Assembly: GCF_007833275.1 (NCBI RefSeq)
Contig: NZ_CP042241.1
Span: 620,001 to 684,000, forward strand
Reading direction: 5' to 3'
Origin: Salarchaeum sp. JOR-1
Lineage (GTDB): Archaea > Halobacteriota > Halobacteria > Halobacteriales > Halobacteriaceae
Length of the DNA: 64,000 nucleotides
In this document: positions 1 to 64,000 of the stretch, piece after piece
Layout: each line of letters opens with the position of its first letter
Position numbering within the stretch: the stretch's first letter is position 1
Translations under genes and position numbers: made by a program
The notes under the pieces: model-generated
What the model was told of the DNA's origin: nothing
Databases searched by the model: none
What the model saw: only the letters and a program-made list of their open reading frames with translations

Positions 1-1278
1 GACGAGGCGGGGCGGAGCGGAGAGACGGTCGCGGTGGGGTACGACGCGCGGGAGACGTCCGGGGGGTTCGCGGACGAGGTGGCGCGGGTGTTGGCGGCGA
101 ACGGCTTCGACGTGTTGCTGCCGGAGCGGGACTGCCCGACGCCACTGGTGGCGCACGCCATCGTGGAGCGCGACCTCGCGGGCGCGGTGGTCATCACGGC
201 CTCTCACAATCCGCCCGAGTACAACGGCGTGAAGTTCATCCCGGCGGACGGCGCGCCCGCCCTCCCCGAGGTCACGGAGGCTATCGAGTCACACCTGGAC
301 GAGCCGACGGTGACGCCCGAGGCCGACTGGGGGGACATCGAGGAAGCGGACTTCGTGAGCCGGCATCGCGAACACGCGCTCGGACTCGTGGACGCCGACC
401 TCTCGGGGCTGACCGTGGTGTACGACGCGATGCACGGGAGCGGGCGCGGCGTCACCGACGAACTGCTGCGCGCGGCGGGCGCGGACGTCGTGTCGCTCCG
501 TGACGAGCGCGACCCCGAGTTCGGCGGAACGCCGCCGGAACCCGACTCCGCGAACCTCGAAGGCCTCGAGATCGCCGTGGACGAGTACGACGCGGATCTC
601 GGCGTCGCGAACGACGGGGACGCCGACCGCGTCGCCGCCGTGGCGCCCGACCGCGGCTACCTCGACGGGAACCAGTTCTTCGCCCTGCTCTACGACTACC
701 TCCTCGAAACCCGCTCGGGGCCGGCGGTGCGCACGGTGTCCACGACGTTCCTCGTGGATCGCATCGCGGAGGCGCACGACGCCGAAGTCGTGGAGACGCC
801 GGTCGGGTTCAAGTGGGTCGCCGAGGCGATGGGCGAGCACGACGCGCTGGTCGGCGGCGAGGAGTCCGGCGGGTACTCCGTCCGCGGGCACGTCCGGGAG
901 AAGGACGGCGTGCTGATGGCGCTGTACGCCGCTGCGGCCGCCGCAACGGAGGGCGGTATCGAGGCGCGCCTCGACCGCATCAGCGAGCGGTACGGCGACA
1001 TCCATCAGGAGAAGACGAGCGTCGACTGCCTCGAGGAGCGCAAACAGCCCGTGCTCCGCGAGCTCGCCGACCGCCTCCCCGAGACGGTGGCGGGCGAGCG
1101 CGTGGAGCGCGTGAGCGACGCGGACGGCTTCAAAATCCTGCTCGAAGACGGCTCGTGGTTGCTCGTTCGGCCGTCGGGAACCGAGCCGAAGATGCGCGTG
1201 TACGCGGAGGCGGGGAGTCAGAAGCGCGTCGAGGAGCTGCTCGTCGCGGGCCGCGACCTCGTCGAACCGCTCATTTGA
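1..1278 (+). CDS. Phosphoglucomutase/phosphomannomutase, 5' end outside the window
   Basis: This is an alpha-D-phosphohexomutase that interconverts hexose 1- and 6-phosphates in the cytoplasm. The frame is open from base 1, and the first GTG (base 34) lies inside conserved N-terminal sequence (VGYDARETSGG), so the true start is upstream. In order I see the phosphoserine loop TASHNPPEYNG, the metal-binding NDGDADR, the sugar-binding GGEESGGY and the C-terminal phosphate loop RPSGTEPKMRVY. All four family signatures are intact. Which sugar is preferred (glucose, mannose or glucosamine) cannot be told from sequence alone. The stop overlaps the convergent GNAT gene by 8 bases. Confidence 0.93.
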   Translation, partial: DEAGRSGETVAVGYDARETSGGFADEVARVLAANGFDVLLPERDCPTPLVAHAIVERDLAGAVVITASHNPPEYNGVKFIPADGAPALPEVTEAIESHLDEPTVTPEADWGDIEEADFVSRHREHALGLVDADLSGLTVVYDAMHGSGRGVTDELLRAAGADVVSLRDERDPEFGGTPPEPDSANLEGLEIAVDEYDADLGVANDGDADRVAAVAPDRGYLDGNQFFALLYDYLLETRSGPAVRTVSTTFLVDRIAEAHDAEVVETPVGFKWVAEAMGEHDALVGGEESGGYSVRGHVREKDGVLMALYAAAAAATEGGIEARLDRISERYGDIHQEKTSVDCLEERKQPVLRELADRLPETVAGERVERVSDADGFKILLEDGSWLLVRPSGTEPKMRVYAEAGSQKRVEELLVAGRDLVEPLI

Positions 1279-1648
1279 GCACGCCTCGACAGCGTTCTCC
1301 CCGTTCCTCGATGTCGAACCCGAGCGACGCGTAGAACGGTCGCACGCCGGGGCGGAAGTCGGCGGTGAGCGGCCGCCAGCGGTCGGCAGCGAGTTCGACG
1401 AGGCGAGAGCCGATGCCGCTGTCCCGGCGCGCCCGGCGGACCGCGACAGCCTCGATGTGCGCGCCCGTCTCCCGGGGAGTGGTGAGGAGCGCGCCGACGA
1501 TGCGCCGGTCGTCGTCCGCGACGAGCACGCCGCCCGCCGCGATGCGCCGCTGGACGGTTTCGCTCTCCACGTCGAGCATCGCGCCGTCCAGCACCCGCAT
1601 CACGCCGAGGTGGTCGCGGGCGGACGCGGGTCTACCGTCGACCGCCAC
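1271..1648 (-). CDS. GNAT family N-acetyltransferase
   Basis: A 125-residue protein with the GNAT fold signature. Strand beta4 (HIEAVAVRRARR) is followed by the acetyl-CoA loop (DSGIGSRLVELAADRW) and a C-terminal PFYASLGFDIEER segment typical of motif B. It should transfer an acetyl group to an unknown small molecule or N-terminus. The start is GTG and lies inside the 3' end of the SAMP2-like gene (17-base overlap), so the two are probably co-transcribed. Its end overlaps the convergent phosphohexomutase stop by 8 bases. The substrate cannot be inferred. Confidence 0.85.
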   Translation of the reverse strand: MAVDGRPASARDHLGVMRVLDGAMLDVESETVQRRIAAGGVLVADDDRRIVGALLTTPRETGAHIEAVAVRRARRDSGIGSRLVELAADRWRPLTADFRPGVRPFYASLGFDIEERGERCRGVLK

Positions 1649-1835
1649 GGATGAGCCGGAGAACCTTCACGTAGTCCGTTTCGACGGGCTGGTCTTCCGG
1701 GACGGGCCGGCCGTCCACCATCACCGACACCTCGTGCGGGCTGAGGTCGACGCGGTCGAGGAGGTCGGCGTACGTCGCGTCCGAAACGTCGACCTCGTGG
1801 GTGGCGTCGCCCACGACCTCGACCGTCACGTGCAT
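1632..1835 (-). CDS. samp2: SAMP2-like ubiquitin-fold small archaeal modifier
   Basis: A 67-residue beta-grasp protein of the MoaD/ThiS/SAMP group. It resembles haloarchaeal SAMP2 in VTVEVVG at the N-terminus, LSPHEV with a following VDGRPVPEDQPV, and VKVLRLI-R-GG at the C-terminus. SAMP2 is conjugated to protein lysines through its terminal Gly-Gly after activation by UbaA, and also serves as sulfur carrier for tRNA 2-thiouridine. Here the diglycine is followed by two arginines before the TAG, so the tail would have to be trimmed or the protein is a variant. The gene is too short to stand out inside a long open frame; its ATG is at 1835. It overlaps the downstream GNAT start. Confidence 0.85.
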   Translation of the reverse strand: MHVTVEVVGDATHEVDVSDATYADLLDRVDLSPHEVSVMVDGRPVPEDQPVETDYVKVLRLIRGGRR

Positions 1836-1842
1836 ACCCGGA

Positions 1843-2853
1843 TTAGGCCGTGGGCTCGTTTGAGGGTGTCGCGTCCGCGTCACCGTTGCGGCGGTCGCGG
1901 CGGTTACGGTACGCCCCGACGAGCGCGCGGACGAGCGCGCCGACACCGACGAGGAGAACGGCGAGCTGGACGAGACCGCCGACAAGCGGCGCGAGGTCGA
2001 GCGCCGCGACGAGGAGGACGCCGACGAGGAGGGCGATCCAGCGGTTCTCCATCTCGCGGATGGAGAGGACGTACCGGCCGAGCGTGTAGTTCCCGGCGAC
2101 GAACCCGACGGTGAGGAGGACGGCGTACGCGACGAACCCGAGAATCGTAACGGGGATTCCGATGAGCGTGAACGCGATGAGGACGAGCGTGATGGGGGCG
2201 AAGACGAGGAAGCCGAGGCCGGAGAGCGCGGAGCGGCCGGGCGCGTCGACGGCGGCGTCCGCGACCCGGTCGGTGAAGCCGGGGAGGACGGCGACGAGGA
2301 GCGCGCCGACGACGAGCGTGGAGACGACACCGGAGAGCGCGCCGACCCAATCGGGAATCGAGGGGAACGGCCCGACCCCGAACGAGTCCTGAACGACGCC
2401 GCCCGCGACAGTCGCACCGGGCGCGCGGACGAGGTCGCCGTCGTAGGAGAGCGTGCCCGCGACGACGGCGGTGTCGGTGAGCGTGACGGTGTCCGCGGCG
2501 GCGTTCACGTCGCCGCCGACCCGTCCGGCGATGGTGACCGCGCCGCCGGCGGCGGTGAGGTCGCCCCGGACGACGCCGCCGTCGTCGATTTCGACCGTCC
2601 CGCCAAGCGCGGTGACGTCGCCCGTGACGGTGCCGTAGACGACCACAGTACCGCCGAGCGCCGTCACGTCGCCGTCGACCGTGCCGTGGACGACGACCGA
2701 CCCGCCGAACGCGGTGAGGCCGTCGACCGTCTCGTTCTCGCCGACGACGACCGAGTCACCCGCGCGGGTGTCCGCGGCGGCGCTCCCGGGAACGACCGCG
2801 AGGGCGAGCGCGACCACCACGAGGAGGGCCAGCAGGCGCTGTGTGCGTACCAT
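1843..2853 (-). CDS. Bactofilin/polymer-forming-like protein with C-terminal membrane domain
   Basis: A 336-residue protein. A Sec-type signal (hydrophobic stretch LLALLVVVALALAVVPGSAAA) is followed by about 150 residues of short repeats of the type V-x-G-T-V-x-G-D-V-T-A-L-G-G, each predicted to be one turn of a right-handed beta helix as in bactofilins (DUF583). The second half holds about four hydrophobic segments (from roughly residue 180 to 310), ending in a charged Arg/Asp-rich tail. An extracytoplasmic beta-helix attached to a multi-pass membrane anchor is implied. It may be structural at the cell envelope; the exact role is unknown. It ends 7 bases before the SAMP2-like start. Confidence 0.8.
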   Translation of the reverse strand: MVRTQRLLALLVVVALALAVVPGSAAADTRAGDSVVVGENETVDGLTAFGGSVVVHGTVDGDVTALGGTVVVYGTVTGDVTALGGTVEIDDGGVVRGDLTAAGGAVTIAGRVGGDVNAAADTVTLTDTAVVAGTLSYDGDLVRAPGATVAGGVVQDSFGVGPFPSIPDWVGALSGVVSTLVVGALLVAVLPGFTDRVADAAVDAPGRSALSGLGFLVFAPITLVLIAFTLIGIPVTILGFVAYAVLLTVGFVAGNYTLGRYVLSIREMENRWIALLVGVLLVAALDLAPLVGGLVQLAVLLVGVGALVRALVGAYRNRRDRRNGDADATPSNEPTA

Positions 2854-2972
2854 ACCGGAGAGACGTCGCGCGACGGCATAAGCGTTCGTCGCGCGACAGG
2901 ACTGCCGGGTGTTCGCACGCGCCCCACGGGGGTCTCGCGGAACTTAAGGCGCGCCCGCGCCTCGGTTGCGAC

Positions 2973-5240
2973 ATGAGTGAGAGCGCGGGCCGCCAGGAGA
3001 TCTGGGTCGAGAAGTACCGACCCGAGCGCCTGGAGGACGTCGTCGGCCACGAGAACATCATCTCCCGCATCGAGAGCTACGTCAAACAGAACGACCTCCC
3101 CCACCTTCTGTTCGCCGGGCCGGCGGGCGTCGGGAAGACGGCAACAAGTGTCAGTATTGCGAAAGAAGTCTACGGTGAGGATTGGCGGGAGAACTTCCTC
3201 GAACTCAACGCCAGCGACGAGCGAGGCATCGACGTGGTGCGCGACCGCATCAAGAACTTCGCGCGCACGAGCTTCGGCGGCCACGACTACCGCATCATCT
3301 TCCTCGACGAGGCGGACGCGCTGTGTGTTCCACCTGGAACCGAGGTAGTCACCGGGTATCCCTCGTCTCCTGAAGTGAAACCAATCGAGGAAGTGGCAGA
3401 GGAAGGCGAGCCGATGCCCTCGGTGGATTTCGAGACGAACGAGATACAGTCCGACGAGGGGCAGCTCGTCGATTCGGGGGTCGCGGACTTCTTCGAGGTG
3501 GAACTCGACGACGGGAGGGAGATACTCGCCAGTGCGACGCACCCGTTCTTCGTGGTCGGGGAGGACGACGAACTCGTCGAGCGCGAACTCCGCGAATTAC
3601 AGGCGGGTGACCAGATTGCCGACTTCAGAGACGACATCGGGGTGTCCCGCTGTGAGGTCTGTGACGACTGGACCGCTGGCAGGTTCTGCTCCATCGAGTG
3701 CAAGAACGAGGGACACAGTCGCGAGATGGCGGGTGACGGGAACCCGATGTACGGGACCGAATGGTCGGAAGAGCGCCGTGAGAAAATAGTTGAGAAGCTC
3801 TCCGATGGCCGTTTCGCCGGCGAGAACAACCCAAACTACGGGGGGGAGTTCCACGGCGTCTCCATCTGGAGCATGGACGAGGAGAGCGTACAGGAGTTCG
3901 TCGAAGCGATAAGCCAACAGCGCTCGGGAACCTCCTGGGAAGAGTGGGTCGTCGAAGCCGACGCGGAGGCGGTGAAAGAGCAGATAGGGCAGGCGTCGTC
4001 CCAGTGGTGGAGCGAACTAGACGAGGAAAAGAGAGCGAAAATTAACGAGAAGCGTGTCGAGAATACCGAGTATCCGGTCTGTGACATCACGGGCGACGAC
4101 AATCCGATGCGCGACCCGGAGGTCGCCGAGAAAGTCTCCGAATCCCTCATAGGACACGAACCGACGGGGCCGAAAGTCGAGTACGTCGACGAACTCGGCC
4201 ACTACGTTCGGTCGCAGTGGGAGTACGAGGTCGCAACGGCCCTGGACGATGCTGGCGTCGAGTACGAGTACGAGCCGGCGTTCGAACTCTCTGAGTCCGT
4301 GTATTACCCCGACTTCCTCGTCGACGACACCGTCATCGAAGTGAAAGGCGTCGCGGAACTCTGGGGTCGAGTCGGGAAGGTCGAGGAGTTCATGGAGCGA
4401 TACGGTGACGAGTACGAGTTCGTCGTCGTGGGTGACGGTGACCTCCCGAACGATAAGCACTTCGAAAAAGACGAGTTCGAGCCACAAGCCGTCTCAGATG
4501 GAGGGAGAGAGCCTGTCTCGACTGCTCGGATACGCAGTATCGAGTACAGCCATCGCGGGAAGGCGTACAACATCAGTATGGAGGGGACGCCGAACTTCAT
4601 GCTCGGAAACGGGGTGTTGACCCACAATACCGACGACGCGCAGTCCGCGCTCCGCCGGACGATGGAGCAGTTCTCGAACAACACTCGCTTCATCCTCTCC
4701 TGTAACTACAGTTCGCAGATTATCGACCCGATTCAGTCGCGGTGTGCGGTGTTCCGGTTCAGCCAGCTCAGCGACGACGCCGTCGCCGCGCAGATACGGA
4801 ACATCGCCGAACGGGAGGGGATCGAGTACACCGACGCCGGCGTGGACGCGCTCGTGTACGCCGCGGACGGCGACATGCGCCGCGCGATCAACAGCCTGCA
4901 GGCCGCCGCCGCGACCGGCGAACGCGTCGAGGAGGACGTCGTCTACGGCATCACCGCGACCGCGCGCCCCGAGGAGATCGAGGAGATGGTCACCTCGGCA
5001 ATCACCGGCGACTTCGTCGCCGCTCGCAGCGTCCTCGACGAGATGCTCACCGAGCGCGGCCTCGCCGGCGGCGACATCATCGACCAGCTCCACCGCTCCG
5101 TCTGGGAGTTCGACCTCGAAGAGGAGGCCGCCGTCCGCCTCATGGATCGCGTGGGCGAAGCCGACTACCGAATCGCCGAAGGCGCTAACGAACAAGTCCA
5201 GCTCGAAGCCTTGCTGGCGTCCGTCGCGCTCGAAAACTGA
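2973..5240 (+). CDS. rfcS: Replication factor C small subunit, interrupted by an intein
   Basis: This is a clamp-loader AAA+ ATPase that opens PCNA at primer ends; the 755-codon precursor contains a 435-residue intein (residues 118-552). The exteins joined give about 320 residues, the usual RFC-S length. Visible are the RFC N-terminal WVEKYRP, the P-loop GPAGVGKT (49-56), Walker B FLDEADAL (split right after Leu117), the RFC signature SCNYSSQIIDPIQSRC, and a sensor-2 region DGDMRRAINSLQ. The ATG at 2973 is preferred over upstream in-frame codons because TTAAGG at 2944-2949 sits at leaderless TATA spacing and the family begins near WVEKYRP. Codons just after the P-loop (about 3138-3185) are more AT-rich than the surrounding extein. 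Confidence 0.96.
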   Translation: MSESAGRQEIWVEKYRPERLEDVVGHENIISRIESYVKQNDLPHLLFAGPAGVGKTATSVSIAKEVYGEDWRENFLELNASDERGIDVVRDRIKNFARTSFGGHDYRIIFLDEADALCVPPGTEVVTGYPSSPEVKPIEEVAEEGEPMPSVDFETNEIQSDEGQLVDSGVADFFEVELDDGREILASATHPFFVVGEDDELVERELRELQAGDQIADFRDDIGVSRCEVCDDWTAGRFCSIECKNEGHSREMAGDGNPMYGTEWSEERREKIVEKLSDGRFAGENNPNYGGEFHGVSIWSMDEESVQEFVEAISQQRSGTSWEEWVVEADAEAVKEQIGQASSQWWSELDEEKRAKINEKRVENTEYPVCDITGDDNPMRDPEVAEKVSESLIGHEPTGPKVEYVDELGHYVRSQWEYEVATALDDAGVEYEYEPAFELSESVYYPDFLVDDTVIEVKGVAELWGRVGKVEEFMERYGDEYEFVVVGDGDLPNDKHFEKDEFEPQAVSDGGREPVSTARIRSIEYSHRGKAYNISMEGTPNFMLGNGVLTHNTDDAQSALRRTMEQFSNNTRFILSCNYSSQIIDPIQSRCAVFRFSQLSDDAVAAQIRNIAEREGIEYTDAGVDALVYAADGDMRRAINSLQAAAATGERVEEDVVYGITATARPEEIEEMVTSAITGDFVAARSVLDEMLTERGLAGGDIIDQLHRSVWEFDLEEEAAVRLMDRVGEADYRIAEGANEQVQLEALLASVALEN
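3324..4628 (+). mobile_element. Intein in RFC-S at the Walker B site, with NUMOD3 repeats and a PD-(D/E)XK-type nuclease
   Basis: The intein begins with Cys (CVPPGTEVV, block A), has block B ASATHPFFVV with the Thr-x-x-His core, and ends with a GNGVLTHN block followed by Thr as first C-extein residue, so all residues needed for splicing are present. The insertion point is LDEADAL/TDDAQ, a known RFC intein site. The middle lacks LAGLIDADG. Instead it has a Cys cluster (CEVC, then CSIEC), NUMOD3-like units (NPMYG with WSEERREKI, NPNYG, NPMRDPEV), and a nuclease-like region: RSQWEYEVATAL, then YEYEP, then YPDF and IEVKG near 4305-4350. That matches a PD-(D/E)XK catalytic core. The intein looks splicing-competent and possibly mobile. 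Confidence 0.9.
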
Positions 5241-5527
5241 CGTTTTTAGCGGGTAGTCACGACGGTCGCTGAGCGGGTCTTCGGGGGCGGAGGGACGTCA
5301 CCGGAGAGGGCTTCGAGCAGTCGGCGACGAAGCCGACGGGCCGGGAACCGGTCTCGTAGTCGACGGTAACGGTGACGCCGCCCACAGTATCGTCGGCGTC
5401 GCGGAGGTGAGACTGCGGCGGATATCGAAGAGGAGGCGTTCGCGGACGAGGGCTCGCGGAAGGGCGTCGCGGTAAGAGAACGACACCGCCCCGCCCTACG
5501 CGGAGACGAGGCGGCGAGGGCTGCGGG
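5241..5527. other. Intergenic, possible decayed reading frame on the minus strand
   Basis: No intact gene is visible between rfcS and tspO. On the minus strand a 62-codon frame starts near 5486 with a protein-like opening (SFSYRDALPRALVRERLLF). Around 5410 the protein-like composition appears to shift to another frame (for example DADDTVGGVTVTVDYETGS). This would fit a frameshifted remnant, but I recognise no family and the pattern may be chance in GC-rich DNA. Confidence 0.25.
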
Positions 5528-6004
5528 TCAGTTCAGTCGGTAGAACTCGTAGTTGAGGAAGGCGGCGAAGGACACCCAGGCGAGGTAGGGGACGAGGAGG
5601 AGCGCGGCGGTCCGGTTCACCCGGGAGAACGCGGCGATGGTGGCGACGATGAGCGTCCAGAGGGCGGCGATGACGGCGAGGCCGCCCGCGATGTTTTCAC
5701 CGCCGAAGAAGACGAGCGTCCACGCGACGTTGAGGACGTACTGCGCGACGAACAGGCCGAACGCGACGGTTCGCTCCCGGCCGCGGCCGTCGCGGAGGAC
5801 GAGGTAGACGCCGACGCCGAGCAGGAAGAAGAGCGTCGTCCAGACGGGGCCGAACACCCAGTTCGGCGGCGCGAACGCGGGCCTGACGAGCGTCGCGTAC
5901 CACGACCCGCTGCCGGTCGCGGTGACGAGCGCTGGCGCGGCCCCGACGGCTTCGCAGACCAGGATGGCGAGCGCGAGTCCGGGGATGTCGTCACGGGAGA
6001 ACAT
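5528..6004 (-). CDS. tspO: TspO/MBR family membrane protein
   Basis: A 158-residue protein with five hydrophobic segments and the family hallmarks WYATLVRPAFAPPNWVFGPVW, then NVAWTLVFFG in the middle and PYLAWVSFAAFLNYEFYRLN at the C-terminus. TspO proteins bind porphyrins, haem and cholesterol-like ligands and are linked to tetrapyrrole and stress responses; haloarchaeal substrates are unproven. Length matches the family exactly. It is monocistronic by position and ends in the short gap after rfcS. Confidence 0.95.
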   Translation of the reverse strand: MFSRDDIPGLALAILVCEAVGAAPALVTATGSGSWYATLVRPAFAPPNWVFGPVWTTLFFLLGVGVYLVLRDGRGRERTVAFGLFVAQYVLNVAWTLVFFGGENIAGGLAVIAALWTLIVATIAAFSRVNRTAALLLVPYLAWVSFAAFLNYEFYRLN

Positions 6005-6033
6005 ACGTCCCCGTTGGCGCGCATCCCCCTAAG

Positions 6034-7047
6034 TTACGCGGCGAGTACGTCCGGCAGGTCGCCGGGGAGGTCGTCGCGGGCGTGCGGCGCGAAGAAGTCC
6101 GGGTCGGGGCCGACGGGGACGCGGCGCTTCGGGTTGATGTCGCCGTGGCTCCGGTAGTAGTGCTGTTTCACGTGCCACATGTCGCAGGTCTCCTGGACGC
6201 CGGGGAGCTGGCAGAGTTCGCGGAGGTAGCTCCAGAGCGCGTCGTAGTCGGTGATTTGGCGGTAGTTGCACTTGAAGTGGGTGTGGTAGACCTCGTCGAA
6301 CCGGTAGAGTGTGGTGAACATGCAGACGTCCGCGAGCGTGAGCGAGTCCCCGACGAGGAAGCGCTGGTCTGCGAGGCGGGCGTCGTACTCGGAGAGGGCG
6401 TCGAAGAGGTCGCGGACGGCGTCGTCGTACGCGTCCTGGCTGTCGGCGAACCCGGCGCGGTAGACGCCGTTGTTGATGCGGGGATAGATGTCGTCGATGA
6501 CGTCGTCGATTTCGGCGCGGTCGCCCTCCGGGTAGAGGTCGACGCCGTTATCGTACTCCGAAAAGGCGGTGGCGAACATCCGAATTATCTCCTCGGACTC
6601 GTTGTTCACGATGGTGTCTTCTTCTTTGTCCCAGAGAACGGGGACGGTGACGCGGCCGGTGTAGTCCGGATCGGCCTCCCGGTAGACCTCGCGGAGGTAG
6701 TCCGCGCCGAACAGGTGGTCTTCCGTGCTGCCGGGTTTCGAGGCGTCGAACTCCCAGCCCTGGTCGTATCGGACGGGGTCGACGACGCTCACCGAGACGT
6801 CGTCGTCGAGGCCGAGGAGGGCGCGGACGGTGAGCGCGCGGTGCGCCCACGGGCACGCGTAGGAGACGTAGAGGTGGTAGCGCCCCGACGCGGGTTCCGG
6901 GCCGTCGGTGACGACCTCGTCCGGGCTCTTCCGGGAGCCGCGAATCCAGTCTCGGAAGGAGGTCTCGGCGCGCTCGAACTCGCCGGACTCGTCGTGTTCG
7001 ATCATCTCCGCCTCGGTGTGCCACTCGCCGTCGACCATTCGTCCCAT
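6034..7047 (-). CDS. Xi-class glutathione S-transferase (glutathionyl-hydroquinone reductase type)
   Basis: A 337-residue protein of the ECM4/YqjG family, which reduces S-conjugated hydroquinones with a thiol. The catalytic motif is YACPWAHR, with the usual downstream [11 protein letters not shown], the thioredoxin-fold cis-proline region [18 protein letters not shown], and a helical C-terminal domain with WSYLREL and [13 protein letters not shown]. Haloarchaea use gamma-glutamylcysteine rather than glutathione, so the true thiol is probably that one (inference). I chose ATG 7047 ([10 protein letters not shown]) because a longer frame would start within the alaS promoter area. Confidence 0.9.
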
Positions 7048-7124
7048 ACGCGATGCCTGGGGCGGACGCCGCAAAAACCCGCGGGCAACGGCGACCGCTT
7101 CGGGTGTCGTGCGGAAGTACAAGG

Positions 7125-7131
7125 GTTTTAG
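7125..7131 (+). promoter_or_regulatory. Probable TATA box of alaS
   Basis: GTTTTAG sits about 26 bases before the alaS ATG at 7157, the usual haloarchaeal spacing for a leaderless transcript. It also supports the short start over the longer in-frame possibilities. Confidence 0.5.
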
Positions 7132-7156
7132 CGGCAGGACGGCCTACCTGTGCGCA

Positions 7157-9931
7157 ATGAGCGACCTCACCGAGGAGTACCGTCTCGATTACTTCGAAGA
7201 AGAGGGCTTCACGCGAAAGCAGTGCACGGAGTGTGGGGCGAACTTCTGGACGCGGGACGACGAGCGGGAGACGTGCGGCGAACCCCCCTGTGAGGACTAC
7301 GGGTTCATCGACGATCCCGGGTTCGACGACGAGTACACGCTGGAGGAGATGCGGGAGGCGTTCCTCTCCTTCTTCGAGGATCACGACCACGAACGCATCG
7401 ACCCCTATCCGGTCGCGGCGAACCGCTGGCGGGACGACGTGCTGTTGACGCAGGCGTCCATCTACGACTTCCAGCCGCACGTCACGAGCGGTCAGTCGCC
7501 GCCGCCCGCGAACCCGCTCGCGGTGAGTCAGCCCTGCATCCGCATGCAGGACATCGACAACGTCGGGAAGACCGGACGCCACACGATGGCGTTCGAGATG
7601 ATGGGCCACCACGCCTTCAACGCGGACGAGGGCACGGACTACGCGTACGAGGGCGAGGTGTACTGGAAAGACCAGTGCGTCGAGTACTGCGTGGAGTTCT
7701 TCGAGTCGTTCGGCGTCCCCAAGGAGGACGTGACGTTCATCGAGGACCCCTGGGTGGGCGGCGGGAACGCCGGCCCCGCGTTCGAAGTCATCTACAGGGG
7801 GCTCGAACTCGCGACGCTGGTCTTCATGTCGATGGAGCAGGATCCGGACGGCGAGTACGAGATGAAGGACGGGAACACGTACGCGCGGATGGACCGCCGC
7901 GTCGTGGACACCGGCTACGGGCTCGAACGGTGGACGTGGATGAGCCAGGGCACGCCCACCGTCTACGAGGCGATCTATCCGGAGATGATCGCGACGCTGA
8001 AGGAGAGCGCGGGCATCGAGCTCAGCGACGAGGAAGAGGAGCTCGTTCACCGCGCGTCGAAGCTCGCGGGCCACCTCGACATCGACGAGGTGGAGGACAT
8101 GGACGCGGCGCGCGACAACCTCGCGGACAAACTCGACGTGTCCACCGAGCGACTACACGACCTGATGCGGCCGCTCGAAGACCTCTACGCCATCGCCGAC
8201 CACTGCCGCACCCTCGCTTATATGTTCGGTGACGGTATCGTGCCGTCGAACGTCGGCACGGGCTACCTCGCGCGAATGGTGCTCCGGCGGACGGTTCGAT
8301 TGATGGACACCGTCGGCGTGGAGGACGACCTCGCCGACCTCGTGGACGTACAGGCGGAACGGCTCGGGTACGAGAACCGCTCGACGATTCGGGACATCGT
8401 ACGTAAGGAGGTCGGGAAGTACGAGGAGACGCTCGAACGCGGCAGCCGGAAGGTCGAGCAGCTGGCGCGCGACCACGCCGAGCGCGGCGAGCCGATTCCC
8501 GCCTCGACGCTCGTGGATCTCTACGACAGCCACGGCCTCCAGCCGGACATGGTGGAGGAAATCGCGGCCGAGGAGGGCGCGGAGGTGGACGCGCCGGACG
8601 ACTTCTACTCGCTCGTCGCGGAGCGCCACGACTCCGCGGAGGCGTTCGAGGAGGAGGAGTCCCGGGACGAACGCCTGGGCGACCTCCCGGAGACGGAGGC
8701 GCTCTACTACGAAGACCAGGAGCGCACGGAGTTCGAGGCGGTCGTGCTGGACGTGTTCGAGCGCGAGACGGACGACGAGACGGTGTACGACGTGGTGCTC
8801 GACCAGACGCGGTTCTACCCGGAGGGCGGCGGGCAGCCCGCCGACCGCGGGACGCTCTCGACGGACGACGCGACCATTCAGGTGCGGGACGTGCAGCAGC
8901 GCGACGGCGTCGTCCTCCACCGGACGAACGAGAACCCGGGGAAGGGCGAGTTCGTGCGCGGGCAGGTGGACTGGGAGCGCCGCGAGCGCCTGATGGCGCA
9001 CCACACCGCCACGCACATCGTCGTGCACGCCGCCCGCCAGGTGCTGGGCGAGCACGTCCGGCAGGCCGGCGCGCAGAAGGGCGTGGACTCCTCGCGCATC
9101 GACATCCGGCACTACGAGCGACTCGACCGGGAGACAGTGAAGGAGATAGAGCACCGCGCGAACGAGGTCGTGCGGGAGAACACGACCGTCCACCAGGAGT
9201 GGCCCGACCGGAACGAGGCGGAGGCCCAGCACGGCTTCGACCTCTACCAGGGCGGCATCCCCGCGGGGGAGAACATCCGCCTCATCCACGTCGGAGAGGA
9301 CGTGCAGGCCTGCGGCGGGACGCACGTCTCCCGGACGGGCGACATCGGCACCATCAAAATCCTGAACACGGAGCGCGTGCAGGACGGCGTGGAGCGGTTC
9401 ACGTTCGCCGCCGGTCGCGCCGCCATCGAGCACGCGCAGGAGCAGGAGGACTACCTGCTGGACGCCGCGGACACGCTCGACGTGACGCCGGACGAACTCC
9501 CCGAGACCGCGGAGCGGTTCTTCACGGAGTGGAAGGAGCGCGGGAAGCAGATAGAAGACCTGAAAGAACAACTCGCGGAGGCGCGCGCCGGCGGCGGTGC
9601 GGAAGCCGAAGAGGTCGAGGTCGCGGGCACGACCGCGGTGATTCAGCGCGTGGACAGCGACATGGACGAACTCCGCGCGACCGCGAACGCGCTCGTCGAG
9701 GACGGCAACATCGCGGTCGTCGGCTCCGGGGCCGACGGCGCGCAGTTCGTCGTCGGCGTCCCCGACGGCGTGCCCGTGAACGCCGGCGCGGTCGTCAGCG
9801 AACTCGCGAGCATGGTTGGCGGCGGCGGCGGCGGCCCGCCGGACTTCGCGCAGGGCGGCGGTCCCGACGCGGAGAAACTGGACGACGCCCTAGAGAACGC
9901 GCCCGAAATCCTCGAATCAGTCGCTCAGTAA
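7157..9931 (+). CDS. alaS: Alanine-tRNA ligase, archaeal type
   Basis: A 924-residue archaeal-type AlaRS that charges tRNA-Ala and edits mischarged Ser and Gly. The N-terminal extension holds a Cys pair region ([19 protein letters not shown]). It is followed by the class II catalytic core ([33 protein letters not shown]), the editing domain with zinc ligands [13 protein letters not shown] and CGGTHV, and a C-Ala domain with a Gly-rich stretch ([17 protein letters not shown]). Length and domain order are normal. The stop abuts the stop of the convergent Tat-signal gene with no spacer. Confidence 0.97.
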
Positions 9932-10387
9932 TCAGTCGTCGTTCACGTCGTACAGGAGGTGGAAGTCCCGATCCGGCGTGAGTTCGAAGCGGAAGGATAC
10001 GTCACGCGGCGCGGCTTTCGGTTTCTTGAGGTCGTAGTAGACGGACGCATCAGTCTCGACGAGACGCGCGGCGAGTACCCAGTCGCCCGCCCGCCTATCC
10101 GCCTCGGGAATAGACACGAGGGCTTCGTCGCGCGCGGAGGATCCGTCGTTCGCCGCGAGCGCGTACGTCTTCCAGACGACGCGTTCGCCGTCACGGAAGA
10201 CCGCGAGGTCGAGGTCAATCGCCTCAGTAGAGAGGTTCCAGAGGAGGAGTTTGTCTATCCAGAACTCCGCGGACGCGTCCGGTTCCGCCACGCCGTTCGT
10301 CTGTGAACGCCCCACGGTATAGCCGAGTCCGGCGAGGCCGACGCCACCGAGTCCCGCGAGGAACGTCCGTCTGGAGGGCGATTTCAT
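9932..10387 (-). CDS. Tat-exported protein of unknown function
   Basis: A 151-residue protein beginning with a twin-arginine signal (SRRTFLAGLGGVGLAGLG), suggesting export across the membrane in folded form as is usual in haloarchaea. After the signal the chain looks all-beta, with phrases such as LLLWNLSTEAIDLDLAVFRDGERVVWKTY, a possible Ig-like fold. I do not recognise a family. It ends exactly where alaS ends, and its ATG at 10387 has no close upstream partner on the same strand except the HD gene, which lies 41 bases upstream. Confidence 0.75.
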   Translation of the reverse strand: MKSPSRRTFLAGLGGVGLAGLGYTVGRSQTNGVAEPDASAEFWIDKLLLWNLSTEAIDLDLAVFRDGERVVWKTYALAANDGSSARDEALVSIPEADRRAGDWVLAARLVETDASVYYDLKKPKAAPRDVSFRFELTPDRDFHLLYDVNDD

Positions 10388-10428
10388 AGACAAACCGATA
10401 CAAACTGGCGTGAAAAATATTGCGGCGG

Positions 10429-11613
10429 TTAGTAATCGACGGCGTCCCCGACGCCGGAGAGGCCGAGTTCGCGTTCGGCGGCCGCACCCACCGATTCCGC
10501 GTGTTCTTCGGGTGCGTACACGCCGAAGCGCCACTGGACTTCCTGGGAGTGCTGCATGCCTTCGACGAGCGGGCTGTGGTCGGCGAGGCGTTTCGTGTCG
10601 CCGTTGACGACGACGCGCGCGCTGGATTCGGGCATCGACGGCCGGCCGGGGGTGTCCACGACGACGTGCTTCTCGGGGACGTCCGCCGCGTCCGCGATGT
10701 CGCGCTCGAACGACCGAACCCGGTCGTGGTCGGCGACGACCACGTCCTCGGGGACGGCGGGGCGTTCGCACCAGGCGGCGCGCTTGTAGAGGTCGCGTTC
10801 GGCGAGGCGGCGGACGAACTCCTCGGTTTCGTCGTGGTCGCGGAGGGCGGCGAGGAGTTCGTCGTCGGTCATGCGCGCGAACTCCGAGACGGCGAGGTCG
10901 CTGGTGTCGAGGAGGCGTTCGCTCGCGCGTTCGAGCATCCCGCCGGCGATGCGGGAGACGTGGTGGCGGTAGACGGTCGCGTTCATCAGCGCGCGGGCGA
11001 CGAGGAGGGATTCTGCGGTGGCGACGTTCCCCGCCGCGAGCACGAGGTCGTCGTCGCGGAAGGTGAGCGCGCGCACGAGCCGGCCGTGGTCGACGGTGCC
11101 GTAGGGGACGCCCGTGTGGTGGGCGTCGCGGACGAGGTAGTCCATCCGGTCGACGTCGAGTTCGCCGGCGACGAGCTGGCCGAGCGTGCCGTCGCCCGCG
11201 ATGAGGTCGGCGACACCGTCGGGGTCGAGGCCGTAGTCCCCGAGCACGTCGGCGACGGGGCCGTCCGCGAGGAGGTCGGTCACGTCGTCGTGGTGGCGGC
11301 CGAGGCGGCGCTCGATGATGCCCTCGGTCTGGTGGCCGTAGGGACCGTGGCCCACGTCGTGGAGGAGGGCGGCGGCGCGGGCTTTGTCCGCGCGCGCGCC
11401 GGACACGTCGAGGTGGTCGAGCGCGCGGTCGGCGAGGTGGTAGACGCCGAGGCTGTGCTCGAAGCGCGTGTGGTTCGCGGAGGGATAGACGAGGCGGACG
11501 GTGGAGAGCTGCTTGATGTGGCGGAGTCGCTGCACCGGCGGCGTGTCGAGGAGAGCGGACGCGACGCCCTCGACCTCGATGTAGTCGTGGACGCTGTCCT
11601 TGATCGCGCGCAT
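10429..11613 (-). CDS. HD domain phosphohydrolase (SAMHD1/dNTPase-like)
   Basis: A 394-residue HD-superfamily protein. The metal-binding H...HD...D set is visible as TRFEHSLGVYHLA and ALLHDVGHGPYGHQTE, followed by LDVDRMDYLVRDAHHTGVPYG, the hallmark of the SAMHD1/YdhJ subgroup that hydrolyses dNTPs or related nucleotides. N-terminal IKDSVHDYIEVEG and LRHIKQLSTVRLVYP are also typical. It probably controls nucleotide pools or removes odd nucleotides (inference from family). ATG at 11613 matches the family start. Confidence 0.9.
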   Translation of the reverse strand: MRAIKDSVHDYIEVEGVASALLDTPPVQRLRHIKQLSTVRLVYPSANHTRFEHSLGVYHLADRALDHLDVSGARADKARAAALLHDVGHGPYGHQTEGIIERRLGRHHDDVTDLLADGPVADVLGDYGLDPDGVADLIAGDGTLGQLVAGELDVDRMDYLVRDAHHTGVPYGTVDHGRLVRALTFRDDDLVLAAGNVATAESLLVARALMNATVYRHHVSRIAGGMLERASERLLDTSDLAVSEFARMTDDELLAALRDHDETEEFVRRLAERDLYKRAAWCERPAVPEDVVVADHDRVRSFERDIADAADVPEKHVVVDTPGRPSMPESSARVVVNGDTKRLADHSPLVEGMQHSQEVQWRFGVYAPEEHAESVGAAAERELGLSGVGDAVDY

Positions 11614-11678
11614 GGTGCAGAGCGCGGCGGGAAGCCCGTTATCTCTCCCGGTTCAGTTCTTTCCGCGACCGCACGCGC

Positions 11679-11684
11679 TTTATG
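11679..11684 (+). promoter_or_regulatory. TATA box ahead of a His-rich mini-ORF
   Basis: TTTATG lies 28 bases upstream of a GTG at 11712. This matches the leaderless promoter spacing seen at rfcS, radA and alaS in this window. It is followed by an inverted repeat with a 7-bp stem (11706-11712 with 11721-11727). Confidence 0.5.
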
Positions 11685-11711
11685 CCGGCGCGCCTATCGG
11701 TAGCGTGTGGT

Positions 11712-11765
11712 GTGATAGTTCACCACAGCCACTTCCATCCCCGCTTCGATACCGACGCAGAGTGA
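11712..11765 (+). CDS. 17-residue His-rich mini-ORF, candidate leader peptide
   Basis: GTG-started frame encoding MIVHHSHFHPRFDTDAE then TGA. Four of ten early residues are histidine. Support comes from the well-placed TATA box at 11679-11684 and from a hairpin whose 5' arm ends on the start codon. It ends 42 bases before the class I amidotransferase start. It may be a leader peptide, a tiny metal-binding protein, or chance; no homologue is recognised. Confidence 0.35.
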   Translation: MIVHHSHFHPRFDTDAE

Positions 11766-11807
11766 CACCGCCGAAATGCATTTTCACGCGGACCCAGTAC
11801 GCGGGGT

Positions 11808-12494
11808 ATGAGCAGTCCCCGCATCGCGTTCGTCAACGCCGCCCACGACGGCGCTGACACCCTGAAGAACTTCCGGCGAGAGCTGGACGCCGACCTGGTG
11901 GAGTTCCACGTCACGGAGGGAACCATCCCGAAGGACTTCGAGTTCGACGCCGCGGTCATCTCCGGCAGCCGCGCCTCGGTCTACTGGGACGAGGACTGGA
12001 TTCAGCCCACGCGGGAGTGGGTGGGTTCGGCCGCGGAGCGCATGCCCGTTCTCGGCGTCTGTTTCGGCCACCAGCTCCTCGCGGACGCGCTCGGCGGCAC
12101 CGTGGAGGGAATGGACGAGTACGAGATCGGCTACCGAACCGTCTCGAAGACCCGCGACGATCCGCTCCTGGACGGACTGGGCGAGGAGTTCCTCGTGTTC
12201 ACCACGCACTCGGATTCCGTGACGGAACTCCCGCCGGACGCGGAACTGTTGGCGGAGAACGACTACGGCATCCACGGGTTCCGGAAGGGCGACGCGGTCG
12301 GCGTCCAGTTCCACCCCGAGTACGACATGGAGACGGCCGAGAGCGTCACCCGACGAAAGGACGACCTCTCGGAGGAGCGAAAGCAGGCCGTCACCGACGG
12401 CATCACGCCCGAGAACTTCGAGCAGGCCTGCGAGGCGAAACGGTTGTTCGAGAACTTCACCGAGCACGCGCGGTCGGCGAGCGCGTCCGACTAA
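11808..12494 (+). CDS. Class I glutamine amidotransferase, GMP-synthase-like
   Basis: A 228-residue stand-alone glutaminase. The nucleophile elbow is VLGVCFGHQLLADALGG (catalytic Cys), and the His/Glu pair is in GVQFHPEYDMETA. An oxyanion-type SGSRASVYW segment precedes it. It belongs with the GMP synthase-like GATases rather than HisH or GuaA subunit genes, so the acceptor substrate is unknown. Length is normal. The stop (TAA) overlaps the stop of the convergent DCC gene on CTAA at 12491-12494. Confidence 0.88.
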   Translation: MSSPRIAFVNAAHDGADTLKNFRRELDADLVEFHVTEGTIPKDFEFDAAVISGSRASVYWDEDWIQPTREWVGSAAERMPVLGVCFGHQLLADALGGTVEGMDEYEIGYRTVSKTRDDPLLDGLGEEFLVFTTHSDSVTELPPDAELLAENDYGIHGFRKGDAVGVQFHPEYDMETAESVTRRKDDLSEERKQAVTDGITPENFEQACEAKRLFENFTEHARSASASD

Positions 12495-12862
12495 TCCGTC
12501 GCAGGCGGGTCGCAGCGTACGATTTTCCCCCACCAGTCGCGGCGGTCGGCGCCCCACCGGTAGAGTTTCTCGCGGAGCGACGGGTAGCCGGGAACCTCGC
12601 GCAACACCTCGACGGCGGCGTCGAAGGCGGGATGGATGCGCGCGATCGCCTGCTCCATCGCCTCGCCGCAGTCGTAGACGGCGTCGTCCGTGAGGAGGTG
12701 CGCGCAGGTCTCGTAGTCGTCGGGGAGGCGCGCGCGCTGGTCGGGCGTGAGCTCGTGAAAGCCCACGAGTTCGAACTCCCCGAGGTCGTCCGCGACGCGC
12801 GCACACCACGTGCAGAACCCGCACTCGTCGTCGTAGACGAGCCGGGGCGGGTAGTCACTCAT
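12491..12862 (-). CDS. DCC family thiol-disulfide oxidoreductase
   Basis: A 123-residue protein with the family signature YDDECGFCTWCARV near the N-terminus (DxxCxxC), then ELTPDQRARLPDDYETCAH and a C-terminal LREKLYRWGADRR. DCC proteins are thioredoxin-like in fold and mostly uncharacterised. Its start overlaps the end of the cupin gene by 8 bases, implying one transcript and coupled translation. Confidence 0.9.
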   Translation of the reverse strand: MSDYPPRLVYDDECGFCTWCARVADDLGEFELVGFHELTPDQRARLPDDYETCAHLLTDDAVYDCGEAMEQAIARIHPAFDAAVEVLREVPGYPSLREKLYRWGADRRDWWGKIVRCDPPATD

Positions 12863-13328
12863 CGGTGAATCGCCCCGTCTCGCTCCCGCAGTTCTCGCAG
12901 CGCGCGAGGATGGAGTCGCGGTCGTCCGCGAGTTCGATGGTCTGAGTGGTCTCCGCCTCGCACTCCTCGCAGTACCGGCGGACGTCGGTCTCCCCGGCCT
13001 CCCGGGGCGCGCCCATCGCGAGCACGATGGCGCGCTCCGTGTGTTCGTTCACCGCGCGCTGGTACTCGCCCGGCCCGAACCGCACGAGTTCCCCCGACTT
13101 CGCGTGCACGGGGCCGTCAGCCGTCCGGAACGTGAGCGTCCCCGCTTCCACGTAGAACACCTCCTCCTGGTCCTCGTGGGCGTGAAAGCCGAAGGACGTG
13201 CTGTCGCCCTCCGCGAGTTCGTAGTAGTTCAGGGACATGTCCGTGGTCCCGAGCGCGTCCGCGAGCGGATAACTCACGTCCGCAGGACTCATCCGCGACG
13301 ACAGGTCCGCGAGTCGCACTTTCCTCAT
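12855..13328 (-). CDS. Cupin domain protein with C-terminal zinc ribbon-like motif
   Basis: A 157-residue protein. The cupin metal motif is visible as GFHAHEDQEEVFYVEAGTLTF and the second motif as GELVRFGPGEYQRAVN. The tail carries two Cys pairs (YCEECEAETT and ARCENCGSETG), which looks like a zinc ribbon. The ATG at 13328 (MRKVRLADL) is preferred over a longer frame that would run into the AT-rich intergenic region. It heads a two-gene unit with the DCC protein. The ligand is unknown. Confidence 0.85.
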   Translation of the reverse strand: MRKVRLADLSSRMSPADVSYPLADALGTTDMSLNYYELAEGDSTSFGFHAHEDQEEVFYVEAGTLTFRTADGPVHAKSGELVRFGPGEYQRAVNEHTERAIVLAMGAPREAGETDVRRYCEECEAETTQTIELADDRDSILARCENCGSETGRFTDE

Positions 13329-13401
13329 ACTCAGTGAAACGAGCGCGCGACGCTTCAATGGTGGTGGCCAGAAATAAGTAAATGTAATTTTATTGGTTTT
13401 C

Positions 13402-14379
13402 CTACACAGATTTGATTGGGGCTTGATGAGCGTAGTATAAATAATCCCGTTCACTAAGATGCCCTAAAACCCGATTAATCCGCTCTTTAGGCCATCCCAA
13501 AGTCCCCATGCGAGTTTGCACCTTTCGATAAGGGATTCGCTCCACAAGCCACCCGGGTTTCGGTCGAGCGACGATCGTACCTGTAGAAGTAGTAGAAATT
13601 GACTGGCTCGAAAGCGTTTGTTCCCATGGTTTCCCTTCGGTAGGTTCGTAATCATTCGTAAACTGGAAAGTAAATGAATTTCGGGTGCTGAGACCCCAAG
13701 CATCGTTCCAAGCCTCCGGCACAACATCGAATACCACTTCAGTACCAGTGGTCGATACCGTCTCAAACCATCGGAAGTGACTTGCGTCAGAGTTCGCTGG
13801 AGAATATGGCCAGCTTTGATAAAAGTCATACAATGTAGACGAATCTCGATCATCGTCTGGTGTTAAAGCACCAACTAGTTCAGCTGCTGTAAGCGCGTAA
13901 CCAACCCCAGGAAACATATAACCAATTGCGGCTTGCGAAAGTTGTTCTAAAAACGAGGGATGAGTATAGGAATCATCCTTTACCGAGGGATATACACCAT
14001 GATATTTCGACGCTGTATAAAGAGCGAGTGTTTCTAAATTGCCTTTTGCGATGCCAATCGAGTGCCCATCTATCAAATCAACAACCCCGCCTTCTTCTGT
14101 AGTCCGGGTGGAAATTGTCGACTCCACTCGAAAGTCATGCCCCCATTGGCCATCTCGACGATACCATCCACCGTACCAACCGACTACAGAAGAATGATAC
14201 AAGCCGTAATCCCACCCGTTCTGAGTGTAAGTACTTTGGTCTCGTTTCTTCCAGAGTTTGTTCGGGCTAGCAGCGGCGGCTATCTCAGGAACGCCTCCGA
14301 GAAGTCTGATTCCGGAAACAGCACTACCAATTGACAACCCAGCGAGTTTTAACATCGACCGTTTAGTTTCATCGACCAT
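13402..14379 (-). CDS. Exported protein of unknown function in an AT-rich patch
   Basis: A 325-residue protein with a Tat-like leader (ETKRSMLKLAGLSIGSAVSG; Lys-Arg instead of Arg-Arg). The mature part is rich in Trp, Tyr and Ser, for example GWYGGWYRRDGQWGHDF, and much less acidic than neighbouring proteins. A mid-protein hydrophobic stretch (QAAIGYMFPGVGYALTAAELVGAL) could be a membrane or amphipathic segment. Codon use is strikingly AT-rich relative to the flanks, so horizontal acquisition is likely. I recognise no family; a secreted bacteriocin-like or adhesive role is only one possibility. Confidence 0.75.
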   Translation of the reverse strand: MVDETKRSMLKLAGLSIGSAVSGIRLLGGVPEIAAAASPNKLWKKRDQSTYTQNGWDYGLYHSSVVGWYGGWYRRDGQWGHDFRVESTISTRTTEEGGVVDLIDGHSIGIAKGNLETLALYTASKYHGVYPSVKDDSYTHPSFLEQLSQAAIGYMFPGVGYALTAAELVGALTPDDDRDSSTLYDFYQSWPYSPANSDASHFRWFETVSTTGTEVVFDVVPEAWNDAWGLSTRNSFTFQFTNDYEPTEGKPWEQTLSSQSISTTSTGTIVARPKPGWLVERIPYRKVQTRMGTLGWPKERINRVLGHLSERDYLYYAHQAPIKSV

Positions 14380-14456
14380 GACTATATAATCAATATATCT
14401 AATAATATAAATAGCTATCCCCAGGAATTTTTATATCAGGACTATCTAATGATGGT

Positions 14457-14876
14457 ATGGCAATCCCGGTTTCACGCAGAAATATGTGCATAGGTGCGAT
14501 TACACTTGTTTTCTCGGGTTGTCTCTCCACACCGAATCAAAAAGAACCGGTGACGCTCTCCGGCGTCGAAGTCGAGAACCGCGACGACACCGCCCACACC
14601 GCCACTATCGAGGTCGTGAGCGGCGGAGACACCATCGTCACCGAGACCGTCCACGCGCCCGCTGACGGGTTCGTGCCGTCCGTCGACGCACACTCGTTTC
14701 CTCACACATCGACGGACTGGCGGGTCATTGTTTCGATGGGAGACCAGCAGGAGACCATCAGCGCGGCCGTCACGTCAGTCGACTGCACGCGCGTCATCGT
14801 CCGCATCACTCCCGCGGGCGACCTCGTACTCGGAAACACCACGGACTGCTACCGGACGACCGACGGCGGGCAGTAG
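14457..14876 (+). CDS. Putative Tat lipoprotein of unknown function
   Basis: A 139-residue protein with a twin-arginine leader (SRRNMCIGAITLVFSGC) whose lipobox FSGC marks a lipid-anchored surface protein. The mature part has a beta-rich composition (VTLSGVEVENRDDTAHTATIEVV), similar to haloarchaeal lipoproteins with an Ig-like domain, and two later Cys. The first about 80 bases are AT-rich like the divergent neighbour; the rest returns to normal GC. It is transcribed away from the gene at 13402-14379 across an A/T-rich 77-base spacer with several TATA-like stretches. Confidence 0.7.
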   Translation: MAIPVSRRNMCIGAITLVFSGCLSTPNQKEPVTLSGVEVENRDDTAHTATIEVVSGGDTIVTETVHAPADGFVPSVDAHSFPHTSTDWRVIVSMGDQQETISAAVTSVDCTRVIVRITPAGDLVLGNTTDCYRTTDGGQ

Positions 14877-14934
14877 CCGGCCGGACAGACCACGAGCGGA
14901 AGCCGACTGGACAGACCATCGCCCTGGCGGACTT

Positions 14935-15036
14935 CCAAAGGGCGAGCGCTCTCGCGAGCCGAGACGAAGCAAGCACCGCAGGCCGAAGGCCGAGGAGCGA
15001 AGCGAGTCGCAGGCCGCGAGAGCGCGAGGGCTTTGG
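14935..15036. repeat. Imperfect long-range inverted repeat in an intergenic region
   Basis: Arms 14935-14956 and 15015-15036 are reverse complements except for an internal 6-base block: outer CCAAAG pairs with CTTTGG and inner CGCTCTCGCG with CGCGAGAGCG. The about 58-base centre contains GAGCGAAGCGAG-type low-complexity sequence that is common in haloarchaeal intergenic DNA. No protein gene is convincing here. It may fold as an RNA hairpin after the lipoprotein gene. Confidence 0.6.
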
Positions 15037-15111
15037 TACCCATCACGAACCCGGACACCACACCCAACTCAAACGGACCAATCTCAGAGCGCCTGCACGC
15101 CAGTTAAGTAA

Positions 15112-15608
<497 letters not shown>

Positions 15609-15654
15609 ACCCGAAACTCGGGCCCGCAGCTACCTTAACTTGGTGCCTCCGGCG

Positions 15655-16452
15655 TTATAGGCGGTCTCGGAGCCGGTCGTACTCGGCTTCGTTCACGCCC
15701 GCTTTGGCGAGTTCGGTGTCGTGGGCGTCGGTGCCGCCGGTGGCGAGGAGGTCGTGTTCGTCGATTGTTTCGCGCACGCGGTCGAAGCCGGCGTCGGTCG
15801 GGTCTTGGCCGACGGGCCGGTCGTAGGGGTAGTGGAGTTCGACGGCGTCGAGGTCGCGGGCGCGGGCGAGCGCGGCGTCGGGGTCGTCGTACCGGAGCGG
15901 GTGGGCGAGGCCGACGACGCCGCAGGACTCGTGGAGGAGGCGGACGCCCTCGTCGAAGCCGGTCACGTCGCGCGCGACGTAGCACGGGCCGTCGTCACCG
16001 ATGAGGGCGTCGAACACGCCCGACACGTCGTCGTAGTCGGTGTCGGGGTGGTCGACGACGGCGCGCGCGATGTGGGGGCGGCCGATTCCCTCGCGGGCCT
16101 CGACGCCGAGGTCGATGCCGAGGTGGTCTTCGACGTTCTCGATGATGCGGCGGCCGCGGGTCTCGCGGTCGCGCTGGAGGCGGTCGAGTTCGTCGGTGAG
16201 GGCGTCGGTGGGAGTGACGCCGTACCCGAGGAGGTCGATCTGTTCGTCGGGGGTTTCGACGCGGAGTTCGATGCCGTGGACGAGTTCGACGCCCGCGCGG
16301 GTGGTGACGGGCGGGAGGTCGGGCTGGACGCGGTCGTGGTCGGTGATAGCGACGGCGTCGAGGCCGGCGCCCGCGGCGGCGGGCGCGACCTCGTCGGGTT
16401 CGAACGTGCCGTCGGAGCGGGTCGTGTGGACGTGGAGGTCCGCGTACACCAT
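15655..16452 (-). CDS. PHP domain metal-dependent phosphoesterase
   Basis: A 265-residue PHP protein. The metal-binding motifs are YADLHVHTTRSDGTF, AITDHDRV, HGIELRVE, GRPHIARAVV, VGLAHPLRYDD and GGTDAHD, in the usual order. Relatives of this length (YciV/TrpH type) hydrolyse 3',5'-bisphosphonucleotides or short oligonucleotides, so nucleotide salvage or RNA end processing is plausible. A leader-free ATG at 16452 matches the family. Confidence 0.92.
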   Translation of the reverse strand: MVYADLHVHTTRSDGTFEPDEVAPAAAGAGLDAVAITDHDRVQPDLPPVTTRAGVELVHGIELRVETPDEQIDLLGYGVTPTDALTDELDRLQRDRETRGRRIIENVEDHLGIDLGVEAREGIGRPHIARAVVDHPDTDYDDVSGVFDALIGDDGPCYVARDVTGFDEGVRLLHESCGVVGLAHPLRYDDPDAALARARDLDAVELHYPYDRPVGQDPTDAGFDRVRETIDEHDLLATGGTDAHDTELAKAGVNEAEYDRLRDRL

Positions 16453-16553
16453 GCAGGGGGAACGGCCGCCGGGGGCTTGTGTTTAAGGAAACTATTATTC
16501 TACACCATCGTTCATGGGGAACGTTCTTAATGGTCTATCATCCAGAAGCGTGT

Positions 16554-16838
16554 ATGACGCTCAAAGACGCCGCGGAACTGCTCGAGACCCAGGAGTACCC
16601 GGCCACCGCCGACGACATCAAGACCACCCACGGGGACTTCGAACTCGACCTCCCCAACGGCACCGAGACCCTCGGCGAGGTCATCGACCGCGCCGGCGAC
16701 GACACCTTCGACGACGCCACCGCCGCCCAGCACGCCCTCATGGGCGCAGTCGGCGGCGAAGCTATCGGTCGCCGGAACTACTCCGACCGCGACCCCACCC
16801 CCATGGGCGTCGACGGCCCCACCCAGGTTTCGTTTTAA
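16554..16838 (+). CDS. DUF5789 family protein
   Basis: A 94-residue acidic haloarchaeal protein: MTLKDAAELL, then YPATADDIKTTHGDFELDLPNGTETLGEVIDRAG and GEAIGRRNYSDRDPTPMG. The LPNGTET...GEV(I/L)DR block is shared with the protein at 55923-56291 (LPNETES..GDVFDRL), so the window holds two members. I start it at ATG 16554; the extra upstream frame is not protein-like and covers an AT-rich promoter stretch (about 16490-16545). Function is unknown. Confidence 0.85.
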   Translation: MTLKDAAELLETQEYPATADDIKTTHGDFELDLPNGTETLGEVIDRAGDDTFDDATAAQHALMGAVGGEAIGRRNYSDRDPTPMGVDGPTQVSF

Positions 16839-17049
16839 TCCCCCGCCCCGTAGGTTCACGGTCGCGGCCACGACCCCGGCCGCACTCCGCTGACGAATCC
16901 CTCACGAGCAGCGCGTTCCGCGACCGAACCCACACCGATCTGATTCTGTGGTGGCCAAACGGTCGGTTCGAGCGGAATATCGTGTCAGTCGTCGCGCTAT
17001 TCGGCGATACATTGATATGGCAAAGACGTTAACCTTGGTTTGTCTTACC

Positions 17050-17223
17050 ATGTCAATCGGTTCTTACGACGAAGCCGAACACGAGCGCCGCGAACGCAAG
17101 AACGCGTCCGTCGACACGACGACCGACGACACCCGCACGCAGTACGAGGGAACCGTCGAGTACGACTCGGGCGAGTCCACGGACGACCTGCTCGAAACGT
17201 TCCAGCGGATCAAGAAGAACTGA
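17050..17223 (+). CDS. Small DUF5786-like acidic protein
   Basis: A 57-residue protein: MSIGSYDEAEHERRER, then YEGTVEYDSGESTDDLLETFQRIKKN. The G(S/A)YDE opening and a final DDLLxxFxxIK helix recall the Halobacteria family DUF5786. A TATA-like run and an AT-rich leader (about 17005-17045) precede the ATG. Its last 14 bases overlap the convergent membrane-protein gene. Function is unknown. Confidence 0.8.
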   Translation: MSIGSYDEAEHERRERKNASVDTTTDDTRTQYEGTVEYDSGESTDDLLETFQRIKKN

Positions 17224-17893
17224 GCCGAGCGACCGCCACCACACTTCCTACCGCGAGTACGTGTCCCGCGACGGCGAGCGCCAGCAACGGCTGGTCGCCG
17301 AGCAGGGGGACGAGCGCGAGCTGGAGGAGCGCGAACCCGACGTTCCGTGAGTCGAGCGCGCGCAGCGCGTCCGCGGTCTCGCCGTCGAACGAGTACCGGA
17401 GTTCGCGGTAGGCGGCGAGGACTGCGGCCCACCACCCGGTTCCGATCCGATAGCAGACGTCCCAGAGGACGAGCAACGCGAGCGCGACGGCGGGCGCGGC
17501 CGGCGTCGGGCCGAACAGCCGGGAGAGGAGCGTCACGCCGTCCCGAGGGTCGACGACGAACAGGTAGGTGACGAGCGCGACGTACGCGAGCACCCCGAGC
17601 ACGACCTCGACGCTCGACCCGAACAGGAGGCGCATGTAGGCGCTCGGGAGCGAGAGCGTGCGGACGCGCCGCCCCATGTCGAGCATGAACGCGCTCCCGG
17701 CGGCCGCGACGGCGACGGCGACCGTGCCGGGGATGACGGCGTTCCAGTAGCCGTACGCCGCGGCGGCGGCGATCACGAGCGTTTCGAACAGGACGAACTG
17801 GACGGCGACCGCGATTCGGTCGGGGAGCGAGAGGCCGGGAACCGCGCCGACGATGCTCTCGTACACCCACGTGCGGCCGTACCGGTCGCTCAC
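17210..17893 (-). CDS. Multi-pass membrane protein, haloarchaeal, unknown function
   Basis: A 227-residue protein with about six hydrophobic segments (for example IAVAVQFVLFETLVIAAAAAYGYW and VEVVLGVLAYVALVTYLFVV) and a soluble central loop AYRELRYSFDGETADALRALDSRNVG. It starts with GTG at 17893, overlapping the stop of the upstream NAD(P)-binding gene by 4 bases (GTGA), so the two are co-transcribed and probably translationally coupled. I cannot assign a function. Confidence 0.8.
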   Translation of the reverse strand: MSDRYGRTWVYESIVGAVPGLSLPDRIAVAVQFVLFETLVIAAAAAYGYWNAVIPGTVAVAVAAAGSAFMLDMGRRVRTLSLPSAYMRLLFGSSVEVVLGVLAYVALVTYLFVVDPRDGVTLLSRLFGPTPAAPAVALALLVLWDVCYRIGTGWWAAVLAAYRELRYSFDGETADALRALDSRNVGFALLQLALVPLLGDQPLLALAVAGHVLAVGSVVAVARLSSS

Positions 17894-18768
17894 GCGCCCT
17901 CCGCGAGCGCGGCTCGCACGGCGTCCTCGAACGCGGTCGGCGTCACGTCACACAGGTCGCGGAGGCGGTCGTCCTCGCAGACGACGGGGTTCTTCAGTCC
18001 CTCGACGAGCGGGCGCGCGACGGACGTGGGAACGTCGGTGACGAGCGCGAGCCAGTACGACGACAGCCGCGGGGAGAGCACGGGCACGGGGAGGAGGTGG
18101 AGGGTGTTGTCGGTGACGCGCGCGGTCGTACGCAGCATCTCCTCGTACGTGAGCACGTCCGGCCCCCCGATTTCGTACGTCTCGCCCGCGGTCTCCGGGT
18201 GGGCGAGGACGCACGCGAGGTACGCGACCACGTCCGAGATGGCGATCGGCTGGCAGGGCGTGTGCACCCAGTTCGGCGTCACCATCACGGGGAGGTGTTC
18301 GACGAGCTGGCGCACCACGGAGAAGCTCGCGCTCCCCGCGCCGACGATGACGGCGGCGCGGAGGACGGTGAGGTCGTAGTCGCCGTCCGCGAGCAGGTGT
18401 TCGACCTCGCGCCGGGAGCGGAGGTGGTCGGAGAGGTCGTCGCGGTCGGCGCCGAGGCCGCCGAGGTAGACGACGCGCTCGACGCCCGCGTCGCTCGCCG
18501 CGCTCGCGAAGTTCCGGGCGCAGCGGCGGTCGCGCTCCTCGAAGTCGCCGCCGGACTCCATCGAGTGCACGAGGTAGTAGGCGGCGTCCGCGCTCGGGAG
18601 CGAGAGGTCGTCGTCGAGCAGGTCGCCCGCGACCACCTCGACGCCGTCGGGCGGAGTGTAGCTGTCGGGGTCACGGGTCAGCGCGACGACCTCGTGCCCG
18701 GCGTCCGCGAGCGCGGGGACGAGGCGGCCGCCGACGAATCCGGTCGCACCGGTGACGAGCACGCGCAT
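17890..18768 (-). CDS. NAD(P)-binding atypical SDR (NDUFA9/YbjT-like)
   Basis: A 292-residue Rossmann protein. It opens with the cofactor motif VLVTGATGFVGGRLV, followed by DLLDDDL, AAYYLVHSM, YLGGLGAD, VLRAAVIVGAGS and QPIAISDVVAYL. This pattern fits atypical short-chain dehydrogenases related to complex I subunit NDUFA9, several of which bind but do not turn over NAD(P). The length is normal. It sits ahead of a membrane protein in a two-gene operon, so a membrane-linked redox or lipid role is possible but unproven. Confidence 0.87.
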   Translation of the reverse strand: MRVLVTGATGFVGGRLVPALADAGHEVVALTRDPDSYTPPDGVEVVAGDLLDDDLSLPSADAAYYLVHSMESGGDFEERDRRCARNFASAASDAGVERVVYLGGLGADRDDLSDHLRSRREVEHLLADGDYDLTVLRAAVIVGAGSASFSVVRQLVEHLPVMVTPNWVHTPCQPIAISDVVAYLACVLAHPETAGETYEIGGPDVLTYEEMLRTTARVTDNTLHLLPVPVLSPRLSSYWLALVTDVPTSVARPLVEGLKNPVVCEDDRLRDLCDVTPTAFEDAVRAALAEGA

Positions 18769-18868
18769 ACCCGAGGATGGGCGGGAGACGCCATAGGTGT
18801 GGGGGCGCGGCGGCGCGGAGTCGTGGGGGGAGCGGGAGGCCTATACGGCGCTCGCCCCTCCACCGAGT

Positions 18869-19093
18869 ATGGCGAAATCGACGTGCGACTGCTGCGGCGA
18901 CCCCGTGGCCATCTCCGGGGGCGCGGGCGACTTCTGGGACTTCGGCGACCTGGAGAAGGCGTCCTCGGGCGGCCTGACGCTGGAACTCCGGGACGGCACG
19001 GAGTTCTTCCTGTGTTTCGACTGCATCGAGGCGCTCCCCGAGAACCCCACCGCCGAGGACGTGGCGGCGGTTCGGGAGAGCCGCACGACCTAA
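18869..19093 (+). CDS. Small Cys-rich haloarchaeal protein (DUF7561-like)
   Basis: A 74-residue protein: MAKSTCDCCGDPVAISGGAGDFWDF, a middle GGLTLELRDGTEFFLCFDCIEALPENP and an acidic end. The CxCC and CxxC pairs suggest a zinc-binding treble-clef-like unit. ATG at 18869 is favoured over an upstream frame that begins in non-protein-like sequence. It is followed after 26 bases by the Rad3-like helicase on the same strand, so it may be its operon partner. Function is unknown. Confidence 0.8.
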   Translation: MAKSTCDCCGDPVAISGGAGDFWDFGDLEKASSGGLTLELRDGTEFFLCFDCIEALPENPTAEDVAAVRESRTT

Positions 19094-19119
19094 GGCGCTC
19101 CCCGCGCTCCACACCTGAC

Positions 19120-20898
19120 GTGAACCCCGCCCGCATCCACGAGGAGTTCCCCGCGCCGAGCTATCGCGGCGCGCAGGAGCAGGCGCTCTCGGACGTGCGG
19201 GACGCGTTCGCGGACGGGAACGACGTGGTGCTGGTGCGCGCGCCGACCGGGAGCGGGAAATCGCTGCTCGCCCGCGCCATCATGGGGTGCGCGCGGCAGG
19301 CGGGCGAGGCCGAGCCAGCCGAACCCGTGGGCGCGTACTACACGACGCCGCAAGTCAGCCAGCTGGACGACGTGGCCGGCGACGACTTACTCTCGGACTT
19401 CAAACTCATCCGCGGGAAGTCGAACTACACGTGCATCCTCCCGGACGAACGGGACACGCCGGTCGACCGCGCGCCCTGCGCCCGCGAACGCGGCTACGAC
19501 TGCGCGGTCAAACACCGCTGTCCGTACTTCTCCGACCGCGCCATCGCGTCCTCCCGGGAGTTCGCGGCGATGACGCTCGCGTACTTCATGCGCACCGCCG
19601 GCAGCGAGGTGTTCCGAACCAGGGACGTCTGCGTCATCGACGAGGCGCACGGCCTCGCGGAGTGGGCGGAGATGTACGCGACAATCGACCTCTCGCCCGC
19701 GAGCGTCCCCGTCTGGGGCGACGTCTCGATACCTGACGTGGACGGGGACGTGGAGGCGGCGGCGCGGTTCGCGGACTCGCTCGTCCGCGTCTGCGAGTCG
19801 CGAAAGGACGAGCTCGTCGGCGTGGACGAACTCACCGCCGACGAAGCGAGAGAACGCGACCGGCTCCAGGAGCTCATCGGCGAACTGGAGTGGTTCGCGG
19901 AGGACTCACGCGACCACGAGTCCGCGACGACGTGGGTCGTCGACCAGTCCGAGCGCGGCATCACCATCAAGCCGATGAACCCCGAGCGGTACCTCCAGCA
20001 CACCGTCTGGGACCGCGCGGAACGGTTCGCGTTGCTCTCCGCGACCATCCTGAACAAGGAGGCGTTCTGTCGCGGGGTGGGTCTCGACCCGGCGAACGTC
20101 GCGCTGGTGGACGTGCCGCACACGTTCCCGGTGGAGAACCGGCCGCTGTACGACGTGACCCGGGGGAAGATGACGTACGACGAGCGCGACGAAACGCTCC
20201 CGAAAGTCGCGCGGGTGGTGGCGCGCGTGATGCAGAAACACGACGACGAGACGGGCATCGTGCACTGTCATTCCTATGGCATTCAGGAGCGCCTCCGCGA
20301 CCACCTCCACGAATTGGGCGTGGCGAGCCGAGTGCGCACGCACACCTCGGAGAACCGGGACGCCGAACTGGACGCGTGGAAGGCGAGCGAGAAGCCGGAG
20401 GTGTTCCTCTCCGTGAAGATGGAGGAAGCGCTGAACCTGGAGGGCGACCTCGCGCGCTGGCAGGTCGTCTGCAAGGCGCCGTTCCTGAACACGGGCGACT
20501 CCCGGGTCGCGCGCCGGTTGGAGGACGGGCAGTGGGCGTGGTACTACCGGAGCGCCCTGCGCACCATCATTCAGGCCGCGGGCCGCGTCGTCAGAGCCCC
20601 GGACGACTACGGCGCGACCTACATCGCGGACGACTCCGTGCGCGACGTGTTCGAGCGCGCCCGCACTGACATGCCCGAGTGGTTCGCCGAGCAGGTCGAC
20701 CGGATGACGACGCCGGAGCTCCCCGAACTGGACGCGGCGGCCGCGCGCGCCGGCGTGGACGACATCGAACACGCGACCCAGACGACCCAGCAGACCGACC
20801 GCGGGCGCTCCGGGCGCGACGATGTGGGCGAGGAGAGCGCGTCCAGCGGCGGACGGGAGCGTCGGAGTCCGATGGCGGACGTGTGGGACGTGGACTAG
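19120..20898 (+). CDS. Rad3/XPD-like superfamily 2 DNA helicase with Fe-S cysteines
   Basis: A 592-residue helicase. Motif I is APTGSGKSLLARA, motif II is the DEAH box VIDEAHGLAEW, and late motifs include HCHSYGIQERLRDHL and QAAGRVVRAPDD. Between motifs I and II sit cysteines at NYTC, APCARERGYDC and KHRCPYF, matching the four-Cys [4Fe-4S] domain of XPD/DinG enzymes. It unwinds DNA 5'-3' in family members and probably acts in repair. GTG 19120 (MNPARIHEEFPAPSYRGAQEQAL) gives the standard N-terminus; the C-terminal 60 residues are a low-complexity acidic tail. Its TAG overlaps a tiny convergent gene on CTAG. Confidence 0.92.
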   Translation: MNPARIHEEFPAPSYRGAQEQALSDVRDAFADGNDVVLVRAPTGSGKSLLARAIMGCARQAGEAEPAEPVGAYYTTPQVSQLDDVAGDDLLSDFKLIRGKSNYTCILPDERDTPVDRAPCARERGYDCAVKHRCPYFSDRAIASSREFAAMTLAYFMRTAGSEVFRTRDVCVIDEAHGLAEWAEMYATIDLSPASVPVWGDVSIPDVDGDVEAAARFADSLVRVCESRKDELVGVDELTADEARERDRLQELIGELEWFAEDSRDHESATTWVVDQSERGITIKPMNPERYLQHTVWDRAERFALLSATILNKEAFCRGVGLDPANVALVDVPHTFPVENRPLYDVTRGKMTYDERDETLPKVARVVARVMQKHDDETGIVHCHSYGIQERLRDHLHELGVASRVRTHTSENRDAELDAWKASEKPEVFLSVKMEEALNLEGDLARWQVVCKAPFLNTGDSRVARRLEDGQWAWYYRSALRTIIQAAGRVVRAPDDYGATYIADDSVRDVFERARTDMPEWFAEQVDRMTTPELPELDAAAARAGVDDIEHATQTTQQTDRGRSGRDDVGEESASSGGRERRSPMADVWDVD

Positions 20899-20978
20899 AC
20901 CGACGAGATGACGTAGAACACCGCCGACGTGAGCATGACGACGGCGAAGAATATCGCGATGAGTTGCTGACGAGTCAT
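20895..20978 (-). CDS. 27-residue single-span membrane microprotein
   Basis: ATG at 20978 encodes MTRQQLIAIFFAVVMLTSAV followed by FYVISSV and TAG. A charged start then about 20 hydrophobic residues makes a single membrane helix. Support is its clean start/stop, the CTAG overlap with the helicase stop (a pattern shared by real convergent pairs here), and resemblance to short haloarchaeal one-helix proteins. Function is unknown. Confidence 0.55.
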   Translation of the reverse strand: MTRQQLIAIFFAVVMLTSAVFYVISSV

Positions 20979-21015
20979 ACTGGCTGTATCGGACGCTGGG
21001 ACTTCTGTGTTCCCC

Positions 21016-22020
21016 CTACGCGAGGCGAGCGTCGGCGACGACGTGCCAGACGCCCTCGGCGTGGGACTTCACGCGCCGCACCGCGACGGATTCGACGGCG
21101 CGGTCGGCGTTCCGTGCGGCCGCCTCGACGCGCTCGCGGGGCGCGTCGGGGAGGTCGGTCTCGTGGACGGCGGCGTGCGCGTGGAGAGTTCCACCGGAAA
21201 CGAGGGCGTCGAGCGCGGCGGCGAGGTAGTCGGCGTCGAGGGCGTCGTAGTACCCCATGACGACGCGGTCGGCGGTCGTCTCGACGTCCCGGCAGTCCCC
21301 GAGCACGAGGTTCATCGAACTCGATACCTCGTTGAGTTGGGCGTTCTCCGCGAGGTAGCGGAAGGCGTCGGGGTTCTTCTCCACGGCGGTCACGTCGGCG
21401 CCGGCGCGCGCCATCGGGAGCGCGAAGTACCCGATGCCGGCGAACATGTCGAGCACGCGCTCGCCCGCCGTGACGAGGTCGCCCATCCGGGCGCGCTCGT
21501 GCTGGTTTCCGGGCGAGAACATCACCCGGGAGAGGTCGAGCGCGTACCGCGTACCGTGCTCGGTGTGGACGGTTTCGGTGTCGCCGCTCCCCGCGAGAAC
21601 CGTGACGGTGGGCGTCCGGAACTCTCCGCTGACGGGGCCGCGGTCGAGGACGGTGTCGGCCTCGCGGTGGAGGGTCAGGAGGGCGTCCGCGACCTCGCCC
21701 GGCCGCGGGCAGTCGGTGAAGTCCGCGAGCAGCACGTCGCCGACGACCGCCCACGAGGCCGGCGCGCGCTCGCGGTCGGCCTCGCTCCAGCCGCGCTCGC
21801 GGAGCAGGTCGTCCAGTCCCCGGGATCGGTAGTCCGGGTCGGTCTGTTCGACGGTGGCGAGCACGTCCGTCTCGGCGGGCACGGCGAGCACGGGGAGTTC
21901 GACGCGGTCGTCGTCGCGCTCGCGGACGCGCCGGTCGTCGTCGTAGACGCCTTCGGCGCGCAGGCTCTCGATGCTCGCCTCCGCGTCGGGTTTCGCGACG
22001 AGGACGGCGAGGTCAGGCAT
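21016..22020 (-). CDS. taw2: Trm5/Tyw2-family tRNA enzyme, probably Taw2
   Basis: A 334-residue class I SAM enzyme of the Trm5/Tyw2 family. The N-terminal half has a Trm5-like domain (WAVVGDVLLADF, TRYALDLSRVMFSPGNQHER), then the SAM motif LDMFAGIGYFALPMA and AVEKNPDAFRYLAENA. Trm5 methylases carry NLP after strand beta4; here the motif reads RVVMGYYDAL, as in Tyw2/Taw2, which moves the aminocarboxypropyl group of SAM onto 4-demethylwyosine-37 of tRNA-Phe. So Taw2 is the better call. The start overlaps the nmd3 stop by 8 bases, giving a taw2/nmd3 operon of RNA-related genes. Confidence 0.82.
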   Translation of the reverse strand: MPDLAVLVAKPDAEASIESLRAEGVYDDDRRVRERDDDRVELPVLAVPAETDVLATVEQTDPDYRSRGLDDLLRERGWSEADRERAPASWAVVGDVLLADFTDCPRPGEVADALLTLHREADTVLDRGPVSGEFRTPTVTVLAGSGDTETVHTEHGTRYALDLSRVMFSPGNQHERARMGDLVTAGERVLDMFAGIGYFALPMARAGADVTAVEKNPDAFRYLAENAQLNEVSSSMNLVLGDCRDVETTADRVVMGYYDALDADYLAAALDALVSGGTLHAHAAVHETDLPDAPRERVEAAARNADRAVESVAVRRVKSHAEGVWHVVADARLA

Positions 22021-23116
22021 CGGGGAGGACGTGGATGCCCTCGCGGCTCCGGAGGACGGGGACGGTGTCGCTCGATTCGTCCATGTAGTCCGGGCGCGCG
22101 ACGGTCTTCGCCTCGTACGTCTCCGGGTCGAGGAGCTGGACGGAGTTCTCGTCCTCCACGGTGACGACGGTGGTGTCCACGGCGTCCTCGGTGGTGCCGA
22201 GCTTCCGGGCGTCGGGCGCGTCCCCGACCTCGTAACTCGCCTCGTACGGTTCGCCCGTCGTCACGCGCACGCCCTTGAGATTCCCGCGGACGGAGCGAAC
22301 GAGAACGGGCCCCGCGTCGTCGTCTTCGAGGTCGATGACGTCGCCGGCGACGAACTCGGGGAGGCGAACCGCGAACGTCACCCGGTACACCTCGTTGCCG
22401 TCCTCGTCCTCGGTGACGAGCGTCTCCGAGTCGGAGAAGGAGCCGCCGAACTCCTCGGTGAGTTTGCGGCTGACGTTCTTCCCGATTTTCGTCGTGGAGA
22501 GCTTCATGTCGAGGCCCTCCGGTTTCTCCGTGATCTCGGTGACGAACGCGTTCCGGTCGCCGGTCGCCTCCATGTCCGCGACGATGTCGTTCGCGATCTC
22601 CTTCGCGCGCTCCGTCTCCTCGGTGGTGGGCGTGCGGTCGCCGACCGCGCGCACCTGCACGACGCTCGCGTAGTAGTCGCCGGCGATGCGGCCGCAGCGC
22701 AGGCAGGTCTCCTTCGAGATGCGGACGGGAACGGTGACCTCCTCGGTCATCGGTTCGCCGCGGACGATGCCCGAAAAGCGGCAGTGCATCCGGATGGTGG
22801 TCGCGTCCACCTGCTCGGGGCGGACCTGCCAGTCGAACTCGCTCGCGCCGACGTGCACGCCGAGCGTCTCCGTCGTCTCCTCGATGGCGATGTCGGTGTA
22901 GTCCTGCGCGCCCACGTCCACCCAGCAGTTCCCGCGGTGGACGGCGCCGCAGCGCGCGCACACCCGAACCTCGATGGTGTCCGGGACGTCCACGAGGTCG
23001 AAGTCGTCGAAGTAGCAGTCGTTACAGAGCGCCCGCTCGCGTCGCGTCGCCCCCGTCTCCGCTTCCGTCGTGGGGTCGCCACAGCGCGGGCAGAACGTGG
23101 CGGACTCGGTACTCAT
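22013..23116 (-). CDS. nmd3: Nmd3 family ribosome-associated protein
   Basis: A 367-residue archaeal Nmd3. The N-terminal zinc-binding part has FCPRCGDPT, LCNDCYFDDFDLVDVPD and VCARCGAVHRGNCW, and a further CLRCG pair occurs in the middle. The rest is the eIF5A-like and beta domains (SGIVRGEPMTEEV, GDYYASVVQVRA, MKLSTTKIGKNVSRKL, DEDGNEVYRVTFAVRLPEFVAGDVI). Eukaryotic Nmd3 exports 60S subunits; in archaea it is thought to act in late large-subunit assembly. ATG 23116 (MSTESATFCPRCG) is the natural start. Confidence 0.92.
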   Translation of the reverse strand: MSTESATFCPRCGDPTTEAETGATRRERALCNDCYFDDFDLVDVPDTIEVRVCARCGAVHRGNCWVDVGAQDYTDIAIEETTETLGVHVGASEFDWQVRPEQVDATTIRMHCRFSGIVRGEPMTEEVTVPVRISKETCLRCGRIAGDYYASVVQVRAVGDRTPTTEETERAKEIANDIVADMEATGDRNAFVTEITEKPEGLDMKLSTTKIGKNVSRKLTEEFGGSFSDSETLVTEDEDGNEVYRVTFAVRLPEFVAGDVIDLEDDDAGPVLVRSVRGNLKGVRVTTGEPYEASYEVGDAPDARKLGTTEDAVDTTVVTVEDENSVQLLDPETYEAKTVARPDYMDESSDTVPVLRSREGIHVLPDA

Positions 23117-23237
23117 GGCTCGACGAACGCGACTGACGCGGTTAAGTCCCGCGCACCCGGTTTCAACCTTCGCACGCGGACGGGCGCGACCCCCGCCACG
23201 CCCGCTATTTTCACTTTCACTCCGGTGTTTACGAGGG

Positions 23238-23243
23238 TTTAAG
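23238..23243 (+). promoter_or_regulatory. TATA box of radA
   Basis: TTTAAG lies 26 bases before the radA ATG (23270), matching a leaderless haloarchaeal promoter. It supports ATG 23270 over the in-frame ATG at 23249, which would be too close to the TATA box. Confidence 0.65.
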
Positions 23244-23269
23244 GTCGTATGGGCGAAAAGAGAGGATAC

Positions 23270-24304
23270 ATGCCAGCAGACGCAGACCTCGAAACCCTCT
23301 CCGGCGTCGGGCCCGCCACGGCTGAAAAACTCCGCGACGCGGGCTACGAGTCCTTCCAGAGCATCGCCGTCGCCAGCCCCGGCGAACTCTCGAACACCGC
23401 GGACGTCGGCGACTCCACCGCCGCCGACATCATCCAGAGCGCGCGCGAAGAAGCCGACGTGGGCGGATTCGAGACCGGGAGCGCCATCCTCGAACAGCGC
23501 CAGCGCATCGGGAAGCTCACGTGGAACGTCCCCGACGTGGACGAACTCCTCGGCGGCGGCGTCGAAACCCAGTCCATCACGGAAGTGTACGGCGAGTTCG
23601 GAGCCGGGAAGTCCCAGGTGACGCACGAACTCGCAGTGACCGCCCAGCTCCCGAAAGACCAGGGCGGCCTGCACGGCCGCGTCATCTTCCTCGACAGCGA
23701 GGACACCTTCCGCCCCGAACGCATCGACGACATGGTTCGCGGGCTCTCCGACGAACAGCTCGAAGCGACGATGGAAGACCGCGGAATCGAGGGCGGCCCC
23801 GACGACGAGGACTCGATGGACGCCCTCATGGAGGACATTCTCGACAAGATTCACGTCGCGAAGGCGTTCAACTCCAACCACCAGATGCTCCTCGCCGAGA
23901 AAGCGAAGGAGATCGGAAGCGAGTACGAGGACGACGACTACCCGGTTCGCCTGCTCTGCGTGGACTCACTCACCGCGCACTTCCGCGCGGAGTACGTCGG
24001 CCGCGGCGAACTCGCGAACCGACAGCAGAAACTCAACAAACACCTCCACGACCTCGAAAAGGTCGGAAACCTCTACAACAGCGCCGTCGTCGTCACGAAC
24101 CAGGTGCAGTCCAACCCGGACGCGTTCTTCGGCGATCCCACCAAGCCCGTCGGCGGGAACATCCTCGGCCACAAGTCCACATTCCGCATCTACCTCCGGA
24201 AATCCAAGAACGACAAGCGCATCGTCCGCCTCGTCGACGCGCCCAACCTCGCGGACGGCGAAGCCGTCATGCGCGTCCAGGACGGCGGCCTGAAACCCGA
24301 ATAA
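23270..24304 (+). CDS. radA: DNA repair and recombination protein RadA
   Basis: A 344-residue archaeal recombinase that forms filaments on single-stranded DNA and performs strand exchange. Helix-hairpin-helix DNA-binding motif [19 protein letters not shown] is at the N-terminus, the polymerisation/linker region is [16 protein letters not shown], Walker A is GEFGAGKSQ (residues 108-116), Walker B is [16 protein letters not shown], and loop L2 includes [11 protein letters not shown]. Some haloarchaeal radA genes carry inteins; this one is uninterrupted. It abuts the sufU stop with no spacer (TAA then CTA). Confidence 0.98.
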
Positions 24305-24730
24305 CTACTCGTCGTCTTCCGTACTCGTCGCGGCTTTTTCGAGTTCGCCCTCGTAGACGCGCGCGCCGTCCTGCACGACCTTCTCAGCGAGCACCGCGCA
24401 CTTGATGCGCATCGGCGTCACCTCGACGCCGAGCATGTCGAGCACGTCGTCGCGGTCGAGGTCGTCGACCTCGTCGAGCGTCATCCCGGGCAGTTCGCCC
24501 GAGAGCATGCTCGCGGACGCCTGGCTGATGGCGCAGCCGTCGCCGTCCCACGCGACGCGTTCGATGGTCTCGCCGTCGTCGGCGAGTTCGACGTCGAACT
24601 CGATTTCGTCCCCACAGGACGGATTGTAGCCCTCGTGAGTGAACGTCGGATCCGGCAGCTCCCCGTAGTTCCGGGGGTTCTTGTAGTGGTCGAGGATCTG
24701 CTGCCGGTACATGTCCGAACCCATGCTCAT
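24305..24730 (-). CDS. sufU: SufU/IscU-like iron-sulfur cluster assembly scaffold
   Basis: A 141-residue scaffold. It has MYRQQILDHYKNPRNYGELP, the first ligand Cys in NPSCGDEIEFDVEL, the second in WDGDGCAISQASASM and the third in PMRIKCAVLAEKVV. The 18-residue insertion between the second and third Cys (DEVDDLDRDDVLDMLG) is the SufU rather than IscU form. It should receive sulfur from SufS, encoded 0.5 kb away on the same strand, with one unrelated membrane-protein gene between on the other strand. Confidence 0.93.
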   Translation of the reverse strand: MSMGSDMYRQQILDHYKNPRNYGELPDPTFTHEGYNPSCGDEIEFDVELADDGETIERVAWDGDGCAISQASASMLSGELPGMTLDEVDDLDRDDVLDMLGVEVTPMRIKCAVLAEKVVQDGARVYEGELEKAATSTEDDE

Positions 24731-24809
24731 ACGAAATACGTGGGTCGTGCGGCGTAAAAGCCTACCGTGCGGCCGTACGGTTTAGCAGGCCCGAGGGTAA
24801 CGTTCCGGT

Positions 24810-25229
24810 ATGTCGTTTCGCGCGCGGCTCGCACAGACGCTCGTCGACGAATCCCGAGCGTACGGGTACACGCTCGTCATCTGGGGCGCGGGCGCGATGC
24901 TCATAGCCGAATACGGCGTTCCGAGTTCGCCCGCGGTGCTCGCGTACATCACGGGGTCGCTCCTCGGGTTCGCGGCGGTGACGTACTACGCGTTCGGCGG
25001 CGTGCTCACGGCCGCAGAGGAGAGCGCGCGGGACGTGAAGACCGCGGCGGAGATGGTGCACCTCGCGGCGACGTTCTGCAATCTCGTCGTCGCTATCGCG
25101 CTCGTCACCCTGTTCGCGAACACGCCGACACCCGAGATCGCGGCGTTCGGCGTCGTCGGCTTCCAGGCGACTGTCGGCTACAGCGTCCTGCTCGTCGCCG
25201 AAGAAGTACTGGGAGAACGCCTCCAGTAG
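24810..25229 (+). CDS. Haloarchaeal four-helix membrane protein, unknown function
   Basis: A 139-residue protein with about four hydrophobic segments (LVIWGAGAMLIAEYGV, VLAYITGSLLGFAAVTYYAF, LAATFCNLVVAIALVTLFA, AAFGVVGFQATVGYSVLLV) and charged cytoplasmic connectors (EESARDVKTAAEMVH). No family function is recognised. It sits between sufU and sufS on the opposite strand, and its stop abuts the sufS stop exactly. Confidence 0.8.
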   Translation: MSFRARLAQTLVDESRAYGYTLVIWGAGAMLIAEYGVPSSPAVLAYITGSLLGFAAVTYYAFGGVLTAAEESARDVKTAAEMVHLAATFCNLVVAIALVTLFANTPTPEIAAFGVVGFQATVGYSVLLVAEEVLGERLQ

Positions 25230-26483
25230 TCAGGCGAAGATGTCCTTCGCCGCGCGGATGCCGTCGACGAGCGCGTCGAGTTCGTCGACGGTGTTGTAGA
25301 GGTAGAAGGAGGCGCGGACGGACGCCGCGATGTCCATTTTCTGGTGGAGGGGCTGGGTGCAGTGGTCGCCGGCGCGGATGGCGACGCCGTGGTCGTTGAG
25401 GATGCTGGAGAGGTCGTGGGCGTGCACGCCGTCGAGGTTGAACGAGACGAGGCCGGCGCGCTCCTCGTCCTCGCGGGGCCCGTAGATTTCGAGGCCGTCG
25501 ATTCGGCTGAGGCGGTCGTAGGCCTCGGCGGTGACGCGTTCCTCGTGCGCGCGGATGTTCTCCAGGCCGAGGTCGTCGAGGTAGTCCGCGGCGACGGCGA
25601 ACGCGATTCCCTCGGCGATGAGGGGTGTGCCGGCCTCGTACTTCCAGGGGAGGTCGGCCCACGAGGAGTCCTCGTAGGTGACGCGGCGAATCATCTCGCC
25701 GCCGTACATGAACGGCTCCATCTCCTCCAGAATCGCCTTCTTCCCGTAGAGCCCACCGACACCGGTGGGGCCCGCCATCTTGTGGCCGCTGAACGCGTAG
25801 AAGTCCACGCCGAGGGCTTCGACGTCCACGGGCCGGTTCGGAACTGCTTGCGCGCCGTCGCCGAAGATGAGCGCGTCGTGTTCGTGCGCCATGTCCGCGA
25901 GTTTCCCGAGAGGGTTCACGGTGCCGAGGACGTTCGAAACGTGCACCACCGAGACCATCGCGGTGTCGGGGCCGATGAGTTCCTTCGCGTGCTCCATGTC
26001 GAGGCTGCCGTCCTCGGGGTCGACGCGGATGTACTTCACCTCCGCGCCGGTGCGTTTGGCCATCTGCTGCCAGGTAACGAGGCTGGAGTGGTGTTCCATC
26101 TCCGTGAGGACGATTTCGTCACCCTCCTCGAGCTCGTTCAATCCCCACGCGTACGCGACGAGGTTCGCGGCCTCCGTCGTGTTCTTCGTGAAGATCATCT
26201 CCTCGCGCTCGCCGCTCGCGCCGACGAACTCCGCGAGGCGGTCGTGGGCCTCCTCGTACGCGATGGACGCCTCCTGACTGAGCTGGTGGATGCCGCGGTG
26301 GACGTTCGCGTTGTACCCGCGGTAGTACTCACCGAACGTGTCGATGACCTCGTTCGGCGTCTGCGTGGTCGCCGCGTTGTCGAAGTAGACGAGGGGGATC
26401 CCGTCCCCGACCTCTCGGTCGAGGATTGGGAAGTCCTCGCGAACCCGCTCGACGTCGAGCGGGCTCTGTTCACCCGTAGCCAT
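25230..26483 (-). CDS. sufS: Cysteine desulfurase SufS
   Basis: A 417-residue PLP enzyme of the class II (SufS/CsdA) desulfurases that takes sulfur from cysteine for Fe-S cluster building. I see YFDNAATTQTPNEVID at the start, the HH pair MEHHSSLVTWQ, the PLP lysine in FYAFSGHKMAGPTGVGGLYG, and the active-site Cys in IRAGDHCTQPLHQKM. SufU lies nearby. All catalytic residues are present and length is normal. Confidence 0.96.
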   Translation of the reverse strand: MATGEQSPLDVERVREDFPILDREVGDGIPLVYFDNAATTQTPNEVIDTFGEYYRGYNANVHRGIHQLSQEASIAYEEAHDRLAEFVGASGEREEMIFTKNTTEAANLVAYAWGLNELEEGDEIVLTEMEHHSSLVTWQQMAKRTGAEVKYIRVDPEDGSLDMEHAKELIGPDTAMVSVVHVSNVLGTVNPLGKLADMAHEHDALIFGDGAQAVPNRPVDVEALGVDFYAFSGHKMAGPTGVGGLYGKKAILEEMEPFMYGGEMIRRVTYEDSSWADLPWKYEAGTPLIAEGIAFAVAADYLDDLGLENIRAHEERVTAEAYDRLSRIDGLEIYGPREDEERAGLVSFNLDGVHAHDLSSILNDHGVAIRAGDHCTQPLHQKMDIAASVRASFYLYNTVDELDALVDGIRAAKDIFA

Positions 26484-26561
26484 GTACGAAAACAGGGTTT
26501 GGAGGCGTTTGGTTCCTTCGATGCACGGGGTTTCGCCGGCGCGTCCACCGTCGTGCGGCGC

Positions 26562-26852
26562 TCAGAGCCGCAGGACTTGGGCGTGCCGGGTGTCCGCGAT
26601 GTCGAGGACGACGGCTTCGTCCACGAACCCCTCGTCGATGGCGAACTCGACGGTGCGGGTGCCGACGAGGTTCGCGACGCTCGCACGGGTGAGGCTGTCG
26701 AGCACGCCAGCCTCGTCGACCTCGTCGCCGCCGTAGAACTCCTCAGTGACGGTGAGTGACACGTCGCCGTCCTCGAACGTCTCCCCGATGAGGCCGGTGT
26801 CGCAGACGGTGACGAGGAGGCCCTGGTCGGTCTGTCGCTCGCTGACTATCAT
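26562..26852 (-). CDS. DUF424 family protein
   Basis: A 96-residue archaeal protein (COG2412-like): MIVSERQTDQGLLVTVCDTGLIGETFEDG, then LTVTEEFYGGDEVDEAGVLDSL and ASVANLVGTRTVEFAIDEG. The conserved CDxxLIG.TFE and NLVG motifs are clear. The function of the family is unknown, though its members often sit near translation genes. Its start overlaps the TPR gene's stop by 4 bases. Confidence 0.88.
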   Translation of the reverse strand: MIVSERQTDQGLLVTVCDTGLIGETFEDGDVSLTVTEEFYGGDEVDEAGVLDSLTRASVANLVGTRTVEFAIDEGFVDEAVVLDIADTRHAQVLRL

Positions 26853-27592
26853 TCCTGGTCGACGAGGCGCTCCTCCTGCTCCTTCCGGATGCGGTCGGCC
26901 TGCGCCTCGACCTCGCCGGCCTCCTCCTCGCGGCCGAGTTCGTCGAGCGCCCGAGACTTCTCCTGGTAGACGTCCGCCTGCTTGAACCCGAGGCGGATGG
27001 CGTTGTCCAGGCACTCGAGCGCTTCCTCGTGGCGGCCGCGTTCGTTCTCCATGAACCCGAGGTTGTACCACGCCTGCGGGAGCCGGTCGTTCTTCCGAAC
27101 GGCGCGCTCGGCGTGGTAGATGGCGTCCTCGTCGTCCCCGAACTCCCAGAGCGCGTACGCGAGATTCGTCTCGGCCTCCGCCGCGAACGGGCCGTCCTCG
27201 TCCACGAACACGGCCTCGCGGTGGGCGCCGGCGGCGTCGTCCCACTCTTCCATCTCGGCGTGCGCGACGCCCTTGTTCACCCACGCCTCCTGCGCGGTCT
27301 CGTCGTTGTCCGCGTACCGCGCCGCGCGTTCGAACGCGTCCGCCGCCTGCTCGTGGCGCTTAATCCCCATGTAGTTCAGGCCCACGTCGATGAGGTCGTC
27401 AGCGTCCACGTCCTGCGTGGAGAGGTTCCGCTCGTCGAGGCTGTCAGCCACGACACGGGAGTCCACGGGGTCGACCTCGTTCAGGTCGGGTTCGAGTTCC
27501 GGCGGGTCGAGGTCAAAGCCCTCGTAGGGGTCGTCGAAGCCCTGGCCCTCGGAGAAATGATGGCGTTCGTCCTCTCGGTCAGTCATACCCAT
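26849..27592 (-). CDS. Tetratricopeptide repeat protein
   Basis: A 247-residue soluble acidic protein. After about 60 disordered acidic residues come four to five TPR units: ADDLIDVGLNYMGIKRHEQAADAFERAARY, then EAWVNKGVAHAEMEEWDDAAGAHREAV, AETNLAYALWEFGDDEDAIYHAERAV and AWYNLGFMENERGRHEEALECLDNAI. A TPR scaffold mediates protein contacts; the partner is unknown. It may start at Met1 (27592) or Met3 (27586). It is coupled to the downstream DUF424 gene. Confidence 0.88.
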   Translation of the reverse strand: MGMTDREDERHHFSEGQGFDDPYEGFDLDPPELEPDLNEVDPVDSRVVADSLDERNLSTQDVDADDLIDVGLNYMGIKRHEQAADAFERAARYADNDETAQEAWVNKGVAHAEMEEWDDAAGAHREAVFVDEDGPFAAEAETNLAYALWEFGDDEDAIYHAERAVRKNDRLPQAWYNLGFMENERGRHEEALECLDNAIRLGFKQADVYQEKSRALDELGREEEAGEVEAQADRIRKEQEERLVDQE

Positions 27593-27640
27593 AGAAATGG
27601 GAGGGACGGGGTTAAGGGCTACGCAGACCGACTCCCGGCC

Positions 27641-28195
27641 ATGCGGCTGTTCGTCTCCGTCGACCTCCCCGGATCACTGCACGACGCCGTCGCGGACGTA
27701 CAAGACGAGTTCGCGGACGCCGACGGCCTCTCCTTCACCGACCCGACGCAGAGCCACGTGACGATGAAGTTCCTGGGCGACGTGCCTGACGGCGAGGTCG
27801 AGGCGGTCGCGGACGCCCTGGAAACCGCGGTCGCGAACGCCGGCGTGGAGCCGTTCGACGCGACGTACGGCGGGCTGGGCGTGTTCCCGAACCTCGACTA
27901 CATCAGTGTTCTCTGGCTCGGCGTCGAATCCGGCACGGAGCTGTTCGTGCGACTGCACGAGGCCATAGAGCAGGAACTCGTCGCGTTCGGGTTCGACCCG
28001 GAAGACCACGAGTTCACGCCGCACGTCACGCTCGCGCGGCTGCAGCACGCGGGCGGGAAGGCCCTCGTGCAGGAACTCGTACGGGAGTGGTCGCCGACGG
28101 TCGGGACGGCACGCGTCGCCGAAGTGCGGCTGACGAAGAGCGCGCTCACGCAGGAGGGCGCGGAGTACGAGACGGTGGCGTCGGTCTCGCTCTAG
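27641..28195 (+). CDS. thpR: RNA 2',3'-cyclic phosphodiesterase (LigT/ThpR family)
   Basis: A 184-residue 2H phosphoesterase. The two catalytic His-x-Thr motifs are SHVTMKFLG and PHVTLARL, with the expected N-terminal MRLFVSVDLP. Family members hydrolyse RNA 2',3'-cyclic phosphates or ligate tRNA halves, so a role in RNA end metabolism is likely. The ATG at 27641 is the first matching the family start. The stop shares CTAG (28192-28195) with the convergent gene. Confidence 0.95.
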   Translation: MRLFVSVDLPGSLHDAVADVQDEFADADGLSFTDPTQSHVTMKFLGDVPDGEVEAVADALETAVANAGVEPFDATYGGLGVFPNLDYISVLWLGVESGTELFVRLHEAIEQELVAFGFDPEDHEFTPHVTLARLQHAGGKALVQELVREWSPTVGTARVAEVRLTKSALTQEGAEYETVASVSL

Positions 28196-28575
28196 TCGCG
28201 GCGGTCTTCGAGCACGGACTCAAGCGCGTTCGCGGCCTCGTCGAACTGCGTGACGGTGAGGCCGTCCGTGGTGACGAAGACGCCGTCGCGTTCGGTGGCG
28301 ACGCGGAGGAGGAAGCCGTTCTCGAACGACCGAACCGTGTACTGGTACTCGCCGAGTTCCGAGCCCTTGTACGTGTCCTGGGTGAGCTGGAACGCCTGCC
28401 ACTCGTGGCCGATGAAGGAGGAGAGGTCGGCGTCCTGTTCGAGGTCGTCCCGGAGGTAGAGCTGCTCGTAGTCCGTGCGCGTGAAGAACGTCAGCGAGCG
28501 CAGGCTATCGCCGAGCGCGGTGCGCGCGACAGTGACGAAGCGATCCGCTGCGTCGTCCGACAGGGGAGCGGGCAT
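28192..28575 (-). CDS. Haloarchaeal conserved protein (DUF7522-like)
   Basis: A 127-residue cytoplasmic protein with mixed alpha/beta character: ALGDSLRSLTFFTRTDYEQLYLRDDLEQDADL, then GSELGEYQYTVRSFENGFLLRVATERDGVFVTTDGLTV. I recall this as a conserved Halobacteria family without known function. A TATA-like TATA at about 28600 lies 25-30 bases before the start, as expected for a leaderless transcript. Confidence 0.8.
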   Translation of the reverse strand: MPAPLSDDAADRFVTVARTALGDSLRSLTFFTRTDYEQLYLRDDLEQDADLSSFIGHEWQAFQLTQDTYKGSELGEYQYTVRSFENGFLLRVATERDGVFVTTDGLTVTQFDEAANALESVLEDRRD

Positions 28576-28944
28576 ACCCCTGTCTCCACACCCGGATGGT
28601 ATAGAACTACTCCCGAACCGGGGGGGCGTTCACGGCGACGCGTTTCCGTTCGCGGGCGGGCGCGCCGCCGGGGTTTCGCGCTCCCGTCCCGCGCTCTTCT
28701 CAGAGCACGCCACCCGCTGGCTCCGCCATCCTACTTCAACCTACGCCGATAGCGCGGACGCGGAGCGGTGGCGGTTAGCGGAAGCGGAGGCGGTTGGCGG
28801 GATGCGTTCGCGCGAACGAGCGGTTCGGAGAGCCCGGAAGTGAGCGGGAGTGACCGGGCGCCAGAGGCGACCGGGTTTTTTGCTGGAGGTTTTTTTGCGT
28901 GAGTGGTTCGCGCTACGCGCGAACCTGAGCGTAGAAAAGGTGCT
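28576..28944. other. Non-coding region with two T-tracts and a 9-bp hairpin
   Basis: No convincing gene. On the plus strand there are T6 (28876-28881) and T7 (28890-28896) tracts, then a perfect 9-bp stem (28905-28913 with 28917-28925; 3-base loop). Just before them is low-complexity GC-rich sequence of the GAGCGGGAGTGACCGGGCG type often seen in haloarchaeal spacers. The hairpin lies directly after the ferritin-like gene's stop on the minus strand, so it could mark its transcript end, although the T-tracts are on the wrong strand for that gene. Leftward promoter sequence for the gene ending at 28575 occupies 28595-28615. Confidence 0.55.
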
Positions 28945-29571
28945 TCAGCAGACTGGTTTGGGGTTGACGCCGAGGGAGTCGAGTTGGGCGGTGTATTCGT
29001 CGTAGGCGGCCTGAACGACTTCGGTGGCGGTGTCGATGGCGCGCTGGTAGTCCTCGGCGGTGTCGCAGGTAGCGTCGAGGAGGTCGCGGGCGCGGACGTC
29101 CTGGTCGTCGAGGTCGCTCTTGAGGTCGCGGAATAGCTGTGCGGTCTGGGGGTCGGCTTGGCCGACGAAGAACCCGACGTACTGTTCCTTGGAGGCGCGG
29201 GTGGCGAGGAGGCGGCCGACGTAGCCGCCGGCGCGTTCGATTGGGTCGTCGATGGTTCGGAGGTGTTCGTGCATCGCGGAGACCTCGTCGCTCGGGACGT
29301 GGTCGTCGAGTTCGGCGACGACGCGGTCGTAGTGGCTGGCTTCCTCGTCCGCGGTCTCCCGATAGAAGTCCTGGGCGACGCCCTCGCTCGTGTCCGCCCA
29401 CTCCTGGAAGGTCTCGTAGGCGGCGTACTCCGCGTCCGCGGCGGCGCGCAACACGTTCTCGGTCTCCATCTCGCCGCCGGTCGCGGCGTACAGCGATTTC
29501 GATGAACCGAGCCGGGAGAGCGCGGTGTCGTTCTCCTCGCGAACGCGCTCGAACACGTCGTCGGGAGTCAT
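28945..29571 (-). CDS. Ferritin/rubrerythrin-like haloarchaeal protein
   Basis: A 208-residue all-helical protein. Carboxylate and histidine residues in ADAEYAAYETFQEWAD and RETADEEASHYDRVVAEL are spaced like the diiron ligands of ferritin-like bundles, and a second pair may lie in RASKEQYVGFFVGQADPQTAQLFRDL. Haloarchaea have a family of such proteins annotated rubrerythrin-like. It ends with KPVC. Iron or oxidative-stress handling is a reasonable guess, but not all canonical ligands can be placed by eye. Confidence 0.6.
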   Translation of the reverse strand: MTPDDVFERVREENDTALSRLGSSKSLYAATGGEMETENVLRAAADAEYAAYETFQEWADTSEGVAQDFYRETADEEASHYDRVVAELDDHVPSDEVSAMHEHLRTIDDPIERAGGYVGRLLATRASKEQYVGFFVGQADPQTAQLFRDLKSDLDDQDVRARDLLDATCDTAEDYQRAIDTATEVVQAAYDEYTAQLDSLGVNPKPVC

Positions 29572-29628
29572 AGCTGCGAGTAAGACCGCTGGGGCCTTCT
29601 AGGCATCGTCCGCGGAACGGAGGGAGTT

Positions 29629-30489
29629 CTATTCGCCCTGTTCGATGGGGGCGTCGACGAGGTTGCCCCACTCGGTCCACGAGCCGTCGTAGTTGGTGAC
29701 GTCGTCGTAGCCGAGGAGTTCGCTGAGCGCGAACCACGCGATGCTGGAGCGTTCGCCGATGCGGCAGTACGCGACGACCTCCTGGTCGTTCGTCACGCCC
29801 GCGTCCTCGTAGAGGTCGGCGAGTTCGTCCTTCGTCTTGAACGTGCCGTCCTCGTTGACGGTCGCGGCCCACGAGACGTTCTGCGCGCCGGGGATGTGGC
29901 CGCCGCGCTGCGCGGTCTCCTGGAGTCCGGGGGGCGCGAGAATATCGCCACGGTACTCCTCGGGCGAGCGGACGTCGACGAGCGGGATGCCGCGGTCGAT
30001 CGCGGTTTCCACGTCGTCCCGGTACGCGCGGATGCCGTCGAAGGGGCCGCGCGCGTTGTACTCCTGTTCGGGGAAGTCGGGGACGTCGTCGGTGGTCGGG
30101 TAGTCGTTCTCGATCCAGTAGTCGCGGCCGCCGTCGAGGAGTTTCACGTCCTCGTGGCCGTAGTACTTGAACTGCCAGTAGGCGTAGGCGGCGAACCAGT
30201 TCGAGTTGTCGCCGTACAGCACGACCGTGGAGTCCTCGGTGATGCCGTGGGAGCCGAGGAGGTCGGCGAAGTCGTCCTTTTCGAGGATGTCGCGCTGCAC
30301 CTGATCCTGGAGTTGGGTCTCCCAGTTGAACCCGACCGCGCCGGGCGCGTGGGAGTCGTCGTAGGATTCGGTGTCCACGTCGACCTCGACGAGGCGGTAG
30401 TCGGGGTCGTCGGACTCGAACTCGTCGAGGTGGTCTTCGACCCAGTCCGCGCTCACGAGTACGTCGTTCGCGTAATCGTCGTCTGCCAT
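29629..30489 (-). CDS. tssA: Two-domain thiosulfate sulfurtransferase (rhodanese)
   Basis: A 286-residue tandem rhodanese. The inactive first domain includes YRLVEVDVDTESYDDSHAPGAVGFNWETQLQD; the second carries the cysteine loop VAYCRIGERSSIAWFAL and ends GSWTEWGNLVDAPIE. Rhodaneses move sulfane sulfur from thiosulfate to a thiol. The ATG at 30489 (MADDDYANDVLVSADWVEDHL) matches the family start. It is divergent from a second rhodanese across a 210-base promoter region. Confidence 0.93.
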   Translation of the reverse strand: MADDDYANDVLVSADWVEDHLDEFESDDPDYRLVEVDVDTESYDDSHAPGAVGFNWETQLQDQVQRDILEKDDFADLLGSHGITEDSTVVLYGDNSNWFAAYAYWQFKYYGHEDVKLLDGGRDYWIENDYPTTDDVPDFPEQEYNARGPFDGIRAYRDDVETAIDRGIPLVDVRSPEEYRGDILAPPGLQETAQRGGHIPGAQNVSWAATVNEDGTFKTKDELADLYEDAGVTNDQEVVAYCRIGERSSIAWFALSELLGYDDVTNYDGSWTEWGNLVDAPIEQGE

Positions 30490-30699
30490 GCTACCTATGT
30501 GTTGTTCGGCCACTCACATAACCTCACTCGCCATCGGCAGGAAGCCCCGCTCGACCGCGATACAAGAGAGTATTACCGGCTCATTCGACCTGAGTCGCGA
30601 AGTGCGACGAGAGCGCGCCCGTTGACGGCATTTATTGCCTGTATATCGGTGGCGTGTCGCGTCCCGCGAGGCTAAGGACGGGCCGTTCGTAGGCCGGGT

Positions 30700-31488
30700 A
30701 TGAGCGAGACGGACGACCTCGTGGTGTCGGCGTCGTGGGTCGCGGAGCGCCTGAACGACCCGGACGTTCGCGTGGTGGACGTGCGGGACGCGTGGGAGTA
30801 CGACGGCATCGGGCACGTCCCGGGCGCGGTGAACGTCCCCTTCGATTCGTTCCGCACGTCCGACGGCGAGTCGGGGATGATGCCGCCGCGCGAGAACTGG
30901 ATCGACCTGCTCGCGGCGGCGGGCGTCACGCCGGAGACGCATCTCGTGGCGTACGACGACACGCACGGCGTGTTCGCGGCGCGCTTCCTCGTCACCGCGC
31001 TCTACCACGGCCATCCGATAGAGCGCCTCCACCTGCTCGACGGCGACTTCAGTTCGTGGACGCGCGACCACGAGACCGCCTCGGCGTCGGTGTCGGTCGA
31101 GCGCGCGGAGTACGACCCCGAGCCGCCCGGGGAGACGCCGTTCGTCGGGGCGGACGCGGTGGCGGCGGCGAGCGAGAGCGACGCGGTGGTCGTCGACACC
31201 AGGCGGCCCGAGGAGTACGCGGAGGGCCACATCCCGGGCGCCGTGAACCTGGACTGGAAAGACCTCGTGGACGAGGACACGCGGGGCGTCAAGCACCCGG
31301 ACGAGCTGGAGGTCGTGCTCGGCGAGAAGGGCATCGTGCCGGGCGAGCGCGTCGTCCTCTACTGCAACACCGCCCGCCGTATCAGCCACACGTTCGTCGT
31401 GCTGCGGTGGCTCGGGTTCGCGGGCGTGCAGTTCTACGAGGGCAGCCTGACGGAGTGGCGCGAACTCGGTCGAGAGGTCGTCAGCTGA
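30700..31488 (+). CDS. tssB: Two-domain sulfurtransferase (rhodanese), paralogue
   Basis: A 262-residue tandem rhodanese: LVVSASWVAERLNDPDVRVVDVRDAWEY, then IERLHLLDGDFSSW, DTRRPEEYAEGHIPGAVNLDWKDLV and active loop VLYCNTARRISHTFVVLRWLGF. Catalytic Cys is present but the loop (CNTARRIS) differs from the CRIGERS loop of its divergent neighbour, hinting at a different substrate. The stop overlaps the convergent AI-2E gene by 8 bases (palindrome TCAGCTGA). Confidence 0.92.
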   Translation: MSETDDLVVSASWVAERLNDPDVRVVDVRDAWEYDGIGHVPGAVNVPFDSFRTSDGESGMMPPRENWIDLLAAAGVTPETHLVAYDDTHGVFAARFLVTALYHGHPIERLHLLDGDFSSWTRDHETASASVSVERAEYDPEPPGETPFVGADAVAAASESDAVVVDTRRPEEYAEGHIPGAVNLDWKDLVDEDTRGVKHPDELEVVLGEKGIVPGERVVLYCNTARRISHTFVVLRWLGFAGVQFYEGSLTEWRELGREVVS

Positions 31489-32470
31489 CGCGGTCTCGGT
31501 TCTGTTCTGCGGCGAGGAGGCGGACGCCCTCGGCGAGGAGCGCGGCGACGAGCGGGCCGGCGATGATTCCGACGGGACCGAGCGTGAGCAGTCCGCCGGT
31601 GAATCCGACGAAGTAGAGGCTGCCGGGGAGGTTCGCGGTCTCGCGGGCGAGGCGCGGGCGAATGAGCACGTCGGGGAGCCACGCGACGAGCGTGCCGGCG
31701 ACGACGAGGACGAGGACGGCGCTCGTCACGTCGCCGGTGGTGAGGTGGAAGGCGGCGAGCGCGAGCACGAGGACGCTGGGGCCGACGACGGGGAGGAACT
31801 GGAGGACGCCGGCGGCGAGTGCGAGCGTCGCGTACGCGGAGTAGTCGAGCGCGAAGAAGACGGGGAGCGCGATGAGGAGCGTTCCGAGTCCGGTGGCGGC
31901 CTGAAGGACGTAGATGGCGTAGAGGGTGGCGCGGGCGCGGTCGGCGAGCGCGCTCGTCACGTCGTGGTAGGGTTCGGGGATGGCGGCGATGACGGCGCGT
32001 TCGACGTCGTGGTGATGGATGAGGAGGGCGAAGACGAGGAAGGCGAAGACGGTGAGTTTGAGGGCGAGCGCGGGGAGAGCGGTGGCGGCGTCGACGGCGA
32101 TAGCGCCGGCTACTCCGCGCGCGGCGGCGAGAAGGGTGCTGACGTCGACGACGACGGGCGCGTCGAGGACGACGAACGTGAACGTCGGGGGTATCTCGCG
32201 GATGAGCCGTATGAGGTCGTCGGCGCGGCGGGCGAGCAGGAACGTGATTGATGCGAGCGCGACGAGGAGGACGGTAGTGACGACGACGGTGGTGGCGGCG
32301 GCGGCCGGCCACGGCGGGAGGCGGTCGTTGAGCCGGCGGTAGAGCGGTGCGAGGAGGGAGGTGACGGTGAGCGCGAAGAAGACGGTTCCGAGCACGTCGA
32401 AGAGGACGGTGGCGGCGAGGGTGGCGAGCGCGGCGACGAGGACGGTGAGGGCGACGCGTCGGGACGGCAC
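31481..32470 (-). CDS. AI-2E family transporter
   Basis: A 329-residue membrane protein with seven to eight helices in the order typical of the AI-2E/PerM family: paired N-terminal helices (LTVLVAALATLAATVLFDVLGTVFFALTVTSLL with PLYRRL), a helix and soluble segment, and the C-terminal conserved run FLPVVGPSVLVLALAAFHL, PDVLIRPRLARE and PVGIIAGPLVAALLAEG. Substrates vary, including Na+/H+ antiport in haloalkaliphiles and autoinducer export. GTG start at 32470. Confidence 0.9.
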   Translation of the reverse strand: MPSRRVALTVLVAALATLAATVLFDVLGTVFFALTVTSLLAPLYRRLNDRLPPWPAAAATTVVVTTVLLVALASITFLLARRADDLIRLIREIPPTFTFVVLDAPVVVDVSTLLAAARGVAGAIAVDAATALPALALKLTVFAFLVFALLIHHHDVERAVIAAIPEPYHDVTSALADRARATLYAIYVLQAATGLGTLLIALPVFFALDYSAYATLALAAGVLQFLPVVGPSVLVLALAAFHLTTGDVTSAVLVLVVAGTLVAWLPDVLIRPRLARETANLPGSLYFVGFTGGLLTLGPVGIIAGPLVAALLAEGVRLLAAEQNRDRVS

Positions 32471-32553
32471 GCGCGAAGGTTCTGCGCCGCCCGAGTTAAC
32501 GCTTCGGTCAGGAAGCGGCCGATTTATGTACCACCGAGTGAAACAACTGAGTA

Positions 32554-33663
32554 ATGAAGCGGCGCACGTACCTCAAGTCCGGGGGCGCGGCGGCGATTGC
32601 GGGCCTCGCCGGCTGCCTGAACGTCACCGAGTCGAACGACGCCACGACCGCCGACGACACCACGGCGGACACGACCACCGGGACGACGCGCGAGCCGGAC
32701 GAGCCGCTCACGGTGGCGACCTACGACTCCTTCTTCGGGGACGAGGGCACCGCCGGACACTGGCTGAAGCGGGCGTGGGAGGCCGAACACGACACGACCA
32801 TCGAGTTCACCGCGCCCGCGAACGGCATCAACGAGTTCATCAGCCGGAAGAAGCAGAACGCGGGCATCGACGCCGACCTCTTCGTCGGCCTGAACACGGG
32901 CGAACTCGTCCGCGTCGACGAGGAACTCCCGGACGCGCGGTTGTTCGACACGGTCGCGGACGACCTTTCGCACGCGAGCCGCATCAAGGACAGTCTCCAG
33001 ATAGACCCCCGGCGGCGCGCGCTCCCCTACGACACGGGCTACATCAGCCTCGTCTACGACAGCACCGACATCGCGGAGCCACAGACGTTCGACGACCTCA
33101 CCAAACCCGCCTACGAGGGCGCGCTGCTCGCGGAGAACGCGCAGACGAGCGATCCCGGCCGCGCGTTCCTCCTCTGGACGATTCACGAGATGGGCGAGGA
33201 CGGCTACCTCGACTACTGGCAAGACCTCGTGGCGAACGACGTTCGCATCCTCGACGACTGGCAGCCCGCGTACAACGCGTACCTGAACAACGAGCGCCCG
33301 ATGGTCGTCTCGTACTCGACGGACCAGGTGTACTACCACGACGAGGGCCAGCTTCCCCACCACCAGATCGGGTTCCTGAACGACCAGGGGTACGCGAACC
33401 CCGAGGCGATGGCGCGCTTCGCGGACACGAACCAGCCCGAGACCGCGGCGGCGTTCATGGACTTCGTGCTGACCGACGAGGCGCAGGCGAACATCGCGGT
33501 GAACAACGTCCAGTTCCCGGCGACGACGACCGCCGACCTCCCCGACGAGTACGACCAGTACGCGAAGGAGCCGCCGGAGCCGGTGACGTTTACGTACGAG
33601 GAACTCGCAGGAAACCTCGACGGATGGATAAACGAGTGGGCGCGCCAGATAGCGAGCAGCTAG
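32554..33663 (+). CDS. Thiamine-type ABC transporter substrate-binding lipoprotein
   Basis: A 369-residue periplasmic-type binding protein anchored at the cell surface: Tat signal KRRTYLKSGGAAAIAGLAGC with lipobox LAGC, then a Thr/Asp-rich linker, then LTVATYDSFFGDEGTAGHWLKRAWE as in thiamine-binding TbpA, and PAYNAYLNNERPMVVSYSTDQVYY, VLTDEAQANIAVNNVQFPAT. The TATA-like TTTATG at about 32523 fits the start at 32554. It overlaps the permease start by 40 bases. Thiamine or its phosphates are the best guess for the ligand. Confidence 0.85.
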   Translation: MKRRTYLKSGGAAAIAGLAGCLNVTESNDATTADDTTADTTTGTTREPDEPLTVATYDSFFGDEGTAGHWLKRAWEAEHDTTIEFTAPANGINEFISRKKQNAGIDADLFVGLNTGELVRVDEELPDARLFDTVADDLSHASRIKDSLQIDPRRRALPYDTGYISLVYDSTDIAEPQTFDDLTKPAYEGALLAENAQTSDPGRAFLLWTIHEMGEDGYLDYWQDLVANDVRILDDWQPAYNAYLNNERPMVVSYSTDQVYYHDEGQLPHHQIGFLNDQGYANPEAMARFADTNQPETAAAFMDFVLTDEAQANIAVNNVQFPATTTADLPDEYDQYAKEPPEPVTFTYEELAGNLDGWINEWARQIASS

Positions 33664-35525
33664 CGCCGGCGCCGGCGCGAGCGCTCCTGCTGGGGACGGG
33701 CCTGGCGACCCTCCTCGTCCTGCTCGTCGTCTTCTACTACCCGGTCTGGACGGTGTTCGAGAACGCCGTCCTCCGCGACGGCTACGGCGTGTTCAGCGCG
33801 CTCACCGACCCGCTCGCGGCCGTGACGCCCGACGTGTTGCTGGGCGTTCTCAGCGACCCGTTCTTCCTCGGCGCGGCGCACACGCTGTTCGAGGCGCCGC
33901 TCCGGGTTCCCGGGGGCGCCGCCGCCTGGGCCGTCGAGTTTCTCGCGACCGCGCGGCCCGCGCTCGCCGCCCGTCCGCCGTTCGTCGTCCTCGTGCACGA
34001 CGCGGGAACCGTCGACTTCGGCCTGTTCGGCTTCACCGCCTACCAGGCCGTCCTCTCCACCGTTCTGAGCGTCCTGCTCGGGCTGCCGGGCGCGTGGGTG
34101 CTCGCGCGCTTCGAGTTCCCGGGCCGACGCACGCTGAAGTCGCTCACCATCCTCCCGTTCGTCCTGCCGTCCATCATGGTGGTCGCGGGGTTCGTCGCGA
34201 CCTTCGGCCAGTTCGGCACCGTGAACAACGTGCTCGCCTGGCTCGGGCTCGGGCGCGTGCAGATGCTGTACACGCTCGAGATCGTCCTCGTCGCGCACGC
34301 GTTCTACAACGCGCCGCTGGTGACGCGGATGGTCGGGACGGCCTGGGAGAACGTGAACGCGAACGCCGTCGAGACCGCGCGCAGTTTGGGCGCGGGCCGA
34401 CTCCGGTCGTTCACGGACGTGGTGCTTCCACAGCTCGTGCCCGCGCTCGCCGCGAGCGCTCTCCTCACGTTCGTCTTCACGTTCATGACGTTCCCCATCG
34501 TTCTCGGCCTGGGCGGTCTGCGGCTCGCCACCGTGGAGGTGTGGCTGTACGCGAGCGTGAACCAGCTCGACTACGAGACGGCGGCGGCGCTCGGCACGCT
34601 CGAAACCGCGTTCTCGCTGTTCTTCATGTACGTCTACCTCCGGTACGAGAGCCGGCGCGCGAGCAGCGGCACCGGGAAACCGCTCTCGCGCGAGCGGCTG
34701 CTCTCGGCCGGGTCGCTCCGCGACTGGCTCACTCGGGGCGGCGTCGGGGCGTACGGCGTCGTCGTGCTCGTGGTGTTCGTCCTCCCGCTCGCGAGCATGG
34801 TGCTGGCGAGCGTCGGCGGGCTCTCGGATCCGACGCTGGAGTGGTGGCGGATGCTCGTCGAACGACAGGCGGGGAGTCGAACGCAGCCGTCGGTGGCGGT
34901 GCGGAACTCCCTCCTGTTCGGCCTCGGCGCGCTCGCGCTCGCGCTGCCGATGGGCGTGGTCGTCGCGGCGTTCAGCACCCGGGGCGGCCGCCTCCGCAAA
35001 CTCGGTGACACCGTCCTGATGGCTCCCATCGCCGTGTCCGGCGTCGTCGTCGGGTTCGGCCTGCTCCAGGGGCTCGTGTTCGGCGTCGAGATCGGCCCGT
35101 ACCGGGTGAGCGTCGTCGGCCCCGCAGTGGTCGTGATGGCGCACGCCGTCGCCGGCTACCCCTTCGTCGTGCGGAACGTCGCGCCGATGCTCGAGCGCAT
35201 CGACAGCCGGCTCGTGGAGGCCGCGCGCAGTCTGGGCGCGAACCGCGCCCGCGCGCTCTGGGACATAGAACTCCCCCTCGTCTGGCCGGGCGTCGTCGCG
35301 GGCGCCGCGTTCGCGTTCGCCATCAGCATCGGCGAGTTCGACTCCACCGTCATTCTCGCGGGCGAGAACGCGTACACGATGCCCGTCGCGCTCAAGCGAT
35401 TCCTCGTGGATAAGACGGCCGGCCCGAGCATCGGCCCCGCGGCGGCGATGGGCACCGTCCTGCTCGTCGTGACTGCCCTGAGTTTCGTCGTCATCGACTA
35501 CGTCGGCGGGCGCTATCGGCCGTAA
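33624..35525 (+). CDS. thiP: ABC transporter permease, fused two-domain (ThiP-like)
   Basis: A 633-residue protein with two copies of the binding-protein-dependent permease domain, about 12 helices in total. EAA-loop motifs occur twice: VETARSLGAGRLRSFTDVVLPQLVPAL and VEAARSLGANRARALWDIELPLVWPGV, each the contact site for an ATPase. This fused layout is the ThiP arrangement. The ATG at 33624 lies inside the upstream binding-protein gene. No ATPase gene follows; the next gene is on the opposite strand. Confidence 0.88.
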   Translation: MDKRVGAPDSEQLAPAPARALLLGTGLATLLVLLVVFYYPVWTVFENAVLRDGYGVFSALTDPLAAVTPDVLLGVLSDPFFLGAAHTLFEAPLRVPGGAAAWAVEFLATARPALAARPPFVVLVHDAGTVDFGLFGFTAYQAVLSTVLSVLLGLPGAWVLARFEFPGRRTLKSLTILPFVLPSIMVVAGFVATFGQFGTVNNVLAWLGLGRVQMLYTLEIVLVAHAFYNAPLVTRMVGTAWENVNANAVETARSLGAGRLRSFTDVVLPQLVPALAASALLTFVFTFMTFPIVLGLGGLRLATVEVWLYASVNQLDYETAAALGTLETAFSLFFMYVYLRYESRRASSGTGKPLSRERLLSAGSLRDWLTRGGVGAYGVVVLVVFVLPLASMVLASVGGLSDPTLEWWRMLVERQAGSRTQPSVAVRNSLLFGLGALALALPMGVVVAAFSTRGGRLRKLGDTVLMAPIAVSGVVVGFGLLQGLVFGVEIGPYRVSVVGPAVVVMAHAVAGYPFVVRNVAPMLERIDSRLVEAARSLGANRARALWDIELPLVWPGVVAGAAFAFAISIGEFDSTVILAGENAYTMPVALKRFLVDKTAGPSIGPAAAMGTVLLVVTALSFVVIDYVGGRYRP

Positions 35526-35637
35526 CTCCACGCGAAACGGGGAGGTCGCGGATGAAGGAGCGAGCGCGTCGCGGGCCGCGGAAGGGGGTGCGGGACGGGA
35601 GTGTGTGGCACATCCCACCAGACACGCCCAAACCCGA

Positions 35638-35656
35638 CCTTCGTTTCCAGTGGAAC
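35638..35656 (-). promoter_or_regulatory. Isolated origin-recognition-box-like site
   Basis: Read on the minus strand the 19 bases match the core of the origin boxes near 62.8-63.1 kb at 18 of 19 positions (GTTCCACTgGAAACGAAGG, lower case marks the mismatch), but the GGGGT G-rich tail is missing. It lies in the spacer between the thiP-like permease and the methyltransferase. Single Orc1/Cdc6 binding or chance are both possible. Confidence 0.4.
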
Positions 35657-35664
35657 GGGCGCGG

Positions 35665-36342
35665 TCAGGGTGCGACGCCGACGGTGAGGAGCGTGCCGAG
35701 TTTCCGGTAGCGTTCGACCATCTCCTCGCGCGTGTCGAACTCCTCCGTCGGGAACGCGGGGGCGTCCGGAATCTCGATGTCGCGGTCGGCGACGTTGTCC
35801 TGCTCCGCCACGAACAGTCCCGCCTCGCGGAACGCCTGCCGGTAGTCCTCGCGACTCCACCGCGTCATCTCGACGCTGATGGAGTCCTGCCACGCGTGCG
35901 AGTACGTGTTTTCCTCGTAGTAGTTCACCGCGCAGTAGAACGTCCCGCCCGGCCGCAGCACCCGCCGCACCTCCGAAAGCGTCTCCAGCGGGTCTGCCGA
36001 GTAGTAGAACGCCTCCATCGAGAACACGTGGTCGACGCTGTCCGTCTCGAACGGCAGACTCCCGAAGTCCCCGACCACGTACTCGACGCGGTCGTCGTCC
36101 GTGTAGCCGCGAGCGTTGCGCGCCATCTCCGGCGCGCCGTCCAGACCGTACGCTCGTCCGATGTCCCGCTGGCGGAGCGCGCGGAGCGCGTACCCGCTCC
36201 CCGTCCCGAGGTCGAGCACCGTGTCGCCCGCCTCGACCGGCATCCGCGCGAGCACGTGCTTCGCGGTGTGCCAGTGTCGATCCTCCATGCCCTTGTCGCG
36301 TCCAGACGCCGCCCACTCGTCGAACTCCGCGCGAACGCTCAT
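35665..36342 (-). CDS. Class I SAM-dependent methyltransferase
   Basis: A 225-residue enzyme. SAM motif I is VLDLGTGSGYALRAL, motif II is YGLDGAPEMARNARG, and the post-motif strand is DHVFSMEAFYYSADPLETLSEVRRVLRPGGTFYCAVNYYEEN. It begins with EFDEWAASGRDKGMEDRHWHTA. The substrate is unknown. The ATG at 36342 is close to a tandem repeat array, and the frame upstream would merely translate that repeat, so the short start is preferred. Confidence 0.87.
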   Translation of the reverse strand: MSVRAEFDEWAASGRDKGMEDRHWHTAKHVLARMPVEAGDTVLDLGTGSGYALRALRQRDIGRAYGLDGAPEMARNARGYTDDDRVEYVVGDFGSLPFETDSVDHVFSMEAFYYSADPLETLSEVRRVLRPGGTFYCAVNYYEENTYSHAWQDSISVEMTRWSREDYRQAFREAGLFVAEQDNVADRDIEIPDAPAFPTEEFDTREEMVERYRKLGTLLTVGVAP

Positions 36343-36390
36343 ACCACGAGAAGGGGGAGTGGGCAGGTATCGGTTGTGGTGTCGGCGGAC

Positions 36391-36640
36391 TCGAACGACG
36401 TGAGAGTCCGCCGAACAAGCGAGCGGGGAGAAACGACCCGCGAGCAGAACACTCGAACGACGTGAGAGTCCGCCGAACACGCGAACGGGGAACGAAGTGA
36501 CCCGCGAGCAGAACACTCGAACGACGTGAGAGTCCGCCGAACACGCGAACGGGGAACGAAGTGACCCGCGAGCAGAACACTCGAACGACGTGAGAGTCCG
36601 CCGAACACGCGAACGGGGAGAAACGACCCGCGAGCAGAAG
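36391..36640. repeat. Four-copy tandem direct repeat, 62-64 bp units
   Basis: Units begin TCGAACGACGTGAGAGTCCG at 36391, 36453, 36517 and 36581. The second and third units are 64 bp and carry GGGGAACGAAGTGACCCGCG; the first and last carry the shorter GGGGAGAAACGACCCGCG, so the order is A-B-B-A. The first unit is preceded by CGGCGG, which makes a perfect 10-bp inverted repeat (36383-36392 with 36404-36413). There are no unique spacers. The array fills the promoter region between the divergent methyltransferase and DUF2391-like genes. Confidence 0.9.
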
Positions 36641-36685
36641 AGCGGTCGTCGAAAGTGCCTTTGGGGTGGTGGTTCTGTGGCCGGT

Positions 36686-37123
36686 ATGGTCGGGCGAGGG
36701 AAGCGGTACGCGCTCGCGGACACCGCCCAGCAGGTGGTGGGGGGGTTCCTGCTGGCGGGGCCGTTCGTGGTGACCGAGGAGGTGTGGGTGCTCGCGTCGG
36801 GCATGGGGTGGCAGCACGTGCTCGTGACGGTGCTCATCGTGTCCGGCATCGGGTACGGCGCGCTGTACAAGGCGGACGACGACCGCGACCCGGACCGGGA
36901 GGCGGAGGTCGCGGGGGTGCCGGTGCGCTTCCTGAGCCTCCTGCTCGTCGCGTTCGGGTCGGTGCTCGTGCTCGCGTTCGCGTTCGGCGCGCCGTCGACG
37001 TTCGCCAGCGCGGCGGGCGTTCCCCCGGAACCGGTACCGCTCGCGGTGCTCACGCTGAAGGCGACGTGCGTGGGCGCGATTTTCGCCGTCGTCGGCGCGG
37101 CCACCGCGGACTCCGTCTTCTGA
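36686..37123 (+). CDS. DUF2391-like membrane protein
   Basis: A 145-residue integral membrane protein with four hydrophobic segments: VVGGFLLAGPFVVTEEVWVLAS, HVLVTVLIVSGIGYGALY, FLSLLLVAFGSVLVLAFAFGA and LAVLTLKATCVGAIFAVVGAATAD. It resembles the DUF2391 family of haloarchaea and bacteria. Function unknown. ATG 36686 is chosen; the in-frame extension would translate part of the tandem repeat. Confidence 0.75.
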   Translation: MVGRGKRYALADTAQQVVGGFLLAGPFVVTEEVWVLASGMGWQHVLVTVLIVSGIGYGALYKADDDRDPDREAEVAGVPVRFLSLLLVAFGSVLVLAFAFGAPSTFASAAGVPPEPVPLAVLTLKATCVGAIFAVVGAATADSVF

Positions 37124-37255
37124 CCCAGCCTGAGGTCACGCCGGAGTGCCGACGAATCTAGGGGGCGCGTACGGGCGGATACCAGCTGCCACACCCTTCA
37201 GAAGTGTGGAGTCGTCGAGAGGGGGCTTTCCGTGTCTGTCGGCGTCTAGGAGCAG

Positions 37256-37411
37256 GTGGGGTACGCAGACCGGGCAGTCGCGGTCGCGGTGCTCGTCGGT
37301 ACCCTCGTGTCGACGGGTATCGCCGCGCAGAGCGCGACTGACACCGTGACCGCGGCGAACGCGACGGTGATGGGCGCGGCCCTTACGTTTCTTCGCCCCC
37401 ATGAATCGGTA
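37256..37411 (+). other. In-frame hydrophobic extension upstream of uvrB, possible remnant
   Basis: The uvrB frame stays open upstream to GTG 37256 and would add 52 residues, including a hydrophobic run ([18 protein letters not shown]). That is not part of any UvrB. It could be a leftover of a small membrane-protein gene fused by loss of its stop, or a chance frame. A TATA-like sequence near 37381-37390 supports the internal start at 37412. Confidence 0.35.
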
Positions 37412-39463
37412 ATGAGTGATTCCGAGGGTGCGTTGCAGCCGGATCGGCCGGACGCGGAACAGCCGTTTCGGGTGGCCGCGCCGTTCGATCCCGCGGGCGA
37501 CCAGCCCGAGGCCATCGAGCAGTTGGCGGCGGGGTTCGAGAGCGGCGTGGACAAGCAGACGCTGCTCGGAGTGACTGGGTCGGGAAAGACGAACACCGTC
37601 TCCTGGACCATCGAGGAGATTCAGAAGCCGACGCTGGTGATCGCGCACAACAAGACGCTCGCGGCGCAGTTGTACGAGGAGTTCAAGAACCTCTTCCCGG
37701 ATAATGCAGTAGAATACTTCGTCTCCTACTACGACTACTACCAGCCGGAGGCGTACGTCGAGCAGACAGACACCTACATCGACAAGGACGCGTCCGTGAA
37801 CGAGGAAATCGACCGGCTGCGGCACTCCGCGACCCGGTCGCTGTTGACGCGGGACGACGTCATCGTGGTGGCGTCGGTGTCCGCCATCTACGGGCTGGGC
37901 GACCCGTCGAACTACGTCGACATGAGCCTGGAACTCTCCCGCGGGCAGGAAATCGACCGCGACGACCTCCTGGGTCGGCTCGTGGATTTGAACTACGAGC
38001 GCAACGACGTGGACTTCACGCAGGGCACCTTCAGAGTCCGCGGGGACACGGTCGAGATCTTCCCGATGTACGGCCGGTACGCCGTGCGCGTGGAGTTCTG
38101 GGGCGACGAGATCGACACCCTCCGCAAAATCGACCCGCTTGAGGGGGAGGTGCAGTCGGAGGAACCGGCCGTGCTCGTGCATCCGGCGGAACACTACTCG
38201 ATTCCCGAGCCGCGGCTGGAGAACGCCATCGAGCGCATCGAGTCGGACATGGAAGACCGCGTCGAGTACTTCGAGCGCCAGGGCGACCTCCTGGCCGCCC
38301 AGCGCATCGAGGAGCGCACGACGTTCGACCTCGAGATGCTCCGGGAGGCCGGCTACTGCTCGGGCATCGAGAACTACACGCTCTACTTCTCCGACCGCGA
38401 GCGGGGCGACGCGCCCTACACCCTCCTCGATTACTTCCCGGACGACTTCCTCACGGTCATCGACGAGTCGCACCGAACCGTCCCCCAGATCAAGGGCCAG
38501 CTCGCGGGCGACAGATCCCGGAAGGAGAGTTTGGTCGAGAACGGCTTCCGGCTGCCGACCGCGTACGAGAACCGCCCCCTGAGTTTCGAGGAGTTCGAGA
38601 AGAAGACCGACCAGACGCTGTACGTCTCCGCGACGCCGAGCGACTACGAGCGCGACGTGTCGGGGAACGTCGTCGAACAGATCGTTCGCCCGACGTACCT
38701 CGTCGACCCGCAGGTGGAGGTGTCGCCCGCGGACGGCCAGGTAGAGGACTTGCTGGAGCGCATCCAGCACCGGACGGAGCGAGACGAACGCGTGCTCGTC
38801 ACGACGCTCACGAAGCGCATGGCCGAAGACCTCACCGAGTACCTCGAAGAGGCCGGGGTGGCGGTCGAGTACATGCACGACGAGACGGACACGCTGGAGC
38901 GCCACGAGCTCGTCCGCGGCCTCCGGCTCGGCGAGTTCGACGTGCTCGTCGGCATCAACCTCCTCCGGGAAGGCCTCGACATTCCGGAGGTGTCGCTGGT
39001 GGGGATTCTGGACGCCGACCAGCAGGGGTTCCTGCGGTCTCGCACCAGCCTGATTCAGACGATGGGGCGCGCCGCGCGGAACGTGAACGGCGAGGTCGTC
39101 CTGTACGCGGACGAGACGACGGACGCGATGGCGGACGCCATCGAGGAGACCCAGCGCCGCCGCCGCATCCAGGAGGAGTTCAACGAGGAACACGGCACGA
39201 CGCCGAAGACGATAGAAAAGGACGTATCGGAGACGAACCTCCCGGGCGCGAAGACAGACACGAGCGACGTGACCGGCGACGGCCCCGGCACCGAGGAGGC
39301 GGCCCGAGAACGCATCGAGGTCTTGGAGGAGCGGATGCGGGAGGCCGCGGACAACCTCGAATTCGAACTCGCCGCGGACATCCGCGACCGCGTGCGCGAC
39401 CTCCGCGAGGAGTGGGACTTCGAGGCGAAGGACGCCGGCGTCGAACCCGAATCGGACTGGTAG
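37412..39463 (+). CDS. uvrB: Excinuclease ABC subunit B
   Basis: A 683-residue UvrB, the damage-verifying helicase-like subunit of nucleotide excision repair. Walker A is [10 protein letters not shown] (residues 51-60), the beta-hairpin region [11 protein letters not shown] is intact, DESH box is [11 protein letters not shown], with motifs [33 protein letters not shown] and QTMGRAARN, and a C-terminal UVR motif ([17 protein letters not shown]) for UvrC contact. Bacterial-type UvrABC is typical of haloarchaea. uvrC lies 5 kb away on the other strand; no uvrA is in the window. Confidence 0.97.
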
Positions 39464-39501
39464 TCCGGTGGATTGATGGGCCGACTCGCCAATCCTCGGG
39501 T

Positions 39502-40482
39502 GTGTCCGCCCTCCAGACAACGTCACTGACGAAGCGATTCGGCGAGTTCGTCGCCGTCGACGACCTCGACCTCGACGTCGAGTCGGGCGAAGTGTACGGC
39601 TTCCTCGGGCCGAACGGCGCCGGGAAGTCCACGACGATCGACATGCTCCTCGGGTTCCTCGACCCGAGCGAGGGGAGCGCGACCGTCCTCGGTCACGACG
39701 CCACCCGGGAGTCCCGAGCGGTCCGCCAGCGCACCGGCCTCCTGCCGGACGGCCTCGAACTCTACGAGAACCTCACCGGCCGCGAGCACGTCGCGTCCGC
39801 CATCGAGACGAAGGGCGCGAGCGACGACCCGGACGACCTCATCGAGCGCGTCGGTCTCGCGCCGGAGGCGGCGCGCCGCCGCACCGGCGGGTACTCGAAG
39901 GGGATGAAACAGCGCCTCGGCCTCGCCATCGCGCTCGTCGGCAGCCCCGACCTGCTCGTGCTCGACGAACCGTCCTCCGGCCTCGACCCGGAGGGAATCA
40001 AGCGACTCCGCCGAATCGTCGAGGCGGAGGCCGACCGCGGCGCGACCGTGTTCTTCTCCAGTCACATCCTCGAACAGGTGGAGAAGGTCTGCGACCGCGT
40101 CGGAATCATGAGCGACGGCGAGCTCGTCGCCGTCGACACCATCGAGAACCTCCGCGCCGAGCTCAGCGCCGAGTCCGTCATCGAGGCGGACGTAGACGGG
40201 ACGCCGAACCTCGCGGCCGTCGAAGCCGTCGACGGCGTGACCACGGTGAGTGAACGCGACGACACGGTCGAGCTCACGGTCGCGCGGCCCCCCGCGAAGA
40301 TGCCCGCGCTCCGCGCGCTCGACGACACCGCGTCCGTCGTCGACGTGACCATCGACGACGCCTCCCTCGAAACCCTCTTCGAGCGGTACACGAACGGCGA
40401 CGGGACGCCCGCGGAGGGGAGCGAGGAGGCGGCCGCGACAGGCGAGGGCGCGACCGCGGACGTCGGAGGTGAGTCGGCGTGA
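39502..40482 (+). CDS. ABC transporter ATP-binding protein (ABC-2 exporter type)
   Basis: A 326-residue ATPase. Walker A is GFLGPNGAGKSTT, the signature motif is GGYSKGMKQRL (a GYSxGM variant), Walker B is LLVLDEPSSGLDPEG, and the switch His is in VFFSSHILEQ. The C-terminal acidic extension is typical of haloarchaeal drug/lipid exporters. GTG 39502 is chosen as start. It overlaps the permease by 4 bases. It is a close paralogue of the ATPase at 47715-48626 (both share EKADRGATVFFSSHILEQ-like and FGFLGPNGAGKS segments). Confidence 0.93.
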   Translation: MSALQTTSLTKRFGEFVAVDDLDLDVESGEVYGFLGPNGAGKSTTIDMLLGFLDPSEGSATVLGHDATRESRAVRQRTGLLPDGLELYENLTGREHVASAIETKGASDDPDDLIERVGLAPEAARRRTGGYSKGMKQRLGLAIALVGSPDLLVLDEPSSGLDPEGIKRLRRIVEAEADRGATVFFSSHILEQVEKVCDRVGIMSDGELVAVDTIENLRAELSAESVIEADVDGTPNLAAVEAVDGVTTVSERDDTVELTVARPPAKMPALRALDDTASVVDVTIDDASLETLFERYTNGDGTPAEGSEEAAATGEGATADVGGESA

Positions 40483-41327
40483 GCCTCCGCACCGTCGCGC
40501 GCGACGACCTGAAGAACGCCGCGCGGTCGTACGTCGTTCTCGGTGTCGTCGGCGTGTTCGCCGCGCTCGTCGCGCTCGTGTTCGTCGCGGAGCGCAACAT
40601 CTACCCCGACCCCTATCGGACGCTGTTCGACGTGTCGTTCATGACGTTCCTCGTGTTCCCGCTGTTCGTCGCGCCGCTCTCCTACCTCGCGGTCGCGGGC
40701 GACCGAGAGTCCGGCGTCATCAAGTACGCGCTCGGCCTCCCGAACTCCCGGCTCTCGTACGTCCTCGGGAAGTTCGCGTCCCGCGTGAGCGTCACGCTCG
40801 GCGCGGTCGTCGTCGCGCTCCTCGCCGGGTTCGCCGTCGCGTTCGCGACGTTCAAGAGCGCGCCGAGCCTCGGGCGGTTCGCGACGTTCGCGGGCGTGTC
40901 GGCGCTCTACGGCGTCTCGCTCACCGGCCTGTTCGTGGGCGTGTCCGCGGCGACGAGTCGGCGCTCCCGCGCGATGCTCGGCGTGTTCGGCGCGTACTTC
41001 CTGCTCGTCCCGTTCTGGTTCGGGTTCCTCCCGATCGTCAACCTCGGCACCGTCCTCGACGCCGTCGCGACCGCGCTCGGCACGACTATCACGGACTCCA
41101 CGCGGTCGTTCGTCAACGCGCTCTCCCCCGCCACCGCCTACCTCGTCGCCACCGAACCGGTCTACAGCGGCGTCGTCGACCAGTACCCGCGGATCGCGGG
41201 AAACTTCGGCGGCGAGTCGACGGCGATCCAGGACAAACTCTGGTTCAACGTCTTCGTCATGGCCGCGTGGGGCGTGCTCGGCCTGCTCGCCGGGTACGCG
41301 TCGTTCCGGCGCTCCGAACTCGGATAG
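40479..41327 (+). CDS. ABC-2 type permease
   Basis: A 282-residue membrane protein starting GTG 40479 in a GTGA overlap with the ATPase. Six hydrophobic segments: YVVLGVVGVFAALVALVFV, MTFLVFPLFVAPLSYLAV, VTLGAVVVALLAGFAVAFA, FAGVSALYGVSLTGLFVGV, GVFGAYFLLVPFWFGFLP and a last one. The conserved ESGVIKYALGLPNSR segment couples to the ATPase. Forms an exporter with 39502-40482; the substrate is unknown. Confidence 0.9.
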   Translation: MSLRTVARDDLKNAARSYVVLGVVGVFAALVALVFVAERNIYPDPYRTLFDVSFMTFLVFPLFVAPLSYLAVAGDRESGVIKYALGLPNSRLSYVLGKFASRVSVTLGAVVVALLAGFAVAFATFKSAPSLGRFATFAGVSALYGVSLTGLFVGVSAATSRRSRAMLGVFGAYFLLVPFWFGFLPIVNLGTVLDAVATALGTTITDSTRSFVNALSPATAYLVATEPVYSGVVDQYPRIAGNFGGESTAIQDKLWFNVFVMAAWGVLGLLAGYASFRRSELG

Positions 41328-41388
41328 TCCCGTCAGGGCTCGCGCGTATATCAAGACTTTTCCACCGATACGGGTGTATACGCTGGCT

Positions 41389-41481
41389 ATGTCGAGTGCA
41401 ACCGGCCTTCGAGAGGTGAAGGGGGCGAACATCGAGCGCGGCCGCCGTCGATCTCCGAGTCGCCGCGAGGTGTTCACATAG
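41389..41481 (+). CDS. 30-codon mini-ORF directly upstream of the TauE gene
   Basis: ATG 41389 to TAG 41481 encodes a basic peptide (MSSATGLREVKGANIERGRR...). The TauE ATG begins at the very next base, so translation could pass by termination-reinitiation. A TATA-like TATA lies about 40 bases before the ATG. It may be an upstream regulatory ORF or untranslated leader. Arg-rich composition is unusual for a haloarchaeal protein. Confidence 0.3.
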   Translation: MSSATGLREVKGANIERGRRRSPSRREVFT

Positions 41482-42567
41482 ATGTCGTCGTACGACCGCG
41501 CGGTCAAGGCGTTCCTCAAGTACCAACACGTGTTCGTGTTCGCCGCGCCCCTCCTCTTCATCGCAGGCGTCGTGGGGTTCGCGCCGACGGGCGACGCCGG
41601 CGGCGCGGGCTACTGGCTCGAATACTGGTGGCTGTTCCCGTTCTTCCTGCTCGGCGCGACAATCGTCAACACCGTCGGAATCAGCGGGTCGGCGCTGTTC
41701 GTGCCGTTCCTCATCTTCATCTTCCCCCTGCTCGCGCACCCGCTGGAACCGGAGACGCTCGTGAAGGTCGGCCTCATCAGCGAGGCGTTCGGCCTATCGA
41801 GTTCGTCCATCGCGTTCATCCGGTACGGCCTCGTGGACCGCCGGCTCGCGCTCGCGCTCGTGCTCGGCGGCGTCCCGTTCGTCGTCGGTGGCGCGCTCCT
41901 CTCATTCGTCATCCCGGAGTGGGTGTTCCACGGCCTGCTCGCGCTCGCGCTCATCACCGCCGCCTACCTCCTGTTCCGCATCGACCTCGAACACGGCGAC
42001 TCCGCGGAGGGCGAGGCGGCGACCGACGGCGGCCATCCCGGCGAAGCGTCGAGCGAGAACCTCCCCGACGACAGCGACAAACTCGGCCCCGCGGGCGTCC
42101 ACACGAACGACGAGGGGCGGGTGACGCGCGTCGACCGCGAGGGCGAGGACTACCGGTACTCGCGGTCGGGCTATCTCGAGCGGTTCGGCACGTACAGCGT
42201 CGGCGGCGTCTTCCAGGGGCTCGCCGGGTTCGGCATCGGCGAACTCGGCATCATCTCGATGCTCCGCACGAAAGTCCCGGTCCGAGTCGCCATCGGCACG
42301 AACCACATCGTCGTCGCGACCACCGCCATCATCGCGTCCCTCGTCCACGTGTTCGGCGGCGGTCTCGTCGGCGGGCACTCGCTCAGTCTCGCCTCGACGC
42401 CGTGGAACATGGTCGTGTTCACGGTTCCGGCGACGGTGACGGGCGGCCAAGTCGCGCCCTACGTCTCCGCGGCGCTCGACACGGACACGATCAAGTCGGG
42501 CGTCGGCGGCCTGTTCGCGATAATCGCCACCGCGCTCTTCGTGATGGCGTCCGGGGGTGTTCTCTGA
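41482..42567 (+). CDS. TauE/SafE family sulfite or organosulfur permease
   Basis: A 361-residue membrane protein. About eight helices carry the family segments GATIVNTVGISGSALFVPFLIF and FGLSSSSIAFIRYGLVD in the N half, and FQGLAGFGIGELGIISM, VPVRVAIGTNHIVVATTA and NMVVFTVPATVTGGQVAPYVSA in the C half. A cytoplasmic acidic loop of about 65 residues (from residue 170) separates the halves. Likely anion export/import (sulfite, sulfonates). It overlaps the universal stress protein gene by one base. Confidence 0.88.
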   Translation: MSSYDRAVKAFLKYQHVFVFAAPLLFIAGVVGFAPTGDAGGAGYWLEYWWLFPFFLLGATIVNTVGISGSALFVPFLIFIFPLLAHPLEPETLVKVGLISEAFGLSSSSIAFIRYGLVDRRLALALVLGGVPFVVGGALLSFVIPEWVFHGLLALALITAAYLLFRIDLEHGDSAEGEAATDGGHPGEASSENLPDDSDKLGPAGVHTNDEGRVTRVDREGEDYRYSRSGYLERFGTYSVGGVFQGLAGFGIGELGIISMLRTKVPVRVAIGTNHIVVATTAIIASLVHVFGGGLVGGHSLSLASTPWNMVVFTVPATVTGGQVAPYVSAALDTDTIKSGVGGLFAIIATALFVMASGGVL

Positions 42568-43004
42568 TGTACGACGACATCCTCCTCCCGACAGATAACA
42601 GCGCGGGCACGGCGGCCGCGGTCGAGCACGCGAGCGAACTCGCATCGACGTACGACGCGACCGTGCACGTGCTCTCCGTGATGGACACCCGGAACCGCTT
42701 CGAGAGTCCGAGCAGCGGCATCGCGTCCGACGCCTGGGACGACGCGGAACGCGAACGCGCCGAGGACGCCGTCGCCGACACGGCGGCCGACCTCCCCGAG
42801 CGCGTCGAGACGGAGGGCGTCGTGCGGAGCGGCGTTCCCCGCACCGTCATTCTGGAGTACGCCGAGGAGGCGGGCGTGGACATGATAGTAATGGGGACGC
42901 ACGGTCGCACGGGACTCGACCACTACCTCATCGGGAGCGTCACGGAGAAAGTCGTTCGGCGCGCCCCGGTTCCTGTCGTGAGCGTTCGCCCGAGCGACGA
43001 CTAG
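42567..43004 (+). CDS. Universal stress protein UspA family
   Basis: A 145-residue USP. Hallmarks are YDDILLPTDNS at the start, VHVLSVMD, and the ATP-binding C-terminal motif VMGTHGRTGLDHYLIGSVTEKVVRRAPVPVVSVR (GxHGRxG-9x-GSVT). Its ATG overlaps the TauE stop (TGATG), a layout that suggests the stress protein regulates or pairs with the permease, as seen for many haloarchaeal transporter/USP pairs. The stop shares CTAG with the convergent small gene. Confidence 0.95.
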   Translation: MYDDILLPTDNSAGTAAAVEHASELASTYDATVHVLSVMDTRNRFESPSSGIASDAWDDAERERAEDAVADTAADLPERVETEGVVRSGVPRTVILEYAEEAGVDMIVMGTHGRTGLDHYLIGSVTEKVVRRAPVPVVSVRPSDD

Positions 43005-43192
43005 TCCTCGTAGACGTTCGCCTGCTGTTCGACGTACTGACCCGGCCACTCGCGGACGTGCGTGCGGAGGCGCTCGTACGCGCGCCAGAGCGCGTCGAGC
43101 GGCGTCGGTCGGTCGTCCGTTTCGTCCGTCACATCCGGTGGGCGCGGGATGTCCGCGCCCACGGGGTCGGAGGAACTGTCGTCGAAACTCAT
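43001..43192 (-). CDS. Small acidic protein, unknown function
   Basis: A 63-residue protein: MSFDDSSSDPVGADIPRPPD, then PLDALWRAYERLRTHVREWPGQYVEQQANVYED, so a disordered acidic start and one amphipathic helix. An alternative GTG start lies one codon upstream at 43195. It shares CTAG with the uspA stop. No family is recognised, but the composition is convincingly protein-like. Confidence 0.65.
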   Translation of the reverse strand: MSFDDSSSDPVGADIPRPPDVTDETDDRPTPLDALWRAYERLRTHVREWPGQYVEQQANVYED

Positions 43193-43315
43193 CACACTAG
43201 CCCATTATTCATGATAGACAATAAATGTCGTGGACGGGTGTGCGGTCGCTCTCGGTGACGGTGAACCGCGGCAGACAGCGAACGCGGGCAACGAAGACGC
43301 AGCGGAGGAAACGGC

Positions 43316-44410
43316 TTACTGGCGTTCGCCCTCGACGAAGTCGGCTTCGTAGTCGTCCAACCCGAGCAGTTCGCGGGTTTCGTCGTCGAAGTCGAGGCTG
43401 TCGAGGGATTCGGTCGCGGCCTCCACGTCGCTCCCGGTGAGGTGTTTGCCGTACCGTCCGACGAGGCTCGTGAGCTCCTGCGGCAGCACGAACGTCGTGG
43501 ACGGCGAGCGGCCGATCGCCTCCAGGGCGTCCATACCCCGTTCGACGATGGCGCGCTCGCCCATCGATTCGGCGGACTTCGCGCGGAGTACGGTGGCGAC
43601 GGCGTCGCCCTGCGCTTCCAGGATCTGGCTCTGCTTTTTCCCCTGCGCGCGGATGATGGCCGCCTGCTTGTCCCCCTGCGCGGTCTCGATAGCGGACTGG
43701 CGTTCGCCCTGCGCCTCCAGAATCATCGCGCGACGTTTGCGCTCCGCGGAGGACTGCTGTTCCATCGCGCTCACGACGCCCTGGCTCGGCATCACCGTCT
43801 GCACCTCGACGCCCTCGATGCGGACGCCCCACGCGTCGGTCGGTTCGGCGAGTTGGTCGTCGATGCGCTGATTGATGGTGTCGCGCCGCGACAGCGTGTC
43901 GTCCAACTCCATGTCGCCGATGACCGCGCGGAGCGTCGTCTGCGCGAGGGACGCGGTGGCGTTCCGGTAGTCCTCGATTTGGAGGAACGCGCGCTCCGCG
44001 TCCATCACGCGGACGTAGACGACGGCGTCGGCGTGGACGGGCGAGTTGTCGCGCGTGATGGCGTCCTGCTTGGGGACGTCGAGCGTCTGCGTCCGCATGT
44101 CGAAGGCGTACGTGTGGGAGACGAACGGCGGGACGACGTGAATGCCGGGGTCGAGCAGGCCCCGGTACTCGCCGAACACCGTGAGCGCGGCCGTCTCGTA
44201 GGCCTGTACGACCCGGACGGACGCGGTGACGGTGGCGGCGGCGAGCACGAGGAGGAGCGCGCCCGCGGCGTACAGCGGCGAGAGGACGGAGAAGAGGACG
44301 ACTGCGGCGACGAGGACGGCGACGGCTCCGAGGACACCGACGAGGCGCTGGGGGACACCGCCGGCGGTGAGACGACCGAGCTGGTAGAACACGTCGTCGC
44401 GTCCACTCAT
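43316..44410 (-). CDS. SPFH domain / stomatin-like membrane protein
   Basis: A 364-residue protein. Two hydrophobic segments at the N-terminus (VGVLGAVAVLVAAVVLFSVLSPLYAAGALLLVLAAATV) are followed by an SPFH/band 7 domain (AYETAALTVFGEYRGLLDPGIHVVPPF, RTQTLDVPKQDAITRDNSPVHADAVVY), a coiled coil rich in Ala, Arg and Gln (MEQQSSAERKRRAMILEAQGERQSAIETAQGDKQ) and a helical tail. Stomatin-like proteins organise membrane microdomains and membrane proteases; a partner NfeD gene is not beside it. ATG 44410 has a TATA box 25 bases upstream. Confidence 0.92.
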   Translation of the reverse strand: MSGRDDVFYQLGRLTAGGVPQRLVGVLGAVAVLVAAVVLFSVLSPLYAAGALLLVLAAATVTASVRVVQAYETAALTVFGEYRGLLDPGIHVVPPFVSHTYAFDMRTQTLDVPKQDAITRDNSPVHADAVVYVRVMDAERAFLQIEDYRNATASLAQTTLRAVIGDMELDDTLSRRDTINQRIDDQLAEPTDAWGVRIEGVEVQTVMPSQGVVSAMEQQSSAERKRRAMILEAQGERQSAIETAQGDKQAAIIRAQGKKQSQILEAQGDAVATVLRAKSAESMGERAIVERGMDALEAIGRSPSTTFVLPQELTSLVGRYGKHLTGSDVEAATESLDSLDFDDETRELLGLDDYEADFVEGERQ

Positions 44411-44434
44411 GCACTAGGAGTCCACCACGAGCGA

Positions 44435-44440
44435 CATAAA
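44435..44440 (-). promoter_or_regulatory. TATA box of the SPFH gene
   Basis: Read on the minus strand the bases are TTTATG, 25 bases before the SPFH ATG at 44410; this is leaderless-promoter spacing. Confidence 0.6.
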
Positions 44441-44571
44441 GGCACGCCACGCCGGCGGGACGCACGCTAGCCGGTGCACTACCACCAGGTTCGGCGGAGG
44501 CTCCCGCTGCGTCGGGTGAAGAGACCAGAGAGCGAAACGAGGTCATGCGCGTTCGAGGATCACCCCCCAGC

Positions 44572-44635
44572 AAGACGGCCATTTTTGAAGTGTCGGAGAT
44601 AGATTTTATTATTGATTAGACCATAGCAAACACCG
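44572..44635. other. AT-rich patch in a GC-rich spacer
   Basis: In the 298-base spacer between the SPFH gene and uvrC (44411-44708) this about 60-base stretch is much more AT-rich (for example TTTTATTATTGATTAGACC) than either side. No gene is convincing. On the minus strand a short frame reads GVCYGLINNKIYLRHFKNGR, which is surprisingly protein-like but lacks its own start near a promoter. Possible small RNA, remnant or transcription end. Confidence 0.4.
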
Positions 44636-44708
44636 GCGGCGATCGCTTCTCCGTTCGCCGCCACCGACGCGGCCACTGCTTCCTCCGCACCCCGGCCGCG
44701 TCCCCTTC

Positions 44709-46445
44709 TCAGAGCCGGCGAGCGAGCGTCTCCGCCGTCTCTGCGCCGACGCCCTCGACGCCGCGGAGTTCTTCCTCGGACGCCCCGCGCACGCCCTCGA
44801 CGCTCCCGAACCGCCGGAGGAGGCGCTTGCGGAGTTCCGGGCCGATGCCCTCGACATCGTCCAGCGCGGTCGAAACGTCGTCGCGGAGGCTCTGGTGGTA
44901 CTGGACGGCGAAGCGGTGGGCCTCGTCCCGGACGCGCTGCAGGACGTGCAACTGGGGGGCGTCGCCCGGCCAGTCGTACGAGCGGTCGGGCGCGACCACG
45001 ACCTCCTCCTGCTTCGCCAGCGACACTACCGGGACCTCCCAGCCGGTCTCGTCGAGCGCGTCGAGCGCGGCGTCGAGTTGCCCGCGGCCGCCGTCGATGA
45101 GGAGGAGGTCGGGGTCGGGGCGGTCGTCCTCGCCGGCGAGCGCGCGGTCGGCGCGCCAGCGGACGAGCCGCCGCATGTTCGCGTAGTCGTCGTTCTCCTC
45201 GGTGAGCTTCTTCCGCCGATAGTCGGATTTCTCGGGGCGGCCGTCGACGAACGTCACGTCGCTCCCGACGACGGATTTGCCCTGCGCGTGGCTCACGTCG
45301 AACCCCTCGATGCGCGTCGGGCGGTGGATGCCGAGGGCGTCCGCGAGCGCGCCGAGTTCGTCCCGCTCGCCGGAGCGCCGGTGGGCGTTCTTCAGCGCGA
45401 GGTCGACCAGGGTCGCTTCGCGGCCCGCGCCGGGCACGCGCACGTCCACGCCCTCCGCGTCCAGCCACGCGTCCAAATCCGGGTCGTCCGGATCCTCGGG
45501 GAGGAGGAGCGCGTCCGGGAGGTCGCGCTCGGCGTAGTACTGCGGGACGAACGCGGCGAGCACGGCCGCGACGCGGTCTTCGCCCTCGGGGGCGTCCACG
45601 CGGTGCTGGTCGCGCTCCACGAGCTGGCCGTCCTCCGCGTGCAACCGCGCGACCGTCGCGCTGTCCCCCTCGATAGCGGCGCCGAGCACGTCGACGTGGC
45701 GCTCGTGGCCGTGGCCGGCGACGGCCTCCCCGCCGCCGCCGTGGAACGCCCGCACGGCGTCCAGTCGGTCGCGGAGGTTCGCCGCGCGCTCGAACTCCTC
45801 GCGCTCCGCCGCCTCGGTCATCGCGCGCTCGATCGGGTCGGCGAGCACGCCCGTTTCGCCCTCGAAGAAGCGCTTCACCGCGTCCGCGTCCGAAACGTAG
45901 TCCTCGCGGCTGATTTCGCCCGTGCAGGGCGCGGTACACAGGCCGATGTCGTGGTCGAGGCAGGGGCGGTCGCGGTTCGAGAACTTGTGATCCGAACAGC
46001 CCCGTAAGCCGTACTGCTCGCGAACCGCCTTCACCACCGTTTCCACGCGAGACTTGTCCGTGTACGGGCCGTAGGCGGTCGCGCCCTCGTCGGGGTCGCG
46101 CGTGAGTTCGATGCGGGGGTAGTCGTGGTCGGTGAACTGCACCAGCGGGTAGGACTTGTCGTCCTTCAGGCGGACGTTGTACCGGGGCTGGTGGCGCTTG
46201 ATGAGGTTCGCTTCGAGCAGGAGGGCCTGCGTCTCCGTGTCCGTCACTGCGAAGTCGAGTTCGCTCGCGCGCTCGACCATGCGGGCGATGCGGTCGCTCC
46301 GCGGGTCGGCGTAGGAGCGCACGCGCGAGCGGACGTCCACGGCCTTCCCGACGTAGAGAACGACGCCGTCCTCCGTGAGGAACTGGTAGACGCCGGGGTC
46401 GGTCGGGAGGTCGCGGGCGCGCTCGCGCACCTGACTCGCGTCCAT
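44709..46445 (-). CDS. uvrC: Excinuclease ABC subunit C
   Basis: A 578-residue UvrC that makes both incisions in nucleotide excision repair. N-terminal GIY-YIG-like nuclease ([19 protein letters not shown], here GVY and YVG), Cys-rich CSDHKF...[16 protein letters not shown] motif ([20 protein letters not shown]), the RNase H-like endonuclease ([48 protein letters not shown]) and a C-terminal double helix-hairpin-helix ([23 protein letters not shown]). ATG 46445 ([14 protein letters not shown]) is the standard start. Confidence 0.97.
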
Positions 46446-46471
46446 CACCCGACGTTGGCGCTCGCGGGGTT

Positions 46472-47029
46472 TCAGTCGAGCGCTTCCAGGATCCGCCCCA
46501 CGTCGCTCTCGTCGGCGTCGGGCGCGGGGACGCGCAGTTCGTCGCCGCCGTACGTCTCCACGACGAGCGACCGCGAGCGCGACCGGAGGTAGCGCGCGAA
46601 CCCGAGTGCGGCGAGCAGAGCGGTGAGGCCGCTGAGGCCGACCAGCGCGTCGTCGAAGTACCGCGCGAACAGCGCGACCGCCGCCAGCACCCGGACGAGC
46701 GACCCGATTCCGAGCTCGCTCGCGGTTCCGGTCGCACCCGTCACGGAGTCCGCGATGCGGTCGAGGGAGAACAGCGTCCCGGCGGCGAACAAGAAGACGG
46801 CGAACGCGGTCTGCCGGAGGCCGAACCGGAGGTGGCGGGTCGTGCCCGCCGTCTCCGCCCGCACCGTCTCGACGTTCGGCCGGTCGGCGTACCGCACGCG
46901 CTCGCCCTCGCCGGTCGGAGTGAGCGCGACGACGCGGTGCGTGGTGACGACGAGCGCGTTCGCGCCGCAGTCGACGCGCTCCACGACCGACTCGCCGTCG
47001 AACAACACCTCGGAGAGCGCGGCCGGCAT
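46472..47029 (-). CDS. Membrane protein with N-terminal PH-like domain
   Basis: A 185-residue protein. Residues 1-60 look like a small beta-rich PH/bPH domain ([34 protein letters not shown]), then two hydrophobic segments ([17 protein letters not shown] and [36 protein letters not shown]) and a short tail ending [12 protein letters not shown]. Start ATG 47029 is preferred over an upstream frame. It is 26 bases from uvrC on the same strand and may share its transcript. Function unknown. Confidence 0.75.
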
Positions 47030-47117
47030 CACTCCCGGGTTCGCCGGCGGCGCTGATAAGCGTGACCGCCTCCGAGCGGAGACCAGCGTTAAGTCGTCGA
47101 GCGCGAAACCGTCGAGC

Positions 47118-47369
47118 ATGAGTGAAACGCGAGTGTGGCTCGTCTACCGCGAGTACACGGACAAGGGACTGCTGAGCCTGGTGTACGCGACGCCGGACGG
47201 CGAGCGCGTGCTGCACAAGGAGCGGTCGCTGCACGCCGCGGAACCGACCGCCGCGACGACCATCGACGAGGACACGCTCGAACCCGTCGAGGGCGACGAG
47301 CGGCGCGAGCAGTACCGCAAGGAGGCGGAGCGGATGATGGAGCAACACGACCCCGAGGACGTGGTGTAG
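47118..47369 (+). CDS. Small haloarchaeal protein, unknown function
   Basis: An 83-residue acidic protein: [40 protein letters not shown], then [38 protein letters not shown]. An N-terminal beta-meander and a C-terminal charged helix are predicted. ATG 47118 is the first start after the divergent membrane-protein gene. No function is recognised, but the compositional signal is good. Confidence 0.75.
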
Positions 47370-47403
47370 GTAGCTTTTACGCGGGCGAGGGGGACAGCCG
47401 CGT

Positions 47404-47667
47404 ATGCCCTCCAGCACGCCCGGCTGGCTCGTCGTCGCGCGACAGGACGCGCTCAACGGGTTCTCGTGGCCCGCGACGCCCCGACCAGAGTGGCTGTCGT
47501 GGTACCCGACGCTCAATCCGACGACGGCGTACATGGACGTGCTTCGCGCGGTCGGATTCCCCGCCGAGGGCACGGGAAACGGTGCGCTCGGGTTCGCCGT
47601 TCTCGTCGCCTGGGCCGCCGTTCCGCTCGCGCGCGGGAGCGCTCGGTTCGACGCAGGAGACCTCTAG
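47404..47667 (+). pseudogene. Internally deleted ABC-2 permease remnant
   Basis: An 87-residue frame. The first about 20 residues ([17 protein letters not shown]) look like the start of an ABC-2 permease, and the rest ([20 protein letters not shown], then [30 protein letters not shown]) like its last loop and final membrane helix. The usual five intervening helices are missing. It therefore looks like a deletion derivative rather than a working transporter. It lies directly before an intact ABC-2 operon, consistent with the remains of a duplicated exporter. Confidence 0.55.
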
Positions 47668-47714
47668 ACAGTTTTTTCGGTATCTTCTTCATATCAGAGT
47701 GACATTCGCCGGAC

Positions 47715-48626
47715 ATGGCAGCGATAGAACTATCCGGAGTCCGAAAGGATTTCGGCGACGTCACCGCCCTCCGTGGCGTCGACCTCGAAGTCGAGGACGG
47801 CGAGGTGTTCGGCTTCCTCGGCCCGAACGGAGCCGGGAAGTCCACCACCATCGACATCATCCTCGACTTCGTCCGTCCAACTGAGGGCGAAGCCCGCGTC
47901 CTCGGCCGCGACGCCCACGACGACTCGCTCTCCATCCGCGACGACATCGGCGTGCTCCCGGAAGGGTTCTCGGTCTACGACCGCCTCACCGGCCGCCAGC
48001 ACGTCGACTTCGCCATCGAATCGAAAGACACGACCGACGACCCGGACGACCTCCTCGACCGCGTCGGAATCGACCCCGCAGACCGCGACCGGAAAGCCGG
48101 CGGGTACTCGAAGGGAATGCAGCAGCGTCTCGCGCTCTCGATGGCGCTCGTCGGCAGCCCCGACCTCCTCCTCCTCGACGAGCCCAGCACGGGCCTCGAC
48201 CCGAACGGCGCGCGCGAGATGCGCGAACTCATCCTCGAAGAAGCCGACCGCGGCGCGACCGTGTTCTTCTCCAGCCACATCCTCGAACAGGTCGAAGCCG
48301 TCTGCGACCGGGTCGGCATCCTGCGGAAGGGCGAACTGGTCGCCGAGGACACCATCCGGGGCCTCCGGGACGCCGTCGGCACCGGCACCGTCCTCACCGT
48401 CGTCGTCGACGAAGTCACCCCTGACGCCATGGAGGCCGCGCGCGCCGTCGACGGCGTGCAGGAGGTGAGCGCCGACCGCGACACTATCCGCGTGCGCGCC
48501 AGCAGCGATGCGAAAACGCGAGTGCTCGACGCCGTCGAGAGCGCGGGCGTGACCGTCAGTGACTTCGCGACCGAGGAAGCGAGCCTCGACGAAGTGTTCG
48601 CGGCGTACACGGAGGACGCGCGATGA
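47715..48626 (+). CDS. ABC transporter ATP-binding protein (ABC-2 exporter type)
   Basis: A 303-residue ATPase: Walker A FGFLGPNGAGKSTT, signature GGYSKGMQQRL, Walker B LLLLDEPSTGLDPNG, switch HIS in VFFSSHILEQVEAVC. A C-terminal domain (VTPDAMEAARAVDGVQEVSADRDTIRVRA) resembles that of its paralogue. ATG 47715 comes 10 bases after a TATA-free AT-rich stretch (47671-47690) that could hold the promoter. Overlaps the next gene by 4 bases. Confidence 0.93.
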   Translation: MAAIELSGVRKDFGDVTALRGVDLEVEDGEVFGFLGPNGAGKSTTIDIILDFVRPTEGEARVLGRDAHDDSLSIRDDIGVLPEGFSVYDRLTGRQHVDFAIESKDTTDDPDDLLDRVGIDPADRDRKAGGYSKGMQQRLALSMALVGSPDLLLLDEPSTGLDPNGAREMRELILEEADRGATVFFSSHILEQVEAVCDRVGILRKGELVAEDTIRGLRDAVGTGTVLTVVVDEVTPDAMEAARAVDGVQEVSADRDTIRVRASSDAKTRVLDAVESAGVTVSDFATEEASLDEVFAAYTEDAR

Positions 48627-49456
48627 GCTGGACCGTCGTCGCGAAAAAGGACTTCCAGGACGCCATGCGCTCACGGCTGCTCTGGGGCCTCACCGTCCTG
48701 TTCGTCCTGTTCATGGCCGGTATCGCCTACATCTACCAGGTGTTCACGGAGAGCGGCGGAACCGGCGACCCAACCGTGGACACGCTCGGCCTCATCGCCT
48801 TTCTCTCCAGTCCCGTCACCATTCTCGTCCCCATCATCGGTCTCTTCGTCGGCCACAAGGCCATCGTGGGTGAAGTCGAATCCGGGAGCGCGAAACTCCT
48901 GCTCTCCCTCCCGCACAGCCGACGCGACGCCGTCCTCGGAAAGGTCGTCGGACGCGCTGTCGTGCTCTCCGTCTCCATCCTCGTCGGACTCGTCGCCAGC
49001 CTCGTCGTCATGCTCGCGCTCTACGACACGTACAGTCTCGCGTCATTCGCCGTGTTCGGCGTCTTCTCGCTCGGCCTCGGCGCGGTCTACACCGCCATCG
49101 GCGTCGGCATCTCCAGCCTCACGAACGACAGCGGGCGCGCCACGCTCGGCGCCATCGGATTCTACTTCCTCGTCGAATTCCTCATCCCACTCATCCCGAC
49201 CGGCCTCGTCGTTCTCCTCGACATGCAGATCTCCCCCGACGCCGTCTGGCCGCTCGCGTTCACTATCGTCGCGCCGTCGAGCGCGTACACGTTCGCGCTC
49301 GCGAACTTCGTCCCCGAAGCCGGATTCGGAATCGGTCTCTCCGGCCTCCCCGACAGTATCCTCTTGGACGGCCCCACCATGGTAGTCGTCCTCCTCGCGT
49401 GGCTCGTCCTCACCCCGCTCGTCGGCTACCTCCGATTCAACGGCCGCGACCTCTAA
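48623..49456 (+). CDS. ABC-2 type permease
   Basis: A 277-residue membrane protein with six hydrophobic segments. The opening MSWTVVAKKDFQDAMRSRLLW, the segment GEVESGSAKLLLSLPHSRRDAVLGKVVGR and the end LLAWLVLTPLVGYLRFNGRDL are typical of haloarchaeal ABC-2 permeases. Together with 47715-48626 it makes a complete exporter of unknown substrate. The same gene pair occurs at 39502-41327. Confidence 0.9.
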   Translation: MSWTVVAKKDFQDAMRSRLLWGLTVLFVLFMAGIAYIYQVFTESGGTGDPTVDTLGLIAFLSSPVTILVPIIGLFVGHKAIVGEVESGSAKLLLSLPHSRRDAVLGKVVGRAVVLSVSILVGLVASLVVMLALYDTYSLASFAVFGVFSLGLGAVYTAIGVGISSLTNDSGRATLGAIGFYFLVEFLIPLIPTGLVVLLDMQISPDAVWPLAFTIVAPSSAYTFALANFVPEAGFGIGLSGLPDSILLDGPTMVVVLLAWLVLTPLVGYLRFNGRDL

Positions 49457-49641
49457 GCGCGCACGTGTTTCGTTTTGACGCCGCCGAACGTTCAAGTACC
49501 ATCGAGCGACCAGCGGATGGCGTGACCTGAGCGAGGTCGTGGGCGTCGACGCGAAACTCCGGCGAACGGGCGTCCACGCGAGCGGAGTGTTCGTCGTGCA
49601 CGCCAGCGGAAGTTAAGTTCCGGGCGCCCCTGTCCCAGTGT

Positions 49642-50223
49642 GTGGACTACGAACTCGCAATCGAGGGAGGGCCGGCGTCGATTCCCGGGGGAACTACCGT
49701 ACTCCTCTTGCATCCGAGTACGGCGGAGACGGATCGTATCGACACCGACTTCCTGAAGACGGACACGGATCGCTTCCTCGTCATCTCCACGCGAACGACG
49801 GCGCGGGAAGTCGAGCAAAAACTCGACTACTACGACGTGGAGGCGTCGCAAGCCGACATTCTGGACGCGCTGAGCGTCGACCGCGGGTACTCGCGGCGCG
49901 GCTCCGAGCACATTCGGTACGTGTCCTCGCCGGACGACGTTGACGGTATCGTCTCCGTAGCAGAGGACTTCCTCGACGACACGACGGGGAAGCGTCGCGT
50001 GAGTTTCGACTCGATAACTGAACTCGCGTACTACGCGGACGAGGAGCGCGCGCTGGACGCGCTCGACCGACTCGCTGACCTTCTCGAGGAACACGACGCC
50101 GTCGGGCTGTTCCACGTCTCTACGGAAGTCCACGACCCCGAAGTTATCGGGCGGTTTCGGGAGCGCTGCGGACTGGTCGTCGAACTCGACGGTGACGGAT
50201 CGGTGACGGTCGCCGACCCCTAA
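49642..50223 (+). CDS. Haloarchaeal KaiC/RecA-fold-like protein without a P-loop
   Basis: A 193-residue cytoplasmic protein: YELAIEGGPASIPGGTTVLLLHPSTAETDRIDTDF, DRFLVISTRTTAREVEQKLDYY, RVSFDSITELAYYADEERALDALDRLADLLEEHDAVGLFHVS. The alternating strand-helix pattern resembles the KaiC-like haloarchaeal proteins (DUF7504-like), but the P-loop position reads GGTTVLLLHPSTAET and lacks a GKT, so ATP binding is doubtful. GTG start at 49642. It may be regulatory. Located 59 bases ahead of mdh. Confidence 0.65.
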   Translation: MDYELAIEGGPASIPGGTTVLLLHPSTAETDRIDTDFLKTDTDRFLVISTRTTAREVEQKLDYYDVEASQADILDALSVDRGYSRRGSEHIRYVSSPDDVDGIVSVAEDFLDDTTGKRRVSFDSITELAYYADEERALDALDRLADLLEEHDAVGLFHVSTEVHDPEVIGRFRERCGLVVELDGDGSVTVADP

Positions 50224-50282
50224 ACCCGGCGGACGTCAGTGGTGTCGAAGCGCTTAACAGAACGCCGCGAGGACTCTGAAAT

Positions 50283-51197
50283 ATGGCGAAAGTTAGCATC
50301 GTCGGCGCGGCAGGGACAGTCGGCGCTGCGGCAGGCTACAGTCTCGCGCTCCGCGACGTCGTGGACGAGCTCGTGTTCGTGGACATCCCGGAGAAGGAGG
50401 ACGAGGCCGTCGGGCAGGCCGCGGACGCGAATCACGGCATCGCGTACGACTCCAACACGGAAGTCGTGCAGGGCGACTACGCCGCCACGGAGGGCTCGGA
50501 CGTGGTCGTCATCACCGCGGGGATTCCGCGCCAGCCCGGACAGACCCGCATCGACCTCGCGGGCGACAACGCGCCCATCATGGAGGACATCGGATCGAGC
50601 CTCGCGGAGTACAACGACGACTTCGTCTCCATCACCACCTCGAACCCCGTCGACCTCCTGAACCGCCACCTCTACGAGACGGGTGAGCGGGCGCGCGAGA
50701 AGGTCATCGGGTTCGGCGGCCGCCTGGACAGCGCGCGGTTCCGGTACGTGCTCTCCCAGCGCTTCGACGTGCCCGTCCGGAACGTCGAGGCGACCATCCT
50801 CGGCGAGCACGGGGACGCGCAGGTGCCGGTGTTCTCGAAGGTTCGCGTGGACGGCCGCGACCCGTCGTTCGACGAGGCTGAGCGCGAGGAGATCCTCGGC
50901 GACCTCCAGGAGTCCGCGATGAACGTCATCGAGCGGAAGGGCGCGACTCAGTGGGGGCCCGCGAGAGGCGTCGCGCACATGGTCGAGGCCGTGCTCCGCG
51001 ACACGGGCGAAGTGCTCCCGGCGAGCATTCCCCTCGCGGGCGAATTCGGGCACAAGGACACGGCGTTCGGCGTGCCGGTGAGGCTCGGCGCGAACGGCGT
51101 CGAAGAAGTCGTGGAGTGGGATTTGACGGAGTACGAGCGCGACCAGCTCGGCGAGGCCGCGGAGAAGCTCTCCGAGCAGTACGCGGAAATCAGCTAG
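50283..51197 (+). CDS. mdh: Malate dehydrogenase
   Basis: A 304-residue NAD-dependent LDH-like malate dehydrogenase (citric acid cycle). Cofactor motif [20 protein letters not shown], acidic NAD selector FVDIP, substrate arginines in [19 protein letters not shown] and [14 protein letters not shown], catalytic His in [17 protein letters not shown], and the end [18 protein letters not shown]. Strongly acidic and close to the well-known haloarchaeal tetrameric MDH. The stop overlaps a short minus-strand frame. Confidence 0.97.
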
Positions 51198-51288
51198 GCG
51201 GGACTTCCCGCTGGACGTCCGCCATCTCGGCGTCCTCGTCGTCCGTTTCCTCGATCCAGACCGGTACCTCCTCCCAGGGGTGACACAT
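51190..51288 (-). CDS. 32-residue acidic microprotein
   Basis: ATG 51288 encodes [20 protein letters not shown], then [12 protein letters not shown] and TGA at 51190. Its own promoter is visible: TTTTATA on the minus strand (51318-51324) is about 30 bases before the ATG, the leaderless spacing used across the window. The frame overlaps the mdh stop by 8 bases. The MC(H)xWxxxPxW start with an acidic tail resembles short haloarchaeal proteins, but I cannot name a family. Confidence 0.5.
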
Positions 51289-51317
51289 GGTATACACCCA
51301 CGTGTTTTTCGTGCAAC

Positions 51318-51324
51318 TATAAAA
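51318..51324. promoter_or_regulatory. TATA-like element between divergent genes
   Basis: TATAAAA on plus (TTTTATA on minus). On the minus strand it is 30 bases from the 51288 ATG. On the plus strand it is 48 bases from the dehydrogenase ATG at 51372, so it may serve one or both. Confidence 0.5.
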
Positions 51325-51371
51325 GTGTTGGCTGGTGAGGGCGTGGGTTTTTGCGAATCGCGGACGGGACT

Positions 51372-52415
51372 ATGGGCATGGACGCCGCTGTCTACCACGG
51401 CCCCGGTGACGTGCGCATCGAGAGCGTTCCCGACCCCGAGCTAGAGGAACCGACGGACGCCATCGTCCGCATCACCCACACCGCCATCTGCGGCTCCGAC
51501 CTCTGGCCGTACCGCGGGCAGAGCGACCGCGAGGCGGGAAGCCGCATCGGCCACGAACCGATGGGTATCGTGGAAGAAGTCGGCGACGACGTGCGGCACG
51601 TCCGGCCCGGCGACCGCGTGCTCGCGCCGTTCTCCATCTCCTGCGGGGAATGCGAGTTCTGCCGGAAGGGACTCCACACGTCGTGCGTGAACGGCGACGG
51701 CTGGAGCGGCGCGAACGGCGGCGCGCAGGGCGAGCGCGTGCGCGCACCCACTGCGGACGGCACGCTCGTTCGGGTTCCCGAGCGGTACGCCGACGACGAG
51801 GACACCCTCGAAGCCCTCCTGCCGCTGACGGACGTGATGTGCACGGGCCACCACGCCGCCGTCAGCGCGGGCGTCGACGCGGGCGACACCGCCGTCGTCG
51901 TCGGTGACGGCGCGGTCGGACTGTGCGGCGTGCTCGCCGCCTCGCGGCTCGGCGCGGAGCGCGTCGTCGCCGTCGGCCACCACGAGGACAGACTGGAAAT
52001 CGCGGAGGAGTTCGGCGCGACCGAAACGGTAGCGAGTCGCGGCGAGGACGCCGTGGAGGAAGTCCGGGAGCTCACGTACGGCGGCGCGAACCACGTGCTC
52101 GAATGCGTGGGCGCTGAGTCCTCGATGAGCACCGCGTTCGACGTGGCGCGCCCCGGCGGAACCGTCGGATACGTCGGCGTCCCCGCCGGTGTCGAGGAGG
52201 CCGAGTTCCTCGGAACCGCGTTCTCGAAGAACGTCACGCTCCGTGGCGGCGTCGCGCCCGTCCGCGCCTACGTGGACGACCTGATGGCGGACGTGCTTCA
52301 GGGCACGCTCGACCCGTCGCCCATCTTCACGAAAACCGTCGGTCTCGACGGCGTCCCCGAGGGCTACGAGGCGATGGACGAACGCGACGCCGTGAAAGTC
52401 CTCGTGAAACCCTAG
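51372..52415 (+). CDS. Zinc-dependent alcohol dehydrogenase (MDR family)
   Basis: A 347-residue medium-chain dehydrogenase. Catalytic zinc ligands are in ICGSDLWPY and RIGHEPMGIVEEVG; the structural-zinc loop is CGECEFCRKGLHTSC (four Cys). The Rossmann motif is VVVGDGAVGLCGVLAA. Substrate is an alcohol or polyol/aldehyde of unknown type. An alternative start is ATG 51378, two codons later. Its stop shares CTAG with the convergent [3Fe-4S] ferredoxin gene. Confidence 0.93.
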   Translation: MGMDAAVYHGPGDVRIESVPDPELEEPTDAIVRITHTAICGSDLWPYRGQSDREAGSRIGHEPMGIVEEVGDDVRHVRPGDRVLAPFSISCGECEFCRKGLHTSCVNGDGWSGANGGAQGERVRAPTADGTLVRVPERYADDEDTLEALLPLTDVMCTGHHAAVSAGVDAGDTAVVVGDGAVGLCGVLAASRLGAERVVAVGHHEDRLEIAEEFGATETVASRGEDAVEEVRELTYGGANHVLECVGAESSMSTAFDVARPGGTVGYVGVPAGVEEAEFLGTAFSKNVTLRGGVAPVRAYVDDLMADVLQGTLDPSPIFTKTVGLDGVPEGYEAMDERDAVKVLVKP

Positions 52416-52654
52416 ACGACCTGTTCGCCGTCGTCGTCGTAGACGCGGATCGCGTCTACGGGACACGACCGCGCCGCGAACTTCGCGTCGAACTCCGCGT
52501 CCTCGGGGATTTCGCGGCTGAACACGCCGTCCTCGGTTTCTTCGCCGTCGACGAGCACGGCCTTCCCCGCGTCCGCGTCCTTCTCGAAGCCGTCCCACTC
52601 CGCGACGCACTGGTACATCCCGATGCAGGTGTCCCGGTCGAACTCCACTCGCAT
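52412..52654 (-). CDS. [3Fe-4S] ferredoxin
   Basis: An 80-residue ferredoxin with three cluster cysteines: CIGMYQC (C-x5-C) and CPVDAI near the end. This CIGxxQC layout is that of small [3Fe-4S] ferredoxins that partner cytochrome P450s or oxygenases in bacteria. The insert between (GKAVLVDGEETEDGVFSREIP) is normal. A neighbouring Rieske protein lies 37 bases away on the same strand, suggesting a small redox operon. Electron partner not identified here. Confidence 0.9.
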   Translation of the reverse strand: MRVEFDRDTCIGMYQCVAEWDGFEKDADAGKAVLVDGEETEDGVFSREIPEDAEFDAKFAARSCPVDAIRVYDDDGEQVV

Positions 52655-52691
52655 ACCCGGGCTTGGAGCGGGACGGGTAAAGCAGTCAGGA

Positions 52692-53102
52692 TTAAAAAGA
52701 GAGGTGGCTCGTCGAACTCGGCTCCCCGTCGGTGTCGTCGATGCCGCCCTCGTGCCGGAAGACGTAGTCCTCGTCGTCGAGATAGACCGTGCCGTCCTCG
52801 ACCGTGAGAGATACGTCCACGAGCGTCGTTCCGGCGGCCTCGCCGTTGTCGCAGTCGCCCGAACACGTGTCGAACATCGACCCGTGCTTCGGACAGATGA
52901 CCTGCCCGTCCCGCATGGCCGCGCCCATCCCGCGGTCGAACCGCTGGAACTCGTGGGGGCACGTGTTCACCCAGGCCGCCACGGAGTCCTCGCAGGGCAC
53001 CAGAATCACTTCTTCTTCGTTCCCGTAGTCGTCCACGACCGTGAACAGCCAGGAGCGCTCGTCGTGAACGGTGTCGACCGTCGTGAGTTCCGCACGCGCC
53101 AT
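52692..53102 (-). CDS. Rieske [2Fe-2S] domain protein
   Basis: A 136-residue soluble Rieske protein: first ligand pair in VNTCPHEFQRFDRG (C-x-H) and second in VICPKHGSMFDTCSGDC (C-x-x-H), the order of ferredoxin-type Rieske proteins. It is more like oxygenase or nitrite-reductase Rieske ferredoxins than the bc1 type, with no membrane segment. ATG 53102 (MARAELTTVDTVHDERSWLFTV) is chosen. Transcribed with the [3Fe-4S] ferredoxin. Confidence 0.9.
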   Translation of the reverse strand: MARAELTTVDTVHDERSWLFTVVDDYGNEEEVILVPCEDSVAAWVNTCPHEFQRFDRGMGAAMRDGQVICPKHGSMFDTCSGDCDNGEAAGTTLVDVSLTVEDGTVYLDDEDYVFRHEGGIDDTDGEPSSTSHLSF

Positions 53103-53158
53103 ACCCGAAAGAGGGGAGGACGATACTTTAAACCGCGTGACCCCCCTAAACTCGTCCA

Positions 53159-55399
53159 ATGAGACCATCGGACCTCGACGGCCTCCCCGCGGGGATCGCG
53201 GACCACCTGGAGGGGGAGGGAATCGAGGCGTTTTACCCCCCGCAGGAGGCCGCGGTCGAGGCGGGCGTCACCGAGGGGGAGAGCCTCGTCGCGAGCGTCC
53301 CCACGGCGAGCGGGAAGACGCTCATCGCCCAACTCGGGATGCTCTCGGCCGTCGAGCGCGGCGGGAAAGCGCTCTACATCGTGCCGCTGCGCGCGCTCGC
53401 CGGCGAGAAGGCGCGGGAGTTCGAGGCGTTCGAGGAGTACGGCATCTCCGTCGGCGTCTCCACCGGGAACTACCAGAGCGACGGCGACTGGCTCGGCTCC
53501 AAGGACGTCATCGTCGCGACCTCGGAGAAGGTGGATTCGCTGATTCGGAACGGCGCGGACTGGGTGGACGACCTCTCCTGCGTCGTCGCGGACGAAGTCC
53601 ACCTCGTGGACGACGCCCACCGGGGGCCGACCCTCGAAGTGACGCTCGCGAAACTCCGCCAGCGCGTCCCCTCGCTCCAGGTGGTGGCGCTCAGCGCGAC
53701 TGTAGGGAACGCCGACGAACTCGCGGAGTGGCTGGACGCGGAACTCGTGGACTCGGACTGGCGACCGATCGACCTCCGGACGGGCGTCCACTACGGCCAG
53801 TCCCTCCATCTCGACGACGGCAGCCAGCGCGAACTGAACGTGGACGGACGCCGAAACCAGACGAGCGCGCTCGTGGAGGACACGCTGGCCGACGGCGGCT
53901 CTACGCTGGTGTTCGTGAACTCGCGGCGGAACGCGGAGTCCGCGGCGGGACGGCTCGGCGACGTGAGCCGGCAGTTCCTCGACGGGGAAGAGGAAGAACG
54001 ACTAGGCGAGATTGCCGAGGAGATTCGGGGCGTGAGCGACACGGAGACGAGCGACGACCTCGCGGACGCGGTCGAACGAGGGGCGGCGTTCCACCACGCC
54101 GGCCTCGCGCGCCAACACCGCGAACTCGTGGAGGAGGCGTTCCGCGACAGGCTCGTGAAGGTCGTGTCCGCGACGCCGACGCTCGCCGCGGGCGTGAACA
54201 CGCCGAGCCGCCGCGTCATCGTCCGAGACTGGCAGCGCTACGACGGCGACGCCGGCGGCATGCAACCGCTCTCCGTGCTCGAAGTCCACCAGATGTTCGG
54301 GCGGGCGGGCCGCCCCGGTCTCGACCCGTACGGCGAAGCCGTCCTGCTCGCGAACACGCACGAGGAGCTGGAGGAGCTGTTCGACCGCTACATCTACGCC
54401 GACCCCGAGCCGGTGCGGTCGAAGCTCGCGGCCGAACCCGCGCTCCGCACGCACGTCCTCGCCGCCGTCGCCACGGGGGTCGCGCAGAGCCGCGGCGGCC
54501 TCCTCGAATTCCTCTCAGGGACGCTGTACGCGACGCAGACGGACGACCCGGAGCGCCTCGAATCCGTGACGGACGACGTGCTCGACTACCTCGTCGCGAA
54601 CGACTTCGTCGAACGCGAGGACGGCCTTACGGCCACGTCGAGCGGCCACCTCGTGAGCCGGCTGTACGTCGACCCGATGAGCGCCGCGGAACTCCTTTAC
54701 GGACTAGAGGACGCAGAGGACCCGACGCCGTTCGGCCTCTACCACCTCGTCGCCCGCACCCCCGACCTCTACGGCCTCTACCTCCGCTCCGGCGACCGGG
54801 AGCAGTACACCGAGTTGGCGTACGAGCGGGAGACGGAGTTCCTCGGGCGGATGCCGAGCGAGTTCGAGGAGAACCAGTGGGAGGACTGGCTCGCCGCGAC
54901 GAAGACGGCGAAACTCCTGGAGGACTGGGCGAACGAACTGGACGAGGACACCATCGCCGAACGCTACGGCGTCGGCCCCGGCGACATCCGGGGGAAGGTC
55001 GAGACCGCGGAGTGGCTGTTGAACGCCGCGGAACGCCTCGCCGGCGACCTCGGGTACGGGAACACGAAGGCCGTCCGGGACGCCCGGAAGCGCGTCGAGT
55101 ACGGCGTCGGCGAGGAACTCCTCGACCTCGCGGGCGTCCGGAACGTCGGCCGGAAGCGCGCCCGTCGGCTGTACGAAGCCGGCATCGAAACCCGCGCCGA
55201 GTTGCGGAGCGCCGCGAAACCAGTGGTGTTGGGCGCGCTCCGCGGCCGCCGTCGAACCGCCGAGACCGTCCTGGAGAACGTCGGTCACGAGAACCCCTCG
55301 ATGGCGGACGTGCGAGCCGACGCGGACGCCGAAGCAGCCGCCCGATCCGCGGACGTGGACGGCGAGGACGGCCAGTCGAGCCTGGGTGACTTCGAGTGA
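53159..55399 (+). CDS. hel308: Hel308 / Ski2-like superfamily 2 DNA helicase
   Basis: A 746-residue repair helicase that unwinds lagging-strand forks 3'-5'. Motif [15 protein letters not shown] box [15 protein letters not shown], motif [11 protein letters not shown], motif [13 protein letters not shown], motif [20 protein letters not shown], motif [19 protein letters not shown] winged helix, ratchet domain and C-terminal helix-hairpin-helix ([22 protein letters not shown]) follow. It overlaps the KEOPS gene by 4 bases (GTGA), a conserved haloarchaeal pairing. Confidence 0.95.
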
Positions 55400-55884
55400 G
55401 AACGCTCGAGGGCCGCGTCACGGTCGAAGACGTGGACGCGTTCGTCGAAACCCTGAGCGAGGTCGGCGAGGAGCACGGGAGCGCTGTGCAGGCGTTCGAC
55501 GCCGCGTACGTCGCCGGCCGCGTCCACCTCGAAACCGCCGTCCGGCACGCGAACCGCGCGTTCGACCGCGGGGAGAACGTCGCCCGCGATCGCGCGGTCG
55601 AAATCCTCCTCTACGCCGCCGGCCGCCGCCAGATCCGCCGCGCGCTCGAAATGGGCGTCTCGAGCGGAGAGACGGACGCCGTCATCGTCGTCGACGGCGG
55701 CGACGAACCCGCCGCTATCGACGAACTGCGCGCGCTCGTGGACGAACGCGAAACGCTCGCTGCGCTCGACGAGCGCGTGCTTACGGAGTTCTTCGAGATC
55801 TCGGACGCGGAGCGCGCCGCGACCGACGCCACGCTCACCGACCTCGTCCGCGAGCGCGTCGCCCTGCTCGACGTGGACAAGTAG
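55396..55884 (+). CDS. cgi121: KEOPS complex subunit Cgi121
   Basis: A 162-residue Cgi121 homologue, the tRNA-binding subunit of KEOPS, which makes N6-threonylcarbamoyl adenosine-37. Typical features are the start [59 protein letters not shown] and the end [17 protein letters not shown] 55396 is used, coupled to the hel308 stop. Confidence 0.93.
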
Positions 55885-55922
55885 CCATCACCGTTTTCCA
55901 GCGCCGCACAGTACACTCGCGT

Positions 55923-56291
55923 ATGAGCCGCGACGACGTTACGGACAACGCGCGCGAACGCCAGCACGAACGAACCGAGCGCGTGGAAGACACCCTCGAA
56001 GCCGTCGACGCCACGCTCGACGGCCTGAGCTACCCCACGAACCCGAGCGAGATGAAAGCCGCCTACGCCGAAGCCCCCAGCGAACTCCCGAACGAGACCG
56101 AGTCCCTCGGGGACGTGTTCGACCGCCTCGAAGACACGGAGTACGAGACTCACGAGGACGCCCGGGAGGCCGTGCTCGGCGAACTCACCGGCGCCGCCGG
56201 CCGCGAACACGGCGACGACAACGAGTACAACTCCGAACGCGAACTCGACGCGCTCGAAGAACAGGAGTCCGGGAAGTACGGGGAGAAGTGA
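55923..56291 (+). CDS. DUF5789 family protein (second copy)
   Basis: A 122-residue acidic protein: SRDDVTDNARERQHERTERVEDTLEAVDATL, then LSYPTNPSEMKAAYAEAPSELPNETESLGDVFDRLEDTEYETHEDAREAVLGELTG. It shares the ELPNxTESxGxVxDRL(E/-)D block with the protein at 16554-16838. ATG 55923 (MSRDDVTD). The end is followed by a GTTCCACCTGAAACGGCG half-ORB-like sequence at 56292-56309. Function unknown. Confidence 0.85.
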   Translation: MSRDDVTDNARERQHERTERVEDTLEAVDATLDGLSYPTNPSEMKAAYAEAPSELPNETESLGDVFDRLEDTEYETHEDAREAVLGELTGAAGREHGDDNEYNSERELDALEEQESGKYGEK

Positions 56292-56354
56292 GTTCCACCT
56301 GAAACGGCGCCCGCGGAGAGCGGACGAGCGTCTGACGAGGAGTGGTGAGAGAAG

Positions 56355-56428
56355 TAGTCCATTCTGGATTCGAACCAGAGTCGTTGCCCCCAGAAGGCAA
56401 CAGGATTGGCCAGCTACCCCAATGGACT
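56355..56428 (-). tRNA. tRNA-Gln (CUG)
   Basis: The minus strand folds into a full cloverleaf without an intron: acceptor AGTCCAT/ATGGACT with discriminator A, D arm with GGGTAGCTGG, anticodon stem TTGCC/GGCAA around loop TTCTGGG with anticodon CTG, short variable loop, and T stem TCTGG/CCAGA with loop TTCGAAT. CCA is not encoded. On the minus strand a TATA-like CTAATAAATT at 56451-56460 is about 25 bases upstream. The CTG anticodon reads CAG glutamine. Confidence 0.96.
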
Positions 56429-56549
56429 GCACGTGAACGAAGGAGTCTCGAATTTATTAGCCTTGCGAAGACGGTTCGCCGCCAGCAGTTGAACGCTTGT
56501 TCGTGGATACTCCGACATCTATTTTTGCGTGGTGTGCGCACGTTCTCGC

Positions 56550-57122
56550 ATGTACGTTGGGCGGTTCGTGGTCGTCGGTCCGGGTGTGGGTGCGTATCGA
56601 GTGTCCTCGCGGTCGTTCCCGAATCGGACTGTAGTGGAGCGCGACGGCCGGTTGACAGTCGTTCCGACCGCGGACGCCGAGGAGACGGATAATCCGTACG
56701 TGTCGTACAACTGCGCGCGGGAGTCGGGGGGGCGTGCGGTCGTGGGGAACGGGTCGCACGTCGACCCGATCACGGAGAAACTGGACTTGGGGTATCCGGC
56801 GCGTGACGCGTTGGTGTCGGGGTTGTTCGCGATGGACTACGAGAAGGACGACTACGACACGCCCCGAATCGCGGGCGTCGTCGGGACAGAGGACGCCTAC
56901 ATCGGTATCGTTCGGAAGGACGCGCTCCTCGTGCGGGCGGTCGCGGAGCCGACGCTCGTCGCCACCTACGAGAAGGACAGTCCGGAGGCGCACGCGTTCG
57001 ACGCGGACACCGCGGCAGGTGCGGCGCGCGAGGTGCTTGACGCCGAGTTCGAGCACGCGGTGTGCGCGGCGGGCGTCACCGTCGGCGACGAGGTGTCGTT
57101 CGCGTTCGCCGACAACGAGTAA
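56550..57122 (+). CDS. purO: IMP cyclohydrolase, archaeal type
   Basis: A 190-residue PurO that closes the purine ring from FAICAR to IMP, unrelated to bacterial PurH. It starts [26 protein letters not shown] and has [50 protein letters not shown] and [15 protein letters not shown], all family motifs. ATG 56550 has a TATA-like TTTATT in about the right place (56452-56457 is part of the tRNA promoter and shared spacer). Downstream metallophosphatase follows after 24 bases. Confidence 0.95.
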
Positions 57123-57146
57123 GGGCTGGCGGTCGAAGACCGCAGT

Positions 57147-57812
57147 ATGCGAGTCGGCGTCCTTTCCGACATTCACGCGAACAGGGTGGCGCTCGACGCG
57201 GTGTTCGATGACATGCCGGACGTGGACGCGCTCGTCTGCGCGGGCGACGTCGTCGGGTACAACCCGTGGCCGGCGGCGTGTGTCGAGGCGCTCCGAGAGC
57301 GCGACGTGCCGACGGTGATGGGAAACCACGACCGGAAGGTCGCCACGGACTCGAACTTCCGCGGGAACGGCATGGCGAGCGCGGGTATCACGCACGCAAA
57401 GCGCGACCTCTCGGACGCTCAGACGGAGTGGGTTCGAGGGTTGCCGCGCGAGCGCGTGCTGTTCGACGGCCTGCTGAAGGTCGTGCACGACCACCCGACC
57501 AGACGAGACCACTACACGTATCCCGAGCAGTTCTCGGCGGACCTGCTCGGCGGCGAAGACGTGCTCGTTCTCGGACACACGCACGTGCAGGCCCACGAGG
57601 CGTTCTCGGAGGGCGTCGTCCTCAATCCGGGGAGCGTCGGCCAGCCGCGCGACCGCGACCCGCGCGCCGCGTACGCACTCGTGGAGGTGACGGATTCGGG
57701 CGTGTCCGTGGAGGAGCGCCGCGTCGCGTACGACACCGACGCGGTCGCGGACGCCGTTCGGGAGGCGGGCCTCCCGAAGTCGACGGCGAGTCGGCTGCGG
57801 GACGGCCGCTGA
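57147..57812 (+). CDS. Metallophosphoesterase (YfcE/MJ0936-like)
   Basis: A 221-residue calcineurin-like phosphoesterase. Metal motifs: GVLSDIHANRVAL, CAGDVVGYNPWPAACVEAL, MGNHDRKVAT, VHDHPTRRDHYTYP and VLGHTHVQAHEAF with LNPGSVGQPRDRDPRAAYAL. This is the YfcE/YvnB subgroup, active on model phosphodiesters or phosphatase substrates. It may be co-transcribed with purO. Confidence 0.92.
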   Translation: MRVGVLSDIHANRVALDAVFDDMPDVDALVCAGDVVGYNPWPAACVEALRERDVPTVMGNHDRKVATDSNFRGNGMASAGITHAKRDLSDAQTEWVRGLPRERVLFDGLLKVVHDHPTRRDHYTYPEQFSADLLGGEDVLVLGHTHVQAHEAFSEGVVLNPGSVGQPRDRDPRAAYALVEVTDSGVSVEERRVAYDTDAVADAVREAGLPKSTASRLRDGR

Positions 57813-57850
57813 ATCGGCACACTCAGGCGGCGGGCGCGACTCCACTGGGT

Positions 57851-58651
57851 ATGAGCGAGTTCGACTCATTCGGCCTCGGCACCTACCAGCTCACCGGCAG
57901 TCAGTGCGCGGACAGCGTCGCGACCGCGTTGGACGCGGGCTACCGGCACGTCGACACCGCGCAGGGATACGGAAACGAGGGGCTCGTCCGGCGCGGCATC
58001 GAGCGCAGCGACGTGGACGCGAGCGACGTGTTCGTCGCGACGAAGCTCTCCACCGACAACCTCGGGTACGAGGACGCCGTGGACAGCGCGCACGAGTCCG
58101 CCGCCCGACTCGGCGTGGACAGCATCGACCTCCTCTACGTCCACTGGCCGCTCGACACCTACAGCAAGGAGGAGACCATCGACGCGCTGAACGACCTGCA
58201 CGCCGAGGGCGTCGTGGACCGCGTCGGCCTCTCGAACTTCCGGGTCGACCAGCTCGACGCAGCGCGCGACCGCCTCGACCCCGACCCGTTCGCGCACCAG
58301 ATCGAGTGCCATCCGCTCCTCCAACAAGAAGCGTTACGCGCGTACGCCCGCGAGCACGACCACTGGGTCGTCGCGTACTGCCCCATCGCCCGCAACAAGG
58401 TCGCCGACGTGAACGTGATTCAGGACATCGCGGACGCCCACGACGCGACGCCCGCGCAGGTGAGTCTGGCGTGGCTGAATGGATTGGAGAACGTCGCCGC
58501 CGTCCCGAAGGCAACCTCGCTCGACCACATCACGGAGAACTTCGCGAGTCGAGACATCACCCTTACCGACCGCGAGATGAACCGCATCGCTGACATCGAC
58601 GACGAACACCGCATCGTGGATTTCGACGGCGCCCCCTGGAACGAGAACTAG
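57851..58651 (+). CDS. Aldo/keto reductase
   Basis: A 266-residue AKR. Catalytic tetrad Asp (YRHVDTAQGYGNE), Tyr (GYGNE), Lys (VATKLSTDNL) and His (LLYVHWPLDTY), and NADPH loop ending VAAVPKATSLDHITENFA. Typical length. It likely reduces an aldehyde or ketone. Start ATG 57851. Converges with the RDD gene with a 17-base gap. Confidence 0.95.
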   Translation: MSEFDSFGLGTYQLTGSQCADSVATALDAGYRHVDTAQGYGNEGLVRRGIERSDVDASDVFVATKLSTDNLGYEDAVDSAHESAARLGVDSIDLLYVHWPLDTYSKEETIDALNDLHAEGVVDRVGLSNFRVDQLDAARDRLDPDPFAHQIECHPLLQQEALRAYAREHDHWVVAYCPIARNKVADVNVIQDIADAHDATPAQVSLAWLNGLENVAAVPKATSLDHITENFASRDITLTDREMNRIADIDDEHRIVDFDGAPWNEN

Positions 58652-58668
58652 AGGCTACGAGGCGGGAG

Positions 58669-59124
58669 TTACGGGCGGACGACGACCGTCTCGGCGACTC
58701 GGTCACCCACCCGCTTCTTCCGGTCTGACAGCAGGACGGAGGCGATTCCCACGAGGTAGAACGCGGGCAGCACGTCCACGAGTCGCAGGACGTTCCGCAC
58801 CGTCGCCGCCCGCAACGACGGGTTCGTTCCGTCGTCCGCGACCACCCGAATCGCCACGAGGTACTTCCCGACGGTCTGCCCGTACCGGTACTCCATCAGG
58901 ACGTGGTACTCGACGGAGAGCGCCAGCCACAGCAGGAACGCCACCTGCGCCGGCAACCCGGAGAGGTCGGCGTCCGCGGACGCCCCGCTCACCCGCACGT
59001 CACCAGTCACAAACGCGACCGCGTACACCGCCGCGAACAACAGCGCGAACCACACCGCGGAATCCACCGCGAGCGCGACGCCGCGAATCCCGACGCCGCA
59101 CTCCCCGGTCTCGGTCTCGGCCAT
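58669..59124 (-). CDS. RDD family membrane protein
   Basis: A 151-residue protein with two to three hydrophobic segments. Family signature: RGVALAVDSAVWFALLFAAVY (Arg and Asp at spacing of RDD), then EYRYGQTVGKYLVAIRVVADDGTNPSLRAATVRNVLRLVD and DRKKRVGDRVAETVVV. RDD proteins are small transporters or channel-like; function here unknown. ATG 59124 (MAETETGE) is used rather than the upstream in-frame ATG. Confidence 0.9.
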   Translation of the reverse strand: MAETETGECGVGIRGVALAVDSAVWFALLFAAVYAVAFVTGDVRVSGASADADLSGLPAQVAFLLWLALSVEYHVLMEYRYGQTVGKYLVAIRVVADDGTNPSLRAATVRNVLRLVDVLPAFYLVGIASVLLSDRKKRVGDRVAETVVVRP

Positions 59125-59203
59125 GACCGGCACGACGACGAACGAACGGAAAGGCGTTTCCACAAGAAACACTCGCGGGTCGTCCCTCCCCGCTCGCTCA
59201 GTT

Positions 59204-59224
59204 GGAGACGGCTTCGCCGTCTCC
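59204..59224. terminator. 9-bp perfect hairpin after the aspartate kinase gene
   Basis: Arms 59204-59212 and 59216-59224 are perfect reverse complements around a TTC loop. The hairpin begins at the lysine-pathway kinase stop codon on the minus strand. There is no T-run after it, so it may mark RNA end protection more than a classical terminator. Confidence 0.45.
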
Positions 59225-60408
59225 TACTCCGCGAACAACTCTTGGATAATGTCGAGGACGTCGTCGCGGTCGTCCCAGTCGACGAAGAGCGCGACGGAGG
59301 TTGCGGACGTGATGACGTCGTGGAGGTTGATGCGGGCGTCGGCGATGGGGTCGACGATTCGCTGGATGACGCCGGGCTGGTTCGGGAGTTCGCCGCCGAG
59401 CACGCGGATGACGGCCACGTCGTCGGAGACCGTGACGCTGGAGAGCGTGTCGTCCTCGATGACTTCGCGGTGGAGGACGTTCTCGGCCTCCTCGGCGAGG
59501 TCTGCGTTCACGTAGAACGTCATCGAGTCCATGCCGGACGCGACCGCGTCGACGTTGATGTCGGCGTCCGCGAGCGCGGTCGACAGCCGGGACATGATGC
59601 CGGGTTTGTTCCGCATCGCGCGCCCCGCGACCGTGAGGCAGGCGAGCGGCTGTTCGCGCATGTCGATGATGTTCTCGAAGCGCCCCTCGATTCGGGTGCC
59701 GCCGGAGAGGAGGTCGCCGTGCTGGTAGTGGACGACGCGGACTTCGAGATCCTCGTCCTTGTAGGAGAGCGCGCTCGGCGCGACGACCTCCGCGCCCCGG
59801 AAGGAGAGGTTACGGAGTTCGTCCACGGTGATTTCGCCGACGTTCCGCGCGCCCTCGACCACCCGCGGATCGCCGGTCATGATTCCCTCGACGTCGGTGA
59901 CGATGACGACCTCGTCCGCGTCGAGGTAGCGCCCGAGCATCACGGCGGTGGTGTCGCTGCCGCCGCGACCGAGCGTCGTGACGTTCCCCTCCAGGTCTTC
60001 CGCGAGGAACCCCGTGATGACGGGAACCGCGTCGTCGAGTTCCGAAGCGAGCGCCTTCGCGCGCTTCTGCGTCTCCTCGATGTTCACCTCGCCGCGGCTG
60101 TTCGTGACGACGGGCCAGTCCGGGTGGCCGGGTTCGAGGAACACGGCGTTCACGTCCCGTGAGGCGAGCGCGGCCTTCAACATTCGAACGGAGGTGCGTT
60201 CGCCCATCGAGACGATCTCCGCGCGGTCGGCGGAGTCCGCCTCGAACGTGATGTCGTCGAGGAGTTCGTCCGTCGTGTCGCCCATCGCGGACGCGACGAC
60301 CGCGACCTCGTGGCCGGCGTCGACGGCGGACGCGACCGACGCGGCCGCGCGCTCGATTCGCTCCCCGCTCCCGAGACTCGTCCCGCCGAACTTCGCTACG
60401 ACGCGCAT
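59224..60408 (-). CDS. Aspartate kinase
   Basis: A 394-residue monofunctional aspartokinase, first step from aspartate to lysine, threonine and methionine. KFGGTSLGSGERI at the start, AEIVSMGERTSVRML, TLGRGGSDTTAVMLG, ITDVEGIMTGDPRV (with VTD variant) and two C-terminal ACT domains for allosteric control (LTVAGRAMRNKPGIMSRLSTAL, VRVLGGELPNQPGVIQRIVDPI). ATG 60408 matches the family start MRVVAKFGG. Confidence 0.95.
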   Translation of the reverse strand: MRVVAKFGGTSLGSGERIERAAASVASAVDAGHEVAVVASAMGDTTDELLDDITFEADSADRAEIVSMGERTSVRMLKAALASRDVNAVFLEPGHPDWPVVTNSRGEVNIEETQKRAKALASELDDAVPVITGFLAEDLEGNVTTLGRGGSDTTAVMLGRYLDADEVVIVTDVEGIMTGDPRVVEGARNVGEITVDELRNLSFRGAEVVAPSALSYKDEDLEVRVVHYQHGDLLSGGTRIEGRFENIIDMREQPLACLTVAGRAMRNKPGIMSRLSTALADADINVDAVASGMDSMTFYVNADLAEEAENVLHREVIEDDTLSSVTVSDDVAVIRVLGGELPNQPGVIQRIVDPIADARINLHDVITSATSVALFVDWDDRDDVLDIIQELFAE

Positions 60409-60516
60409 CGCGACGCCTCCACGTGACTCTGAGCGTTCATGGCCCGTGATTGCGCGGGCACGAAGATAACGGCTTCGTCGCACGGAACTTTTGCCCGTGT
60501 ACACGAACGGTCACGT

Positions 60517-60897
60517 ATGCACGTCAGAGAGGCGGTCGAAGCGGACACTGACGCAGTTTCGAGCCTGCTCGACGCGCCCGCGGGCGTCGCGAGCCGACTG
60601 CTCCGCGAACGCACTGTCTCCGTCGCGGTTCGAGACGAAACCGTGGTCGGCGTGGTCGCGTTCGAGGTGGACGAGGATGCGGTGCACGTGACGCGGCTCG
60701 CGGGCGACTCGGACGACATGGAGCGCCTGCTCGACGAACCGATACGGTTCGCCGCGAACGAGGGGCTTCCGGTGGAACTCCTCGTCGAAGAATCGGACGA
60801 TGACGTCGCGTTCGCAGTGGAAACGAAGGGGTTCGAGAACGTGGGGGCGGGACCGCGGTTCGGGGGCGAGGAGACGATCCGATACCGGTACGGTTAG
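60517..60897 (+). CDS. GNAT-like acetyltransferase, short
   Basis: A 126-residue protein: MHVREAVEADTDAVSSLLDAPAGVASRLLRERTVSVAVRDETVVGVVAF, then TRLAGDSDDMERLLDEPIRFAANEGLPVELLV and KGFENVGAGPRF. The N-terminal strand-helix and KGFExVG segment fit a GNAT fold, but the acetyl-CoA Q/R-x-x-G-x-G/A loop is absent, so catalytic competence is uncertain. Its stop shares TTAG with OapC's stop. Confidence 0.7.
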   Translation: MHVREAVEADTDAVSSLLDAPAGVASRLLRERTVSVAVRDETVVGVVAFEVDEDAVHVTRLAGDSDDMERLLDEPIRFAANEGLPVELLVEESDDDVAFAVETKGFENVGAGPRFGGEETIRYRYG

Positions 60898-61604
60898 TCC
60901 TCCTCGCGCCAGGACTCCGGAACCTCGATGACGTATCGGCCGTTCTCCTGCAGCGCGATGATGTACTCCTCGCGGTCGTACAGCTCCATGAGGTTGAGTT
61001 CGTACTGGCCGGGTGCGACGACCTTGATGGATTCGAACTGGCTGTTCAGCTCCTCGCGGAGTTCGTCCATATCCGGCCGGTCGTCAGACTCGGGTTCCTG
61101 CACCACGCGACCCTCGCGGTCGGGTTTCGGCGGCAGGTCGTCCGAGGTCACCATCTCGGAGCGCGCGTCCGCCTGCGCGGTGTCCTCCCGGTCGGCGTCC
61201 GCCGCCTCGATTTCGTCCGGAACCTCCGCGCCGTCCGTCCCGCTCGTGGACTCGGTGTCGGCGTCCGGTGTCTCGGACGGGAAAGTCTCGGCGCTCGGCG
61301 CGTCCGCGGACGCGGTGTCAGTCGCGTCCTCCGTGTCCCGCGAGTCGCCGGGCCAATCGCTGGACTCCTCGCTGGACGACGAAGAGAGTGTGTCGCGAAC
61401 GCTCGCGGCCGCGCGACCGACCGCCGAGGTCACTGACCCGCTGTCGGGTTCGGGTGGTTCCGGCGGTTCCGCGTCCTCGGGGTCGTCGGGGGCGGCGTCG
61501 GGATGGAACTGGAACTTGTTCCCGCCGCACTCCGGGCACCCCGACAGCATCTCCTTCGACCCGTCGGGGAACGTGTGCCCGCAGTTCGTGCACTGATGCG
61601 GCAT
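60894..61604 (-). CDS. oapC: OapC/ArvC family zinc-ribbon protein
   Basis: A 236-residue protein. N-terminal zinc ribbon CTNCGHTFPDGSKEMLSGCPECGGNKFQF, a long disordered Ser/Asp/Glu/Pro linker, and a conserved C-terminal domain SIKVVAPGQYELNLMELYDREEYIIALQENGRYVIEVPESW. This C-terminal block is diagnostic of OapC, encoded with OapB and OapA beside orc1/oriC across haloarchaea. Role with the OapA/ArvA GTPase in vesicle formation has been proposed for the family. Confidence 0.93.
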   Translation of the reverse strand: MPHQCTNCGHTFPDGSKEMLSGCPECGGNKFQFHPDAAPDDPEDAEPPEPPEPDSGSVTSAVGRAAASVRDTLSSSSSEESSDWPGDSRDTEDATDTASADAPSAETFPSETPDADTESTSGTDGAEVPDEIEAADADREDTAQADARSEMVTSDDLPPKPDREGRVVQEPESDDRPDMDELREELNSQFESIKVVAPGQYELNLMELYDREEYIIALQENGRYVIEVPESWREED

Positions 61605-61605
61605 C

Positions 61606-61986
61606 CTAGTCGCGGGAGATGAGTGCGCTGATGAGGGTGTCGTCCTTGTGCAGCGACTTGATCTGGTTCGCCGGTCCGATGACCGTGAGCTTCGATGACT
61701 CGTTCTTCCCCATCAGGCGGTTGAGGAATCCGCCGTCGTTCGCCTCCGACCGCGGGAACGACTCGATTTCGATACCCGAGAAGCCGTCGGGGTTGATCTC
61801 GCTCATCGTCACCTCGATGAGCTTCGACTCCTCGTCCGGGCTCAGGCCGCGTTCGAGCACCACGATGTTACCGTCGTGAACGCCGTCGAGGATGAGCCGG
61901 ATTTTCTCCATCGAGGTCTTTCCCTCCATCTTCTCGCCGCTGATGAAGTCGATCTGCACGCCGTCTTCGTGTTCTATTTCTGGCAT
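61606..61986 (-). CDS. oapB: OapB/ArvB family protein (DUF2073)
   Basis: A 126-residue protein: EHEDGVQIDFISGEKMEGKTSMEKIRLILDGVHDGNIVVLERGLSPDEESKLIEVTMSEI, then GIEIESFPRS, GGFLNRLMGK and SSKLTVIGPANQIKSLHKDDTLISAL. A roadblock/DUF2073-like fold accompanies the GTPase. One base separates it from oapC and 6 from oapA, so all three are one operon. Confidence 0.93.
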   Translation of the reverse strand: MPEIEHEDGVQIDFISGEKMEGKTSMEKIRLILDGVHDGNIVVLERGLSPDEESKLIEVTMSEINPDGFSGIEIESFPRSEANDGGFLNRLMGKNESSKLTVIGPANQIKSLHKDDTLISALISRD

Positions 61987-61992
61987 CCTGTG

Positions 61993-62640
61993 TCACCCGA
62001 ATTTCGTCGCAATCTCGTCGTACACTTCGTCCATGTTCTCGCCCTCTAGCGCGGAGAGGGGAATGGTGTCGTGCTGGGGGAACGCGTTCTTGATCTGCTG
62101 GATGTTCGCGTCCTCCAGATCAGTCTTGTTCGCGAGGATGAGCACGGGGAGGTCGCGGCTCTCGATGATGCCGATGAGCATCGTGTTCACCTGCGTGAAC
62201 GGATCCGTAGTCGCGTCAAGCACGTAGATGACGCCGTCAACGTCCTCGCGCAGCCAGTGCATCGCCTCCGCGACACCCTCGGTCGCCTCACGGGAGCGCC
62301 GGACGGCCTCGTCCTTCTCCATGCCGTGCTCGACGAACTCCTCGTAGTCGACCTTCGTCGCGACACCGGGCGTGTCGACGATGTCGATGCTGACGGTGCG
62401 GCCGTCGCGCTCGATTTCGACGTTCTCCTTTCGGCGTGCGCGTCGCGTTTCGTGTGGAACGTGACTCTCGGGGCCGATGGCGTCACCGGTCCAGTCGCGC
62501 GCGATCCGGTTCGCGAGCGTCGTCTTCCCCGCGTTCGGCGGTCCGTAAATTCCGATGCGCTTGGGTTCGTCACCCTCGCCGGCGAAGAGCTTCGCCGTCA
62601 CACCGGAGATGCTGTCTTTGAGGTCTGCGAACAGTCCCAT
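61993..62640 (-). CDS. oapA: Era-like small GTPase OapA/ArvA
   Basis: A 215-residue small GTPase. G1 GIYGPPNAGKTTLANRI (residues 30-46), G2 HETRRARR region, G3 DIVDTPGVATKV, G4 LILANKTDLEDA and G5 PLSALEGEN. An N-terminal amphipathic helix (FADLKDSISGVTAKLFAG) could touch membrane. OapA/ArvA is reported to be required for extracellular vesicle formation in haloarchaea; the older name reflects its position by the origin. It is transcribed away from the origin region. Confidence 0.94.
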   Translation of the reverse strand: MGLFADLKDSISGVTAKLFAGEGDEPKRIGIYGPPNAGKTTLANRIARDWTGDAIGPESHVPHETRRARRKENVEIERDGRTVSIDIVDTPGVATKVDYEEFVEHGMEKDEAVRRSREATEGVAEAMHWLREDVDGVIYVLDATTDPFTQVNTMLIGIIESRDLPVLILANKTDLEDANIQQIKNAFPQHDTIPLSALEGENMDEVYDEIATKFG

Positions 62641-62734
62641 CCTTGGCTCTCCTACGCACCCCCATACGTGTAAGGCTAACGCAGAATGCGCGCCGAGACG
62701 GCCGATATCGCGTCAGACGGACGGCATTCGGGTG

Positions 62735-62758
62735 TTCGTGGAAAGGAAACGAAGGGGT
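62735..62758 (+). promoter_or_regulatory. Origin recognition box 1 (partial)
   Basis: Forward box with core GAAACGAAGGGGT (62746-62758) matching ORB2 and ORB3 over 13 bases; the 5' half (TTCGTGGAAAG) is diverged. Binding should be weaker than for ORB2/ORB3. Confidence 0.65.
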
Positions 62759-62839
62759 TCGAGAACCGGTCTCATGCCGAGCGGATGTGCCAGACCGAGA
62801 CGGAGACGTGAGTCGGCGCAACACAACGACGGTTCGAGC

Positions 62840-62866
62840 CCCCCACCCCTTCGTTTCGAGTGGAAC
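62840..62866 (-). promoter_or_regulatory. Origin recognition box 2
   Basis: On the minus strand GTTCCACTCGAAACGAAGG followed by GGTGGGGG. It is the inverted partner of ORB3, with 19-base core identical except the first base. The G-rich tail points toward 62840, away from the AT-rich stretch. Confidence 0.85.
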
Positions 62867-62909
62867 TGTCGAGAAGCGGGGGGCGGGGGGCCGAAGGATC
62901 GCCAAGAAC

Positions 62910-62995
62910 TACACTAGGAACGAACACTACACGACCCTAAATTAAAGTTAGTATTGCAGTACGGGTTTGGTTGTCCTGGCTATCACTTAGTTCTT
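62910..62995. other. Candidate duplex unwinding element
   Basis: AT-rich about 85-base block, densest at CTAAATTAAAGTTAGTATTG (62936-62955), lying between the inverted ORB2 and ORB3. This fits the site where Orc1/Cdc6 opens the duplex for MCM loading. Confidence 0.7.
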
Positions 62996-63042
62996 TCCCA
63001 TTCCTAGGCCGTCTCCTCCCTCCCCCCTCCCCCTCGATCTCG

Positions 63043-63073
63043 TTCTCCACTCGAAACGAAGGGGTGGGGGGGG
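63043..63073 (+). promoter_or_regulatory. Origin recognition box 3
   Basis: TCTCCACTCGAAACGAAGG followed by GGTGGGGGGGG. The G-tract points away from the AT-rich element, in mirror image to ORB2. Confidence 0.85.
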
Positions 63074-63092
63074 TTCGGGACGCCCCAGCACT

Positions 63093-63116
63093 CGACCCAC
63101 CCGTTTCGGGTGGAAC
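63093..63116 (-). promoter_or_regulatory. Origin recognition box 4 (partial)
   Basis: Minus strand GGTTCCACCCGAAACGGGTG: the dyad TTCCACxxGAAACG is kept but the AAGGGG segment is changed. Probably a weaker Orc site. Confidence 0.55.
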
Positions 63117-63460
63117 CACTATGCTCCCGTGTCCGAACGATGCAGCGATCCGGGTTCTCTCGTCCCGTCCTCTCACCGGTCTCGCCGTCCCCGAGCTTCG
63201 TTCAGTCCACTCCCTACCCCACGACGGCACACTCGGGTGCAGTCCGCCCGTTCCATCCGAACCCCTCGTCTCCCGGTCACGTGCACGCAGTCGCCCGCTT
63301 TTCTGCCGCCTCCACCGGTTCTGAAGGCCGGACCGAAACTTATTAACTACTGTACTTTCCATTGTTTCATCTGCATCAACTGCATACGCCTCACGGGCGG
63401 CCACCGTGATTCCGGCGATACTACCTCACTCACGCCGGTTCTCGCTGCCTCGCGGGCATC

Positions 63461-63481
63461 TCCACCTGAAATAGAGGGGTG
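63461..63481 (+). promoter_or_regulatory. Mini origin box immediately upstream of orc1
   Basis: TCCACCTGAAATAGAGGGGTG keeps the TCCACxxGAAA dyad and GGGGTG end. It is 12 bases before the orc1 ATG, so it could also allow Orc1 autoregulation. Confidence 0.5.
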
Positions 63482-63493
63482 AACGATTCAGAT

Positions 63494-64000
63494 ATGGACG
63501 ACAACACACCGGCGGACGACCGGCGCACGGCACGTGACTTCGACGTGGAGATAGACGACGTCCTCGACGAGGACGGCGACGACGAGGACGGCCTCTTCGA
63601 CGACCTCCTCCGCGGCGAACCTATCTTCGAGAACAAGGAAGTCCTCCGCCCCTCCTACACGCCCCACGAACTCCCGCACCGGAACGAACAGATCAACAAC
63701 ATGGCGACAATCCTCGTCGCCGCGCTCCGCGGGGAGACGCCCTCGAACATCCTCATCTACGGGAAGACTGGCACCGGAAAGACCGCGTCCGCGAAGTTCG
63801 TCAGTCAGGAACTCGAAAAGACCTCACGGAAGTACGAAGTCCCCTGCGAGGTCGAATACATCAACTGCGAGGTCACGGACACGCAGTACCGGGTGCTCGC
63901 GCAGCTCGCGAACACGTTCATCCAGCAGAACCGCGAGTTCGTCGACGAGCGTGTGAACGCCCTCGAAGACCTCGCGGAACGCGCACGCGACGACCCGCAC
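63494..64000 (+). CDS. orc1: Orc1/Cdc6 replication initiator, 3' end outside the window
   Basis: The first 169 codons of an AAA+ origin-binding initiator. The N-terminus has an acidic, disordered start (MDDNTPADD, then DEDGDDEDGLFDDLLRG), the conserved IFENKEVLRPSYTPHELPHRNEQI, Walker A NILIYGKTGTGKTASA (about 87-102), and YINCEVTDTQYRVLAQLANTF. The frame continues past base 64000. It recognises ORBs, opens the origin and loads MCM. Direct neighbour of the origin, transcribed away from it. Confidence 0.97.
   Translation, partial: MDDNTPADDRRTARDFDVEIDDVLDEDGDDEDGLFDDLLRGEPIFENKEVLRPSYTPHELPHRNEQINNMATILVAALRGETPSNILIYGKTGTGKTASAKFVSQELEKTSRKYEVPCEVEYINCEVTDTQYRVLAQLANTFIQQNREFVDERVNALEDLAERARDDPH

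Follow-up and report, generated by a model that had tools for sequence, protein, structure and literature searches.

A probable oriC1 in Salarchaeum sp. JOR-1 and an orc1 leader module that recurs across Halobacteria

The locus among described oriC1 systems

Haloarchaeal oriC1 has been defined by inverted ORBs with G-strings, an AT-rich element and a linked orc/cdc6 gene (PMC3528665, PMC3936714, PMC4010727), and in Haloarcula hispanica a G-rich inverted repeat is an enhancer of oriC1 (PMC3936714). The oriC1-cdc6A of Haloarcula hispanica and the oriC1 of Halobacterium NRC-1 and Haloferax volcanii share inverted G-string ORBs around an AT-rich region, an internal G-rich inverted repeat, an adjacent orc1/cdc6 gene and the gene order gbp(oapA)/cdc6/sec (PMC3528665, PMC3936714, PMC4010727). 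The window analysed here is a stretch of 64,000 nucleotides from Salarchaeum sp. JOR-1, positions 620001–684000 of contig C2 in a two-contig genome of 2.52 Mb (C2, 2,344,456 nt; C1, 178,915 nt). Near its right end lies a locus that is like these three systems in all of the above respects and differs from them in nothing essential, except that here the pair is identical over 26 nt and is accompanied by a facing ORB4 common to close genera. Every sequence-level feature of oriC1 that could be tested was present, and since the published description is matched throughout, the locus is assigned to oriC1. Judged by its sequence, it is almost certainly the main chromosome origin, of a known kind and with an ordinary core. 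The initial annotation had already proposed a conserved haloarchaeal oriC1, which the type of orc1, the inverted ORBs with their G-strings, the AT-rich middle, the synteny and the skew all support; neither the internal G-rich inverted repeat nor the orc1 leader module, which is class-wide, had been noticed.

The left arm of the mirror pair is ORB2 (62839–62865, minus strand; TTCCACTCGAAACGAAGGGGTGGGGGG) and the right arm is ORB3 (63045–63073, plus strand; CTCCACTCGAAACGAAGGGGTGGGGGGGG); the sister species, whose genome was the only congeneric one compared, retains 26 of 27 and 27 of 29 of their bases, respectively. The two boxes had been credited with a near-identical 19-base core and a G-tract, and the match goes further: they form a perfect inverted repeat of 26 nt without a mismatch (arms 62839–62864 and 63046–63071, with 181 nt between). 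Exact matches to the 20-nt ORB core were found only at ORB2 and ORB3 in the 2.52-Mb genome, the next best sites having three mismatches, and each box finishes in GGGGTGGGGGG, a G-string of the halophile-specific kind. Such a mirror pair was present at each of the 79 loci, this one among them, whose sequence extends far enough ahead of orc1, at spacings of 184–286 plus one locus at 430. When the origin region was folded as single-stranded DNA, it scored z = −7.95 against shuffles.

The AT-rich element, the presumed unwinding region, lies between ORB2 and ORB3 as first described (62900–62999; 40–46% GC compared with about 66% around it) and is 76% identical in the sister species. Just inside the ORBs sits the internal G-rich inverted repeat, whose left half (62878–62890, plus strand; GGGGGGCGGGGGG) is at the enhancer position known from Haloarcula hispanica oriC1 and whose right half occupies 63022–63033 on the minus strand (CCCCCCTCCCCC on the plus strand); its conservation in the sister species is only loose. 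By analogy with that enhancer (PMC3936714), it may have the same function here. Orc1 from the adjacent gene would bind ORB2 and ORB3 in opposite orientation, with its AAA+ domain on the G-strings, and would load the helicase at the AT-rich element between them; the G-strings would be essential and the G-rich repeat would boost firing, as has been shown in Har. hispanica.

The gene context had been correctly read as oapCBA/orc1. To the left, all on the minus strand, are oapC (arvC; 60894–61604; PF09845 OapC, E 1e-26), oapB (arvB; 61606–61986; PF09846 OapB, E 1e-42) and oapA (arvA; 61993–62640), encoding a small GTPase. To the right, on the plus strand, is the gene for an oriC1-type Orc1/Cdc6 initiator (63494–64000), which runs off the window and is complete in L005, with 491 aa from this ATG; its identity to orc1 in 80 haloarchaeal records is 78–90%. 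A GTG start at 63479 was ruled out for orc1, given that the ATG comes after the box in relatives. The synteny is that described for oriC1 (cf. PMC4010727), with the GTP-binding gene oapA on one side and orc1 followed by a signal-peptidase-like gene, assigned by eye from the translated sequence, on the other. The gene oapA is now called arvA, for a GTPase shown in Haloferax volcanii to drive vesicle formation (PMC10927574), and its older name is therefore not to be taken as a sign of a role in replication.

Weaker boxes outside the pair had also been noted, and only part of that claim stands. ORB4, a weak box facing ORB3 (63090–63115, minus strand; 22 of 26 bases kept in the sister species), recurs in relatives, and its offset from ORB3 is constant within one or two bases in Halobacterium, Halarchaeum and Halospeciosus. 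This facing arrangement at an almost fixed offset is mainly a trait of Halobacterium and close genera. The far-left box (62738–62764, plus strand; 22 of 27 bases kept in the sister species) is doubtful, because 22 identical bases (GGAAACGAAGGGGTTCGAGAAC) shared by 62745–62766, within and just past this box, and 60819–60840 are coding at the latter site, in a small ORF at 60439–60897, and because none of the nine closest loci from other genera that were compared has the box at the corresponding place.

A GC-skew switch had been suggested as a check, and a sign change is centred on the locus in the sampled stretches, which cover about 0.8 Mb of the 2.34 Mb. Cumulative skew increases along the stretch left of the locus and declines along that to its right, with a maximum at 640–684 kb, oriC1 being at 682.6–683.5 kb; this polarity is inverted, as is already known in haloarchaea (PMC2841640). 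The skew is lopsided: its minimum is at about 1.16–1.2 Mb, so the negative arm spans about 0.5 Mb while the positive arm is far longer. A minimum this close to oriC1 on its right side makes a rearrangement or another origin possible. The uneven skew, and the dormant origins known in Haloferax mediterranei (PMC4595724), would suit a dormant copy of oriC1 in a chromosome whose replication begins elsewhere. We consider this very improbable, given the sign change at the locus, the retention of all key boxes in the sister species and the failure to find an ORB array at any of the other three chromosomal orc genes of the genome.

A conserved module in the orc1 leader

The origin core is one more oriC1; the new part is the orc1 leader module. 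A weak box had been reported 12 bases before orc1, and it proved real, ending 13 nt before the ATG at 63494, and recurrent across the class. Taken at the level of sequence, it is part of a class-wide module that consists of a promoter, a conserved block, a spacer, an ORB lacking a G-string and the orc1 ATG. The orc1 promoter contains a BRE/TATA-like element (63334–63346, plus strand; CGAAAC-TTATTAA), whose position relative to the block is conserved. The block (63365–63385, plus strand; TTTCATCTGCATCAACTGCAT) is kept in 21 of 21 positions in the sister species and is near-invariant across the class as TGCATCAACTGGAC, the window version being TGCATCAACTGCAT; its core pattern, TTC..CTGCATCAACTGGAC, is close to invariant downstream of the BRE/TATA-like element. 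The block is probably located at the transcription start, where the TATA spacing predicts it. Then follow a spacer of about 75 nt whose ends pair mutually (63386–63459, plus strand; 70 of 74 positions identical in the sister species) and ORBp (63460–63480, plus strand; CTCCACCTGAAATAGAGGGGT), an ORB without the extended G-string that is identical in 21 of 21 positions in the sister species.

In 74 of 81 loci, including two assigned by hand where the automatic search had chosen another box, an ORB core lacking an extended G-string lies on the strand of orc1 and ends 5–19 nt ahead of its ATG. A search of 292 class genomes for the exact pattern of block, 60–90 nt gap and ORB gave matches in 173, in nearly all cases a single one, and none for the reversed control. 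The genome studied here falls outside the strict pattern because it has CTGCAT in place of CTGGAC. The distance from block to ORB is 88–93 in 150 of 164 sequences (88 in the window), and the exceptions are mostly 81–85, chiefly in Halobacterium and Halarchaeum. Despite this fixed length, spacers from different genera show almost no conserved sequence.

Two other roles for parts of the module were rejected. The block is not a regulon element, since it occurs once in its own genome, and AGGGGT is not a Shine-Dalgarno sequence, since its distance from the ATG varies from 5 to 19 nt and the TTCCAC/GAAAC part would be left unexplained. The leader gave no match near a gathering score in Rfam. We found no description of a promoter-block-spacer-ORB module in the part of the literature open to search, and an earlier mention of a third box is possible.

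Pairing of the spacer ends and constraint on the spacer

Pairing between the two ends of a spacer was compared with pairing between ends from different species in 75 representatives sharing less than 55% identity. The 5' end formed better pairs with the 3' end of its own spacer than with the ends of other species (P 3e-9), and the same holds with GC-matched partners (P 6e-9) and with the ten nearest relatives (P 1e-6). Three control region pairs showed no significant effect under GC matching; without such matching, one of them, which set the 5' arm against the middle of the spacer, gave P 0.01. A scan of 429 window pairs, made with no preset register, placed the optimum at block+10..19 with box-10..-1 (Z −6.9), with further cells along its diagonal. 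Native arms, compared with cross-species arms, thus show covariation beyond chance, as for a conserved pairing. A strong ungapped stem occurs in only a third of representatives, compared with 12% of cross-species pairs. Register and bulges vary between clades, and a single fixed base-pairing register for a hairpin was therefore rejected. In the window itself, the leader folds with a stability only a little above that of shuffles (z −0.96).

The sister species gives a footprint of the module, which is about 97% identical compared with about 50% in adjacent intergenic DNA. Identity reaches 100% in block and box and 95% in the spacer, compared with 51% in 63116–63333, just upstream of the promoter. 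Spacer conservation was 0.78, compared with 0.61 and 0.54 in two adjacent upstream stretches and a random baseline of 0.46 (P 2e-5 and 1e-6 over 21 within-genus or near pairs, which are non-independent). Constraint within genera combined with divergence between them indicates that the spacer is constrained in the short term and that its sequence shifts in the long term, while its length and the pairing of its ends are kept.

The fixed spacing and pairing ends could reflect DNA architecture, such as a cruciform, wrapping or phased protein contacts, instead of a leader RNA. The ratio of G-U to A-C oppositions is 120:79 in native and 508:352 in cross-species arms; this lack of a G-U excess does not separate a transcribed hairpin from a DNA structure and, like the about equal folding of the two strands in clade alignments, gives room to the latter. 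A few outlier spacings (61, 81 and 101) also lie at multiples of about 10 nt from 91, but spacings of 84–85 and 88 do not fit such steps. Moreover, the module begins at a TATA-like promoter and should therefore be transcribed, and all four differences in the sister-species spacer are confined to the predicted apical loop and its margin. Overall, DNA architecture is a possible but somewhat doubtful account.

Candidate control of Orc1 supply

The presence of a conserved initiator box at the promoter and start of the initiator's own gene is what autoregulation predicts, and we see an even chance, arguing from sequence features, that Orc1 feeds back on its own amount through the leader module. ORBp has the core without the G-string that the AAA+ domain contacts, and so should fill only when Orc1 is plentiful; Orc1 would occupy this weaker box after the origin boxes are filled and would then damp its own expression. 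Repression does not, however, follow from the presence of an ORB at a promoter. A fuller version, which we put forward tentatively, is that the leader from the block to the start-proximal ORB is a dedicated hairpin element throughout Halobacteria, by which Orc1 may sense and limit its own level, coupling origin occupancy to initiator supply.

The box before orc1 could instead be an outlying element of the origin, an extra loading site for Orc1, as its match to the ORB core and its location in the intergenic region that also contains the origin might suggest. However, it lacks the G-string that Har. hispanica oriC1 requires, and the minimal oriC1 of that species is just two ORBs and the AT-rich region (PMC3936714). 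Its spacing is also fixed to the block of the orc1 promoter (88–93), whereas its distance from the origin boxes ranges from several hundred to over 1000 nt, depending on the genome. These points make an outlying origin element unlikely. For autoregulation, further cases come from both orc genes of the plasmid (C1), which have ORB arrays with different cores: the orc gene in L007 has a box of its own type at 1873–1898, just before the ATG at 1866 on the minus strand, and that in L008 has one at 1908–1926, just upstream of the TATA. A gene's own box at the promoter or start of both supports the idea of feedback, though in only two cases.

The arrays of these plasmid orc genes, with their two different cores, lie both upstream and downstream (144–455 and 1866–2297 in L007; 494–597 and 1908–2472 in L008), and those downstream are similar to oriC2D, the titration cluster of Har. 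hispanica. Several methanogen genomes from sister classes within the phylum (L257–L276) have an ORB core near orc1, in some cases fused to a TATA-like sequence (AGGGGTTTATA). Among 20 chosen matches outside Halobacteria, orc1 was present in 11 loci, and a recognisable orc start stood close downstream of the box in only two; a start-proximal ORB beyond the class would be, from these sequences, only a lead.

As a candidate for the control of initiator amount in archaeal cells, which are often polyploid, the module is directly testable in Haloferax volcanii or Haloarcula hispanica. Its nearest bacterial parallel is found in the DnaA boxes of the dnaA promoter, which serve initiator autoregulation and likewise place an initiator box at the promoter or start of the initiator's own gene; unlike these, the candidate box here abuts the start codon and is kept, by a spacer whose ends pair, at a constant distance from a conserved block. 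Among archaea, the oriC2D of Haloarcula hispanica similarly consists of ORBs outside the origin, proposed there to limit initiator activity (PMC3936714), but it comprises 11 ORBs downstream of another orc gene, whereas the orc1 studied here has one weak ORB, on its upstream side.
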